Origin: Bemisia tabaci
Lineage: Eukaryota > Arthropoda > Insecta > Hemiptera > Aleyrodidae
Reading direction: 5' to 3'
Length of the DNA: 64,000 bases
Assembly: GCF_918797505.1 (NCBI RefSeq)
Contig: NC_092796.1
Coordinates: 29,584,098-29,648,097, forward strand
The position numbers and the translations under genes are program-made. The notes under the pieces were generated by a model. The model had not been told where the DNA came from and ran no database searches. It saw nothing but the letters and a program-made list of their open reading frames with translations. Numbering within the stretch: position 1 is the first letter of the stretch; each line of letters opens with the position of its first letter. Positions 1 through 64,000 of this stretch are shown piece by piece.

Positions 1-1930
1 TTCGGATCACGTATTTAAAAACTTGAGGACCGAAGGGTTCGGGTAACACATCTGAAGTACTCCGGTACATACCGAAGTGCCTCGATGTCTGACCCGAACT
101 TCGGCAGCTCGACCTCAAATTTTCGGATGCGTGATCAGAAAACTTCAGAGATCCATAGGACCTCAACCTCGGGTCCCATGCACGAAGTTTTTTTCTCCGT
201 GAAATAAGACAACAACGAAGATTTTGAAACATCTCAATCTAGGCACGCGTTTTGCGACTTTTACCATCGATTATTCCTGTGTGCTAACTTTTACACATCC
301 TGAGGTTGTGAAATGACGAGCGATATTTCACGAAGTTACGGGAAGAGGATTAAACTTTGAAGATACGCGCATCTGCATGAAGCATGCGGCTTTATGACAC
401 AAGGAAACTTTTGAATGGCATGCAGAGGATTAGATGTGTGTTGCGGCAAACAATCTTACCCTAATTACACAAACGAACAAGTCGCAAGCAACCTCCCTCG
501 GTTTTCGATGCGAGACTCTCTTCTCAATTCTCTATTCGGGTAGTTCCAAGAGAATACGTGGCGTTTCTGTTTTGCTGAATTTTCAGCTGCTGGGCCGTTT
601 GGTTTTTCCGATAATGTTGACCTAAAACCCGATCTTGCAGCTGAAAGTATAATTCCGTTGCCATGAGTTGGCACGTTGGGTTGTGTGGAATCATGTGTCC
701 GGCTCTCAGCGTGTGTGCTCAGCCTCACTAACAGAATTTGTGCGCCTGTAATGTGAGAAAATCTGTCACTTCAACACTTGATTTTCACTGTAGGTGGACG
801 GGCTGTCGTCGTGAGACCTATGAATGAAATTTCCAATGCTCTTCAAGCACGCGGAAAAGACTTACGATTTAACACACGCCTTTTCCTATACGGGTATACC
901 CCTCCATTTTGAGAGCTTTGGGCTTTTTGCCGTTAACAGCCTGTGTTTGGGCATTGCGAATGGGTCCTTTTGCATACACGAGATATGACCTACTGAGTAG
1001 ACTCTTCAGTAGGAAAATCGTACAAAAATCACATCGAGCTTATCAAAAATGTCTGAGATGCACTCCTCAACACGTTATTTATCGACTCTCAGACGGTAGA
1101 ACGTGGCTGTTTTCGTATGTAGCAAACTTGACTATGATAATTAAATTTTTTACAAAGGTAAAGCTGTGCAGGCTCTGCCTAAAATTCTGCAAATTTCTGC
1201 GTATATTTGGAAGAATATACGCAAAAATCTTACATTTAAGAAAATTAGGGAATCTTTCAGTTGGGTACGCCAAAGAGTTCCCTGTGAAAATTCAATTTCC
1301 CAGTGGAGCTTTTGCAACGTTGAAAAGGAGTTAAGTTTTTTCGTCTAGGAAATAACGAATTTACATACGGGATATCACCTATTGTCAAAGTTATCGGCAT
1401 AGCGGGAACGTTTCCCTTACAGCTACTGCGATCAGGTTTAACAAGGCTACGTAAGAAAATCTAAGAAATCATCAAAACTGACAATCTCGCAGTGTTACAA
1501 ATCCTCCTCAGGGCTTTAAACTTATATGTCAGAAGAATTTTCATCAGAAGTCGGAAAAAGTAGAGCAGGAGGAGCAAAGAGAGGAGGAAGAAGCAGCAAC
1601 AGAAGTTGGATAAAATGAAGGAGGAAAAAGGAAATGAAGATTTTATCTTTCCTCTTCTTTGTATTTTTCTTTGTTTTCCGGTTCCCAAGACGAAAACTTG
1701 GGTCTTTAAAGCCGAGAGGTCAGTCGAGGGTAAACCGAGCGCTTAAAAACTAACTTCACTTCAAATCTTGTCATCCAATCAAATCCGCGCAACAACGACA
1801 CCATCAACGCATGAAAAAGGGGACTTGAGGCAGTTGGCGTGTCCACGTTGCGAACGGAACGACGTGACAAAATGAAAAGGAGTCGCCTGTCGGAACTGCA
1901 AGCGAGAGCCAAGAATGTCAAAGTGCTGCG

Positions 1931-2596
1931 CTGCCGAGGTAAGGAAAAACGTCGTATGAGCCCTCGGACGTTGCCAAATCTCCATCGAAACATCACAAAA
2001 TTTCGGAAAAATTTCTTAATACACTGAAAAAAAATCTCGGTGTATTTACTAAGAAAAGGGTAAAATTACCAAGAATTCAGGGTTCTATTTGATCCCAGTT
2101 TTTTCTTGGTAAAATTACCAACTATGGGATTGGTAATTTTACCGAGATATCTCGGTAAAATTATTGAACTTTCTCGGTAATTTTACTGGACCTTGGTAAA
2201 AACGCCAATATTTTTTATCGACTGTGGTAGAACTACCGAGATAAAATGGCAAAGTTACCGGGAATTGATTACCAATAAAAGTGGTATTCCTACCTGAAAA
2301 AAACTGTAAAAATACCGGTTTTGAGGTAAGCTTACCAGTCTGTCTTGGTAAAATTACCAATAATTGGTAAAGAAGTGAGATGGTAAAGGTACCTACGGAC
2401 CGTGGTAAAAACGCCGATAATTTTTTTTCAGTGTATTCTTCCACCAATCTATTATAGGATTTTACTCGTAATTTGATCTAAAGTGTTAGAAAATTTCGAG
2501 GAGAAATATTCATTAAGTTGTTCGAAATAAATATTTTCTTAGAGGCAATTTGGCAACATTTGAATGCTCATACGGCTTTTTTCCTTGGCCCAGCAG
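1931..2596. mobile_element. CTGCCGTGC-family element, interrupted
   Basis: The left end resembles ctgccgaggtaaggaaaaac followed by gttgccaaat. The right end reads aatttggcaac, then ctcatacggc and cttggcccagcag. The 412-bp element at 2022-2433 sits in the middle. Removing it restores the approximate 250-bp length of the family. Confidence 0.65.
2022..2433. mobile_element. TA-flanked inverted-repeat element, CACTGAAA type
   Basis: The ends are CACTGAAAAAAAATCTCGG and its inverse (cgataattttttttcagtg), flanked on both sides by TA. The interior is built from repeats of the palindromic word GGTAAAATTACC and variants. No transposase is encoded. It interrupts a CTGCCGTGC-family copy (1931-2596). 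TA target duplication suggests a Tc1/mariner-like non-autonomous element, by inference. Confidence 0.75.
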
Positions 2597-2696
2597 TGTG
2601 GTGCTGTTGATTGTCAGCGTCGATAAAATTAATCGGCTGGAAAAGCGCTGCTAATACGATCGCTCCGTCAGTCTCTTAAAACTCGCCGTTCCGGCC

Positions 2697-2857
2697 AGTG
2701 GCGAGGGGTGAATTTTCGATCATCGATATCTCCTCATTTGAAGCTATGGTAGAGAATCGACTATCGCGGTGTCCATCGCAAATACCCTGTTCATCGATCC
2801 TTTTCCACACGCTTAAATGGCGGATCAATCGATATATCGCAAATCACGTCACGCCAC
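2697..2857. mobile_element. ATCGAT-family miniature element, copy 1
   Basis: The left terminus (agtggcgagg) is diverged; the right end keeps the family terminus (cgtcacgccac). The body has the family blocks gatcatcgatatc, gagaatcgactat, tgttcatcgatccttttcc and taaatggcggatcaatcga. Confidence 0.7.
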
Positions 2858-3009
2858 CGGTTCTGGCCACCGAAACCGCACTTTTCGTCTTGTGTGACTT
2901 GACTTAAAAGCGTGTCTTGATTTCTACTTGAGCCCTGTTTTACTAATGTATCCATCCTTTCCGGGAATCATGAAGAGATCCAGTCGAGAGGAGCGACGAT
3001 TTGTCGTCA

Positions 3010-3169
3010 GTAGCGTGGCGTGCTTTGCGATATATCTATTGATCGGCCATTTAAACTTATGGGAAAGTATCGATAAACAGGGTGTTTGCAGCAAACACTT
3101 TAATAATCGATTATGTACCACAGCTTCAAATGGGGAAATATCGATAGATTGCAAAGCATTCCACGCCAC
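3010..3169. mobile_element. ATCGAT-family miniature element, copy 2 (inverted to copy 1)
   Basis: It starts gtagcgtggcgtgctttgcg and ends gcattccacgccac, with the body reversed relative to the copy at 2697. The two copies lie 150 bp apart in opposite orientation. Confidence 0.75.
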
Positions 3170-4846
3170 TGTTTGTCGTTGCCTTGCTCCTGCTGCAGTC
3201 CTGTCGTCTTTGCTGGAGCCGTGACCGCAACCTCCAACCCGGAATCAATCGGGGAGCCTGGCTTCCTGAGTCTGCTCAAGGTGGCAAAATTTCACGAGAT
3301 TTCTCTTAAAATATGTTCGGAAATTTCAAGAATTTAGAAAATATGTATAATTTAGAATTGAGAATTGGGTACCAGAGATCAAGGTTTCTTGCATTTATGT
3401 GCGGGTTGTATACCTAGCCCCTGAAAAATACGTTTCAACAAAGTCGATAGTAAGTTTATCATATCTATAAGTTTATCAACCATAAGTTATCAAAAGTTTC
3501 CTGAATGAAATTCCGGATATATTTCATGAAAATCTCAAGTGTTTTACGTATTGTAGCTATTTTGTTTAGTGCCACATGCCGGAGTCACACGCTGAATGTG
3601 GGAGCTGAATGTGGCGTGAATGTGGAAGTCGTCGGCCCGATGCCTGAATTTTCAGCAACGAGGCTCAACGACCATCGGATAATGGCGGATTGGTCCGAAC
3701 TATTCGAATAGATTTGATACAAATTTGGATGAAAATAACTCGAATTTGCGAAATTTCAGCCGTTGAGCGATGACTGTTTACTTCCATATGTAGCTGTCAA
3801 ATTCAGCGTGTGATTCCAGCTTTAGTAAATCAAAAGCAGCTATGTATTATTTTACTCTGCAAACTTTTGATCATCAATCGCTACTACGAATTCAGCTCTT
3901 CCTTAACAACTGTCCAGTTTTCAAAACCGTCAAAATTGGCGCTTGGTTCAACTTAAGCGACATTCACAAAATCACCATGAACAATACAATAAGGGCAAGT
4001 TATTTCTTTCCTCCTAATCTTATTTTTTCTCTCTGTGAATACAACCAGAGGAGATAATTTAATTACACTTCCGAAAACCCTCTGGGGTAAGTAAAGCACC
4101 TTAATAGAAAAATAATTGTACTCGGAGGCTCAGCACTGCTGAAAGTTAAAAAAGAAAAAAGAAAGTAATCCACCACAGTATAAACACTGAAGGTGAAAAA
4201 TATGAGAGGATGAAGATAAGGCTCTGTTTTTTCAACTTCATCCCGCAGCGCGCCGTCATGAAGACACCAGATCCATGGATTCCAGTCCGTGACGTTATGT
4301 GAAGAGATATGATTCACTGCTGAGTATAATCTTTTTTTCCCCATTCAATTTTCCACACTTCCTATTCCGAGCTTAAGTTCGCAAATATCACTCCCGACCC
4401 CAGCGATGTTTTTCTCCGAACGGCGATGCCAAATTTCTCCTTATTCCACGGTTCCGCATAATGAGGTACACGATCTCACAGAATCCACCTGAGTAAGCTG
4501 TCTACTTTACAAAAAAAAGAAAAAAGATGAAAAGAAAGGAAGTTAATTAATGCGGTTTGAAATGACGCCTTCCGGCTCAGCAAGGAAAGGAAACACTTTT
4601 AATTTTGTAGGTGGGTTCCGTTTCATTTTTAATTTCTTTACTTTTAGTCCTCCGTGGCCGCTATTGTTTGCACTCTTGGCTTATTCCTTCCGCAGTTGTG
4701 GGAACACAAACGAGGATATGCAAGTGTCAAGTTTACCCGAGGCCTGGTATTCGTATTTAGTTTCCAGGCTACAAAACCTGCGCTTCTTTTAGGAACGCAC
4801 CGTTCATAAGGATAAAATAATGTGGAGTGATAATCACGAATAATTA

Positions 4847-4958
4847 GACCGCATTTAGCAGGGAGGAATCTGTTTCATATAAATCTGTTTTCAAATATAA
4901 AATTAAATTGCTCAATTAAACTTGGCGATAGCCGATTCCTCTCTGAATAACGCGGTCC
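4847..4958. mobile_element. GGACCGCG-family element, short copy
   Basis: The ends are gaccgcatttagcaggg and gaataacgcggtcc, with the family block aattaaacttggcgatagc before the right end. At 112 bp it is an internally deleted version of the copy at 48673-48920. Confidence 0.6.
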
Positions 4959-5509
4959 AAATAACCAATAAATATAAAAGATTTTTCAAGTCAGTAAAAC
5001 GAACGAAGCATTTAAAAATTTGTTTCACCCTCAGGTGAAAAATTCAAATTGAGATAACATTTCCATCGCAATTTAGTTCTTTGTGTTTCATGACCTCTTC
5101 ATGATTTTAAATCCCCCCCCCACCCTTAAAAAAAGATCCCTTCCCGTGATTTTCAGGAAATTATCTTTTAACTCCCCTTGAGAAATTTTTTGACCGCTGA
5201 CTGCCCACCTCCCAACTCCGTGAAACATTTCTGACCACGCCACTGTCTGAAGAGTTGAACTTTTGGCGCTTCTGGTAGGAGACGATAACGTCTTTACTCG
5301 CCAGACAGCTAATGAAACCAACAAGGTGGAAGAAATTCCGGTGTAAAAGTGTTCATTATCGGATTAGGCCATCGATCACCGGTTTTCAAATGGAGGGGGA
5401 GGGGGGCTTATTTCCGTTAGAAGTGATCTAAATCGGCATTTGAACATTATTTCCGCTTCTTTATAATCACTTACAACCGTCAAAACACGATTCGTTGACT
5501 CTTGTAATT

Positions 5510-5631
5510 GGACGTGTTTTAAATCAAAAGAACCTATATTCATTCTAACACGAGCCCTAAGATTCAAAAGAGCACAGGTATCACAGAACTCCTGTCACAC
5601 TGGATATAGTGCCTTTTGATTTAAATGAGCT
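5510..5631. mobile_element. GGACGTATTT-family palindromic element, diverged copy
   Basis: About 122 bp with ggacgtgttttaaatcaaaa at the left and ccttttgatttaaatg at the right, and a GAGCCC-type centre. It has the same layout as the copy at 42119-42244. Confidence 0.6.
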
Positions 5632-6210
5632 CAATTGACTCATTAAATGAATGCAAGTGTTTGGACACAAGGCCCTTATTAGGCTGGGAGCAGTGTTTGT
5701 TACCGCACTCAGTGAGCAGGATTGACATGAGATGAATTTTGTATGAATTTGAACCGAAGTTGCTTGGTTGTATCGTCGGATTAAAGAACAACGGTATTGT
5801 TTTTAGGTCATGAAACTCCTTGCATCGACACGAACTCGTAAAAATCTAATGACATTGTGAGCCAACGATGTCACAGTCACGAGATCAGCGGATTTTCCCT
5901 GTTGCTTTTTTGCTCAAACGGAGGGCACTTCACACCCAAAAAATAATCGCTGTTGATAATTGAACACTCTGCACACAGGGGTCCCGAGCTTTCTTGTTAT
6001 AGTTATAGAATTTTTCCAGTACAAGCACAGTGCACTCTTGGCTCATAAGGGTGAAAAACTCTTCTCTTGTTATAATGTTTTTGTTGTACTGTAGTCGAGG
6101 AACCATGGTGCACATTCAGTGTCAAAATTATCCTACGGTCACATCCAAAAAATACTCATATTAATTTTAATTCCTCGTAATCAAATAAATATTGTTTGAT
6201 TCGTGTGTCG

Positions 6211-6438
6211 CACTGGGAAATAAACACATTGGATCTAGAGTCCAGACTCTTAAAAACATCGACAAGAAAAAGTACTCTTGATTCAATCAGAATCTAGCTT
6301 AAATCAAGAACCATGTCTCTTAATTTAAGCGGATTTCGTTTTGATTCAAGCAAAAATCCGATTGAATCAAGAGTATTTTTTCTTGTCAATGTTTTCAAGA
6401 GTGTGGACTCTAGATCCAATGTGTTTTTTTTTCCAGTG
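6211..6438. mobile_element. CACTGG-family miniature inverted-repeat element, copy A
   Basis: The terminal inverted repeat is CACTGGGAAATAAACACATT / aatgtgttttttttccagtg. Subterminal inverted blocks include ggatctagagtccagactct, cttgattcaatc and aatcaagaac. About 228 bp, almost wholly self-complementary, without coding capacity. Four further copies occur in the window. Confidence 0.85.
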
Positions 6439-8033
6439 CCCTGTGCTCGATTAGCCTCCGACATGGCTGAGAAAAAATTCATAGATATATTTGAAGTCAG
6501 GCAACGTGGCCCATAAAACGGTCTCCTAAGCTCGCTACCCTGATTCAATTAGATTACGGCCGTAATAAATACAAACTTTCGAACTGAGTTCGATACGGTT
6601 GTGTCCGACTCCATTATACGGTTGTAGCATTCTTTCACCTAAGAGTCCTTAATGTCCTTGAGCTCCGTGATTCTGACTCATCAAGTTCAGTCATTACAGC
6701 CAAGTTAAAGACTTTCCTCCTCCTGTATTGTGTCCTCTGGAATAAGCATTCTATCAAATAATTATAATGAAAAGTCTTTAGGGCAGTAACATTTTTAGGA
6801 AAAGAAAGAAACGTGCCCTAACTACCTTTTCGATGGTTGAAAGAAAAAAAAATGAAATAGAACAAGCTCTTAATAAGTTAGTTAAGGCGCACCGTGAACG
6901 GGGAAAGAGGGTCAAACATTCTGAAAAAGTGCGTTACGCGATTTCGGGACGGTCTGCCCAACCAAAAACATAGGAAAAATGTTTTAAAAAAAACCTCTCA
7001 TCAGATCTACTGTAGTTTTCTGTAATTTAATACGTGTATAAAAAATTTTTCTTCTGAAGTTTAAAAAAAAATGGATGACAGAGTCTTAAAACTTTTTTAC
7101 ATACATTTTATCCCCCCCCCCCCTCACTCGAATAAAAAAATACTGAAAAAAGGTTTTATTTTGCGTAAATGTTTTCAGTTCCTTCCAGAGTTTCTGGAAA
7201 GCACTTTTCACCAGTCGCTGCCACTCACCATTTCAGTGCACCCCCGTGCTAAATACCCTGAATTATGAAGACGATCCATAACCCGCCGTGAAGGACCCGC
7301 AGGAAACCCGCGGAGCAATAAAGCTAAATTATTCCTCAATAATAAACGAGGAGTGTTTACGAGAACTTACGAGTCGCGCGGACTGATAATGCACATCGAT
7401 ATGCACAGAAGTACAGGGGAGAAAAAAACTCCAACTTGGCCCTCCGTCGCCGAGCTTGAGGAGTAGTAAAATTCGAGGTTAAGATACGTCCCCGGTTTAC
7501 TGCCCGGGCCATTACACAAAAGAAAACTTTACGCATAAAATAAATGTAGCCGGGGTAGCATCCGCCGTCCGCGCGCGGTGAGAATTATCATATTAAAAAG
7601 GAGTTGCAAAGGCTCCGAGTTAAAAGTAAAGGATGACTTCGGATGAGTGCGCATTTTAGATCAAACGAGTTACGGAGCTAAGTGCTCCTGCATGCTTTCC
7701 CGGGAAGGTTTTAAATTAAATTTTACAACTTTTTGATTCAGTCCGAAGTATTTCGACAACTTCTGCTAATGTCGATATAATTACTCGCCGTTTGAGCTTT
7801 ATTTTCATCCCTTCCTCTAATGAGCCCAACAACTTCTGAAATTATCAATTCATATAGCAGAGTTGATGAATTCCTAGAAATTATTCAAGTTTCACTCACA
7901 CAGAAGCAGGTCTGAAGACAGTGACAAGGCGCGAATGATCGATTATCGATATGTCGCAGGCAAATAGTGAAATCAGGCATTTTGTCAAATGCCTAGGCAA
8001 ATACTCAAAGCCAAGTTTCGCCCCTTTTTTTAT

Positions 8034-9050
8034 ACCCGAGTTGGTCAACGGGACAGTGCTCAAATGAAAGCCTATGGTAAGGCAAACTTCCATGCAAAGT
8101 TTCAACTTGAAGTGACCCCTGGTTTAGGCTGTACAGCGTTGCCAATTTTCCAGTTTCATGTGCTAAAATCAAGGATATTGGACTATTAGTCCGGGGCATA
8201 AGTAGACTAGTACACCCAAGTTGGTCAACGGGACAGGGCTCAAACGAAAGCTCATGGTAAGGCAAACTTCCAGGAAAAGTTTCAACTTGAAGTGAAACTT
8301 CGTTTAGGCTGTACAGCGTTGCCAATTTTCCATTTTTATGCGCTAAACTCACGAAATACTGAATCGTCATGGTTCAACAGACTATTATACCCGAGTTGGT
8401 CAACGAGACAAGGCTCAAACGAAAGCTTATGGTAAGGCAAACTTCCAGGAAAAGTTTCAACTTGAAGTGAAACCTCGTTTAGGCTGTACAGCGTTGCCAA
8501 TTTTCCATTTTTATGCGCTAAACTCACGAAATACTGAATCATCATGGTTCAACAGACTATTATACCCGAGTTGGTCAACGAGACAAGGCTCAAACGAAAG
8601 CTCATGGTAAGGCAAACTTCCAGGAAAAGTTTCAACTTGAAGTGAAACCTCGTTTAGGCTGTACAGCGTTGCCAATTTTCCATTTTTATGCGCTAAACTC
8701 ACGAAATACTGAATCATCATGGTTCAACAGACTATTATACCCGAGTTGGTCAACGAGACAAGGCTCAAACGAAAGCTTATGGTAAGGCAAACTTCCAGGA
8801 AAAGTTTCAACTTGAAGTGAAACCTCGTTTAGGCTGTACAGCGTCGCCAATTTTCATTTTTATGCGCTATACTCACGAAATACTGAATCATCATGGTTCA
8901 ACAGACTATTATACCCGAGTTGGTCAACGAGACAAGGCTCAAACGAAAGCTTATGGTAAGGCAAACTTCCGGGAAAAGTTTCAACTTGAAGTGAAAACTC
9001 GTTTAGGCTGTACAGCGTTTCCAATTTTCCATTTTTATGTGCCAAAATGA
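8034..9050. repeat. Left-arm tandem array, six units of about 175 bp
   Basis: Units begin acccgagttggtcaacg at 8034, 8214, 8389, 8564, 8739 and 8913. The inner units differ by only a few bases. The outermost unit (8034) and the last one are most diverged. Each contains the blocks aaacttccaggaaaagttt and cttgaagtgaaacctcg and the word gttgccaattttcc. Confidence 0.9.
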
Positions 9051-9892
9051 AGGAATTCGGGACTAATAGTCCAATGCATCATAATTAAACAGACTAGTGC
9101 ATCGGTCCACGAGCTGAATACTACCCTGAGATCGAATAGAAGCGCAACGAAAGGCCATCGTGAACTTTTCGAAGCAGTGTTGCCAATTTATTATTAATTT
9201 TTTAACATAAAATTAGGGTTTTTCCGAGATTTTTGGCGGAAAACGTACCTTCATGGGCTATAACTTTGATGAGTATGGGCTAAACATTACGACTTGATAG
9301 TAAATGAACGCTACAGACGTAGAAAATTGAATTCCGAACGCAATGTTGCCAAGTATATTTTAATTTCTTATAAAAATTAAAGATTTTCTCACGTGAATGC
9401 TTCGATAACGTAATTTCCAAGGCATTCATGTCATTCTGATGACTGAATATCACCATGGCATAGTACATGATTTCTGTTCAAGGCAAAAATGGAAAGTTCA
9501 GAGTAACGTTGCCAAATTGTGTACGTTTATTTTACGACGAGACGCCGATATTTTTGAGCTTTTCGTGCGAATAATCGTGCTTTCAGGTTCCTTCACCATA
9601 CAAGGTAGGCAAACTATTACCATACAATACTATCGGATTGATTTTTAAAAGAGAAGACGAATTTTTAAGTCTATATTACCATTTTAAGGCATTTAAGGGT
9701 ACGTTTTCCGCCAAAAATCTCGGAAAACCCCTAATTTTATGTTAAAAAAATTAATAATAAATTGGCAACACTGCTTCGAAAAGTTCACGATGGCCTTTCG
9801 TTGCGCTTCTATTCGATCTCAGGGTAGTATTCAGCTCGTGGACCGATGCACTAGTCTGTTTAATTATGATGCGTTGGACTATTAGTCCCGAA

Positions 9893-10565
9893 TTCCTTCA
9901 TTTTGGCACATAAAAATGGAAAATTGGAAACGCTGTACAGCCTAAACGAGTTTTCACTTCAAGTTGAAACTTTTCCCGGAAGTTTGCCTTACCATAAGCT
10001 TTCGTTTGAGCCTTGTCTCGTTGACCAACTCGGGTATAATAGTCTGTTGAACCATGATGATTCAGTATTTCGTGAGTATAGCGCATAAAAATGGAAAATT
10101 GGCAACGCTGTACAGCCTAAACGAGGTTTCACTTCAAGTTGAAACTTTTCCTGGAAGTTTGCCTTACCATAAGCTTTCGTTTGAGCCTTGTCTCGTTGAC
10201 CAACTCGGGTATAATAGTCTGTTGAACCATGACGATTCAGTATTTCGTGAGTTTAGCGCATAAAAATGGAAAATTGGCAACGCTGTACAGCCTAAACGAA
10301 GTTTCACTTCAAGTTGAAACTTTTCCTGGAAGTTTGCCTTACCATGAGCTTTCGTTTGAGCCCTGTCGCGTTGACCAACTTGGGTGTACTAGTCTACTTA
10401 TGCCCCGGACTAATAGTCCAATATCCTTGATTTTAGCACATGAAACTGGAAAAATGGCAACGCTGTACAGCCTAAACCAGGGGTCACTTCAAGTTGAAAC
10501 TTTGCATGGAAGTTTGCCTTACCATAGGCTTTCATTTGAGCACTGTCCGGTTGACCAACTCGGGT
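9893..10565. repeat. Right-arm tandem array, four units of about 175 bp, inverted
   Basis: Reverse-complement units end at cgggt near 10035, 10210, 10385 and 10565. The innermost and outermost units match the innermost and outermost units of the left arm, so two central units are missing here relative to the left arm. Confidence 0.88.
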
Positions 10566-12044
10566 ATAAAAAAAGGGGCGAAAAAACACCATTTTGACGG
10601 TCTAGAATTTATGGCGAAGAGGTCATGATTTTTTACTATTTTTGGAAAAATAACTCATCAAACCTACGAACTCTTTTTGTCTCTTCCTCTTAAATTGCTT
10701 CTCATATTTTTAAATGTTGAATTTCCAAAAATTCTGTATTTTACGACATGCTGAAAATTTCAAGATCAATGTCTTTTCAGGAGCTAAAAATTGTTTAAAA
10801 TACTATTGTGAGTTGCAAATTTTTACTGAGAATTTTTTCTTGTAGGAGTAATGAATTATTTTGTCTAAAATTAAGAAAAGAATCAGAATTTCAATCTAAG
10901 TTAGAATATTTGACTATTTGCCCAGGCATTTTACAAAATGCCTGATTTTACTATTTGCCTGCGACAGATATATTCCTATGTTTGGAACTACGGTAAAGAA
11001 TCTGTTATTCTGGCGTTCGTTGCGGACACTCTGTCTATCGATCATTTTCCATAGGTTTATGTCCTTGTGTGCTTTAATCACCTCTAATGAAGTACCAACG
11101 TCATCTGCCTCTGGAAGAGTTTAACACTTTGCAGCAGAGCAGGTCGAGTCGTTGAGCAAAAAAGTGCTTCCCTGACTTTTTAAACTTAATTTTTTTGTGG
11201 ACGCTCCGTCTCAACTTGAAAAAAAATTATAAAACATAACAAATTAAAACCAGGAGCTCTGCACAGAAGTGTTGCATTACCTCGTAAGATCAGTCATTCC
11301 ATTGATTTTGTGCTCTGAACTTCATACGAAAAGACATTCCCGATATCAAAACTTGGCCGTACTCAAAACGCCTTCAAATGCGACGTGATACCTCACGCAT
11401 TCCGAAGGGTACGAATAGTTGTATCATCGCGCCTTAGCAATGCGCCGGAGCCGGAAGATTGAAATTGAAAGAGCTTTCACGCACGCTAGCCCTGTCGGGG
11501 GTTTTTTCGGACATTTTTGACTTTGTTTTATAGTTATAGTGCGCTCCAACTAGCATTGTATTTAGCAAATGGGCAATTTTTATAGGAGAGTGAAATATAA
11601 ACAAGTGTCAAGAAATGAAACAAAAAAATAGGAACTGAAATCAACAATAAAATACAAAAAAAGTACAGAACCAAATGTGCAAAAAAGCTGGACCAGAACA
11701 AAAATACACCCAGAACGTTTCGCGCAGATTGCACGCTCCTTCTCAACTTGTACAAAAGCTATGAATACATTAAAAGAGGTAGATGGATACAGTAGCTTGT
11801 GAGATCAGTCATTCCATCGATTTGGTGCTACAAGCTTCATGCGAAACGACGCGACGGTCCCGATATCGTAACTGGCTGTTTTGAAAACGCCTTCAAATGC
11901 AACGTGATACCTCACGGATTCCGGAAGGTATGAATAGTTGTATCATCGCGTCTTAGCAGTGCGACGGAAGATTAAAATTGAAATAGCCTTTATTACGCTG
12001 AAAAAATTGAACTGCGGTGGCGCGCTACTTACTGAAGGTTTAGC

Positions 12045-12234
12045 ATCGATGAAAAAGGCCTCATTTTTTAAACTGTTAAGGAATTTGCTTCGTACTATGG
12101 AGAAAATTTACTAAAATTTGCAGGAAAAACCGCATAATTGTTTTCATGTAAAAAATTAAATTAGTCAATTAAATTTGGCAATAGCATACGTGGCTTGGTT
12201 CCTTTCTGTTTAACGTGATCAATATAAAGCACGG
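12045..12234. mobile_element. GGACCGCG-family element, partial copy
   Basis: Only the right part is clear: aattaaatttggcaatagc, then ggttcctttctgtttaacg, with the internal block ttaaggaatttgcttc further left. The left terminus is missing or diverged. Confidence 0.5.
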
Positions 12235-12883
12235 TTCGACTGATTCTGATTGAATCAGTCAGAGGGGAAGGGTCCTTGCATTTTTTTAACGATTTCCCAA
12301 AGGTTTGGTGTAAAATCCCAAGTCGTCCAATTTCATCTCCAGGACTGACCCGATGTCTCTGTTGGACTCCTTCTTATTTTTCAGGGAGTTTAGTTGCAAT
12401 AAAGTAAACTCATTTCACGACCCAGCTGGATGAATATGATATTAATTCAAAGAAATGTCAAACTGGAACTTTAATTAAAACTGGAAGAAAATGGCTCTCC
12501 TTCCTTGAGCTAGGGGAGTCAAACGGAAGCTGGACTGAGAGGGGAGGAGGGAGGGGGGGGCTCACGGTTTTTCGCTGCAAAAACTGTTCTCGTAAAGTTA
12601 ATTAGCGCGACTATGCACGCCCTCGAAGCCGATCGTGCATCGGAAATTAACATGCATGCAGTTCTGTGCGTGCGAAACTCAAGTTAGTCGAAGTTCTTGA
12701 ACGCAGATCTTACCGAGGAACTACATGAGCTCGATTTGTACGTAGATTAATTTAGAGGCGATGTAATGACAAAATGCCTTACCGACAATACAGAGACTAC
12801 ATTCAAGGGCTGAATGCTCGAAAATCGATGGTTTTATTAATATTATAGGGATACGTGTTCAGTCAATGTTAGATAACCGGAGT

Positions 12884-13234
12884 ACAATTCTTCGTTTCCC
12901 GCATGAAGGAACGTAACTGCATTTCAATGTTGCCAAATTTCCTTGCGCAGATTAACGTAACTGCATTTCAATGTTGCCAAATTCCTTGCGCAGATTAACG
13001 TAACTGCATTTCAATGTTGCCAAATTCCTTGCGCAGGTTGCATTTTTACCAGGAAAATTTTTGGCATTTCTGACTGAAAAATTCACCGATTTTTCTTCTG
13101 ATTTCATGCGATAATCAGACCAATTTTCGACAAAAATTGGACAGGACTATTTCGGTTAAATATTGAATTGTTTGAGTCAATTTTGCAACCTTCGAATGGA
13201 GTTACGTTCTTTCGTCCGGGAGACGACGAATTGC
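12884..13234. mobile_element. CGTAACT-family inverted-repeat element with internal triplication
   Basis: The left end is caattcttcgtttcccgc, then gaacgtaactgc. The right end is its inverse (gagttacgttctttcgtcc, then gacgacgaattg). Related copies are at 15178, 54132 and 56705. The left arm contains three tandem units (12910-13037). Confidence 0.7.
12910..13037. repeat. Three tandem 43-44 bp units
   Basis: The unit aacgtaactgcatttcaatg plus ttgccaaattccttgcgcag is repeated three times, with starts at 12910, 12954 and 12997. Units are nearly identical, so the expansion is recent compared with the host element. Confidence 0.9.
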
Positions 13235-13243
13235 AGAGGCTAG

Positions 13244-13394
13244 ACGTGAATGATCGATTACCGATATTTTCCCATTTAGAGCTGTGGTAAGGAATCGATT
13301 AGTAAGGTGTTCTTTGCGGGCGCCCTGTTTATCGATCCTTTTCCATAGGTTTAAATGGCAGATACGTCAATGTATCGAAAGCACGCCACGCCAC
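13244..13394. mobile_element. ATCGAT-family miniature element, copy 3
   Basis: The blocks gaatgatcgattaccgat, aaggaatcgattag, tgtttatcgatccttttcc and acgccacgccac are present. It starts ten bases after the CGTAACT-family element ends. Confidence 0.7.
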
Positions 13395-13897
13395 TGTGCA
13401 GTTGGCGTCCCAGCCTACCTAATATTTTACGCTTTTGACCCTGTAGCAATATTTCATCAACTCGCTGACCTTTGATGTCATTGGCCTTTTAATTATATGA
13501 ATGACTCTGTAACGGTCAACACTAGCAGGCCAATGACTTTGACATTGATCGGATGGTTTATATTAACAGGAAAATGGGAGTGCTATTGCTGAAAGGATGC
13601 AATTTTTGGAAACCTCTCTGAAGTGTTCCGCATTACAAATCGCGTATAGCTAAGCTTTTTTTTGTGCTCTTCTCGTGCACTGTCTCTAATCGTGTCGAAG
13701 TTTAAAAAATGGTCCCTAAAATTTTAAAAATCTCCTCCCTTAAAACAATGCATTTTGAGCTGTAAACTTAAGACCGCCAGAACATTCTTGTTTGTCATTA
13801 TCAGCATTTTTGAACAAAAAAGTTCAGGTGCCAGCATGGAGCTCAATGTTTGGATTTTGAATTTTTCATCACCAAAAGAACTTATTACAATTACGAG

Positions 13898-14122
13898 CAC
13901 TGGAAAAAAACACATAGGATCTAGAGTCCAGACTCTTAAAAACATTGACAAGATAAAGTACTCTTGATTCAATCGGATTTTTGCTTAAATCAAGAACCAA
14001 GCTTCTTAATTTAAGCGGATTTCGTTTTGATTCAAGCAAAAATCCGATTGAATCAAGAGTTTTTTTCTTGTCAATGTTTTCAAGAGTCTGGACTCTAGAT
14101 CCAATGTGTTTTTTTTCCAGTG
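13898..14122. mobile_element. CACTGG-family element, copy B
   Basis: The ends are CACTGGAAAAAAACACATAG and gtgttttttttccagtg with the same subterminal blocks as copy A. It lies 165 bp before the first recognised CUB exon. Confidence 0.85.
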
Positions 14123-14287
14123 AGGTGTTTGAATCGAAGCAGTTTCTCAACCAAACACGTGCTGTATAGACTTGGTTTACCTCAGTATGCGCGTTGCGAG
14201 CTTCAAATGAAGAGAAAATGGCCGTGGTGGGCACGCAAGGTGGATTTGAATGCAATTTCATGGTTTGTGTGTTTGTTTCTGTTGCAG

Positions 14288-14444
14288 GGAGCTTCCAGAC
14301 GGACGGGCAGCGTCTGGCGGGAACCGACTGCGATTATCAGCTAATAAGCAATAATTTAACGCGCTCCAGAGGCCGCTTCTTCTCACCTCGCTACCCCTCC
14401 AATTATCCGCAACATATCAAGTGCACCTATAAACTCCGTGCTAG
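14288..14444 (+). CDS. CUB1 exon a (N-terminal part of first CUB domain)
   Basis: The acceptor is a pyrimidine-rich tract ending gttgcag and the donor is CTAG|gtaagc. The exon starts in phase 1 (two bases complete a codon) and ends in phase 2 (AG). About 51 full codons read GSFQTDGQRLAGTDCDYQL, then a SRGRFFSPRYPSNYP block, then KCTYKLRA. The first and second CUB cysteines are in TDCDY and KCTYK, and SPRYPSNYP is the usual first-strand CUB motif (S-P-x-YP-x-YP). The reading frame stays open upstream to an ATG at 14194 with a short hydrophobic run (CNFMVCVFVSVAG). An alternative first exon starting there is therefore possible, but the strong acceptor favours an internal exon. A (CT)n run and a minisatellite lie right after the donor. 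Confidence 0.88.
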
Positions 14445-14462
14445 GTAAGCAACCCTCACATC

Positions 14463-14491
14463 TTTTTCTCTCACTCTCTCTCTCTCTCTTG
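14463..14491. repeat. (CT)n microsatellite after exon donor
   Basis: An imperfect run of ctctctctct starting about 20 bp after the donor of the first recognised exon. Confidence 0.8.
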
Positions 14492-14534
14492 CTTAACGTC
14501 AATTCCGTGCAAAGGGCATGGACTCGATCGACGT

Positions 14535-15016
14535 GAAGTGATCGGCACCGATTCAATCGATTCACGGGTTTGTCGATCCATACACAAAGTTGTCGATTGG
14601 TTCACGGGTTTGTTGATCGATTCACTGAGTTGTGGATTGAGTCACGGGTTTGTAGATCGATTCACTGATTTGTGGATTGATTCACGGGTTTTTCGATTGA
14701 TTCACGGGTTTGTAAATCGATTCACTGATTTAAGGATTGATTCCTGGCTTTATCGATTGATTCACGGGTTTGTCGTTCAATTCACAAAGTTGTCGATTTG
14801 TTCAGGGGTTTGTCGATCGATTCGCTGAGTTGTGGATTGATTCACAGCTTTATCGATTGATTCATGGGTTTGTCGTTCGATTTACAAAGTTGTCGATTGG
14901 TTCAGGGGTTTGTCGATCGATTCACCGATTTGTGGATTGATTCACGGTTCCATCGATTGATTCACGGTTTTATTGATTGATTCACGGATTCATCGATCGA
15001 TTCACGGGTTTTTAAT
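14535..15016. repeat. Minisatellite with about 20-bp units
   Basis: More than twenty imperfect copies of tcgattgattcacgggtttg. Variants alternate in higher-order groups (ttcacgggtttg, ttcactgatttg, ttcacaaagttg). It lies 90 bp downstream of a splice donor inside intron 1. Each unit carries a GATCGATTC- or GATTGATTC-like core. Confidence 0.9.
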
Positions 15017-15177
15017 TTCATGTTGATGAAGGGGATTAAGCACCACTAAAGTATGAGGTCTCCGAAATCTAGCTCTCACACAACTTTAAACCAATATTTT
15101 GACGCTCAATAGATATAGACTCTTATTTGAGAGGGTCAAATGCAGGTATAACTTGTTCGTTCAACGCCATCAAAATA

Positions 15178-15433
15178 CGTCGTTCTCGGACGGAGGACCG
15201 TAACTCCATTCGAAGGTTGCAAAATTGCCGGAAACAATTACATTTCTCACAATAGTGAACCTGTGCGATTATCGTCCAAAATTTTCTGATTTGTGCGTGA
15301 GATGAGAAAAAAAATCAGTGAAATTATCAGTTAAAAATAGCCAGGATTCTCCTCGTGGAAATGCAATTCTTGAAGAGAAATTTGGCAACATTGAGATGTA
15401 GTTACGTTATTTCGTGAGGGAGACGACAAATTG
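15178..15433. mobile_element. CGTAACT-family element, copy 2
   Basis: The left end is cgtcgttctcggacgg, then cgtaactccattcgaagg. The right end is gtagttacgttatttcgtg, then gagacgac. Interior blocks match 12884-13234 and 54132-54372. Confidence 0.7.
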
Positions 15434-15848
15434 TGTAAAGAGCCCCAGAAACATATACTTTGTCTATTGAGTTAACGACCCAACACATCTAAATCCGAGA
15501 TAAATTCTGCTCGGAAAGGGAATGGCAAGGGCTCTCGCTCTCTCTCTCTCCAGGTGGCAACGAAGCGAAAACTCAAGAATAATAAATCCTGTGAAATTAA
15601 CCTCAAGATAAACTTCCGTCAGGCCGACTGCAAAACAAACAAACCCGCGTAATTAATATTTGGACCCTCGCTGTCGAATCTCCCCGAATATTGGAGCCCA
15701 ACAAAGAGGCAAATATGGGGGAGGAGAGATTCGAATGAAATCTGGCACTTTTTCAGCAGATATTTGCTCGCGAGAACCAGGTATCCGGCCCCGTGTACCG
15801 CCTGCATTTCCTTGCGAACCCACGCTGAGCTCAGCAAGTCTTCGGGTA

Positions 15849-16101
15849 CTGCCGTGCTGAGGAAAAACGTCGTATGCACCTTCAGGTGTTGCCAAATTTC
15901 TTCTCATAAAATCCGAATTGATGGAGGGAATTGTAAATATTTTTCTTTCAATTTCTTAGAATATTTTGCTCGCAACTCAATCTAAACTATCTGAGAATTT
16001 TAAGGTGAAATATGCATAAATATTGTCAAATATACATGTTTTATCCGGGGAAATTTGGCAACCCTCGCATGTTCATGCGGCGTTTTTCCTAAGCACAGGA
16101 G
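15849..16101. mobile_element. CTGCCGTGC-family element, copy 2
   Basis: The left end is ctgccgtgctgaggaaaaac, followed by gttgccaaatttc. The right end is aatttggcaaccctcg, then gcgtttttcctaagcacagg. 253 bp, the usual family length, with about 50-bp imperfect terminal inverted repeats. Confidence 0.8.
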
Positions 16102-17014
16102 GGTAGTCGGGACCACCGTCCTTCGGCCCGGATAGGTTTTTATGCGCGGACAAAAAGTTGGCTGAAAAACAGTGTGGGTGCCTGGGCGGCCTATAGGTTT
16201 TTGGGCAATCTGAATGGTCCCTCGTAACACCCTGTACGAAAAGTGTCGCTTTCATCTTTGTCATTAAATTAGAATTTTAAAGGCAGCTGTGTTTGAGCTG
16301 TTTGATTTGGGCAAATTTAACCTAACAACATCAGAGGTTGCTCAATTTTTTCTGATGTATTAATTTTTTAAACGGGAAACAATCAACACTGAAGATTTAA
16401 CAGTTTTGGTATAATGTGTAATGTTAATTTTTTGTTTTTCGATGGTCTGAATTTCTACTTTCGGCCGAATTTCTCGTCGTCAATATAGTATAGTGAGAGT
16501 GACCTCAAAACAATCTGTTATATAATATGAAACAAAATCTTAAATTATAGATTTAACTCGCGGATTTAGCTCAGTTCCCACCTAAGTAGGTTATGCTCCA
16601 GCCTCTTGTCTCTCTTAGTGCTAAGATTTTGGCTGTATTTCTTGTATATACGCCAGAGAACCATTTTTTCACTAAAAAACTTTGGGAGTGAATTATTATT
16701 TTCAGAGTATGCATTCATTATCGATCAGAGAAACTTGCACAGAAAAAAGGTGCATTCAAAGCATGAGGTGGTGTTGAACGCAATTTCCTGTCCATCAAGA
16801 TGTTTTAACAATTCAAGACTCAAATCCTCATATAGATTTGAACTTTTAAAACAACGAGTAACAATACTAAAAAACACAAACAACACCAAGATGTATCGGT
16901 CGGAAACACCACATCCGTCTTCAGTCAGATGAAATACAATACAATTTTAAAAATCTTAGTGCTCGGTTAATACTCGGTTGTGTGGTCCTCGAATAGATAA
17001 AAACTACTCTATAC

Positions 17015-17264
17015 ATTACTATAAAAGAACACCGTATTAACATTCGAGAGTTGCCAAATATCCTCTGATAAAATATGTATATTCCAGGATAGTTGCGAAT
17101 ATTTTCTTTTGAAATCTTCTGATAATTTATATCTGATTGCGAAAGAAATTATCTGAAAATCTAGAGGAGAAATATTCACAGAAATTCTTTGAATATCCGT
17201 ATTTTATCAAAGGAAATTTGTCAACATCTGAAGGCTCATACGCCGTCTTTTCTTAGCACGGCAG
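17015..17264. mobile_element. CTGCCGTGC-family element, copy 3
   Basis: The left end is diverged (aaaagaacaccgtattaac), then gagagttgccaaat. The right end is intact: ggctcatacgccgtc, then cttagcacggcag. Confidence 0.75.
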
Positions 17265-17780
17265 TATTGCAGAACGAAGGTCGTTTTCTGGCCTACCTCT
17301 AAAATTGAAGGCGAAAAACGAATGCCTCTAATAAATGTCGATACTCTTCTCTTGCCAATTGTGACCTAAGTTGATACTTAGATAATACCACTGTGTAAAG
17401 GAGCTTTACCATACATTACGAGTGAAATATCACCGGTAGCTCGCAAGGGAATCTGTCGTTAGGTTCCGAAAAACCCTGACTGGAGACCAAGCGCGCCGGT
17501 CCGGGGACAAAAACCGCAAGAGATTTACTCGGTCCAGTTTTCAGCGCCGTGCGCCGTCCGTCGATGCAATTATGCAACCCGCAGAGCTTGCTTACATTGA
17601 ATTTACAAGCCAAATATGAGGATTAATGGAGCATGAACACGGACGCAACGGACAGTCTGTTTTTAGAGACAAAGGCAAGATATTTGCTCGTCTATTCATA
17701 AATTACTCTCTCAATATCAGCGTCGCCAAATGTCACACCTTATTGAGGGGTTTTCTCTCCGTCTTTAAGGAGCCATCAAC

Positions 17781-18363
17781 GTGGAGTGCTTTGGGATATA
17801 TCGAGTGATCTGCCATTTAAACCTACGGAAAACGATCGATTATGGTCAGTTGCGCTGGTCTCAGAATTGTGTTTTGATGCTTAGTTCTCGTAGAGTACCT
17901 TAAAATAATAAGATCCGTTCAAACAGCAACTTCCTACGTTGAATCTTTATCGAGATAACGCGCTTTAAAAAATTCGGTTTATGACGTCATCCACAGCGGA
18001 AGTGACACCCTTGGTTTCTTCCACTTTGCTTGTATCAATTAGCGAGACACGTGTTTGTGCTACTTACTCAACGTGAAACTCAGATAACCTAACCAAACCA
18101 AGGGTGTCACTACCGCGGTGGACGACGTCATAAACATAATTTTTCTAAGCGCAATTTCTTGGTTAAATGAACGTAGAAAATTGATGTGGGGGCAGATCCT
18201 ACTATTTTAAGCAAATCTCTAAGAATTAAGCATCAAAATACGATTCTGTGACCGGCGCGATTGATCCATCAGGGTATTTGCTACGAAAATCTTGATTATC
18301 GATTCTTTACCATACCTTCGAATATGGGAAAATATCGATAATCGATCAGGCGCGCCTCGCCAC
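17781..18363. mobile_element. ATCGAT-family element split by an inverted-repeat insert
   Basis: The left piece 17781-17843 runs gtggagtgctttgggatata to acgatcgattat. The right piece from 18267 runs to cgcgcctcgccac and includes gattatcgattctttacc and atatcgataatcgatc. Together they form one reversed family copy. Confidence 0.65.
17844..18266. mobile_element. 423-bp inverted-repeat insert
   Basis: The arms pair from the ends (ggtcagttgcgctggtctca with gattctgtgaccggcgcg) to a strong inner stem. In the inner stem tttatgacgtcatccac pairs with gtggacgacgtcataaa, and agtgacacccttggttt with aaaccaagggtgtcact. The apex is a loop of about 80 bp. No coding capacity. Confidence 0.7.
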
Positions 18364-19717
18364 TGAAGAGCCATGGCCTTAATAGTGAAGATTTTGATAG
18401 TTGAACTAGCGCCAAGACACCTTCTTACGATATTCAAATCAACGTCCTAATTTCAAGTATTTTACGAAATTTGTAGGATAAAAGTTTACAAAATTCAAAT
18501 GTTTTATGAAATTTTACAAAATGTTACATCTCTGGTTGTGACGTGCTGTGTGGGAATCGAATTTTAACACTCAGTTTCATCGGAGGGGAAGGTTGAAATA
18601 ATGCCATTGTATGCCATGTTGTATTCCATTAATTATTGTCCTGGACTAATTACTGTAACGGCCACTTATCCATTGGATAAGTTTTACATTCGGACTAACT
18701 TCATTGGACAAAACAAATGTGTAGGACGAATTGATAATGTGGACGAATTAGGTATGTACTAAAATAAAGTCGACGAAGTTCCCTGAAACCATACGCTGGC
18801 TAGTCACAAATTGTTCTTCCATTCCGCCATTGCAGAATTATATTATTGCCATTAATATGAGCACCCAAACTGATAACGCACCCTCGACCGGAATATAGTT
18901 TTTCTATGTCTAATAATCGGTTCATCGGTATATCTCGACCGATCTGGCAACGCAGAGAGAGATGAAAGCGCAGCTTGCCCGCCTTTTCGGGACTTCTACA
19001 TAATGCCTCAGATTCAAAGTTGTTTTAATTGTTTAACCGGCTGAATTGAACTTAGGGTCGGCGCGTCTCCTGAAGCCAGGTCGTGCGATATTGTGTGGAT
19101 ATTTTAAATGGAGAATAGTGCTGATCAACCCTATCTGGCAATAATGGGCTCTCAAAAGTTTGGAAGTATCACTGCGAACTAGCTGTTGTATTGCTATTCG
19201 CAGAAGGCGTGAGAGACGTGTTCGATTTCAGATCCACTCAATATCCCCCTGAGGGGGTCTGTCCCCTAGTTGACCTTCGCGGTCCAGGAAACGTATCGAA
19301 TTCCGCTCAAAATATCAACGATGAAACTATTCATCGGTAAACTTGGTTGATGAAATAGTCCCAATCGTCCATAGTCTACTTTAAACTATCAGTTTTTTAC
19401 CTTATTTTTTAGTAGTATTACCCTCTATCACCTAATCTTTGAGACTTGAACGTAGAACTCCTATCCTAACTGTGTCGCTCACATAGCCCTCCAAGCACCA
19501 ATGAGACAAACGGAATCAACACAAATTAAAAATCGAGCATGGGGAATGACGCGCGTAGGTGAGGGCGGAGAGATACAACTATTCATCCTTGATGGATGTC
19601 CGATCAAAATACATAAATAACCAGCGGATCTACGCAAAATCTAACGCATGACAGCTCCAGCAAACAATTAATACTGTAAGCCGATTCATCCACCTCCAGA
19701 AAAATAGCCATCTAACG

Positions 19718-19970
19718 CTGCTGTGCTGAGGAAGTACGCCGTATGAGCCTTCAGACGTTGCCTAGTTTCCTCCGATATAAACCAAAATAACTGGGAAAAT
19801 TGTGAATATTATTCTCTCAAATTTTCAGAGAATTTTATACGCAATTTGATCTAAAACATGTGAACATTTCAAGGAAAAATATGCATGAATTTTGTCCAAA
19901 ATACAGATTTTATCAAGGGAAATTTGGCAACTCCAGAATGTTCATACGGCGTTCTTCCTTAGCACGGCAG
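19718..19970. mobile_element. CTGCCGTGC-family element, copy 4
   Basis: Ends are ctgctgtgctgaggaagtac and gttcttccttagcacggcag with the standard gttgcc / ggcaac subterminal blocks; 253 bp. Confidence 0.82.
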
Positions 19971-20571
19971 AATGGACGTGTCACCCGGAAGAGACTGGGG
20001 ACAGAGGATGTCGAAGGGGGGGGGGGGAACTCGAGCAGGAGCCGAAAATGAGGATTGAGGATCCAAGTTTTACACTTTCTCTTGATGATTGGGGGAAAAA
20101 AAGGCAGGGTGGTGATTGATGAAAAAGTTGAGGCTTGCCGAGCGCTTCCGCCGCTAAAAGCTTATTTTGGTGAAACGGCGGGTCTATTGTTGGAATTTTT
20201 TAACCCATAATTCATGAATCTGGTCCGTCACTTCGACAGTAGAATGGAAACTCTTGACCATTAGGAGCTCCTGCGGGATTAGTCGCTGATTCTCAACTTT
20301 CCCGCGGACCCTGCCACAAGGAGTGAAAAATATTCTCTGGGTGTGTGCGCGATCGATGAAACGCAGAAGTGTCGTGACACGCTCAAAAATGAATGATGAT
20401 GAAATGCGTCCCGCAGTCAAATCATGTTTTCAAAGTTTGTTTTCATGTTCTATTTATCAATTTCATTGTTCCGAATCGTTTTGATTTAATGAGGACACTA
20501 TCGTGGGATTACTGGCACTCAGGCACTCGGGAATAAAAGGATTGAGTTATTGCCGGAGATGAAAAATTAAA

Positions 20572-21060
20572 TGGAGGCTTGCATTTGTGAGGTATTCACA
20601 ATATAATCGCTCTCTCTTGCGCAAATTTTCGCGAGAAACGCAATGGCGCCTCTGGTTTTCTCTAAAATCAACTACAAATCTCCAAAAAAGCTCTCAAAGT
20701 TGAGATTATAATGGAAGGGGTATCCCACACTACCCTAAAAGTCCACCTCTATATCAAGTCGAACCCTCCATGCAAAGATAGGAAGCAAATACACCAGCTG
20801 AGTTGCCGTGTTTTCATTCTTGGAGTCCTCAAACAAAGAGGCAACCTTGTTTTCCTCCCAGTCTTTGCATGGGATTTTGTCTTGATATAGAGGTGGGCTC
20901 TTAGGGTAGCGTGAGATATCCCGTTCATTACGGCCTCAACTTTGAGAGCTTTGTTTGAGCTTGGGGGTTGACTTCAGAGAAAACCAGTGGCACCATCGTG
21001 TTTCTCGCGAAGATTCCTGAAGATTTAGTACTTAAATCGCATATTCCTGACACATGCAAA
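20572..21060. mobile_element. TGGAGATG-family palindromic element, uninterrupted copy
   Basis: The left end is tggaggcttgcatttgtgag and the right end cctgacacatgcaaa. Inverted internal blocks include gttttctctaaaatcaac with gttgacttcagagaaaac, and aaaagctctcaaagttga with tcaactttgagagcttt. 489 bp. The centre holds agttgccgtgttttcattc and no coding frame. Confidence 0.8.
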
Positions 21061-23327
21061 AGCTTAATTAAGGTAGTACCACAATTGATTCAGTGAAAAC
21101 GGAAACACACCTACTCGAAAAAATGAAAATAATCAAGACACACAAAACTGCACAGTAGGCGAAGAAGTAAGTCTAAGAAGATTTTTGGTGCCGAAAGACA
21201 AATACTTAAGGACGCACTTTAAAGGTCCAAGTTGTAACAGATGCGCTAATTTCAATGACCTTCAGGAAAATTGACTGTCTTCAAAGAAAATTGAGCATTT
21301 TCGAGTTACCGAGTTGGTGTGTTTTCGTTCTCACTGATTCAATTATAAGGAATAACCCCTTAAACGATTTATTCGTGATAGAACTGGCCCTCGGTCTTGA
21401 GGTGAATCTTCAGCTGTAGTTCCGAAAAAATCCACCACGTCGCGCTGCTAAAATCCGACTCCGAAATCAGTGATTATTTAAATATCACAATAAATATTTT
21501 AAATTCTAAGACTCATACGTTGTAGCAGAATACGTCTGGAATCCTTAGAAACAAACGCCCGTTTTGAAAGTTTAATAATAAAATCTATAACTTGATCCCA
21601 GTTTCTCTGACGGGATATCTGTAAGTGCAAGAGAAACAGCTCACGGTTGGAGAGAGGCAACTGCTGAGAGCGATCAATCGCGATTGGTTGCATCAAGGTC
21701 ATCAGGCTTAACCCTACTATTTTCTGGGATCGAGTTTCAGAGCTTCAGAAATTATTTTTCACGTCGTTTTTAGTGTCAATAGGAAGAATAATGTTATGGC
21801 TGAAACTTATGACTCTTCGATTTAAACAGAAATTCCTTTAACTTTCATAAAAGCTCAAGGACTCACGTGGAGCTGTACGGACTCTAATAGAGTGGACCAA
21901 AAAGTCAAAACACAACGGTGGCGCCCCCTGCGCGGAGAAATTTCTTACTTCACGGAGCTGTAGATAAACCTAAGTCTTCATCAGAAATTGTATCACCAGA
22001 GCCTCGAAATTTTCGTCGTAATGGAGGATCGGTGGCGGCACTCTGAAGGGATGGACTGAAGCAAACGACGCGAAGGCGATTTGGAGGGAATCGGGCTCGG
22101 GAGATAAAAGAGATCAATTGGTCGGTAGCGTCGGCGATAATCGGTGGCTCTCGAGCTGCTCCGCTGAATAATGAATCAGTGGCGGCCTGGCCACCGCGCC
22201 GCCCCGGATCCGCGATCCTCCGCCCTCGCCGAGCCGATCCGGAGTCCGGAATCCCCCGGAATTAAATAAATAAACACTAGGCCGCCCACGCCGCCGCACA
22301 GTGGATCCAGTCAATGGAGACGTTGCATGTGTGAGGAATTTGCGATTTGACAATTGATTCTAATGTATAAGTTTGCAAGTAACAAGATGGTGCCACTGGT
22401 TTTCTCTGAAATCAACTCCCAAGCTCAGAAAAAGCTCTCAGGTTGAGGCCAAAATGGAGGGAATATCCCACGCTATCCTGAGAGTCCACCGCTACAACAA
22501 GACAAACTCTCCATGCAAAGATAGGGAGCAAATACATTAGCAGGGTTGCCGTGTTTTCAGTCTTGGAGTCCCCAAATAAAGTGGCAGCCCTGTCAATGTA
22601 TTTGCTCCCTATCTTTTCACGGAGAGTTTGTCTTGATGTACAGGTGGACTCTCAGGATAGCGTGGGATATCCCCTCCATTTTGGCCTCAACTTGAGAGCT
22701 TTTTTTGAGCTTGGGAGTTGATTTCAGAGAGAACCAATGGCACCAGTGTGTTTCTCGCGAATTTTTACGTACACTGAAAATAAACTTGTCCTAAATTTAA
22801 GGAAACATGTATCCTTAAAAAGTTTCCTAATTTCAACACGGTGTTAGCTTGGAACAAGCCAACAGTTATCTCGATCCAAGGTAACAAAATTGTGTTGAGT
22901 TAAGAAAACCATGCTTTCTTGAACCACGTATACGTTTTCTTGAAACAGACTAACGATTACTTGAAACGGGAAAACTGTTTCCTTAAAATTAGGAAACGAG
23001 GGAATCGCTTCTGTGTCCTAAATTTAAGGATCCATGTGGTGTTGATCGAAGAACCCTGTTTCCTTAGAATTAGGAAACGGAGAGAAGCAAAGCCGTTTCC
23101 TGAATTGAAGAATCCTTGGAGTGTCGTTTGAAGAGATCAGTTTCCTTAAAATTAGGAAACGGGCATAGCATTTCCTGTTTCCTCAATTTAAGGATCTATG
23201 TGATGTTGATCGAAGAAACCCATTTCCTTAAAATTAGGAAACAAAAAAATTACCAAACGCCAACTGAGGAGGTGGATGCAACGTGCCGTACACCACCATG
23301 TATCCGGCGAGTTGCTCAAGAGGGGCC

Positions 23328-23412
23328 TTATAAATAATAATTATAATATATATAAATAATATAATATATAATATATATATATGATAAATATAAATAATAA
23401 TAATAAATATAC
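23328..23412. repeat. AT-rich microsatellite
   Basis: Runs of aataat, atatat and taaata for about 85 bp inside the 2.6-kb element. Confidence 0.85.
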
Positions 23413-24796
23413 CGTCGCTCCTTTGGCGGAAGGGCGCATCTACACTTTGAGATGATGAGCCCTTCCGTCCGTATACCACCATGCTCTCTACGGCTTACCT
23501 ACGTGAAAATTTCGATGCACCCTTACGCCCATGAGTGACATCACGCTCATAAAAAACGTAACGCTAAATTTCCAATTTTTGGAACCCCACTCACTTCTTC
23601 CCTCGTAACACTTTTGCGACGTAGGTCCCTATTCTTTCACACGTAAAAACAAAACGGCGTAACTCTCTCCTTGACCATTTCTCTCCGTTAGAGCGTTGCA
23701 TATTATTTGAACGGTCCTTTACAGAAATCCGACCGAAGCGCTTGGATGGCGTTATTCGTAAGATCCACTCCACTCCAAACAAATTCAGTATGTTTAAATT
23801 TAATCAATTTATCTCTTGTTCGTAAGGGATTTACGCGTCGGAAAGGTGGAGGTTTTGAAAAAACGCAATTTTTGTGCCTTATCAAAAATATTGTTTTCAG
23901 TCCAAAATGTCAGAATGCTTTATAGAAATGCACGGATCAGAGCCAAAGTTCCTTTAATATTTTTCGTTGAATTTTCTGATTCGACGAAAATTTCTTTAAA
24001 TTTTCTAAACAAAAGCGTGCGTCCGTTAATGTAGGTAAAAATAAATAATGTGAAGCTTTTCAACATTTTACTGCAAGTACACTCTTTGAATCTGGTCGCG
24101 TAGCTTCGAACATTTTTACATATAAGTGTCTTCAAATCCCAGAAAGCTTGACTCGGCCCGATATGTACTCATTAAAGTATTACCTATACATGCCTTTATC
24201 ACCACATCTTTACCGCTATTCCGAGTACATTTTGAAAACTCCATAAAGATCATTTATCTTTTATGTGCCAATTTTATAGCCAGCATTAAATAATCTTAGA
24301 TTATTTTGTCTATACTTTATTGGAATTTTAAATCATATTTACTTTCAGTATGAGCAGAAGCGGTTCTCACATGAGCCTCTTTGATTTACGCATTAACCTT
24401 AATGATATGGGCGTCAGATTGGATAATCGAATGAGTGATAATTTACCTTTGAGAGGCACGTATGAAAATCTGTCCTTTAACCAGACTTAAATAAAAAAAT
24501 AATTTACTCCATGATCATACTATCTCCGAATGAAAAAGAAAAGGGAATACGTTGGTTAAGTTATGGCGGCGATAGCCCACGGTCTTTAAGTAAATAGTAT
24601 CTGAGAACCAGCTGATAAACAGAAAGAAAAGGGAAATATGTGGATATTTAATATATTTAAATGATAATTGAGGTAGTATTTGCTAGATAAACCCAAGTGC
24701 TATTGAACGGTAGCAGGTGGGCATCTGCGTAGCCAAAGAGATAGATGCGAATAGGTTTAACATAGGAAAATAACTCCTCATCGCTCGCGAGGGTAG

Positions 24797-24880
24797 GATG
24801 GCCGAGTGGACTACGGTGTCGGAATTTCACTCTTCCCGGGACAATGTCGAAGGTTACAGGATCAAATCTCAGCCAGGGCG
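24797..24880 (+). pseudogene. tRNA-like sequence (Leu/Ser type), probable SINE head
   Basis: ggatggccgagtgga matches a class-II tRNA D-arm / A box. About 60 bases later aggatcaaatctc resembles a B box (GGTTCAAATCC) with mismatches. No intact acceptor stem or clear anticodon arm can be drawn, so a working tRNA is unlikely. It lies inside the 2.6-kb transposon. Confidence 0.45.
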
Positions 24881-27800
24881 AAACGGAGTTCTTCATCAGG
24901 ATACCAGAGGGAGCGCGAAGCGCGTCAACTACGTGAAGGAAGTCACCCCCGGCAGTACCAACAATAGGGGTATGCGCTTCAACGGGCATGGATAGGGACA
25001 CTAGGCGGGGAGCCGATTCTCAAGGCGGCGACGCGGCGGGACCGGCCGTTTCCTAATTTTAAGGAAACGCTTGCAGGTACAGTTTCCTTTTTTTTTTTTT
25101 TGAGGAAACGTTTCCTGAAAACAACACAACACTTAACTTACTTTTAGGAAACTCTTCGCGCGGCGGTGTTTCCTAATTTGAAGGAAACGTTTTCGTGCTT
25201 CAATGTAACAGGAGTTTTGGTTCAAGAAATCGCGTTTTCTTCGACCAAGGCAATACCGTTTTCTTCATTCAAGACTTCGTTTCTTGTCCACTTTTTTCAA
25301 GTATCCAATTTTCTTAGGTCAACACGGCGTCGCCTTGAATTTAGGAAACGTTATTTTCAGTGTAAGAATCAACAATCAAATCGCAAATTCCTTACACATG
25401 CAACATCTCCAATAGTGAGGTGGGACATGAAGTTTTTTTAACTAAAACTGCAAATTTTGATGTTGAATTCGTCACATTTTAAATTTTAAGGGGTGCTTCC
25501 AGTCAGAAAATTCACGAGAAAACCAATTGAACCTATTTTAGAATCTCAAAGTTTTGCATAGCGCTGTCTCCACTCGTCAAAATGGCGTCCAAATTGAAGA
25601 TCATAGTGAATCCATTTCAACGATAAGTGGCTCAAAGTCGGGACATGATGCGCTTGATGAGTGTTGCAACTCAAAATAGAACAGGTCGTATTTATCGATT
25701 CACTTTGAGCTTCCATTTTGAGGCAATTTTGACGAGTGGACACACGGCTTCGAACGGAGGTATAAGCGTTTAAAGTTTCCAAATGTTGTCCGTCCTCTCC
25801 TATTGACTCGATCCACTGTGCGCTGGTAGACAGTGTTGAAGCGTCTCCCGTCCTCCCGTTCCTAGTCACAAGTCAATTCGTCGCTCCTCTGACGTAAGGG
25901 CTTATCTTCAGTTTCACATGAGCCTCGAAAAGCAAAGAGTTAAACGGAGAACAGGGCTCACTTAGAAATCTAGTTACGCCCTTGCGCCAGAAAGGCGAGG
26001 ATCCTTTAAAGTTGGCGGCACTGTTTTGCCTTCATTTCAATGTATGTTAAAAAGTCGATTCGTGGTAAGGCTTTCCTTACCTGAAATCGAGATTTTTAGT
26101 TAAACTAAATGGAGGAAAACAGTGTTGCAAACGTGATAAATTGCCTCTGTAAGGTGTGACGCATTTTCCCATAGGCAATCTGATGTCTGAAATTTGATGA
26201 GCTTTATGTTAAAGTGGAAGCTCTCACATGAACTGAACACAAAGATGCATCAATTGAACAATCATCGGAGAAAATCTGACAAAAAGATCTAATTAACTAA
26301 AATACGTATGTTTAAATGGGAAATTCCGCCAGATGACGACACCAGACGGTAAATTGCCTTACTTTTAAATCTAACTTCATACTATTTTCTATATCAGAAA
26401 TAAATTATAAAGAATACTGCAAAAGCAGCTCCTTAAGCACTTTTAGATAAAGTTATAAATTTGCGAGCGAATTTTCCATTTCAGTTATTTAATGACGAGT
26501 GCCAAGTCCACCGAAGAGAATGCTATTGTTTATGCTCCATTTTAAGGGCAAACGGCCACTGCACGTTTGCCCTAATCCTAGAATGCATGGACCCAGAGGC
26601 AAAAGCTTTAGTGACCCCGCACTACTATTTTTCTCGCAATTTAAAAGTTAGTCTCAAAAGTCAAAGCTCAGAATCGCGTAATGATGACTCATGGCCAAAG
26701 AATTACTCGATTGATGCAAAGGTACAAAAAGCATTCTGATGGATATTTCAACTTCAAAACGCGTAAAGCAAGATCCCCGCAGCGAAAATAACTTCTATAT
26801 ACTAACTTTGGAGTTAGGTTACGTTACTAACGTTACTATCTTGGCCTAATGGTAACTTTTTTATGTTGCGGTGATTAAGAATTGAAGTGCGAAGTTTGAC
26901 ACCCTGTTGTGCGCAAAGTGTGAACAACGTTCTACAGCTGAGCCAAAGCGCCAAGGTTTCCATATATTTATACCGAGGAGACTGTTACAGTAACGTTAGG
27001 GTGCGATTTAACTCGAGAAGATAATTGTTTTTTAATGAGCGGGAAGTTTCAATTTATGCATCTAAAGCTGCTATACCTTTGAGAAAAAGTTCTTTCGATA
27101 GTTTGCGTTGACAAAATCCTGCGAGATATTTCGATGAGAATCCCTGTATCAAAAGCTTGAATTCGCCCTTTTTTTAGTGGAAAAATCTGGCAGCTTTGCT
27201 GGGGACATACACGAGGGTGAAGTAGAATCGCGGACCGGAATTGATAAGTTATTGGTATGTCCAATCGGCTTTTAATGGTCATTTCACATTAGGCGCACAG
27301 ATTGAATTGTTAAAAATTCAGAAGTTCCACACAGATTATACGGTTCATGTTCCTTCCCTCTCGAGTCATACTTTTCGGGATAGAAAGTGGACGCTTTTTT
27401 TATCGCTCGAATGTGCCATTAAAATGGACAACTAGACCAGGTGCGAATTTAAGCATTCTTAACCAGACATGTTTCTTAACCAGAATTTTACGTAAAACAC
27501 GATTCTTGCATCAAAAATTACTGAGATCAACTCCTAATTAAGACATTAACGTTTTAATTTCACACTCGTTACCGGAATTTTGAGTTACCCGGTCCCAAGA
27601 GACATAATACTCTACGTGAGTCTAATCGCGCACTACAGCGGTTTTCCTTTTCCGAAGAAAGGAATTACCTTTTCTTTCGAAGAGGAATTTTTTTCAACTG
27701 AAAGAAAATTTTAGTTTTCAATGGAAAAGAAAATCTTTTCTCCGGAAAAGAAATAACAGGAAAAAATTTCAACAAGAAAACATGGGGGTCTGGGGAATAT

Positions 27801-27923
27801 TCGATCGCACAATCAACGACAGTTTGCACCCCTAAGCCTTTGATGAAGGCCTCTGTTATTTTAGTCGGATAGAAACGAGTTTATGCCAAGAATTTCTTAA
27901 TTTTCTGTGTTCTTTATTTCCAG

Positions 27924-27983
27924 GAGCAGAGAACGGGTCAGGGTGTTATTCGAAGAGGTCATGCTCGAAAAAGGCGACGTGAG
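27924..27983 (+). CDS. CUB1 exon b (60 bp)
   Basis: A 60-bp exon between ttatttccag and GTGAG|gtaaga. It starts with the last base of an Arg codon whose AG is the end of the exon at 14288, then encodes SRERVRVLFEEVMLEKGDV and ends with AG in phase 2. The block matches the CUB strand that follows the second cysteine (ERVRVLFEEV resembles ERVQIIFRDF in CUB2 of this gene). The exon is isolated by introns of 13.5 and 17.7 kb, and it is short, so gene predictors could miss it. Phase fits on both sides without a frame change. Confidence 0.88.
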
Positions 27984-28451
27984 GTAAGACGTTAAAAATT
28001 ATCTCTTAAATAAATAAAACAGCCATAAAAACCCAAAGCCTGGGGCGTTTTGGGGTGGTTTTAACCCCATTCTCGGCCAGGAAACAAAAATATATTAGAA
28101 AAGTATAAGAATCAAAATTATTTCAAAATGGGGGTCTATGTATTTTGATCTATACAATTTTTTGTATATTTTTGTATCCTGGTTGAGAAAGAGGTCGAAA
28201 CCACACCAAAACGTCCTAGGCTTTAAGTTTTGCAGTTTTTTAGTTTTTGATACTTGTTTCCTTGTGTTTTTTAGTTGAATTATTTTGGCTTTTGTGTGTA
28301 TTTTTGTTACAGAACGTTCAGTAAAATATTTGTTGTTTGTGTGTTAAAGTTTTGAAATGTTGCAATGGGAATGCGTATTCGTATACTCCTATCATCGACG
28401 TGTAAATTATATAAAAATAAGAATATGAATTATTATTATTTAAACACTCGA

Positions 28452-28681
28452 GCTTTGGAAAAAAAACACATTGGATTTAGAGTCAAGACTCTTGAAAACA
28501 TTGACACGAAAAAATACTCTTGATTCAATCAGACTTAAGCTTAAATCAAAAGGAAATCTGCTCAAATTAAGAGGCTTGGTTCTTGATTTAAGCTTAAATC
28601 TGGTTGAATCAAGCGTATTTTTTCTTGTCGATGTTTTCAAGAGTCTGGACTCTAGATCCAATGTGTATTTTTTTTCCAGTG
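28452..28681. mobile_element. CACTGG-family element, copy C
   Basis: The left end is diverged (agctttggaaaaaaaacaca) and the right end gtgtattttttttccagtg is intact. Subterminal blocks attggatttagagtcaagac and gagtctggactctagatcc are present. It lies 470 bp after the 60-bp CUB1 exon. Confidence 0.8.
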
Positions 28682-29236
28682 AGTAAGGGCCTCTGTAATG
28701 AGTGTCGCGTTTGCATTGCGGTTCTCCAGGTATTATTTTATAATCTATATCAACCAACAATATCACAAGATTCCTTTGAGATAGCGACAGTGCGCTGAGG
28801 CCCCTCTTCCACGCCAAGAACTCACAGGAAACCAAGTCCCATTGCCAAATCCCCTCAAATTTACTTATAGTTTACAAGCAATCGACATCGGAAGCTGGAA
28901 ACAGCGTTCCGCGAGCGGAAGCCAAACTTTGTTTTAATTAGAGCCACTCTCCCTCGAACTTGCCCGCAGCGCAATAATTCGAGTTCGAGGTTAGACGCCC
29001 GCGAAAAATTTCCGCGCGGGAATTAGCATGTGGTGCGTGTTCGGGGCCCGCGGCTGCCCGACCGTGCGGATTAACTCGTATTTCGTGCGATGGTAGCTCG
29101 AGGAATTCCGCTTTTATCACGATGGTTTGGCATCGCTCGAGACTTACACCTTCTAAATAATTACCTAAAGTTTGGTTCGTACTTCTTCGCGCTACTTGTC
29201 GATTCCGTTTCAATGGCCTCCTCCGAGAGGCGGGTT

Positions 29237-29358
29237 CTGCCGTGATAGCGAAGAGAGCGGTAAGTGCATGCTAGGATGAACCTCGAGACACGTAAAAGCG
29301 TGTGCTAATCACGGCTCATACAGAAAGGCGCTTGCTGCTCTCTTCGCTATCACGGCAG
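29237..29358. mobile_element. 122-bp element with CTGCCGTGATAGCG ends
   Basis: A perfect 21-bp terminal inverted repeat begins CTGCCGTGATAGCGAAGAGA. The first six bases match the CTGCCGTGC family, but the rest differs. No second copy is seen in the window. Confidence 0.7.
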
Positions 29359-29591
29359 GGTGGATATCGCTGTCGAGGGGTTCGGAGTTGCAAGGTGTCA
29401 CACCGTGCACGGTCGGTATTAGAGAGAACCCTCATGAAAGTCGAAAACGATAAGGTGCGGTCTTGATCAGAAATATAATAGTGACACCTGCCTGGTAGGA
29501 AACAATAATCAATATGTGGAACCGAAAGGACTCAAATCTAGTTTTAATTTTTTCGAAAAAGAGACAAGCCGCACAGAAACGTATTTTAGCT

Positions 29592-30025
29592 CTGCTGTTG
29601 AGCTTAGAGTACCTATGTTGAGAGAGTGTGGCCACTGGGCTCCATGGAGAGGCTTAGGACCCAAAAATGGCGGTGCTTTGTTTTGGTTTTTGTGGATGGG
29701 AGGGGGGTCATTGCCAGCTTTTGACGGTTTTCACCAACCGCACTTGCTGCCAACCGTACTACATCTAAGATAATTTTTTTTCAAAAATTGTACACGATTA
29801 GCCTTAAAAATATGCAAAGAAGTCGCAATGGTGCATTTGGGTGAATTTCTCGTTACGATAAGCAAAAAAAACTACTTTTTGAGTCATTTTGCATTACATT
29901 AATTTATGGCGTCCGCCATTTTTGGGTCTTATGGGCTCCATTCAGCCTAAGATGGCTGAGCCAATCAGAGGTGGTGACACCACTGGCCATACCCTCTAAA
30001 TATAGGTACTCTAGTTGAGCTGCAG
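29592..30025. mobile_element. 434-bp inverted-repeat element
   Basis: The left arm (ctgctgttgagcttagagta, cctatgttgagagagtgtgg) pairs with the right arm ending ggtactctagttgagctgca. Further in, aggcttaggacccaaaaatgg pairs with the ccatttttgggtctt block. There are no other copies in the window. Confidence 0.65.
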
Positions 30026-30420
30026 TAAGTGCAAAAATGCAGTTATTGAGAAAATGGACTTAATATGATCGGAACGGGAAATTTTGTACAGCGGATCTCC
30101 CGTTCTTCGTAAAAATTCAATTATCATCAAAAAGAATCGCAGAAATAGTTCGGGTGATTATAAATCGACCGATTAAATCTTCGAGTATGTAAAAATGACC
30201 TTTTTTATTTTATGGAAGACGAGATATCTGTTCCTGTTACAATCTGCTTACTTGATTGGTCACAAAACGTTATGGTGCTGCCTTTTGCTTAGCTGGAAAA
30301 AAGTATTTTTAAGCAAAATTCTTATGATGTCTTGATGTAAAGGCTCGTTTCCGATAGACATTCACTTTAGTTATCAGTAGATGCTCCGAATTTAATGATC
30401 CGGGATATTTTGACCATCGT

Positions 30421-30682
30421 TAATTCGTCACCTTCCAGGCAAAGTATCACAAGCGCCATGCGACGTTTAAAAATTTCCGCCGCCATTTTATTTCTTTACT
30501 GAGAAATTTTGGTTGAATCTGTTTGGAAATTTCACTAAATTTTATCGGCAGCACAAAGAAAATTCTGTGGAATTTTCGGACAGCTTCGTTGAACAATTTC
30601 TCTGTAAAAAAATAAAATGGCGGCGGAAATTTTTAAACGTCGCATGGCGCTTGTGATACTTTGCCTGGAAGGTGACGAATTA
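30421..30682. repeat. Inverted repeat with 80-bp near-perfect arms
   Basis: The arm 30421-30500 (taattcgtcaccttccaggc through aaatttccgccgccatttta) is complementary to 30606-30682 with almost no mismatch. The spacer is about 105 bp. The high identity suggests a recent element or gene conversion between the arms. Confidence 0.85.
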
Positions 30683-31170
30683 TCAAAGCCACTTGGGAGT
30701 TGGACGCGCTTTGAAACGGAAGCCTGCAAATTTCATTTAACCTGAAAGAGTATCGTTTAACGATATCTCTAAATGGTCATGATTCCTCGTCTGGACACAA
30801 TCCTCCACCCTCTCAATATATTTGATTTAAACACGGGCGAGTGACTCTGCTAGACTGGTGAAGAGATGTCTCATAGTTTTCAATTTAACATTGATATGAA
30901 CCTTCCTCTCACTGCCCAAACTATTCACTGCTCCGAAAAAAATTAGGATGCTAAAAAAATGTGTGATGCCAAATGTTTTTTTCAACTTCCTTTACAGTTC
31001 ACATAACATCCTCCGTGCTAAAAATTGACAGCAGGGGCAGTTGAGATACATATTTGGGTCATTACCCATTTTTCCTTCAACAACCAGAATGTTAGCCCCT
31101 TCAATCAATAAGTAGACAACGTACACAGCACTCTAATGCAGTTGCGATTCATTTAACGCACGTAATCGCA

Positions 31171-31430
31171 ATTGAAGTGCTGCGTGCAGAAAGGGCATTA
31201 CTTGGTGGTGGTGTCTCGAAATTTCCACTGACTTTTCATCCATTATAATTAAAGATAATGTATGGAATTCGTTGTTACTAATACAGAATTTTTGGTATGA
31301 CTTTACGATGCTGAAACCGAAAAATTCAAGAAAATTTACCCCATAGTTTGCTCTCTAAAATGTAAATCAGCAGTGGAGATTCCAAAACATCGCAACTAAT
31401 GAATGCCCTTTCTGCACCCAACGCCTCAAT
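31171..31430. repeat. Inverted repeat around a 200-bp spacer
   Basis: attgaagtgctgcgtgcaga, then aagggcatta, pairs with gaatgccctttctgcacc, then caacgcctcaat. A GGACGTATTT-family copy begins at 31436, so the two are adjacent. Confidence 0.6.
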
Positions 31431-31435
31431 TAATT

Positions 31436-31558
31436 GAACGCATTTCTGTCAAACGAAAGTATGTGCATCAAGATATGAGCCCTGAGACCCATAAGAATTT
31501 ATGCGTAACAGGGCTTACGTCATAATGCACATAGTTCCGTTCGGCAGAAATACGTCCA
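31436..31558. mobile_element. GGACGTATTT-family element, copy
   Basis: The left end reads gaacgcatttctgtcaaacg and the right end ccgttcggcagaaatacgtcc. The centre has tgagccctgagacccataag and aacagggcttacgtc. It is almost fully palindromic, 123 bp. Confidence 0.75.
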
Positions 31559-33146
31559 ATTGCAACCTGTGTCACTCCTGATATCTAAATCTTTCATACA
31601 GGGGTTAATTTCCCAAAAAAATCGCGCACTTAATTCCCACCCGTTTGGCAACAGTTACGGCTTCATTTTGCTTTGTCATGAGGAATTTCGCTGACGGCTA
31701 AATGGAGAGCATGCTTCAAAATCAAATACGTCTTCATTGACTCGCTCCACGAGTATCATCCCGTCTCCATCACCGAAATATCTTAGAAAAAGCACCTGGA
31801 GAGCTTTTACTCAAATATCTTTCCCGAAATAAGAGAGGAGAATTCCGCCGCGTCGCGCGCGGTCCGCGTTCCTTTTCCAGGTCAGAAAGTGCAGAAAACT
31901 TTGCTCACGTAGCTACGATTCTCGCTGCTTTGCCTCGAGAAGAATCCGGCTTGCTTGGCCGAGAGAAAGAATTCCCGAAACATCCGCCTGTCACCGGGTC
32001 AACAATCAAAGGCCCGCAACAAAAGACCTTAATAAAAGCAGGGATAAATGTCAAAGTGAGTCGCGCAAATATGAAGTAAATTGGTTCCGCTGCGCCGGGA
32101 AGATATATACATTCCGCCCCCGGGCGGGCGAGGCGCAGTGGAACGAGACGTCCGAAGAATTTGGACATGAAATTTTTTCACAAAGACTGAAAATTTTTAT
32201 GTTTGTTTTGTCAAATTAAGGATAATCCGAATTCATAGGTCGGTTGCCCTTTCGGGCCATAAAAGCTCCACGACTCAACCTCAAAACTCTTCTTCTTCTT
32301 CTTGTTAACTTAGTGGCTTTTACTCCAGTAGAGGAGCCTGAAGCTATCTAAAGACATTTGTTATAATTTTTTAAGAGTAGGATTTTTTTTTTTTGGGGGG
32401 GGGGGGGTTGGGTTAGGAATACTGGTGGTGGTTGTTTTGAAGAAAAAAGCAGGGTAGAATCCAGAAGACCAACACCATTTTCACATCCTAAGACCTCTCA
32501 GGGCAACTTCCTTTACCATAGTTAGACTGGGTCTTGGAGAACATTCAAAGGGATATGCTAGGTATTTTGAAGTTGGAAAGAAAGTTTAGTAAGGGATAAA
32601 ACTAGTCACTCATTGAGTGGCTATTTTTTTCCCCTTATAGATGTCAATTTCATTTTCCCTAGAAAGTTTGACTATAATTTTATGTATCTCAGGGTCTGGA
32701 TTACGTAGGATGTATGAACACTTTAGTAGCCACAAAACTACCGACATTTATTACCGACTCTTTCTATTTAGGTACTCTAGTCCAAGTTCTCCCATTGACT
32801 GGCTCCATTGTGCGGGGGCGTGAGTTGCGAGTGCGGGGGTGGAAGAATGTGGAAATTCAGGATTCTGTTTGGGTTTGTCACGTGTCGCGCCGCGGGGATT
32901 TATGGGGGAAGTATGGAGCCGCCGAGGTAAGATTTAGGGGCCGGGGGGGGGGGGACCGGGGGAAGGTGGGGGCCGGGAGGTCACTTGCGGATCTGGCCCG
33001 GAATAGTAATGACCCGGGCCTCGACGATAACTTCATCTAGTTTGACTTTGAGGCGCCGGATTACCGGTGTGTGAGTAACCGCGTGTGTGCTTATGAATAT
33101 ATTCTTCGCAAAAATACTTACGCTCAAAGTTACTAAACTCAGAGTC

Positions 33147-33560
33147 GCCGTGCGTCCTGCTCCCAGCGCTGCCGTTCGAAACTTCCGGAAGGTCCCCTGA
33201 AAGATCCGCAGAAAATTTTTCAAGTCATATAGTCATTATATGGACCGCGTTTAGCAAAAAGGAACCATCAGTTATTGCCAAAATTAACTAGCAATTTAAT
33301 TTTTTACGAGAGAAAGTTTGGGCGGATTCCTTTGAAAATTTTAAGGACTTTGCCGTGCGTCCTGCTTACAGCGCTGCCGTTTGGAACTTCCGGAAGATCC
33401 CCTGAAAGATTCGCAGAAAATTTTTCAAGTCATATAGTCATTATATGGACCGCGTTTAGCAGAAAGGAACCAAGCCACACCAGTTATTGCCAAATTTAAC
33501 TAGTAATTTAATTTTTTACGAGAGAAAGTTTGGGCGGATTCCTTTGAAAAGTTTAAGGAC
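33147..33560. repeat. 205-bp tandem duplication inside a GGACCGCG-family element
   Basis: The segment starting gccgtgcgtcctgctcccag at 33147 recurs at 33352, running through atggaccgcgtttagcaaaa and gggcggattcctttgaaaa. The copies differ by few substitutions and an 8-bp gap. After the second copy the element continues to its right end (ttctgcttaacttggtcc, near 33710). Confidence 0.85.
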
Positions 33561-33719
33561 TTTGCTTCTTACTATGTAGGTAATTCACTGCGATTTGCAC
33601 AAATAACCACAACAACTGTTTTCCTGGGGGAAATTAAATTGCCTAATTAGATTTGGCAATAGCTGATGTGGATTGGTTTCTTTCTGCTTAACTTGGTCCG
33701 TATTTCATTGTATTGTATT

Positions 33720-34344
33720 AGTCTGAAAAATGGGTCACTATACGCGCAAGGGATCACTGAACCTTGTGTCTTTTTATTTAATATTCTGAGAGGACTAAGT
33801 GAGTAGATTACGTGGTGATTTATTGAGTTTATTTGGAGCCAAATTCCCGGACAAGCCCGATTACAACAAGTTCAAAGACTCGTAATTTTGGTTCACTGAC
33901 GCTACAAATTTGCATTATCGCGGGCAACAAAAGGCGCGCCCGCGGGCACCCGATATAGCGCCTTCAACATCGCACTGATACTTCCAACGTTACACAGCTT
34001 TGCACTTACGTCCCGACGTGCAGATTGCCTATACTACGCCTGCCGTGATGATTATTGTCACACTGACCGTGTTCTGAGGTGTACACCGTCCACGCGCGAT
34101 CAAGTAAAAGAGAAAGTACTTTGGTCCAACATCCCTGAGGCATGTAAGAGCTCCGTCCTCTAATTTTTAACTTCATCACAACAGGTCACTAAACTTTGAG
34201 TTGCTTATTTACATTCTGAGAGTACCAGGTGAGTAGATTACGTGGAGACTTGTTGAGTATTTTTGGAGCCAAAATCCCAGATAAGCCCAAATTTAACGAG
34301 TCCAAAGACTTTTGTACCGGGTAAAGACGATTGCCGATTGGAAT
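33720..34344. repeat. Dispersed repeat block, GGTCACTA/GAGTAGATTACG type, uninterrupted
   Basis: Two copies of a module (gtgagtagattacgtgg, then ttggagccaaa) at about 33810 and 34230 flank a module with gcgccttcaacatcgcactg and cgtcccgacgtgca. The same arrangement recurs at 52210-52950 and in part at 55735-56135. It does not look coding in any frame. Confidence 0.6.
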
Positions 34345-34520
34345 CTTACGTAAAACAATTTTTGCAAGATTGTTTGTTCATTCAGGTTCGGATTGTTTAT
34401 AAGTTTCAATTTGGACGAAACTGGTCATCTGTGACAAAGAAAAACTGCCCACAAGACTAATTACGCAAATTTTATGCTGAAGAGTGAATTTCAGACCTTT
34501 TTTGTGTCCTCATGCTGATT

Positions 34521-34744
34521 GTGATTTTCGTATAATTTTACCCACGGCAATCTAATTTCCCTATATCTCTTTCGTGCATCACACCATCACATCCAGTAGA
34601 CCGCATTTTAAAAAGATCCGCAGTGTAGTCCGCAATCCCTTTAGTGTGATTTTACCCACGGCGATCTAATTTCCCTGTATCTCTTGCGTGTATCACACCA
34701 AATAGTCCGCATTTTAAAAAGATCCGCAATGTAGCCCGCAGTCC
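34521..34744. repeat. Two tandem copies of an about 110-bp unit
   Basis: The unit carries tttacccacggcaatctaat, then ttccctatatctc, then ccgcattttaaaaagatccg, and is repeated with about 90 percent visible identity. Part of the leading sequence recurs near 57690. Confidence 0.7.
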
Positions 34745-35660
34745 CGAATATAGTCTAGTAGGCACGACTATTTTTGTAAATCTAATCGCACAAGAATACA
34801 CGGACCAATGATTTGCATTTTTCATCAAGTTTCTGCAGATCATTCGCATTTTTACATGATCTGCAGAATAATTAGCAAATTTCCGAATGCCATGCGTTGC
34901 GCAGAAGCAGCCACAATTCGGCATCACTGCCGTGCTATCCTCTTGAACGTGACTCTCCCTTTCATCGACTGTATACTTGGGATGGTTCGGTTCTGCGTGT
35001 CGCGGAATATTTCGATGTTTGAATACTGTAGATAGAAAGTGGTAGATAAAATCGCATAGTTGGTAAAATATGGAGCACCCGTTGGTTTGCGTTGCAGACA
35101 TCGCATCGTATTGACTGGCGACTGCAAGTCGTATTGAATATCGACGGATCCAACCAGCATCGGCCTACCTACATCGGAAGTTGCCGAATTTCTTCTCATA
35201 ATTAATATTTTCAACAAAAACTTTTAACAATTTTGCCTTTCAATTTTATGCAGGGCTCAGCCAATGTTTAAAGTTTGTCATTATTGATTCAGACTTCGAC
35301 TTTTACGGAAAGAAAGAGGAACAAAGAAAACACAGTCAATGACATTTTAGCGCCTTAACGGTTCTTAAAGTGATTCGGACGGTTTTTGGTCTGGCTAAAC
35401 TGGCGTGCGATATACAACACATGGATTTAAGCAACAATCTCGTTAGATTTTGAATTTTTCGCGAAATACAGAACGATAGCCTTTATGCATGAGTCTGAAG
35501 AATCATCCTAAACCAAAAACTTGGCATAATATAGATAAATGAAAGCAGGGTTCTTGGGGGGCAAGGGGAAAACCTCACATTCTACGCAATTCGTATAGAA
35601 TGTTTATGTTTTATATTGCAACTCGCGGAATCTTTAAAAAATCAATTATAAGAATTAGAA

Positions 35661-35977
35661 ATTTTAGTTTTGAAGTATAACCAAGGTGATGTAATGATCG
35701 TTTTTATTAATTTACTTAGGACCTTTCAGCATTTCGCTATCTTCAGAGTACAGTCATTAATACATAAATATATCACAGTTATTACACTTTCGTCCTAAAC
35801 TTAATAACACACATCAAGGCACATTATACAAATAGTCTTAATTACGAGAGAGTCAATATTACCTCAAACTCTGACTCAAAGACTGTACTCTGAAGATGGC
35901 GAAATGCTGAAAGGTCCTAAGTAAATTAATAAAAAACGATCATTACATCACCTTGGTTATACTTCAAAACTAAAATT
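35661..35977. repeat. Near-perfect inverted repeat, about 97-bp arms
   Basis: aattttagttttgaagtata, through ccaaggtgatgtaatgatcg, to the pair cagcatttcgctatc / gatggcgaaatgctg, pairs with 35882-35977. The spacer is about 123 bp. Arms show very few mismatches. Confidence 0.85.
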
Positions 35978-36181
35978 AAATATGGTGTTGTTCAAATCAA
36001 ACTTTATTAATTAGAATTAGAAACTTCAACTCAAAGAACAAAAATGATTCCATTATACACATTATCCCCATGATTTTAATTTCGATTAATCCAGATATAC
36101 TAGCTATTTAAATCTAAATAGTTTATAAAAACATTAATATATGAAATTGCCTAAATGCCGAGGTTATTAGATGTCGATTCC

Positions 36182-36342
36182 AGTGGCGTGGCGTGCTTTG
36201 CGATGTATCGATAAGTCCCCATTCGAAGCTGTCGGAAATACTCGATTATTAAGGCGTTAGTTGCGAACACCCTGTTTATCGATCCTTTTCTTTAGGTTTA
36301 AATGGCAGATCAATCGATGTATCGCAAAGCAGGCCATGCCAC
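36182..36342. mobile_element. ATCGAT-family miniature element, copy 4 (best-defined ends)
   Basis: It has terminal inverted repeats agtggcgtggcgtgctttgc, then gatgtatcgat, with the complement atcgatgtatcgcaaagcag, then gccatgccac. This copy shows that the family is a 161-bp inverted-repeat element. Confidence 0.8.
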
Positions 36343-36850
36343 AGATCGATTCTGCAATCGCCGCTGCTGCCAATTTCACAAATCCTTGGTTGCGAACGCG
36401 AGCATATGCCGGCGAAGTCAGGTGGCGCATCTCTAAAGCGTGACTTAAAATTGCGTGGCAGTCGAATCCGGAAGAAGCGTCACTCGTGGAGCGAAGGGCT
36501 CCCAACTCGGGACGCGAAAATCGGATTCTCTTTTGGAGCGAAGCATAACAAATTCGGAGAGATAATGCTATGAACGCCAGCTCCCGCGGTGACTAGAGCG
36601 TAAAAACGAACGCCATTGTTTGCTCATGTTGCAAGATCGACTTTCGGTGGGTGTCGTCCTTCGATTTTTCCGAATCTTCAACCCAGAGACAAGAAACCCT
36701 CCACTGGCCTCATGGCGACAGGTGGAAGTTTTTAATTTCGGGTAATCAACAGTTCCTCGTGGAAAATTACAAGGGAGCAACATTCATCACCATAATTTCG
36801 GCTGTTGACCTACCTACGTGGTGGATGATGAGCTTCGGGTGACTCGATAG

Positions 36851-37155
36851 TCGAGGGCCGTAAGAATGAATGGGAATTATAAAGCGCCAGTGACGTCGGC
36901 GGCGACCTCGGAGAAGTCGACCCGAGTCTTTAACTCATGAGCCCTGTCCACAACGCTTTTGTCACATGCCCATGGCTCATGAATGCCGCATACAGTCGGC
37001 ACATAGTTCCGTTTGACAGAACGCAAAGCCCGCCTTTCTCCAATTTCTCCAAAGGGATTCACGCCCATTTTAACATTGTTTCTTATGCAGCTGTCTGGAG
37101 CACACCCCATCTTTTCCACTCGTCTATAGTTCCGTTTGCCAGAGATACGTCCATT
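36851..37155. repeat. Dispersed block, inverted to 46280-46560
   Basis: gggccgtaagaatgaatggg, aattataaagcgcc, ccctgtccacaacgctttt and agcacaccccatcttttcc recur in reverse order and strand at 46280-46560. It ends with a GGACGTATTT-like right terminus (gccagagatacgtcc). Confidence 0.65.
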
Positions 37156-37245
37156 TTAGAAACCCCGGATTAACCATCTCAGCAGGGTAATCGACTGAGG
37201 CCAAAGTTTAATGGGCCTGTTGCACACTTCAGCTGGAGCAAAATG

Positions 37246-37450
37246 GGACGTATTTCTATCGAACGGAACCGTGTGCAATAAGACATTAGCCCTGAGACCC
37301 ATAAAAATACACGCACACAAATCGGTAGAATTTACCATTCCTTCACGCTGTATGAAATACAGCGTGAAGGAAATTCTATCGATCTTTTTTTTTCAGTGCA
37401 TAACAGGGCTCACGTCATACTGCACATAGTTGCATTTGATAGAAATACGT
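37246..37450. mobile_element. GGACGTATTT-family element with an 83-bp insert
   Basis: The left end is ggacgtatttctatcgaacg and the right end gcatttgatagaaatacg. The usual centre (ccataagaatatatgcataa) is broken between gca and cataac by the palindrome at 37316-37398. Confidence 0.7.
37316..37398. mobile_element. 83-bp palindromic insert ending CAGTG
   Basis: The stem uses ccttcacgctgtat / atacagcgtgaagg with outer pairs ggtagaattt / aaattctatc, and it ends ttttttttcagtg. The same termini bound the element at 45056-45489, so it looks like a minimal version of that family. Confidence 0.65.
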
Positions 37451-37738
37451 AAGAGTTGTTTCGTGTAGAAAATGGCTCAGAAATCACAATGGGCGCATCG
37501 GGAAAGTCTCAAATATACTCCTAACTTTACAATCTGCGTATGAAATATGCATTTTTTTAAGTTTCCCGCTTCAAAGCAATACTACGGCCATAGGTGAACA
37601 AGTGAACGTTTCGTTGGAGAAGTCGTTGCATCCAACCCTTGCCCATTAGGATGCTGCACAATATTGAACATGACTGACACCAACCCGCCAAAACACACGT
37701 GAAGAGACGGGATTTTATCGACTGACGAGTTTATATTT

Positions 37739-37860
37739 GGACGTACTTCTGCCAAACGGAACTATGTGAATTAAGAAATGAGCCCTGAGACCCATAAGAA
37801 TATATGCATAACAGGGCTCACGTTATAGTGCACATAGTTCCGTTTGGCAGAAATACCTCC
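37739..37860. mobile_element. GGACGTATTT-family element, intact 122-bp copy
   Basis: ggacgtacttctgccaaacg at the left and cgtttggcagaaatacctcc at the right, with gagccctgagacccataaga and acagggctcacg in the centre. It is the cleanest copy in the window for defining the family. Confidence 0.82.
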
Positions 37861-38588
37861 ATTTACATTTTTCTCGCGTTGATACGTCAAGCAAACCATT
37901 GTTCTTCCTCCACTCCCATCCACTACTATTATTGAATGAAAAATAATATCAATCGACAAGAGAAGTATAAGTTTGTTTCTAGGACTAGATGACAAATGAT
38001 TAATATACTACAGTACACTCCATAAGTGTAATTTTGAAAGTGTCAGGTTTTTAAACTGAATGCTTTGTTTTTAAAAATGTATCAAATTTTTGGCGTTTTC
38101 TTGCATATATAATTTAGGCAAAATATAATAGAAGTCCTTTTTAAGATAAATTTATCTCAAAAAACCGAATGTTCGAGTTTCTGGTAATGTTATATTTAAA
38201 ATAGACGTAGGTACATCTGTTCCAAAATTACTTGTTTCTCTCACGATCATAAATTTGAAATCATTCAGGAACGTTCACGCAATAAAAAAGACAAGAGAAA
38301 GTTTTAAGCACCTTCTCACAATGACAACGGTGCACTGAAAAATAAGATTTATTCTCAATTTAGGCATAACGGTTGCTTCTCAGTTACAGGTCGTGACTTA
38401 TTCATTCGCGCCTCCACCCCTCCCATCCTCAATATGTATTTTTAACACTCCGCGCGTTCTCAGCTTGCGTTTTAAATTGTTATTAATTTCCCGGTAATTG
38501 CTATGTGCGCTCCTACCGACCCTGCCAGCACGCGGAGCTAAGTAGCGCGAAAATTTATAACGAACACGTTGGTAATTAGAACATAATA

Positions 38589-38841
38589 CTGCCGTGCTAA
38601 GGAAGAACGCCGTACGAACATTCGAGAGTTGCCAAATCACCCCGGATAAAAAGCGTATTTTTAAGAACGATTATGCGTATTTGTCAAACAAATGTTCAGA
38701 CGTTTTAGACGAATTCGCGAACAAAATCGTCTGAAAAAATTGAAGAAAATAATTTAAGATTTTCCCAGTAAATTAAGGTTTAATTGAATGAAATATGGCA
38801 ACGTCTGAAGGTTCATACGGCGTTCTTCTTTAGCACGGCAG
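38589..38841. mobile_element. CTGCCGTGC-family element, copy 5
   Basis: ctgccgtgctaaggaagaac and gttcttctttagcacggcag are near-perfect complementary ends; 253 bp. Confidence 0.85.
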
Positions 38842-38906
38842 AATAGCTCTCGCAGTCTCAGCCCGTACGAACACTCATCCCAGAATGATAGGGTATAGGA
38901 GCTCTA

Positions 38907-39160
38907 ATTCCGTGCCACAGAAAAACGCCGTATGAGCCTTCAGACGTTGCAAAATTTCATTTAATGAAATCAGAATTTTCCGGGACTTCTGAAGGGATTT
39001 TCCCTCCAGTTTTTCAGAGAATTCTATTCGCAATCAAATCTATATTATTTGAAAATATTGTTGTTAGATACTCATAACTCGCCTTAATTGTAATCATTTT
39101 ATCGGATGGAATTTGGCAACTCTTAAATGTTTAAATGTCGTTTTCCCCAGCACGATAGTC
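38907..39160. mobile_element. CTGCCGTGC-family element, copy 6
   Basis: The left end is diverged (ttccgtgccacagaaaaacg), then ccgtatgagccttcagacg. The right end is gtcgttttccccagcacgat. It starts 65 bp after copy 5 in the same layout. Confidence 0.7.
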
Positions 39161-41406
39161 CAGTACTGCAAGGTGTTAAGCACTCATAGATTTGCGGTTT
39201 CATTCCCAACGTTTTTACTTGTCTTACGATTTTTGTCTTTCAATAGCGTGAATATGGCAGCTTTTCTAATAGCCTAGTCATGGTAGTTACAATATTTTGG
39301 TGCTAACACGACCTTTGGTCTTTTGGCTTTCCAAGGTTTGTTCAGTTCTTCAAACTTTAATTTAAGAAGTAAATATTGATATTGTAATAATTAATAGTCT
39401 TTGGTTCATCTTCCTGTACGTTCGAGACGAAAAAAATTGTCATGTATTTTTACCGTGAATTATGACCTTCATAAAATTGAATCTTCAGGATAATCTAGTA
39501 ATCAGTATATTTGCGCCCAGCAGTAATGAATATGCAATGTGCATTTTATTTGAGCGTGCCGTTACGCGAGAGAAAATGTTAGATAATGTAAGATAGGGGA
39601 TATGGAAAATAAAAATAAATCTTGAGAGGTACAAAAGAAAATAGTATCTTATCCGTGTTCGATCCTAGGTTGGTAAATTCTATACTCTAACAACCCTTAT
39701 AAAAAAGTCTGGAACGGGGAACTTAAACCTCTAGACGAGGGCACGGCAAAAATCATTCGACGAAGAATAAAGAGATTCGAGTAATAACATAAAATTGCGG
39801 GTATGCAATTTAGGTAAGCAAATATTTGGAAACGATAACAAAATAATTTATGGAGTTACACGCCGGTTATAAGGGCACGGTGCCCCCGCATAAATGGAAT
39901 TGCTCGGGGGCGAACGGGAAATCGGTAAATTTGGGTTTGCGCGAGTACGTTTGAAAATTAGGTGTAGAAACGAGGTTTATTGAAACAAATTGGAAAATTT
40001 ATCGATTGCTCCGGAGATAAAAGGGGCGGCTCTGTCGAATCCGCGTAATTTATTTTGAGCGGAGGGGCTATTAGTTTCCCCGGCGTCGGAGGGCGCAAAG
40101 ATAAATTCGAGCCGAGCGGGCTTGCTTCATCCCATTTAAAAAGTAATTCTAGAAATTGAATCCTTATCATTTTTCAGCCATTAAGCGTCGGCGCCTCTAA
40201 TTATACACGTTGCTCGCGGTTTGAAACCGGGTCTTAAACTGTTTAAACGTGGAAATTCATTTAGTCGGATTGGTAGAGTACGAGCATTCCACAAGTGGCG
40301 AACGATGTGGATAAGATTCGAGTCGTCTTAAAAGTGTCTGCCTCCCCTCTCCCCCCCCCCTCCCCGATTTTCTGCGGATTTATTTACTCCCCCAGTTGTT
40401 CTGATTTGAAGTGCAGTTTGCGCTGAGGATAGACTGCATTTCGTTTAATTTCACTGTTCGTCTCAGAAGTGAAGGTACGGTGTCTAGAATCTGGAAAAAC
40501 CAGAGAGACTGGGATTCATCGAGGAATAAATATTTAAACTTGAGGGAATTTGTCTGGGAATTAGTGCCAAAATAACCAGGAGTTCCTTCTATCTCCGCTT
40601 CGAGGTCTAATTGGTTGAACATTGATGGTTCGGGTTAACTCGGCTTTAAAGGACGAGATAAATAAAAATGGAAGATTTTATTTTGCACCAACATTTTTGA
40701 AAAAATCTTGTTTTTTCCGAGAGATCTTACGGTTAAAAGTGAAATAAAATCCCTATTTTCTATCAGTGAGCATTTTCTTGGAAATCGGGCAAATTTGAGG
40801 AAGGATCAGGGAACGTATAAACACAAGAATTATTATAGACATCATTCACGAGGGAAGTCTGCATTTATTCGTAATTTTCTCTGTTTTGTAAATATTCTAG
40901 TCAAGGTGTAAAAACTTCAAAATTTCAATTATTTAAATAAGTTTTTATTGCACGTAATCAAAACCAAACTAACTAATTTGCTACTACTGTTCAATCACAA
41001 CAATCGGCAAATCCTTAAAAGTCCCTCTCAGTTTCTGTAATTAAAAAATAGGTATTTTGCAAGAATGTCATTTTCCTTCATTTTATTCTGTAAAATGTGC
41101 TGGCATAACTGCACATTCCTTGACTTTTTTAATCAATGTCGTACCAAGAAGAGATAAATTTAATTTTCTAAAAGTGGACGGTGCATCGCACTTGTAATTA
41201 AAAATGCAATTGAATTCAAAGTATTGGCCTCATAATTTGCTAGAAATATTCAATATCAATTTGGAGACAAAGGTATCTTGCATGTTTCTCTTACAATTCT
41301 GCAGAAGTAGAACATTCCAAGAACGTGGCAGAAAATTCCCGGTCGAAATTCATAATTGAAGCATCCTTCCGGGATGCAATATCTCGTGCAGGTACCTGCC
41401 CCTATC

Positions 41407-41658
41407 CTACCGTGCTAAGAAAGAACGTCGTAAGAACCTTCAGACGTCGCCAAATTTCCCTCGATAAAATATGATTTTTCAGGGGAATCCGTGCGTATTT
41501 TTTCTTCGATTTTTATAGTATTTTATTCGCAATCAGATCTAAATTATCTGAGCATTTCAAGAGAAGATATTCTCAACTCTCCTTAAAAATAAACATTTTA
41601 TTGGAGGAAATTTGGCAACTCTCGAATGTTCATACGGCGTTGTTCCTTGGCACGACAG
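41407..41658. mobile_element. CTGCCGTGC-family element, copy 7
   Basis: ctaccgtgctaagaaagaac at the left, gttgttccttggcacgacag at the right, with cgtcgccaaatttccctcg and gaggaaatttggcaactctc inside. Confidence 0.8.
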
Positions 41659-42118
41659 TATTCTCCTCTAGCATTTCTAGTTCTATCTAAACGAATCTGT
41701 CACTCAAGCACAAACGTTCGGGATTGAATGCACTTCGTTTTATCCTGAGGCGCCCCAGCGGAAATGATTGTTGCACATCTTTTCCATGAAAATTCCGCCA
41801 TCGCAATCCAGCGTTCCGATAGCTAAAGTGCGAAACCACGTAACGCCGTTTGCAATATCACAGACCTCTTGTCATATTTTATTTTTTTCGTAGGAAAACT
41901 AGTCAACGTAATTTCATAAAAACTTTCTTGGTTTTTCTCCCCGTTATCAGAATATTCTGTACAAATTTCAAGGTATGAAACTGGCTTAACTCTCTTCGAG
42001 GTAATAGAATAAAGCTAGAATTTTGAAACGCTGCGATGAAGGTACGTGGTTTTGCACTTTTGCCATCGAATTAGATGCCTTTTATTGTCAAGAGAACGCT
42101 GACGGGCGTAAATAAAAT

Positions 42119-42244
42119 GGACGTATTTAAAGCAAAAGGAACGATGCCATTCTGACAGGAGCCAGGGAACCTTCAGATTCATAAAAATACATGAAATGAC
42201 AGGGCTCAATTGTCACTCAGTGATTCCTTTTGATTTAAATGCGT
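42119..42244. mobile_element. GGACGTATTT-family element, diverged copy
   Basis: ggacgtatttaaagcaaaag at the left and ccttttgatttaaatgcgtc at the right, with a cagggctcaattgtc centre. Confidence 0.65.
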
Positions 42245-43056
42245 CTGAATGGCATTTCCCAAATCGGGTGTACATCATGAAATCATCCACGACCTCTGCA
42301 CGCGCATCAACATTGACAGTTCTGAATTGGAGAACGCTTCGACTGTTTTATTTAAGTAAAAGCTAAGATAGGAAAGATACTTTTGTGCGTAGGTGAAAGG
42401 GAAGAAAAGCCAATAATAATCTTATCGGTATTTAGCCGAGAGAGCAAGAAGTAAAAATGTGTAACCTCCTCATTGGTCACTTGTATTTGACTTGAGACGA
42501 TACCTATTGATGATCTATGTAGGCCTTGTTGCCTATCAACGTTTTGAAGGAACTTCATTTTCGGTGACACCGAAGAATTTGCAAACATTTAGTATGCCAT
42601 TCCGTCTCTGAGGCACACTGACTATAGATGTTAGATAATACAAATACAAGACAAAGACAAGGCAATACAAGATTAATTACTTGAAATTAAAATAATAATA
42701 AGAATTTAAACAGTTAAGACTAAAAATGTGAAAGTCATTTGTCATAGTCATTGCCATGTGCTGTCGTTTGTTTGGTATCAGGTAATCCCGTTACGACTTA
42801 AAATTAAAATTTAGAAATATTTTAAAGTAAATGTAAACGGTTTTTGACTAAAAATTTGAAAGTCATTTGTTTTGTGAGTCAAATGCTTGTAATTCATGGT
42901 TCCATCCGGTTATCGAAGATGAGCACGGTTGTACTAGAATTCCGCTAATAGGATATTTGGCTTTCATCATATTAAATTTCAAATCATTGGTACCTTTGAA
43001 AGCATTGACGTCAAAAGAAACTATATCCATTAAGACATAAGCCTTGTAATACACGT

Positions 43057-43234
43057 GCTCTGGATCTCAGGGCTCTTATGTACGTATTTATGCTAGAAGG
43101 AACTATATGCATCAGGTTTGCGTGTAACATGTGCTCCTCTGGATCTCAGGGCTCATATGTACGTAATTATGCTAAAAGGAACTATGTACATAGGGTTTGC
43201 GTGTAACATGGTTCCTTTTAGCTTTAATACGTCC
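43057..43234. repeat. GGACGTATTT-family derivative, duplicated segment
   Basis: The words gtgctctggatctcagggct and gctagaaggaactatatgca occur twice about 83 bp apart, then gttccttttagctttaatacgtcc closes the block. It looks like an internal tandem duplication. Confidence 0.6.
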
Positions 43235-43755
43235 ATATTATGGTGGATATAGTTCCTTTTGAACCAAGGATTCGGTGAGTGGGAATTTTTGATAATTGCG
43301 GTGATCGGCTCCAAAATGTCCACTCTTTATTTCCTTTCTAGAAAACATTTAAAAATTAAAATTTAAAGTTGGGAAGTCTACAACCTTGTAAATTATGGAA
43401 TGAAATCGTTTTCAATAAACCAATTTCTTTGTCGGCATTCCAGTATTGATATTGCACCCAGATTCTTTATGCGTTGTTTCTGAACAACGCCTATCTGAAT
43501 CCTGCAGCTTGGTCAGAACCAAGCTACAGAATAGTCAGGAAATTTCTCTCAAAATTCATCTCATTTCCATCACCCTCAGAGTTGCCAAAAATGTTCATTA
43601 ATTCATCTGTTGTTACATCGAGCTATATTGCAAATAGGAAACTAAAATAATTGGGAACTTGGTAACAGTGACGGTTCTATTCCATTCCGCGAAATCAATT
43701 CAAGGATTTTGTAATTAGTTTACGTTGAGTAGAGTTTGTCAGACCTCAATCAGAG

Positions 43756-43915
43756 CGGTGGTGGGGCTTTACAGATCGATTATTGACATTTCCCAATTTG
43801 AAGCTTTGGTAAAGAATCGATTGTTAAGGTGTTCGTTGCGGACACCCTGTTTATCGATCCTTTTCCATAGTTTTAAATGCCAGATCAATCGATACATCGC
43901 AAAGCACTCCACGCC
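43756..43915. mobile_element. ATCGAT-family miniature element, copy 5
   Basis: gatcgattattgacatttcc, aagaatcgattgttaaggtg, cctgtttatcgatcc and gcaaagcactccacgcc are present in family order. Confidence 0.75.
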
Positions 43916-45055
43916 TTTGAATCCGAGACGGAGTTTCTAACGACCAAGTTCTCTTTGCAGTATCTAAGTCATTAAATTTTGATTTTATATTAAGCAATAT
44001 GTCTCCTCTTTCATAATCCTCAGAAGTTTTGACAAGTATTTTTCCAGACTTTATATCTCTAAAGATTAGGACATATTGTGACCTATATTAACTTTTTCTC
44101 TCGATAAGTTTCTTTTAAATTTATTGACGGCCAAAACGGTGAATCGCTGATGTTAGTAATTTATTTTAAAGGAAAGTAGAAAATCCACGTTTATAGGTGC
44201 TTAAGCATTTTTTAATTCGCTGTCGTTGAAGAATTCTTATCAAGGATCAATATAAGTATTGGAAAAATGAAACATTAGTGATTCAATCGAAAATATTCAG
44301 CTCCAGCAAAGGGAGTATACCAAGATCCTGTTTGAAAATTCGAAGTTCTTTAATTATCAGAAACCGGGCTATTGATAATCCAGTTATCTTGATATTTTTA
44401 TTCGTTTTCTTGTTCCAAAATGTTCGTTGAAGTCCACTTTGATATCTTATGAATAACTCAATTTTATGTTTCCTAACGACCCCATTTTCGTGAGCAGTCA
44501 CATTTCATGTAATTCACTCCCGGTAAACTTATTTTGATAGTCAAAGTGCAAAGCCACGTATTTTCATTGCAATGTTTCAAAATTTCCGCCACTATCTTAT
44601 TTTAAAGGAAAACAAGCCTACTTTATCGGTTGAAATTTCTGCAGAATATTCTCCAAATAGAGAAGAAAAATCAAAGAAGTTTCCAAGGAGCTGCGTTGAC
44701 TAGTTTTCCTTAGAGGAAATAAAATATGATAGGAACCCTACAACATCGCAAACGGAGATACAAGGTCTCGCACTTTAGCCATCGATATTATACACAGGAA
44801 GCATTCCTATTTGTATTCTGAAAGTTTCATTTAATTTGCCAACCCATGCATACAGCAGCTGACCAACAAGACAATGACCCATCAAACTGTTCCTGAGATA
44901 AAGTGTAATCCTTCCTCGTCGCATAGCAGTCAAAAATCCCTAAGGGTTGAAAAATCCTGTCAGGAAAAATCAAGGGAGTTTCCAAGAAATCACCTCGAGT
45001 AATTTTTCAAAGAGGAAATAAAGTATGATAGCAAGCCTGCATATCCGGAAACGGA

Positions 45056-45489
45056 CACTGAAAATAAAAATTGGTATAATTTGTCATTTCTTCACGGTGT
45101 ATATCACACAGCGTTAATTCAGAGTCAATTCGGCCAGAAGAAAGGTAAACGTTACTACATACTGGTACATGTAACCATTCCTCAGGCAGAATCGACTTTG
45201 AATTGGACGTATTTCTGTCAAACGGAACTAAACGCCATTTGAGTTCCTTTTTTGAAGAATTTAGAATGCCGGATAGCGAATTCTGTTAAACGGAACTAAG
45301 CGCCATGGAAAAGCATTGCGAGTATAGGACGCAATGAGCCCGACACCCGATTCCGCCGCCAATCCAAGCCCCCCTGTACCTTCCTCCCCCTATGGCGCTT
45401 AGTTCCGTTTGACAGAAATACGTCCAATTCACGCTGTGTAAAATGCAGCGTGAAGGAATGGTAAATTCTACCAATCTTTTTTTTCAGTG
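45056..45489. mobile_element. 434-bp composite inverted-repeat element before CUB1 exon c
   Basis: The ends are CACTGAAAATAAAAATTGG and ccaatcttttttttcagtg. Inward, cttcacggtgtatatcacac is matched by gcagcgtgaagg. The centre holds GGACGTATTT-like arms (ggacgtatttctgtcaaacg and cgtttgacagaaatacgtcc). It may be one element captured inside another. It ends 203 bp before the exon at 45693. Confidence 0.7.
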
Positions 45490-45692
45490 GAGACACTTTG
45501 CAACGGTGCTTATGCACGTTGGCCATCGATTCCATTCAGGAGTTATGACTCAGAGAGCCTCTGAAGCAAACTCTATTGAGCTGCTGGTGTCGATGGGTTA
45601 CACGGATCAAATGTTTACTCGCATGGTGTGTAGCACCTTGATTATTTAATACTGATCAATTGACACTGATTATTGATATGTTGGTGTTTCAG

Positions 45693-45925
45693 TTGTCTGA
45701 ACCGGGCGGACGTGATCAAAGTATACGACGGGAGGAACAACCTGGCGCCGACGATAGCCATGCTCTGCAACGAGGTGACAGAGCAAGAGGTTCTGTCCAC
45801 CGGCTCCGACATGTACATCGAATTCATATCAAACTCCGACCTCCCAGGTCAAGGTTTCAAGGCCCTCTTCCAATTTCAGCCGGTTGCGACCTTGACCACG
45901 ACCAGCGATAGGTTGCACTCTATCG
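45693..45925 (+). CDS. CUB1 exon c (C-terminal half of first CUB domain)
   Basis: The acceptor is ggtgtttcag|T and the donor ATCG|gtaagc. The first base completes AG|T (Ser), followed by CLNRADVIKVYDGRNN with the third CUB cysteine. Then comes MLCNEV with the fourth cysteine, and TGSDMYIEFISNSDLPGQGF with the end of the fold. It finishes in a Thr-rich start of the linker (ATLTTTSDR). VYDG is the typical CUB turn before the calcium-site region. A 434-bp inverted-repeat element ends about 200 bp upstream and a CACTGG-family element starts 113 bp downstream of the donor, so the exon is hemmed in by transposons. Confidence 0.92.
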
Positions 45926-46037
45926 GTAAGCCCAATCAGAAATACCTACTTGTAGCCTGCAAATCCTTGAGGGAAGGGCTGGTTCAACCACCTCTGGTCA
46001 AACTTCACGTTAAATTTGGACGTATTCATGCTAAAAT

Positions 46038-46269
46038 CACTGGAAAAAAAACACATTGGATCCATAGAGTCCAGACTCTTGAACACATTGACAAGAAAAA
46101 ATACTCTTGATTCAATCGGATTTTTGCTTGAATCGAAACGGAAATCCGCTTAAATTAAGAGGCTTGGTTCTTGATTTAAGCTAGATTCTGATTGAATCAA
46201 GAGTAATTTTTCTTGTCGATGTTTTTAAGAGTCTGGACTCTATAGATCCAATGTGTTTTTTTTCCAGTG
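46038..46269. mobile_element. CACTGG-family element, copy D
   Basis: CACTGGAAAAAAAACACATT and aatgtgttttttttccagtg are perfect complementary 20-bp ends. It lies 113 bp after the donor of the CUB1 exon at 45693. Confidence 0.88.
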
Positions 46270-46279
46270 AGGGACTAAA

Positions 46280-46560
46280 AACGTATGGGAAAGATGGGGT
46301 GCGCTCGTTTGAGCTGCATTAAAAGCAAGGTGAAAGTGGACGTAATTCCTTTTAGGAAAATGGAAAATTGGGATTTGATGTTAATTTAAAGGGAAATTAA
46401 GCGCCGAAATATGATGTGATGAGTCGTGGGGATGTGACAAAAGCGTTGTGGACAGGGCTCATGAATTAAATGACGTCAACTTGAATCTCCACGTCCCCTT
46501 AGTCGCCGCTGACGTCACCGGCGCTTTATAATTCCCATTCATTCTTACGGCCGTCAACTA
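46280..46560. repeat. Dispersed block, inverted to 36851-37155
   Basis: gggaaagatggggtgcgctc, gacaaaagcgttgtggacag, ggcgctttataattccc and attcattcttacggcc correspond to the block near 36.9-37.1 kb on the other strand. Confidence 0.65.
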
Positions 46561-47045
46561 ACGAGCACACTTTTTTCCCCACCTGTTTCTGGTTCCTTTC
46601 AGCATAAATACGTCCATTTGACAAGTTGGTGGGATGTGTGTTGTCAAACATCCCTACACTCACCCTTATTTTTAGCTCTTAATATATCAACGGTCTTCAG
46701 AATATTGATATCAAGCGTGAATGGGGAATATTGAGGGATTTTGTATGTCTCTGGATATAAAACATGGTTTCAACCCCCTCCCAACCTTTGACCCTCTGAA
46801 ATTTTCCTTTAACTTGAGATTTCAATTTTTTAAGGCCTCAAATGAATCCAGCAATGAACGTTACAGGGAGTCACAATTAGACCAACGTGTACAACACCTA
46901 AACGTAATTGCTCTGACGTGATTAAATTTTCAAGTTTTATTTTTGAGCTTTATTAGACAGTTAGTACAATATATATTATATTTCATTTTTGGAGCAACTT
47001 TCAATTTATTAAAATCATTTTTTTTATGTTTTTCAATTCTTTCAG

Positions 47046-47126
47046 AGACTGAAAAAAGTACCTTAGCAACAGGACCTGTCACGCATATTAAAAAAATGCC
47101 TGATACGGGATCACCTGCAACTACAA
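47046..47126 (+). CDS. Inter-CUB linker exon
   Basis: An 81-bp exon between a long T-rich tract ending tttcag and CTACAA|gtaagt. It begins and ends in phase 1, so it is a multiple of three and could be skipped without shifting frame. It encodes about 26 residues (TEKSTLATGPVTHIKK, then MPDTGSPATT), rich in Thr, Ser and Pro as expected of an extracellular linker. Joined directly to the exon at 57984 it gives Ile at the junction and runs straight into TNCDMV, the start of CUB2. Confidence 0.7.
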
Positions 47127-47724
47127 GTAAGTCACTGGCACAATTCATCTTGCTTCATGTTAATAACTGGGAGACATCTCTCCTAACTGTGTATAAAGGC
47201 ACGACCGAACTGAATGATAATCACGATGCACTCTTTTGCAATCATTATGTAATATGCGTGATGCAATATTTACTTTTTGATTTGATCAATACGCACAATT
47301 TCATTTCTCTCTGACTTCGAACAAATGTTTTTCGAGAAATAATAAAGCAGTTTGTTGACAAGACCCGTCAAAGTAGACATAAAAATGATTCTTTTGCATT
47401 TCCAGAGTATTTAAGTTGAAAGGTGATCGGAGAGGAACGTAAGTAAGTTATAGATGCAGTTTAACTTTCCCAAGGGAAAAAAAATCCTTCCCCCTAAAGA
47501 CAATTTTAAGAGACTTCAAATGAGAGTAAATATATTTGGAGATTGCAATCCCCTAAAAAATGTTCATTCCAGTAATTTTCATCGGAATTCCTCTCTTTCC
47601 AACTTCCAACAATAATATTACTTGGATCATTCCCTAAATTTTTTACCACGCAGTGTGAAATAAGAAGTCATTTTGTTGGAATTTTGAAGCACAATTCACT
47701 CTTATTTTTTTTAAACTTTTTTAG

Positions 47725-47814
47725 CGCCAATGACACCAACAACAGACGCCGACCTTGACATAGAACTGTCGGAACCTGAAATGACGACACAGAGACCTAA
47801 GAAAGTTGTGGTGT
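47725..47814 (+). CDS. Candidate cassette exon of the inter-CUB linker
   Basis: A strong polypyrimidine tract ends in tttttttag at 47724. It is followed, in the phase left by the exon at 47046, by PMTPTTDADLDIELSEPEM and TTQRPKK, a Thr/Glu-rich linker-like peptide. The 3' border is not clear. The donor with the right phase for the next exon is either at 47815 (gtccaa, weak) or at 47953 (gtagga, moderate). A gtgtgt donor at 47811 is better but leaves phase 0. Because the 47046 exon can also splice straight to 57984, this may be an alternative exon or not an exon at all. Confidence 0.4.
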
Positions 47815-48134
47815 GTCCAAGAGGCAGGTGGAAAAAAATATTACTGAGATATGACCCTTTCCTAGCGAATTCCAATTACAAAAATTTAAAGGAAGTAGAT
47901 TGGTCCGATAGTTATTTAGATCTGTCTCGTCCGACTATCCACCTTTTTACTTGTAGGATATCGTGTTGGACCTTTCGTCTGTTTTCACTCCTGAATAGAT
48001 TATCCCTTCTTCTGAGATTCATTAGTTCATTTTCCTGTAACTCCGTATTAAAGTAACATCAATAACTATGCCAGTTGATACCATCATACCATTCCATTAC
48101 GTAAACTAAAGAGCCTCGTATAATTGAGCCGCCG

Positions 48135-48267
48135 CGGCGTGCTGCCGTAGCTCGGAACGCACATTAGCCCCTACAAACCTAAAGGGATACTTGAGCATTG
48201 CGCAATGCTTGAAGTTTCCCTTTAGGTTTGAAGGCGTCAGTGCGCGTGTCGCGCTGGCAGCACGCCG
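48135..48267. repeat. 133-bp palindrome with a compact central hairpin
   Basis: The outer arms are CGGCGTGCTGCC and GGCAGCACGCCG. The centre 48174-48230 reads caaacctaaagggatacttg, then agcattgcgcaatgct, and folds onto tttccctttaggtttg with nearly no loop. It may be a miniature element. A hairpin RNA is possible but the missing loop argues against a normal pre-miRNA. Confidence 0.75.
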
Positions 48268-48672
48268 ACGCGCCGATACCTCTATATCAGAGCTGAAAGA
48301 ACATATGTGAAGTTTTAATAAAGGTTTGCACAAATAGACTCAGTTATTGTCATAGGAGAGACCGTAGTTTTTCTAAGAGTCCACGCCCCTCTTCGTAGAA
48401 CCCCAAATGTTTCCATTAATAATGTGTCTTATAGCCCCCGAGTGTCCATCTCACGACAGCACATTTTTACTTCCGCTTTCTTAAGGAATCGTCGTTGCCC
48501 TATACCAGTACAAAAACTGCGAACGCGTTGCACTTTGCTTAGAAAATTAATTGTGTGAATATAATACCGTGTAGCAATATTAGTAGCTCCCAAGTGTGTC
48601 TACTCAACGAAATTGTATCCCCCTTCTTCCTTTCTTTAGCGTAGATGATGCTTCAGAAAGCTCCATACCAAA

Positions 48673-48920
48673 TGGACCGCGTTTAGCAGAAATAAACCAA
48701 GCCACATTAGCTATTGCCAAATTTAAGTGGGCACTTTACTTTTTTACATAACGTCTGTGCGGATTCCTTTGAAAATGTTAAGGTATTTGTCTCGCACCGT
48801 GTAGAAAATTCACCGTTTGCACAAAAATCCGCACAATAGTTTTAATTTACAACATTAAATTGCCCGATTAAATTTGGCAATAGCTGTTGTGGTTTGGTTC
48901 CTTTCTGCTTAACGCGGACT
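48673..48920. mobile_element. GGACCGCG-family element, full copy
   Basis: tggaccgcgtttagcagaaa at the left and ctttctgcttaacgcggact at the right, with attagctattgccaaattta / taaatttggcaatagctg inside; 248 bp. Confidence 0.8.
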
Positions 48921-50720
48921 AAACACCGCACCTTACCAATTGTCAATAAATGTAAAAGTGGCTCAAAAGCAAACGGAATTGCTGGTTTTACCCTACGAAG
49001 AAGGACATCCTTATTTCCCAGTGTTGTTTGTTTTCGGTAACTGTTGAATACTTTTCCTTGCATTTTTTATCGGTTTGCAGAATATCCCTCAGTTTTAAGC
49101 ACTATCTCCAAAACTTTAGCATTCTTTTTTTTGTCTTTTTTTTTCGCCGAAATTCTGTTTTATTTTTGATATCAGCATCAGCGTATGTCACACCCGCCGC
49201 AAAATTTTGCAGTTTTGAGGACTAAATCATAATCTTTAGAGAGAGTTAGAGCGTGTCTCAATAAAATTATTCATCACACATTTTTCAAAGAACAATACTT
49301 TTGCCTCTAAATAACCGTTTTTAGAATGCTCTATTATGGTCTGAAGTCGATCATTTTAACAAAAAAAAATAAATTGGGAGGTGATACAGATGTAGGCGCA
49401 TTAGAGAATTTTGCAAGAAATACAACTTTTAATTGCTGTTTTATAATACCTCTATGATAATGGGTAGTTTGTTTTACCGAAAATTGATTGTTCGATTCGA
49501 GTAAAATGAAAAAAGGGGAAGAAGCGCCAAAGAACTTGAACCCTCTGAGAATAGCAATAACTTTCGAACATGGAATGGCATCGTCACTCCTTATTCATCC
49601 CTTGATGTCGTGAGGGAAAAAATCTCAACTTCTAAAGTTGTAAAAATCCTCGCATAATACCTTCCAGGCGAGAGGAATATGAAACTAAGTCGAAGTCTAT
49701 CTCATAAGTTTAAATTCGGTGAAATCGAGCGTTGTGAAAGAATGTTACACAAATCCTCTTTGCGGCATCATACTCCCGTATTCTGAAGCATTGATTATAA
49801 TCTCCTCCAACTCAAGAACGAAGTTGTCAATTTGAGAATATTTATGCCCTCGGTTCCGACCCAGCTTATGCAGCGTCCTCAATGTCGGATTTTGTGACCT
49901 ATGTAAGAAGGCGACAGGTAACAGAGCAAAATTCAAATCGATTGTGATACCGCAAGAACGTATTTCTCATTTCGCGAAGTTGTAGGCTTCCCGTTTTATT
50001 TTATTTTCTAAATGGAAGAATTTTAAGCGTCATTTTTCAAAATTTTCCTAATTATTCCTATTTTTCTCTGCTCTATAATCTGTAAAAAGTTTATTTTTCC
50101 CAAGATTCTTCGGAGGAAAATTGAATAATACCCCGGATTCTGTCAGAAAACTTTTCCCATGATATCAGGAAATGAGATGAATCGAGAATTATAGACAGTT
50201 GGCCAGAACCAACGAAATTTAGGAAAGATAGATTGTCATTTATGGGTCGGACTCAATCTGCATCATACGTGACATTTTGATTTGGAAGCATGCGTTACAA
50301 TACTTAATTTCAAACATTGTCTAGGTTGGCGATTCAGCTCCTCTGGATTTGATTAAAACCGTCCAAAATTCGTCCAGAGTATTAAAATCTTTGCTTCACC
50401 TTAAAAATAAACAGACTTGACTCGATTTTCACTTGAGTCCCCGACAAGATGGTGATTCGTTCAAAACAGAGCTCATCTTAAAAAACGTAAACGTGATTTT
50501 TTATCGGCGGAGAAACGATGTGCTCAAAATTCCGTACCGTAGGGTGGCTCATGAACGCGTAACAGCCGAGGATAAAATAACGGTTTCATTAAACGGGTTT
50601 TAGCGTTTTAGACTTGTGAAGCTCCCTTAGAATTTTGCCGTAAGAGCCGCATTGTATAAAGTGCATTTCACACAAAAGGCATATCTCTGCCATGGAACCA
50701 GTGAGCGCCTCAATCCACGA

Positions 50721-50955
50721 CGCACAGTGGATCGAGTAAATCAGAGAGGTCGGACATGAAATTTTTGACGGAAACTGCAAATTAGATGCTCATTTCGTCA
50801 CATTTTAAATATTAATGGGTGTATCAAAAGGAAAATTTAACGAGGAAGCCAATGGAGCCACTTTTAAACCCTCCAAGTTTTTCATGAACGGAGTATGAGC
50901 TTTTAAAATTTCAAAATTTTGTCCGACTTCTCCCGTTGTCTCTATCTACTGTGCG
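50721..50955. mobile_element. GCACAGTGGAT-family element, uninterrupted copy
   Basis: cgcacagtggatcgagtaaa at the left and gtctctatctactgtgcg at the right; 235 bp. It serves as the reference for the interrupted relative at 22294-25822. Confidence 0.7.
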
Positions 50956-51089
50956 ACGCGACAATCCCCAATTTTATTACTCTTATTCCCATCACCCATA
51001 TCATCACGTCCAAACTCAGGGTTGCATGTCAGGAAATTTGCGGATGGTCAGTCACTTTTGAGTTTAATACATAATAAGAAAAATCAAGC

Positions 51090-51434
51090 TATCCTAAGAG
51101 TCCACCTCTACATCAAGACGAACTCTCCATGCAAAGATAGGGTGCAAATACATTAGCAGGGTTGCCGTGTTTTCAGTTTTAGAGTCCCCAAATAAAGTTG
51201 TAGCCCTGTCAATGTATTTGCTCCCTAACTTTGCATGGAGAGTTTGTTTTGATGTAAAGGTGGACTCTCAGGATAGCGTGGGATATCCCCTTCACTTTGA
51301 TCTCAACTTGAGAGCTTTTTTTGAGCTTGGGAGTTAATTTCAGCGAAAACCAGTGGCACCATCGTGTTTTTTGCAAACTTTTACATAAAAATCAGTAGTC
51401 AAATCGCAAATTCCTCACACATGCAACATCTCCA
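51090..51434. mobile_element. TGGAGATG-family element, 5'-truncated copy
   Basis: It starts abruptly at aagctatcctaagagtccac and runs to cacacatgcaacatctcca. It includes agcagggttgccgtgttttc in the centre. The left quarter is missing. Confidence 0.75.
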
Positions 51435-51435
51435 T

Positions 51436-51540
51436 TTCGATAGAAAATATTCGTAACCCTCCTCAAAAACGAACATCTTATCGGAGGAAATTCGGCAATC
51501 TCTGGATATTCATACTACGTTTTTCAATAGTACGGCAGTA
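51436..51540. mobile_element. CTGCCGTGC-family element, right half only
   Basis: cttatcggaggaaattcggc, then aatctctggatattc and acgtttttcaatagtacggca. The left half is missing where the TGGAGATG-family copy abuts. Confidence 0.65.
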
Positions 51541-51889
51541 TGGCAGGTTGCATGGAAATTTGCAATATCGCACACCGTTGTGTCACCTCGAGAAAAACAG
51601 CAGGGGGCTCATTTGCATAATGAATAGCCGCCCCCGTTGTCCAGACCTCCGGGTTCCTCCGCTCCACTATCTCTACTTTTCCGGTCCCCCCGCGCAGCAT
51701 CCGTCCCCTCCACCCCCTTCTTTTTCAGCCACGGGCTCTGCAAAACTGAGCGGCACAAAGGCTCTCGTTAAATGTTAATTAAATGCCAACCTGCTTAGGG
51801 TTTATAAATATCGGGCACTTTGATTGAAGTCCGCCGTTTTTGTCTTGAATGACGACATCGTTCGCCTTTTCAGTTTAGAAAGTTTCTTA

Positions 51890-52135
51890 CTGCCGTGCTG
51901 AGGAAAAACGTCGCGCGTGCATTCGAATGTTGCCAAGTTTCTTCTCAAAAAATATTAATTTTTGAGGGAAGTCAAGGTTTTTATTCCTTGAAATTTTCCG
52001 ACTCTTTAGATCAAATCACGAGCGAAAATGTTTGGAAAATTAGAAGAAAAATGTACACAAATATTCCTGAAAATTATTGATTTGTCAAAGAAAATTTGGC
52101 AACGTCTGAGGGCTCATACTTAGTTTTTCCGTAGC
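51890..52135. mobile_element. CTGCCGTGC-family element, copy 8
   Basis: ctgccgtgctgaggaaaaac at the left, aaaatttggcaacgtctgag and tttttccgtagc at the right; the right end is diverged. Confidence 0.75.
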
Positions 52136-52209
52136 TAAAATACAAGCACAGTCTACTAGATAAAACTGACAAAATATGAGCGCAGCTGCAATTATTTACA
52201 CAAAAACCA

Positions 52210-52950
52210 GTGTGCGAGTAGTAATTCATACATTTTTTGTTTTGTTTCAAAATCCAATTGCAGATTTTTCAGCAAGAAGGATGCACCTCTGATAATTTTA
52301 ATTCGCCGACGTCACGATTTCAAATTATCGCGGGCAATTAAAAGCGCTCCCGCGCGGACTCGATACAGCGCCTTCAACATCGCACTGATACTTCCAACGC
52401 TACACCTAAAGACACATGCGTCCCGACGTGCAAATTGCCTATACTGCGCCTGCCGGAATGCCTGGCTGCAGCGCTCGAAGGATTCCGCGATCGAGTGAAT
52501 TCTCCACGAGTGAGAAAAATACTTAAATCTAAAATCCCTGAGGCATGCAAGCGCTCTGTTCTCTACACGGACAAAATTAAATTGCTGACTTAACAATTCA
52601 ATTGCTAAAAAGAGTAACAGCAATATTTCAACGTAGATTTCACAACACAAAAATGCTACTCTAACCATCCCCGTGGTTAAATTAGCTTACAATAGTGGTT
52701 AAAGTAGCATTTTTGTGTTTCGAAATCTGCGTTAAAATATTGCAGCCACTTTTTTTAACAATTCAATCGTTCAATCAGCAATTTAATTTTTTCCGTGTAA
52801 TTTTTAACTTTATCTAAACGGGTCACTAAATCTCTTGTTGCTGATTGAATCTTCTAAAAGCACCCAATGAGTAGATTACGCGACGATTTATTGTGTTTTT
52901 TTTGGAGCCAAAATCCCAGGCAAAAGCCCGCTTTTAAAAAGTCCAAAGAC
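52210..52950. repeat. Dispersed repeat block as at 33720-34344, interrupted
   Basis: accagtgtgcgagtagtaat, gcgccttcaacatcgcactg, cgtcccgacgtgcaaattgc, gagtagattacgcgacg and ttggagccaaaatcccagg follow the order of the block near 34 kb. The 232-bp element at 52566-52797 interrupts it. Confidence 0.65.
52566..52797. mobile_element. 232-bp TA-flanked inverted-repeat element, CACGGA ends
   Basis: CACGGACAAAATTAAATTGC at the left pairs with agcaatttaattttttccgtg at the right. Further in, cacaaaaatgctactctaac pairs with gtggttaaagtagcatttttgtg. TA lies on both sides. The matching empty target is at 34161-34167. Confidence 0.85.
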
Positions 52951-53331
52951 TAGAGGGAATTTCACACGTCCCGAAATGACGGGAAAATGATTGAAGTGAT
53001 ACACTAAAACAAATCGCTATCCCCGCTCATGTTCCGCGGATGTTTCCCCAGATAAATATAAGTTAATGTGGAATCGTTGCTTGTTAACCACAGATGACAA
53101 GAATGTGATTCGGTTCTTTGATTCTGAAGTTATGATTTCGACCTCCCTATTGTATTTATTTGCGAGGAGTGAAGACATTTGACAGAAGTCGTAGAAACTC
53201 GTGCTCGCATCTGATTGGTGCAGGATGACGTTCGGTTTGGCATGAAACTGAAGCGTTTCAAAGCGAAAAAGTCGCGTTCTTTGAACTGCGCTTTTCTCAG
53301 TTTCTGAGTTACATTTCCGCGTTTTGCAATG

Positions 53332-53571
53332 CACTGGAAAAAAAAACACATTGGATCTAGAGTCCAGACTCTTGAAAACATTGACAAGAAAAAATACTCT
53401 TGATTCAATCGGATTTTTGCTTGAATCAAAACGAAATCCGCTAAAATTAAGAGGCTTGGTTCTTGATTTTAAGCTAGATTCTAATTGAATCAAGAGTACT
53501 TTTTCTTGTTGATGTTTTTAACAGTCTGGACTCTCCATGTTGACTCATCCAATGTGTTTTTTTCTAAAGTG
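53332..53571. mobile_element. CACTGG-family element, copy E
   Basis: CACTGGAAAAAAAAACACAT at the left. The right end is diverged (caatgtgtttttttctaaag) and carries 9 or so extra bases (catgttgactc) between ggactct and atccaatg. Confidence 0.8.
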
Positions 53572-54131
53572 TGCGCATCGTGTTCTATGTGTCATTCACC
53601 CCCAGAAACATGTAAATTCGTTTATGGTTTGGTGACCCACTACCTTTGTCGTTTTCCCAAAGAAAACTGCATGAAGAGAGGGTTTCGTTTAAGATATGGC
53701 AGCCGCGGCGCGAAAAACATCCGGAGGTTTTCGCGCAACGAAGGAACCGAAACACTCGCTGGAAAAGACGCCTCGCCCGACTAACCTATCGGCGGAAGTT
53801 GGGATCCTTCTAATGAATCGAACACTTTCTGCGCAATTCCGCCCGCTATTGTAGGGACAGGGATATTGTATGAATCTCACGAAGCGGTGAAAAAGGCTAG
53901 GAGCCGTTTAGGGAGTTCAAGCGCTTTGGCTTTCTCGCTCCTCGTTTCCACCCTTGTTGCCGAAAATTGCCGATAAATTAGCACTTTTCCCCCATTTAAC
54001 CCGAGTGTAATGACCGTAGTTTATCGCACAATCTGGCACACCCTGTTTTCCTCCACCCGGGCGCGGCAAACGAGGAAGAATCTCAAGCTGTGGCTAAATT
54101 GAAAGGAGCTAATTTATTCAAGCAGATGGAA

Positions 54132-54372
54132 CAATTCGTCCTTTCTCGAACAGAGGAACGTAACTCTATTACAAGGTTGCAAAATTGACGCGAGCAATTC
54201 AATTTTTCACAGGGCTGTACCCATGCAATTTTTGTCTAAAATTTTCCTGATTTTTGCATGGAATTAGAAATAAAATTAGTGAATTTTTCGGGCAGGAATA
54301 AGCAAGACTCTCTCAGTAAAAATGCAATTAGCGAGGGGAAATGTGGCAATCTTGAAATTTCTGTGGGTTGTT
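54132..54372. mobile_element. CGTAACT-family element, copy 3
   Basis: caattcgtcctttctcgaac, then gaacgtaactctatt, with the interior gcaaggttgcaaaatt-like and tttttgtctaaaattttcc blocks. The right end is eroded. Confidence 0.6.
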
Positions 54373-55031
54373 TGAGCCGCGGCGAAGCGATGGACCCGAG
54401 AGGCCAGGAATAAAGCAACCGCGAAAGATGTCACATGAAAGTTTGATTGCTTCATAAAGAGGGCTTAATGAGCTGAGTGAACACTATTACACTATCGTAT
54501 TATAGCGAGGAAATTTAGAGAAAAGTAGGTTTGAAAATGAAAATTGTGATGTAGTATATGTATGCGCTTTATCTCATTAAACATGTGGGTGCACATACTC
54601 AGCAAATAAAGCGACTTGATGAGATGCCTTGCGAATGCGAAACGACTGTGAGGTGGAATAATTTTCAAAGGTAGAGTTATTACATTTTTTGCCTTTTTCT
54701 CCTTCCAAGTCTCTCACAAACCCTTACTACCTCCACGCCTCTCCTAAAATAACGTCGAATTCGAAGGTATCGAAATCCAAGCGAGAGAAAACTAACACAC
54801 GAGAGGATGATAAAAAACGACCAACGTCCCACAAAAAAAACCCCTTCCGATACATTCACACGAGGTCATAAGGACAAAGTAAGAAATCATGAGCGAAGAA
54901 AGCAGGATTGTCAGACGATTAGAATAATCATCATTTTCACATTCACTCAGTATAAATCGCGTTAATTTTCATGGAAAGTCCGGCAACGGTCATAATAATA
55001 TGTTAAGGGTGGTCGCGGTGGTGAAAGTAAC

Positions 55032-55170
55032 GGTGAGCGGAGGCGTGTCCTGCTCTGCGATGAATCGATTAATCGATTAATCCGCCATTCAAACCTATGG
55101 AAAAGGACCGAATATCAGGGGATACAGTAATTGTCGATTCTTCACCATAGCTTCGAATTGGGAAACCTGG
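55032..55170. mobile_element. ATCGAT-family miniature element, copy 6
   Basis: gcggaggcgtgtcctgctct, gatgaatcgattaatcgat, accatagcttcgaattggg. It is diverged and in reverse orientation. Confidence 0.6.
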
Positions 55171-55734
55171 CCTTTGAGGGTGAGTCCGGCGGGGGGTATC
55201 AAGAGGGGGGTTGGGGGGCGGGTTGTAAGACGAAGCGACAGAGCTACAGCGGGAGGAAGCAACGGAGTGGGCGAAGAATATAAATTAAACTGCGCGGTGG
55301 TCTATTTTACTTCCGAGTCTCCCGATAGAAGTTTTACTTGGGAGCAATTGGAAAAAAGCCAGGATTGAGCGCGGTATGTACGGGTGGTAATGGGGCAGCC
55401 TCGCCGCGCTGCAAGTCCACCGGGCCAGCAATCGAGCATAGGTTTTCCCGCTGACCGCGTTGTCAAATTGTCGAGCGCACCTGCGGGTTTGAACGTTTCA
55501 TTATTGGTGTTAAGCAGCTTGAAAAACTGAGAGGTGATTCCTGAGAAGATGCTGGGATTTTTCAAGGAGAGAAAATCTCTGGGAATACCAGGGAATTTGT
55601 CTGTAAATTGGTTTTAAAAACTGGGAATTTTTCCTTCGTGCACTCCTACGACCATCAAAAAAATTTGGCCACCAATGTTGTCCTGGCCTCACAAAATGAC
55701 CCTACAAATGAGAAAATCAATACATTGATAAAAT

Positions 55735-56135
55735 ACAAGCACAGTATTCTAAATGATAATGACAAAAACATCAGCGCAGCTGCAGTTATTTACACAAAAA
55801 CCAGTGTGCGAGCAGAAATTCATACATTTTTTTTTTTTTTTTTTTTTTTTCAAAATACAAATTTTTGCAGACTCTTCAGCAAGAAGGATGCAATTCTAAT
55901 AATTTCAATTCGCGAACGTTACAAATTCAAATTATAGCGGGCAATTAAAAGCGCGCCCGCGCGCACCCGATATAGCGCCTTCAACATCGCACAGATACTT
56001 CCAACGGTACACCTTTACGCATGCGTCCCGACGTGCAAATTGCCTATACTACGCCTGCCAGAATGCCTGCCTGCCGCGCTCTACGGATCCCGCGATCGAG
56101 TAAAATATCCACGAGTGAGAAAAATACTTAAATCT
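55735..56135. repeat. Dispersed repeat block, partial, with poly-T
   Basis: accagtgtgcgagcagaaat, then a run of 22 T, then agcaagaaggatgcaattct, gcgccttcaacatcgcac and cgtcccgacgtgcaaattgc. It corresponds to the left part of 52150-52540. Confidence 0.65.
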
Positions 56136-56704
56136 AACTCCGATGAAAATTTCTTGAGAAAAAGTGAAAGTGAACCATGAGTTCTCTTCAGGGTTGGGCC
56201 CTCAATACTCAGAGAGGAAGATTTTGCGATTATTCTAGAAATTAGGCCATGTCAAATTATCGAAATAAATTAATTTACAGCCGTTTTCGAATGAATTAGT
56301 CGTGAATTTTCTCCTGACGGAAGTTCAAAGGCGTAAGAATAAATATTTTGAACCAGATGATGGTTGTTAAACTTTGTCCTTCACATCTTAGTTAGGAGTT
56401 GATTTCGGTAATTTTTTATGCAAGAATCGTGTTCTACATGAAATTCTGGTTGAATGACATGTATCAGAGTGCTTGAATTCGTATCTTGTCTAGTGGTCTA
56501 TTGCAAAATTGCCACTGAACTTAGCCCATTCTCCTTTTTTCGCAAACTGCAACTTAAAGTATCAAAATAGCTATTGATCATAAATTTTCGACAAAGCAAC
56601 TATATCTCTTCTTGATTTTTTTTTTTGTTCGACTGGATCGCGCCCGAAGGATGAATGTTGGATCGGGAAAGTTAGCAAACAAGATTCCTCCGACCTCTTT
56701 ACAC

Positions 56705-56837
56705 TGCGTCGCTTGACTGACAAAAGAGCGTAACTGCATTTAGAGTTGAGCCCGGGAAAGTATTGAGCTCCATGGACGACATGGTTCATCGCGCAATGTA
56801 GTTACGGCTTTTTATCAGGAGGGCGACGACTTATTGC
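56705..56837. mobile_element. CGTAACT-family element, short copy
   Basis: ctgacaaaagagcgtaactg at the left and tagttacggctttttatcag, then gagggcgacgac at the right; 133 bp with a different centre. Confidence 0.5.
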
Positions 56838-56952
56838 GAATCAATATTCTGCAGCCGTTTTCTTTTGAACTTTCCCGATTCAGACGATATCTGCATTTAG
56901 AGATCACGTAGTCGATGTTTCAACTTCGAGTGCAAATTCTTAGGACAGGAAT

Positions 56953-57074
56953 GGATGTATTTCTATCAAACGGAACTATGTGCATTCAGACATGAGCCCA
57001 GAGACCCATAAGAATAAGTGCATAACAGGGCTCACGTCATAATGCACTTAGTTCCATTTGATAGAAATACGTTC
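56953..57074. mobile_element. GGACGTATTT-family element, intact 122-bp copy
   Basis: ggatgtatttctatcaaacg at the left and ccatttgatagaaatacgttc at the right, with gagcccagagacccataaga and acagggctcacgtc in the centre. Confidence 0.8.
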
Positions 57075-57983
57075 GAATATTCCTCCGTCATCGTAGCGAA
57101 GCGGGGTCTGTCGTCCTGATCTTGCATCATTGTGTCAAGTATGGAATCAAATAAAGTAATTTGTTGAGCACATAACTTAAAAACCTGTGCATCCTTTGAT
57201 GGTTTTATTATTTTCTCGTGTTAGGCTTATGCATTTTGAACTGAGTCTACAAATATCTACCTGTGTTGGAATATCTGCTGAATTTTCTAGCTACAGAATG
57301 ACTGGGTTTGCTCTTGATTCTGTATTTTCCTCATGAAAATGGTATAAAACTGATAAAGGTAATCTACAGCTCTGCGGAGTTCGGTGCAAGCCTACATACC
57401 AACATGAAAGGATCAAGATAGTCCCGGTAAAATTGACTTTGAAAAGAAAAAAGTAAACAGACGGCAAATCAAGCAAAATTCGTCAAGCAACATTTTTCGT
57501 GCATTATAAGGGTTCTGGGTCTCTGGCACGCACGAGGTGCAGCTAACCGAACTGTTTTTTTCGAGTAAAATTATACGAAAATCACTATAGGCACATCAAA
57601 AAAGTCTTTAAACTACTCCGTAGTGTGCAATCTGCATAGTTTGTGACACGCTTTTTTCAAAAGTACCGCGTCTACGAGCAATTTTTTCAAGAGTGAATTT
57701 CAGACTTTTTTCATGTGCCCATTGTGATTTTTGTGCGATTTCTTTCGTAAAAATTATCTCTATTTGCATGTGGACTGCATTTTGTAAATAAAAACTACAT
57801 TATCTGGCTCATTGTAGAAACAACGTATCCGCCATTAGTTTCCCTATGCAGATAGGTATTTTTACGTATGAGCCAGAAATTGCAGTTCCCCAGTGCAAAA
57901 TCCAGTCCTTATATCTCTTGCGTGCAACAGGCCAATTATCATTTACGACGATTGGTTAATGCGTGAATTTCTTGTTGTTTCAG

Positions 57984-58170
57984 TTACAAACTGTGATATG
58001 GTTATTTATAGTGATAATTCTAAAAATGGAACAATATCGTCGCCCGGATATCCTGAGCCCTATCCCGCTCATTCCTACTGCCGACTCGACTTCCAGGGAC
58101 GAGGCAAAGAAAGGGTTCAAATAATTTTTAGAGACTTTGATTTGTTTAATCCAAATGATGATGCCAAAGA
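57984..58170 (+). CDS. CUB2 exon a
   Basis: The acceptor is cttgttgtttcag and the donor AAAGA|gtaagt. The exon starts with two bases of a split codon and ends in phase 2 (GA). It encodes TNCDMVIYSDNSKNGTISS, then PGYPEPYPAHSYCRLDF, QGRGKERVQIIFRDFDLF and NPNDDAKE. The first two CUB cysteines are in TNCD and SYCR, and SPGYPEPYP is the CUB strand motif. NGT is a possible N-glycosylation site. The frame is open upstream to an ATG at 57893, but the acceptor and the family alignment place the exon start at 57984. Confidence 0.92.
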
Positions 58171-58732
58171 GTAAGTAAGATCATTTTTCTCTAGATATAC
58201 ATCAATAAAATAAATTAACAATGCACATAGATTTTAAAAGTTCCGCTAAGCCCAGTCTCATTTTCATTCGAGCGTAAACTTTTTCGTCGAAAATCCTTAT
58301 CATGCATTGGACCTTGTATCACGGTAATTAAATAGAAATAAACATGCATCAATAAATGAGATTGAGGGGTGAAATCTCATTTTCACATAGAAATATATAT
58401 TCCTCAAAAGTTTAGGACTTGAACTAGCATAATTCAACTTGACGTAGAATGAACTTTCCTCGCAAAAGTTCATACTTATTCCTATTTCTCACGTAACTTT
58501 GCCTTTTTAATCCGAAACATTGTGCTTTCATGCTATCATTTGATTCTTGATTCATCAATTAAATATTACTTTTGAATTTGGTGCCCGACACCAGCAACGT
58601 CTCCTGGAGCGACAAAACCTATTATCTGGGGCTAAATACCCACAAGAAGCATTGCATTCTACCAATAATCCGCGAAACTTTCATAGTTGATTCATTTTAC
58701 TCTTTTTTCTTATGTTCACTGTCGGATTGTAG

Positions 58733-58917
58733 GTGCATCGATGCCTTATTAGTTTATGTTCAAATTGACGGTCGACTGGAGAGGGTGGACAACCACTGCG
58801 GTCAGACATTGCCCAGGCCGATCATGAGTAATGGGCCGGGACTCATGCTCGAGTTCAAAGGAGTCTACTCGTCCCGCAATTCTAGGGGCTACTTAGCCGA
58901 ATACTCCTTCATCGAAA
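58733..58917 (+). CDS. CUB2 exon b
   Basis: The acceptor is cggattgtag|G and the donor GAAA|gtaagc. The first G completes GA|G (Glu), then CIDALLVYVQIDGRLERVD with the third cysteine, NHCGQTLPRPIMSNGPGL with the fourth, and YSSRNSRGYLAEYSFIES closing the domain. The CGxxLPxPxxSxGPxLxxxF pattern is a standard CUB C-terminal half. It ends in phase 1, which matches the CUB3 exon directly (A|AT, Asn), giving FIESNYGIHSG at the junction. Confidence 0.93.
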
Positions 58918-59077
58918 GTAAGCAGTCTGAATCTCAACATAATTTTATTAGAGCATGACTAAATATTTTCCTTTCTTAAGCAGGCCAATCTCACTTAGTT
59001 ATAATGTCCTTTTCTTTTCATCATGTGCTTTGTTATTACTGTATTCCCCCTACCCTCTACATTGTAACCATTCGATA

Positions 59078-59251
59078 CACCGAACAAAAAGTTGCCGAAG
59101 TGACATCCCGTATGTTAAAAATATGCGCGACAACTCTTGAATGTTGTTTTTACTGACTTTAACAGCCAGAATGTTCATAACAACATTCAAGAGTTGTCGC
59201 ACATATTTTCAACATCCGGGATGTTACTTACGCAACTTTTTTTTCTCGGTG
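59078..59251. mobile_element. 174-bp TA-flanked inverted-repeat element, CACCGA ends
   Basis: CACCGAACAAAAAGTTGC and gcaacttttttttctcggtg are the ends, with TA on both sides. The inner stem uses gcgacaactcttgaatgttg and caacattcaagagttgtcgc, a 20-bp perfect match. Confidence 0.85.
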
Positions 59252-59325
59252 TATTTCTATAGTTTCAAGGTACTAAAGGCTTTTGATTTTTATAATTTTT
59301 ACGCAAGGAAATTTTTCTTCACCAG

Positions 59326-59352
59326 TTGGAATTGAAACTCCGCATACAACAT
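59326..59352 (+). CDS. Possible 27-bp microexon between CUB2 and CUB3
   Basis: A T-rich tract ends in ttcttcaccag. It is followed by 27 bases in the correct phase (phase 1 both sides) encoding GIETPHTT, then a gtaaac donor. Inclusion would add nine residues of linker between FIES and YGIHSG without changing the frame. Skipping it also gives a good junction, so it is at best an optional exon. Short sequences with GT-AG borders arise by chance in a 2.1-kb intron, so confidence is low. Confidence 0.25.
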
Positions 59353-61063
59353 GTAAACCGGTTGAAATAAAGAAGGATAATTTGACGAAATAGGCCGAGC
59401 TTCAATCTCATTTTCTGAGTTTTGAACTTTACATTAATTTTTTTATTGTCTCCATACTTTTCTCAACTTCCTTTGCGAAGTTTCGTATTCAAGTTTAATA
59501 ATTCTCCGAGCGTTAAAATACGAATGATTGATAGAGTGAATGAATTTCATGCGACTCTTTTTATAATCAGCTTTAGTCTCTGAAACTTAGTTAATTTTAC
59601 CCTTTGATAAGGTGCCGGGTGTTTATATAAAAAAAGAGAGGGAAGGAAAGAAGCTAGGGGAGCAGAGAAAGAGAAAAAATAAATAATAGAAACGCTTAAA
59701 CGGTTACGGAAACTGCTCGAAAAGATTTATTTCAACACGACACTTTCCGAAAGCTGTGTCTGTTTGACCGAAGAATATTTATTTGATAGCTTTTTTATGT
59801 AAACAGTATCTTTATTCGTGTCTTTGTGGCATGAAGACACAAACTCACGCTTTTTTTGTTCAAAGAAAAAGTAATGGAACCGCACTGCCACCGTTGCAAA
59901 GTGCGCTCCACACGAACAGCACCGAAAAGTTCAATGGGGTGGAAAATGAGAGAAAGCTAAATGAATTTGCCCACCATGAAAAAAAGATGAACGGAGTTGA
60001 GAAAGTCACAGTCGGGTCGCAAAAGACCTCCAGGTTTCAGCATTTTACTCCGATTGTTTTCCCAAACAACGCGCCTTCAATCCCGAATGACGTGACTTGC
60101 ACTACAAACGAGGAGCCTGGAACATACTGCAGCAAGAAAAGTTAACCACCTTAACTTGCTACTCTTTTAAATAATATCCTTTGCTTTCTCTAAGTCTCGC
60201 GGGCTGTTGTTTTTATTTTATTTTTACATTTAATTTAATTAAATAATCAGAGAGCCTTCGTTAACGAAGCCGGTAAAATATTTAATTCTCTCCGACTTGT
60301 TGGGTCCATAATTACTTTATATCACAGGTCACAGTGAGTTAATCAGAAGTTTTCCATATTATCTCGACCAACAATAGTTAATTTCTACTTGCACTGCGAC
60401 TTACGTCAAGCCCCTTTTATGTGCAACATTTTATCTATCTATCACATCCCTCAACCAACACAGTAAATACAAAGTGAAGAGAATGTTTCGGTACTAATCG
60501 TTGAACAAGCACATTCTAAGCTTGAATTTTTCAAAAACGTATGTCACAGCGTTACATGTGCTTAAATACACATCCCAGGTGAAACTACCAGACCACGGAT
60601 CTCGTCTGCTGTGATTAAAAATTTCCGCTCACGTTTACTTTTCTTGAAGAAGACCAGATCAATATCATTCCTTGAAATTTTCAGAGAGTATGCTCTGCAC
60701 GAAGAAGAAAAATCACGGAAGTTTTAAAGAACTGACGTTGAGTGGTTTTTCATTTAAAAAATAAAATATGACAGGAAGACCACACCGCGACCGTCGCAAA
60801 CCGAGGTGGTGGTTTTACCGTCGACATTCAGTACCCCCCTATTCTTTGGTTTAAAAATCCCCTGGGTTCATCGGGATCCTATGGCAAGTTTTTTTTTTTT
60901 TTTATCCTAGGTAAAGATTTTCTAGGTGGTATGTCAACGTAGCTATTGTTTTTTGTGGTGAACAATTATTTTATGCATCTAAGCTTGGCTGTGATTGGAT
61001 TTTCAATTTTTCACAAATTTCAATCGTTGATTTCTAATGCCTATTGCGTTTCTATCTCACCAG

Positions 61064-61271
61064 ATTATGGTATTCATAGTGGGGAACAAATTGCAAACCT
61101 GCCTTGCGCCTTCACGTTCAACGGCACAATGCAACGCTCTGGAGTTCTGTACAGTCCAAATTTTCCTGGATACTACCCGCGCGATACTGAATGTCATTAT
61201 TTCTTCCAGGGAATAAATGATGATACCATCCATATTAAATTTCATCATTTTGACGTAGAAGGCGTCCCTCC
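61064..61271 (+). CDS. CUB3 exon a
   Basis: The acceptor is ctatctcaccag|AT and the donor CCTCC|gtaagt. It begins in phase 1 and ends in phase 2. It reads YGIHSGEQIANLPCAFTFNG, then SGVLYSPNFPGYYPRDTECH, then YFFQG and IHIKFHHFDVEGVPP. Cysteines one and two are in PCAF and ECHY, and SPNFPGYYP is the CUB strand motif. NGT is a possible N-glycosylation site. A hydrophobic run upstream in the same frame (from an ATG at 60946) is intronic, since the acceptor and phase fit the preceding CUB2 exon. Confidence 0.93.
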
Positions 61272-63644
61272 GTAAGTATCCCTTTACTGGTAACCTGTAG
61301 TTTTTGTATTTCTTCCAAGGTTTTTCCGCCTTCCTCTGGTCCTTGTAATTTTCTAATTTTCCTAATCATCCATACTGAAACTCTTAACTTGTAATTTTGT
61401 TAATTGTAAGAACAGGCAACAACCAAACGAGGAACTTCAAATATTAATATCGATTACCAAAGTGCCAAACCTCGTATCTCCACCGCAGTATTTCCAAATG
61501 TCCGCTCCAATTTTACTTTTTTCCAAGAAAAACAAACCAACTCTCCAGGTTGACATTTATGCAGAATATTCTCTAAATAGAGACGAAAAATTAAGGAAGT
61601 TCTCAAAAAAATATGGTGACTGGTTTCCCAATGAAAAATTAATGTATGGCAGGAAGTCTATAACATCGCAATCGGACATACGCGGATTCGCACTGTATAG
61701 TCATCGATATTTTTTAAGGGGTAAAAAAAATGTACCACCTCAATTTTTTTCCATCATTTTTAACATTTCCGAATTTTTACCAATTCGATGATAAATCATA
61801 GGATCTGGCTTAGCTCACCCTGCCTATTTTCTCACCCTATTTGCTTCAACTGCAGCCCTTCATATTCACAAAATACGTCCATGGCATGCATGTATGCATG
61901 GGTATTTTATGAACAGCATTCTCGTTAACAATAAAGGTTTGGAAACTTTTATTCGCCCAAAAAGCCGATCAGATCATCGAATGGCGAGGTTTATTTATTA
62001 ATAAACACCGCTTTACTTTTTGACCGAGCGAGCAACAAAAATGAAGATCCAACGGATTTAAACGAATCGGTCTTTATTCCGCAGCCTACGTTTGTAACCT
62101 GCATAATTTAACGGGTTTGCATTTCCAATACCTCGGACCCCGAAATTCTGAATTTGATTTAAAACATTCGACATTATCAGAGAGCGCTCGAAACTCCATG
62201 TTCCCTCTTTCATGTGAAATATTTGGAAAAACACATAGTTGCCAGTTGTGTGCCAGATTGTTCTCAATTTTGCAGTTATTTTAATTCTTTGCAAAATTTG
62301 GATTGAAAGTCAGAGAAATATTCAACTTTGGCAAGCACAAAATCTTTGATTAGTGACGATCGATTTGAGAACCCAATTAATTCTCCTTAAATTTTTTATT
62401 AGTTTTTCATTAATCGATGGAAACTTGCTATTATACATACATAAAATCCGCTTTTATGACGCTCTGCGACATCCAGCCGCCGAAGTCCCCTATCCTCCCA
62501 AAGCCCTTCAGGGAGTTAGCACTTTCCTCATTTCTTCTAAGGCCCCCTGTCGCCACCTTTTCACTAAACGTCCACTTCGTCTCCTCAGAGAAAGAACCCA
62601 ATCAATCCCTATTAAGTCCTGGTACCTCTTCAGTTTTAGGACCAAAATTTTTCCTTATCATGATTGTAATTTAGGGGTTAGGTGGAAAACGGCCAAGCAC
62701 GGGATACGATGCAATGATAAACAAGCCGTTAGTTATGTGTAAAATGCACGTGGGTCATACTATGGGTTCGTATGCGGTAACATTCGTTGATTTAAACCCT
62801 AAAGTATGAGTTTGTGCAAGAGATGTCATTGGGCATGATTGGAATTGAGAAACATTAGAAATATTGAAGGTCTAATTTGGTCATTTTTCTGCATTTTTAA
62901 AACACTTGTGACTGATTTCCTCCTTCGAGTAATTGACTTTTTAGACAGAAAATGTACTTAACAATGTTATAAGGTTCAAAAACAAAACACTGAATAAAAT
63001 ATAAGTTTAGTGTAGCAAAAAATACAAAAATGAGCTTTTTTTTAAAAAAATGGACATTTTGGACACATGCCATACACTACATGTAGTTTTAAAAAATGTA
63101 TTCGCCGGAAAAATGACCTAATCCGAACTTGGCCGTTTCCTAACTCCTTAATTTTTTTCCTCGAAAATATGAGTTGCTCATTAGGACATATTCTTACTTT
63201 TCTATCTACCAGCCTCTTTTTTCCCTCCCCTGACGGCGTTGACCTCTCGGTGCCTTTGAAACTTCTTTGAGCATTTTTGGCTGATTCCGATCAGGAAATG
63301 CACTGATGACGCCATTGGAGCACCGAGCACCCCTCGCTGACATCACACTGAAAAAAATGGTATGCTGTTTTAGCACCTAGAATGTAAAAAAAAGTGTCTG
63401 GTGATCCTAGGACGCTACCCTGATTGCCCACGCAGTTGAATTTGCATTCATAGGATGTAAAGTAAACTGCGAGGGTAGTAAAAGCAGCATCTTGGGATCA
63501 CCAGACACATTTTTGGCATCCTATGTGCTAAAACAGCATATTGTTTTTTTCAGTGGCATCTAGAGATCTTTTGAATTTTTCTGTTTATGCCGATCTCTCC
63601 ATCAATTCATTTAATTAAGCCATTGAAATGTGTTTTGATTTCAG
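61272..63644 (+). other. Intron inside CUB3
   Basis: A 2.4-kb phase-2 intron from gtaagt to tttcag. It contains a 210-bp inverted-repeat element at 63346-63555, only 89 bp before the acceptor. The remainder (61272-63345) shows no supported feature. The open frames seen there lack domain signatures or splice logic. Confidence 0.75.
63346..63555. mobile_element. 210-bp inverted-repeat element, CACTGAAAAAAA ends
   Basis: CACTGAAAAAAATGGTATGC and gcatattgtttttttcagtg are the ends. Further in, tgtctggtgatcctagga pairs with gggatcaccagacac. No clear TA duplication is seen. It sits 89 bp upstream of the CUB3 exon b acceptor. Confidence 0.8.
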
Positions 63645-63889
63645 TTGCGAGGCGATATCAGCCAGTGATTACGTAGAATTTTCCAATTTCATGGCCCGAG
63701 ACCGCCGTTACGAGCGGTATTGCGGCCAGAAGGAGGCGTTCGAAATTAAATCAGATAGGAAATTTTTTAGAATAACCTTCAGATCCAACGATCGACTCGA
63801 CGGGACCGGGTTCAACGCTTCGTATCGTTTCGTCCGCAAAATGGAGCAATCTGTGTCTTCGCAACCTGTAGCTAAAGCCAATCATTCAG
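63645..63889 (+). CDS. CUB3 exon b
   Basis: The acceptor is ttgatttcag|T and the donor TTCAG|gtacgt. The first T completes CC|T (Pro), then CEAISASDYVEFSNFMARD with the third cysteine, RYCGQKEAFEIKSDRKFF with the fourth, and SNDRLDGTGFNASYRFV closing the domain. A Ser/Gln/Ala-rich linker follows (SVSSQPVAKANHSG). NAS and NHS are possible N-glycosylation sites. It ends in phase 1, so at least one more exon lies beyond the window. The family expectation is a further CUB domain and a membrane segment. Confidence 0.94.
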
Positions 63890-64000
63890 GTACGTGCGAT
63901 ATTTCACCCTTATTGTTTATTTTTTCGTGAAGAATATAACCGAATCGAGATTGCGTGAAATATTGAGTTCCTAAATTTGATTTTATGCTTCGGATGTCTC

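Follow-up and report, generated by a model that had tools for sequence, protein, structure and literature searches.

The target duplication of the Drosophila Foldback element (FB) is 9 bp. As far as their available descriptions go, FB, Galileo and Tetris have long inverted arms of variable size, which in FB and Galileo are made of repeats. Tandem repeats close to the ends are also reported in excerpts on Muta1-type MULEs (PMC5225508), a Mutator-like family set apart by this description from the element treated here. According to excerpts of PMC4482050, citing Han et al. 2014, Spy transposons of the PHIS superfamily insert within AAATTT and leave no target duplication, and the active Spy element cgSpy has terminal repeats of 467 bp (excerpts of PMC11304231). 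Ginger2/TDD elements, as excerpts of PMC2836005 describe them, have TGTNR ends, a 4-bp duplication, the target RTATAY and a terminal repeat of about 60 bp.

Here, we analysed 64,000 nt of Bemisia tabaci DNA (assembly GCF_918797505.1, contig NC_092796.1, positions 29,584,098-29,648,097 of the forward strand), referred to as the window, and genome-wide searches were run on the 610-Mb Bemisia tabaci assembly. A first-pass annotation had described positions 7952-10966 as one 3-kb foldback transposon with perfect 16-bp ends, a GATA target duplication and non-coding inverted tandem-repeat arms, inserted in an ATCGAT-family repeat. These features, as well as repetition across the genome, were all recovered, but the single-element reading was not: the interval is two unrelated mobile elements, a foldback element inside a common short MITE of 444 bp (Table 1). 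The puzzle of a foldback with a 4-bp duplication vanishes, because the ends and duplication belong to the MITE and the arms to a family with other ends and no duplication.

A foldback element inside a 444-bp MITE

Table 1. Coordinates in the window of the MITE, the foldback element and their parts
Feature	Position	Strand	Evidence
Left GATA of the MITE's 4-bp target duplication	7948-7951		flanks and empty-site alignment
MITE positions 1-58, left terminal repeat, ending in host half-site CAAA	7952-8009	+	blastn, 96.6% to the 444-bp consensus; 16-bp perfect end
Putative Spy-type foldback, inserted at the MITE's AAA|TTT	8010-10591		full ends of other copies; match starts; unique exact junctions
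Left tandem array (175-bp unit, 5.8 copies)	8030-9046		Tandem Repeats Finder; unit pairing with the right arm
Foldback centre, single-copy, about 448 bp	9250-9697		no match to Spy-like proteins
Right tandem array in inverted orientation (same 175-bp unit, 3.8 copies)	9902-10569		Tandem Repeats Finder; inverted-repeat layout
Remainder of the MITE (positions 59-444) with its right terminal repeat	10592-10966	+	blastn against the consensus, 91.5% across 10591-10966
Right GATA of the MITE's 4-bp target duplication	10967-10970		flanks and empty-site alignment

The sequence TGTCGCAGGCAAATAG occurs exactly at 7952-7967 (+) and 10951-10966 (-), and allowing up to three mismatches adds a single match in the window, at 6448, which carries all three (shuffle mean of 0.51 such matches). 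The flanks read ...ATCGATA on the left and GATATAT... on the right, placing GATA at both edges. When 7952-10970 is removed, the alignment shows no gap at the insertion point against six other ATCGAT-family copies of the window (13244, 2696, 36201, 43774, 3146 (-) and 18365 (-)). Comparison of the element with the rest of the window by blastn and nhmmer yielded no match.

The two MITE pieces that border the foldback match the consensus at 96.2% of ungapped consensus positions; the foldback insertion point reads AAATTT in the consensus, as it does in 20 of 28 short MITE copies. Among the listed matches, query positions 1-58 are covered only by the window copy, and many others begin at query 59. 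No stop-to-stop frame in the arms exceeds 123 aa. Read by eye against the ends of other copies, the window foldback is short of its terminal 7 nt on the left and 16 nt on the right. Base 10591 (A) is assignable to the foldback or to the MITE.

Ends, target and candidate enzyme of the MITE

The MITE 16-mer was found with at most one mismatch at 1963 places genome-wide (976 + 987), and its reversed control at 2 + 0. Copies were drawn from 62 of 100 listed places. A perfect 4-bp duplication flanks 24 of the 29 sampled end pairs, leaving five without one; exact 3-, 5-, 6-, 7- and 8-bp duplications were seen in 0/29, and shuffled flanks gave a mean of 1.9 and a maximum of 7 perfect 4-bp duplications. 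Rows L002-L009 stand outside this count (L004 and the counted L012 are one element); two elements among these, L007/L008 and L009, match at 3/4 and 2/4 bases, and with them the perfect fraction becomes 24/31. The 16-bp ends and the GATA duplication are a property of the 444-bp MITE, not of the foldback.

The symmetrised target of the 24 duplicated copies is T-R-[TATA]-Y-A; over these copies, the fit to RTATAY averages 4.29/6 positions against 2.36 in random draws, and the window MITE's own target, CGATAT, fits at only 4/6. The termini, TGTCG, agree with the TGTNR pattern of Ginger2. Judged by such sequence features, the MITE agrees with Ginger2 in its termini, the length of its duplication and its target, and a terminal repeat of about 60 bp is likewise shared with Ginger2/TDD as excerpted in PMC2836005. 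Unlike the elements described there, the MITE is non-coding, and no Ginger2 transposase was tied to it among the candidates scored.

The first-pass annotation had pointed to longer copies as a possible source of a transposase. Among the candidates scored (150/806 and 150/619), no enzyme of the type sought, with H2C2 and DDE and without GPY/F, was tied to the MITE ends. Many rve and Integrase_H2C2 matches sit, by our reading of frame lengths, in long frames like those of LTR elements; on C1, how near they lie to 16-mer ends lacking a partner was judged by eye only. Around the ORF itself, none of five loci (L097-L101) has terminal inverted repeats, while other inverted repeats are present at L099 and L100, and in our reading the start of L097 resembles that of a copia polyprotein.

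Placement of the MITE outside Ginger2, in a different integrase-like superfamily or in an undescribed one, is possible but rather unlikely. IS481EU and LTR elements also show TG...CA ends with 4-bp duplications (excerpts of PMC10045372), and none of the candidates scored supplied its enzyme. However, IS481EU is reported in the same excerpts from parabasalids, with duplications of 4, 15 and 25 bp, while the MITE shows only 4 bp, and its TATA-centred target agrees with the RTATAY of Ginger2 (excerpts of PMC2836005).

Two further candidates were set aside. A 16-mer scan of viral contigs gave one match (L001), which we judged to be chance, since the 200 surrounding bases share nothing beyond the 16-mer. 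The repeat 'X', present at four loci and no shorter than 2.4 kb, was rejected as a longer relative of the MITE, because it holds one embedded tip with common sequence on both sides of it. A literature search with the MITE 16-mer found no paper.

The foldback family and Spy-like elements of the whitefly

The tandem-repeat arms at 8010-10591 are a separate multi-copy foldback family inserted at AAA|TTT inside the MITE. The family ends read AAA|GAGCCTCGCCAA, also written AAA|GAGCCTCGCC; they were found exactly at 272 places genome-wide (one for the reversed control), so the family probably has over 100 copies. In 40 stretches examined, AAA precedes GAGCCTCGCCAA in 33/33 ends found; six stretches are without any foldback end and one has a variant end, AAAAGCCTCGCC. 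The first 100 places include 37 convergent end pairs of 567-7151 bp, and the divergent control gave 0.

No direct repeat of at least 3 bp borders any of 13 copies with both ends (one 2-bp match was seen), and no duplication of at least 6 bp, and so no 9-bp one of the kind that marks FB, was found near the edges of ten copies. For the foldback copy at L025, a paralogous empty site has AAATTT intact; a second, window-side paralogue reads GCAT|ATTTC at the insertion point, with AAATTT altered. The whitefly family shares long, repeat-built inverted arms with FB and Galileo, and arms of variable size with these and Tetris, but differs from their available descriptions in having no 9-bp or other duplication, different ends and a Spy-type target.

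Insertion in AAATTT without duplication is the signature of Spy transposons of the PHIS superfamily, as excerpts of PMC4482050 describe them. Spy membership is proposed from the target and ends only, because no DDE_Tnp_4 gene was found between foldback ends (24 matches, on C1 and on C2 to 62.5 Mb, compared with 100 listed ends of the 272).

At least four kinds of Spy-like elements (L090-L094) occur in this genome, with intact transposase frames of 675-720 aa. All four show DDE_Tnp_4 above its cut-off and AAA...TTT flanks with no edge repeat; HTH_Tnp_4 matches were seen in three, each below its cut-off. Their ends are AAA|GAG or AAA|AGG, and in the single copy measured for each of four, the terminal repeats share 98.7-99.8% identity. 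One DDE_Tnp_4 transposase of more than 500 aa and long terminal repeats are features they share with Spy elements such as cgSpy; the whitefly foldback differs from Spy in its non-coding arms of 175-bp tandem units, unequal in number between the arms.

One of these elements, Spy-D, combines a 720-aa frame with 176-bp tandem units in inverted arms (5.5 and 2.6 copies), which is foldback architecture itself, and its sequence suggests an apparently autonomous element. Blast of the window element against Spy-A and Spy-D gave short matches that did not exceed 47 bases (best E 0.048), with no arm sequence in common. We lean slightly towards the view that whitefly Spy elements gained foldback arms of about 175-bp units more than once, in Spy-D and in the non-autonomous family with unrelated arm sequence, forming a new structural class in which the units may act as repeated transposase-binding sites. 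Foldback Spy elements appear to be an undescribed form; our literature search found no paper treating Spy transposons together with foldback.

A non-Spy PHIS-type transposase, or an unrelated enzyme likewise leaving no duplication, is an improbable mover of the foldback. No autonomous partner with its ends was seen among the places checked, but excerpts of PMC4482050 give insertion at AAA|TTT with no duplication as the hallmark of Spy, and the same genome contains Spy-like elements whose ends read AAA|GAG or AAA|AGG.

Nested insertion and its meaning

A single composite foldback transposon, whose MITE tips and core move together with 4-bp duplications, would account for the perfect outermost ends, GATA on both sides and the clean empty site, but is very hard to maintain. 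Each exact MITE-foldback junction occurs once in 610 Mb, so there is no sign of the composite having moved as one piece, although a diverged second composite would escape because the junction searches were exact. MITEs lacking a core are abundant, and so are cores lacking MITE tips. Moreover, the MITE tips differ at 4/58 positions and the inner arms at 6/883 compared positions, L3/L4 being excluded (Fisher p 0.002), as would be expected if the two elements differ in age; in this comparison right unit R3, 99.4% identical to both L3 and L5, was paired with L5 because both read CTATACTC. Internal deletion is a frequent origin of MITEs and one locus holds both core and MITE, yet derivation of the 444-bp MITE by deletion from a foldback-bearing element, with the core as ancestral interior, is scarcely credible against the own conserved ends and unrelated flanks of other cores and the intact AAATTT at the junction in the MITE consensus.

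Three-level nesting, with a Ginger2-type enzyme for the MITE and a Spy-type enzyme for the foldback, is very probably the right explanation; the enzymes are proposed separately because the elements are separate. The MITE, with TGT...ACA ends, entered the ATCGAT-family repeat and duplicated GATA, most likely by means of a Ginger2-type integrase-like transposase. Later, the non-autonomous foldback entered between AAA and TTT at MITE position 58 without duplication, as the MITE consensus, the family's other ends and the paralogous empty site of another copy show. A Spy-type DDE transposase acting in trans would join the foldback ends to AAA|TTT without stagger; the target, the lack of duplication and the ends of the Spy-like elements in the same genome point to such an enzyme. 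The pairing of units suggests that the number of 175-bp units in the arms varies, probably via unequal exchange, and that arm likeness is maintained, probably via gene conversion. With the tips of both ends gone, the window copy is probably immobile.

Splitting two look-alike elements removes the apparent contradiction between foldback arms and a 4-bp duplication, and allows a candidate enzyme to be named for a foldback family of large size. Long tandem-repeat arms can accompany Spy-type insertion without target duplication, and annotation that demands a duplication could overlook such foldback insertions. If the proposal is true, it would link foldback elements to an enzyme that inserts them without duplicating the target. 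The intact Spy-like copies, with their nearly identical terminal repeats, make mobilisation directly testable.

A nested insertion in the ATCGAT-family repeat

The first-pass annotation described 7952-10966 (3015 bp) as one foldback transposon with a 4-bp target duplication. Re-examination of the sequence bore out the pair of 16-bp ends, the flanking GATA copies and the alignment of the empty site, and the arms were likewise found to lack coding sequence, the longest stop-to-stop frame in the element being at most 123 aa. The single-transposon reading, however, is replaced here by a nest, in which a Spy-type foldback lies in a Ginger2-like MITE (a TGT...ACA element), itself inside the ATCGAT repeat. 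The outer tips, which belong to the MITE, show 4 differences over 58 positions, and the inner foldback arms 6 over the 883 compared (p = 0.002). This fits a MITE that is older, with a foldback that is younger or gene-converted.

The assembly comprises 610 Mb in 151 contigs, and the window sits in C4. A local duplication of about 74% identity adjoins the ATCGAT copy, and CUB-domain matches were found in four of seven tested frames, which are probably exons of a host gene.

Positions of the features discussed (window positions unless a contig or a fetched genome stretch, L, is named; a slash within a sequence marks the element edge or insertion point)
Feature	Position	Ends	Terminal repeats	Protein
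MITE positions 1-58	7952-8009			
MITE positions 58-444	10591-10966			
MITE tip repeats and palindrome	7959-8010; 10908-10960			
Foldback	8010-10591			
Local duplication	11198-11477; 11730-11990			
Frames with CUB-domain matches	14287-14445; 45670-46107; 60943-61272; 63619-63927			
Longest foldback end pair (7.15 kb)	G000:C1:83761286-83768436			
Spy-A	L090, G000:C1:9781300-9786800	AAA/GAGGTCTGTGC	854 bp, 99.6% identical	
Spy-B	L092	AAA/GAGGTTGTTCC	641 bp	688 aa
Spy-C	L093	AAA/GAGGGTTATTC	763 bp	675 aa
Spy-D	L091+L094, G000:C2:37269200-37277000	AAA/AGGAC	818 bp, 98.7% identical	720 aa

The MITE family and its likeness to Ginger2

The MITE 16-mer occurs at 1963 genome places with at most one mismatch, against two for the reversed control, and 40 stretches fetched out of the first 100 listed places gave 29 end pairs. 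The 4-bp duplication is perfect in 24 of these pairs, matches at three of four bases in four and at two in one. With the flanks shuffled among copies, perfect duplications averaged 1.9 and never exceeded 7; no exact duplication of 3, 5, 6, 7 or 8 bp was found among the 29. Two further elements with MITE ends, in loci omitted from this count, match at three and two of the four bases, respectively. The symmetrised target of the 24 perfectly duplicated copies is T-R-[TATA]-Y-A. Short copies of one family, 62-97% identical to a 444-bp consensus, make up 28 of the 29 pairs.

Ginger2 elements, according to Bao et al. (2010, PMC2836005), have TGTNR termini, duplicate 4 bp at the target RTATAY and carry terminal repeats of about 50-180 bp, and the MITE fits in its ends, duplication, terminal repeat length and target. 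Ginger elements are reported from B. tabaci (PMC9143410). Because no transposase tied to the 16-mer ends was found among the genome candidates scored (150 of 806 and 150 of 619), we go no further than to infer that the MITE is Ginger2-like.

Within the MITE tip, near-repeats of GGCAAATAGTNAAAT surround a 20-bp palindrome, AGGCATTTTGTAAAATGCCT, and are possibly transposase-binding sites. A single 59-bp tip, followed by GC-rich hairpins, was also observed embedded in a repeat spanning 2.4 kb or more (L002/L010, L003/L011, L026, L049), where it is internal and not at the repeat edge.

Ends, insertion site and arms of the foldback

A genome search with the whole 3015 bp returned 304 matches (about half listed) from 40 scored of 2413 candidates. 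Among the matches listed, query positions 1-58 are covered by the window copy only, and many others begin exactly at 59 (8010). In other copies the ends are conserved, with AAAGAGCCTCGCCAAGTTT... in one arm and AAAGAGCCTCGCCAAAAAGTGGTG... in the other, and the flanks are unrelated. In 33 of 40 end stretches GAGCCTCGCCAA was found, preceded by AAA every time; six of the rest had no end and one had a variant end. Duplications of at least 6 bp were looked for near the ends of 10 copies and direct repeats of at least 3 bp at the edges of 13; neither was found in any copy, and the edges gave one chance-like 2-bp match.

For the copy at C1:35049525, L025 holds an uninterrupted paralogue of the flanks (...ACACAAA/TTTCTAACGC...); in the alignment AAATTT is intact and no base is gained or lost. 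A second paralogue, lying near 37546 in the window, has diverged further, and there the site is changed. The MITE consensus at the foldback junction reads GTCAAA/TTTTGAC, with AAATTT there in 20 of the 28 short copies. From the L025 empty site, this consensus and these copies, AAA and TTT are assigned to the target, and the foldback proper runs GAGCC...GGCTC.

Exact matches to the foldback end 15-mer number 272 in the genome (reversed control, one). The first 100 listed ends comprise 37 convergent pairs (74 ends; 567-7151 bp), 26 unpaired ends and no divergent pair. None of the 24 DDE_Tnp_4 matches on C1 and on C2 up to 62.5 Mb falls between these listed ends.

In the window copy, 175-bp tandem units (5.8 in the left arm and 3.8 in the right, the left having two more) flank a centre of about 448 bp. 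Left and right units pair in order, with L1/R1 at 98.9% and L2/R2, L5/R3 and L6/R4 at 99.4%; L3/R3 also reaches 99.4%. Compared by eye with other copies, the left end lacks GAGCCTC (7 nt, at 8010) and the right its last 16 nt (at 10591), and the host half-sites AAA and TTT are intact. Because of these losses, and because both MITE-foldback junction 18-mers are single-copy in the genome by exact search, the window foldback is best explained as a single insertion with damaged ends. The losses are limited to the foldback side, for which aborted excision would be our guess. A 127-aa protein predicted in ENA (P0001) is 98% identical to the translated foldback arm and is probably a spurious gene call from the repeat.

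Relation to Spy transposons

Spy transposons are described in PMC4482050 as inserting within AAATTT without target duplication, and an active Spy of the insect Colletes gigas shares this target, likewise leaves no duplication and has terminal repeats of 467 bp (PMC11304231). Judged from its ends and insertion site, the window foldback is probably Spy-type; its arms gave no match to those of Spy-A and Spy-D.

Searching the genome for DDE_Tnp_4 yielded 103 matches; the frame is exactly 681 aa long in 16, Spy-A among them. Four Spy-like elements (Spy-A to Spy-D) were delimited, none with a direct repeat at its edges. Their proteins are 43-47% identical to one another and have a D, D, E pattern in common (triad by eye); DDE_Tnp_4 is above cut-off in all four, and HTH_Tnp_4 was found below cut-off in three. 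Spy-D has inverted arms built of tandem units of 176 bp, with 5.5 copies in one arm and 2.6 in the other.

In the open literature searched, we found no paper on foldback Spy transposons and none on Spy transposons in Bemisia; the foldback form of Spy appears to be new. This genome holds Spy-like elements whose frames are intact, one of them with foldback architecture, and the 16 frames of equal length suggest recent activity.
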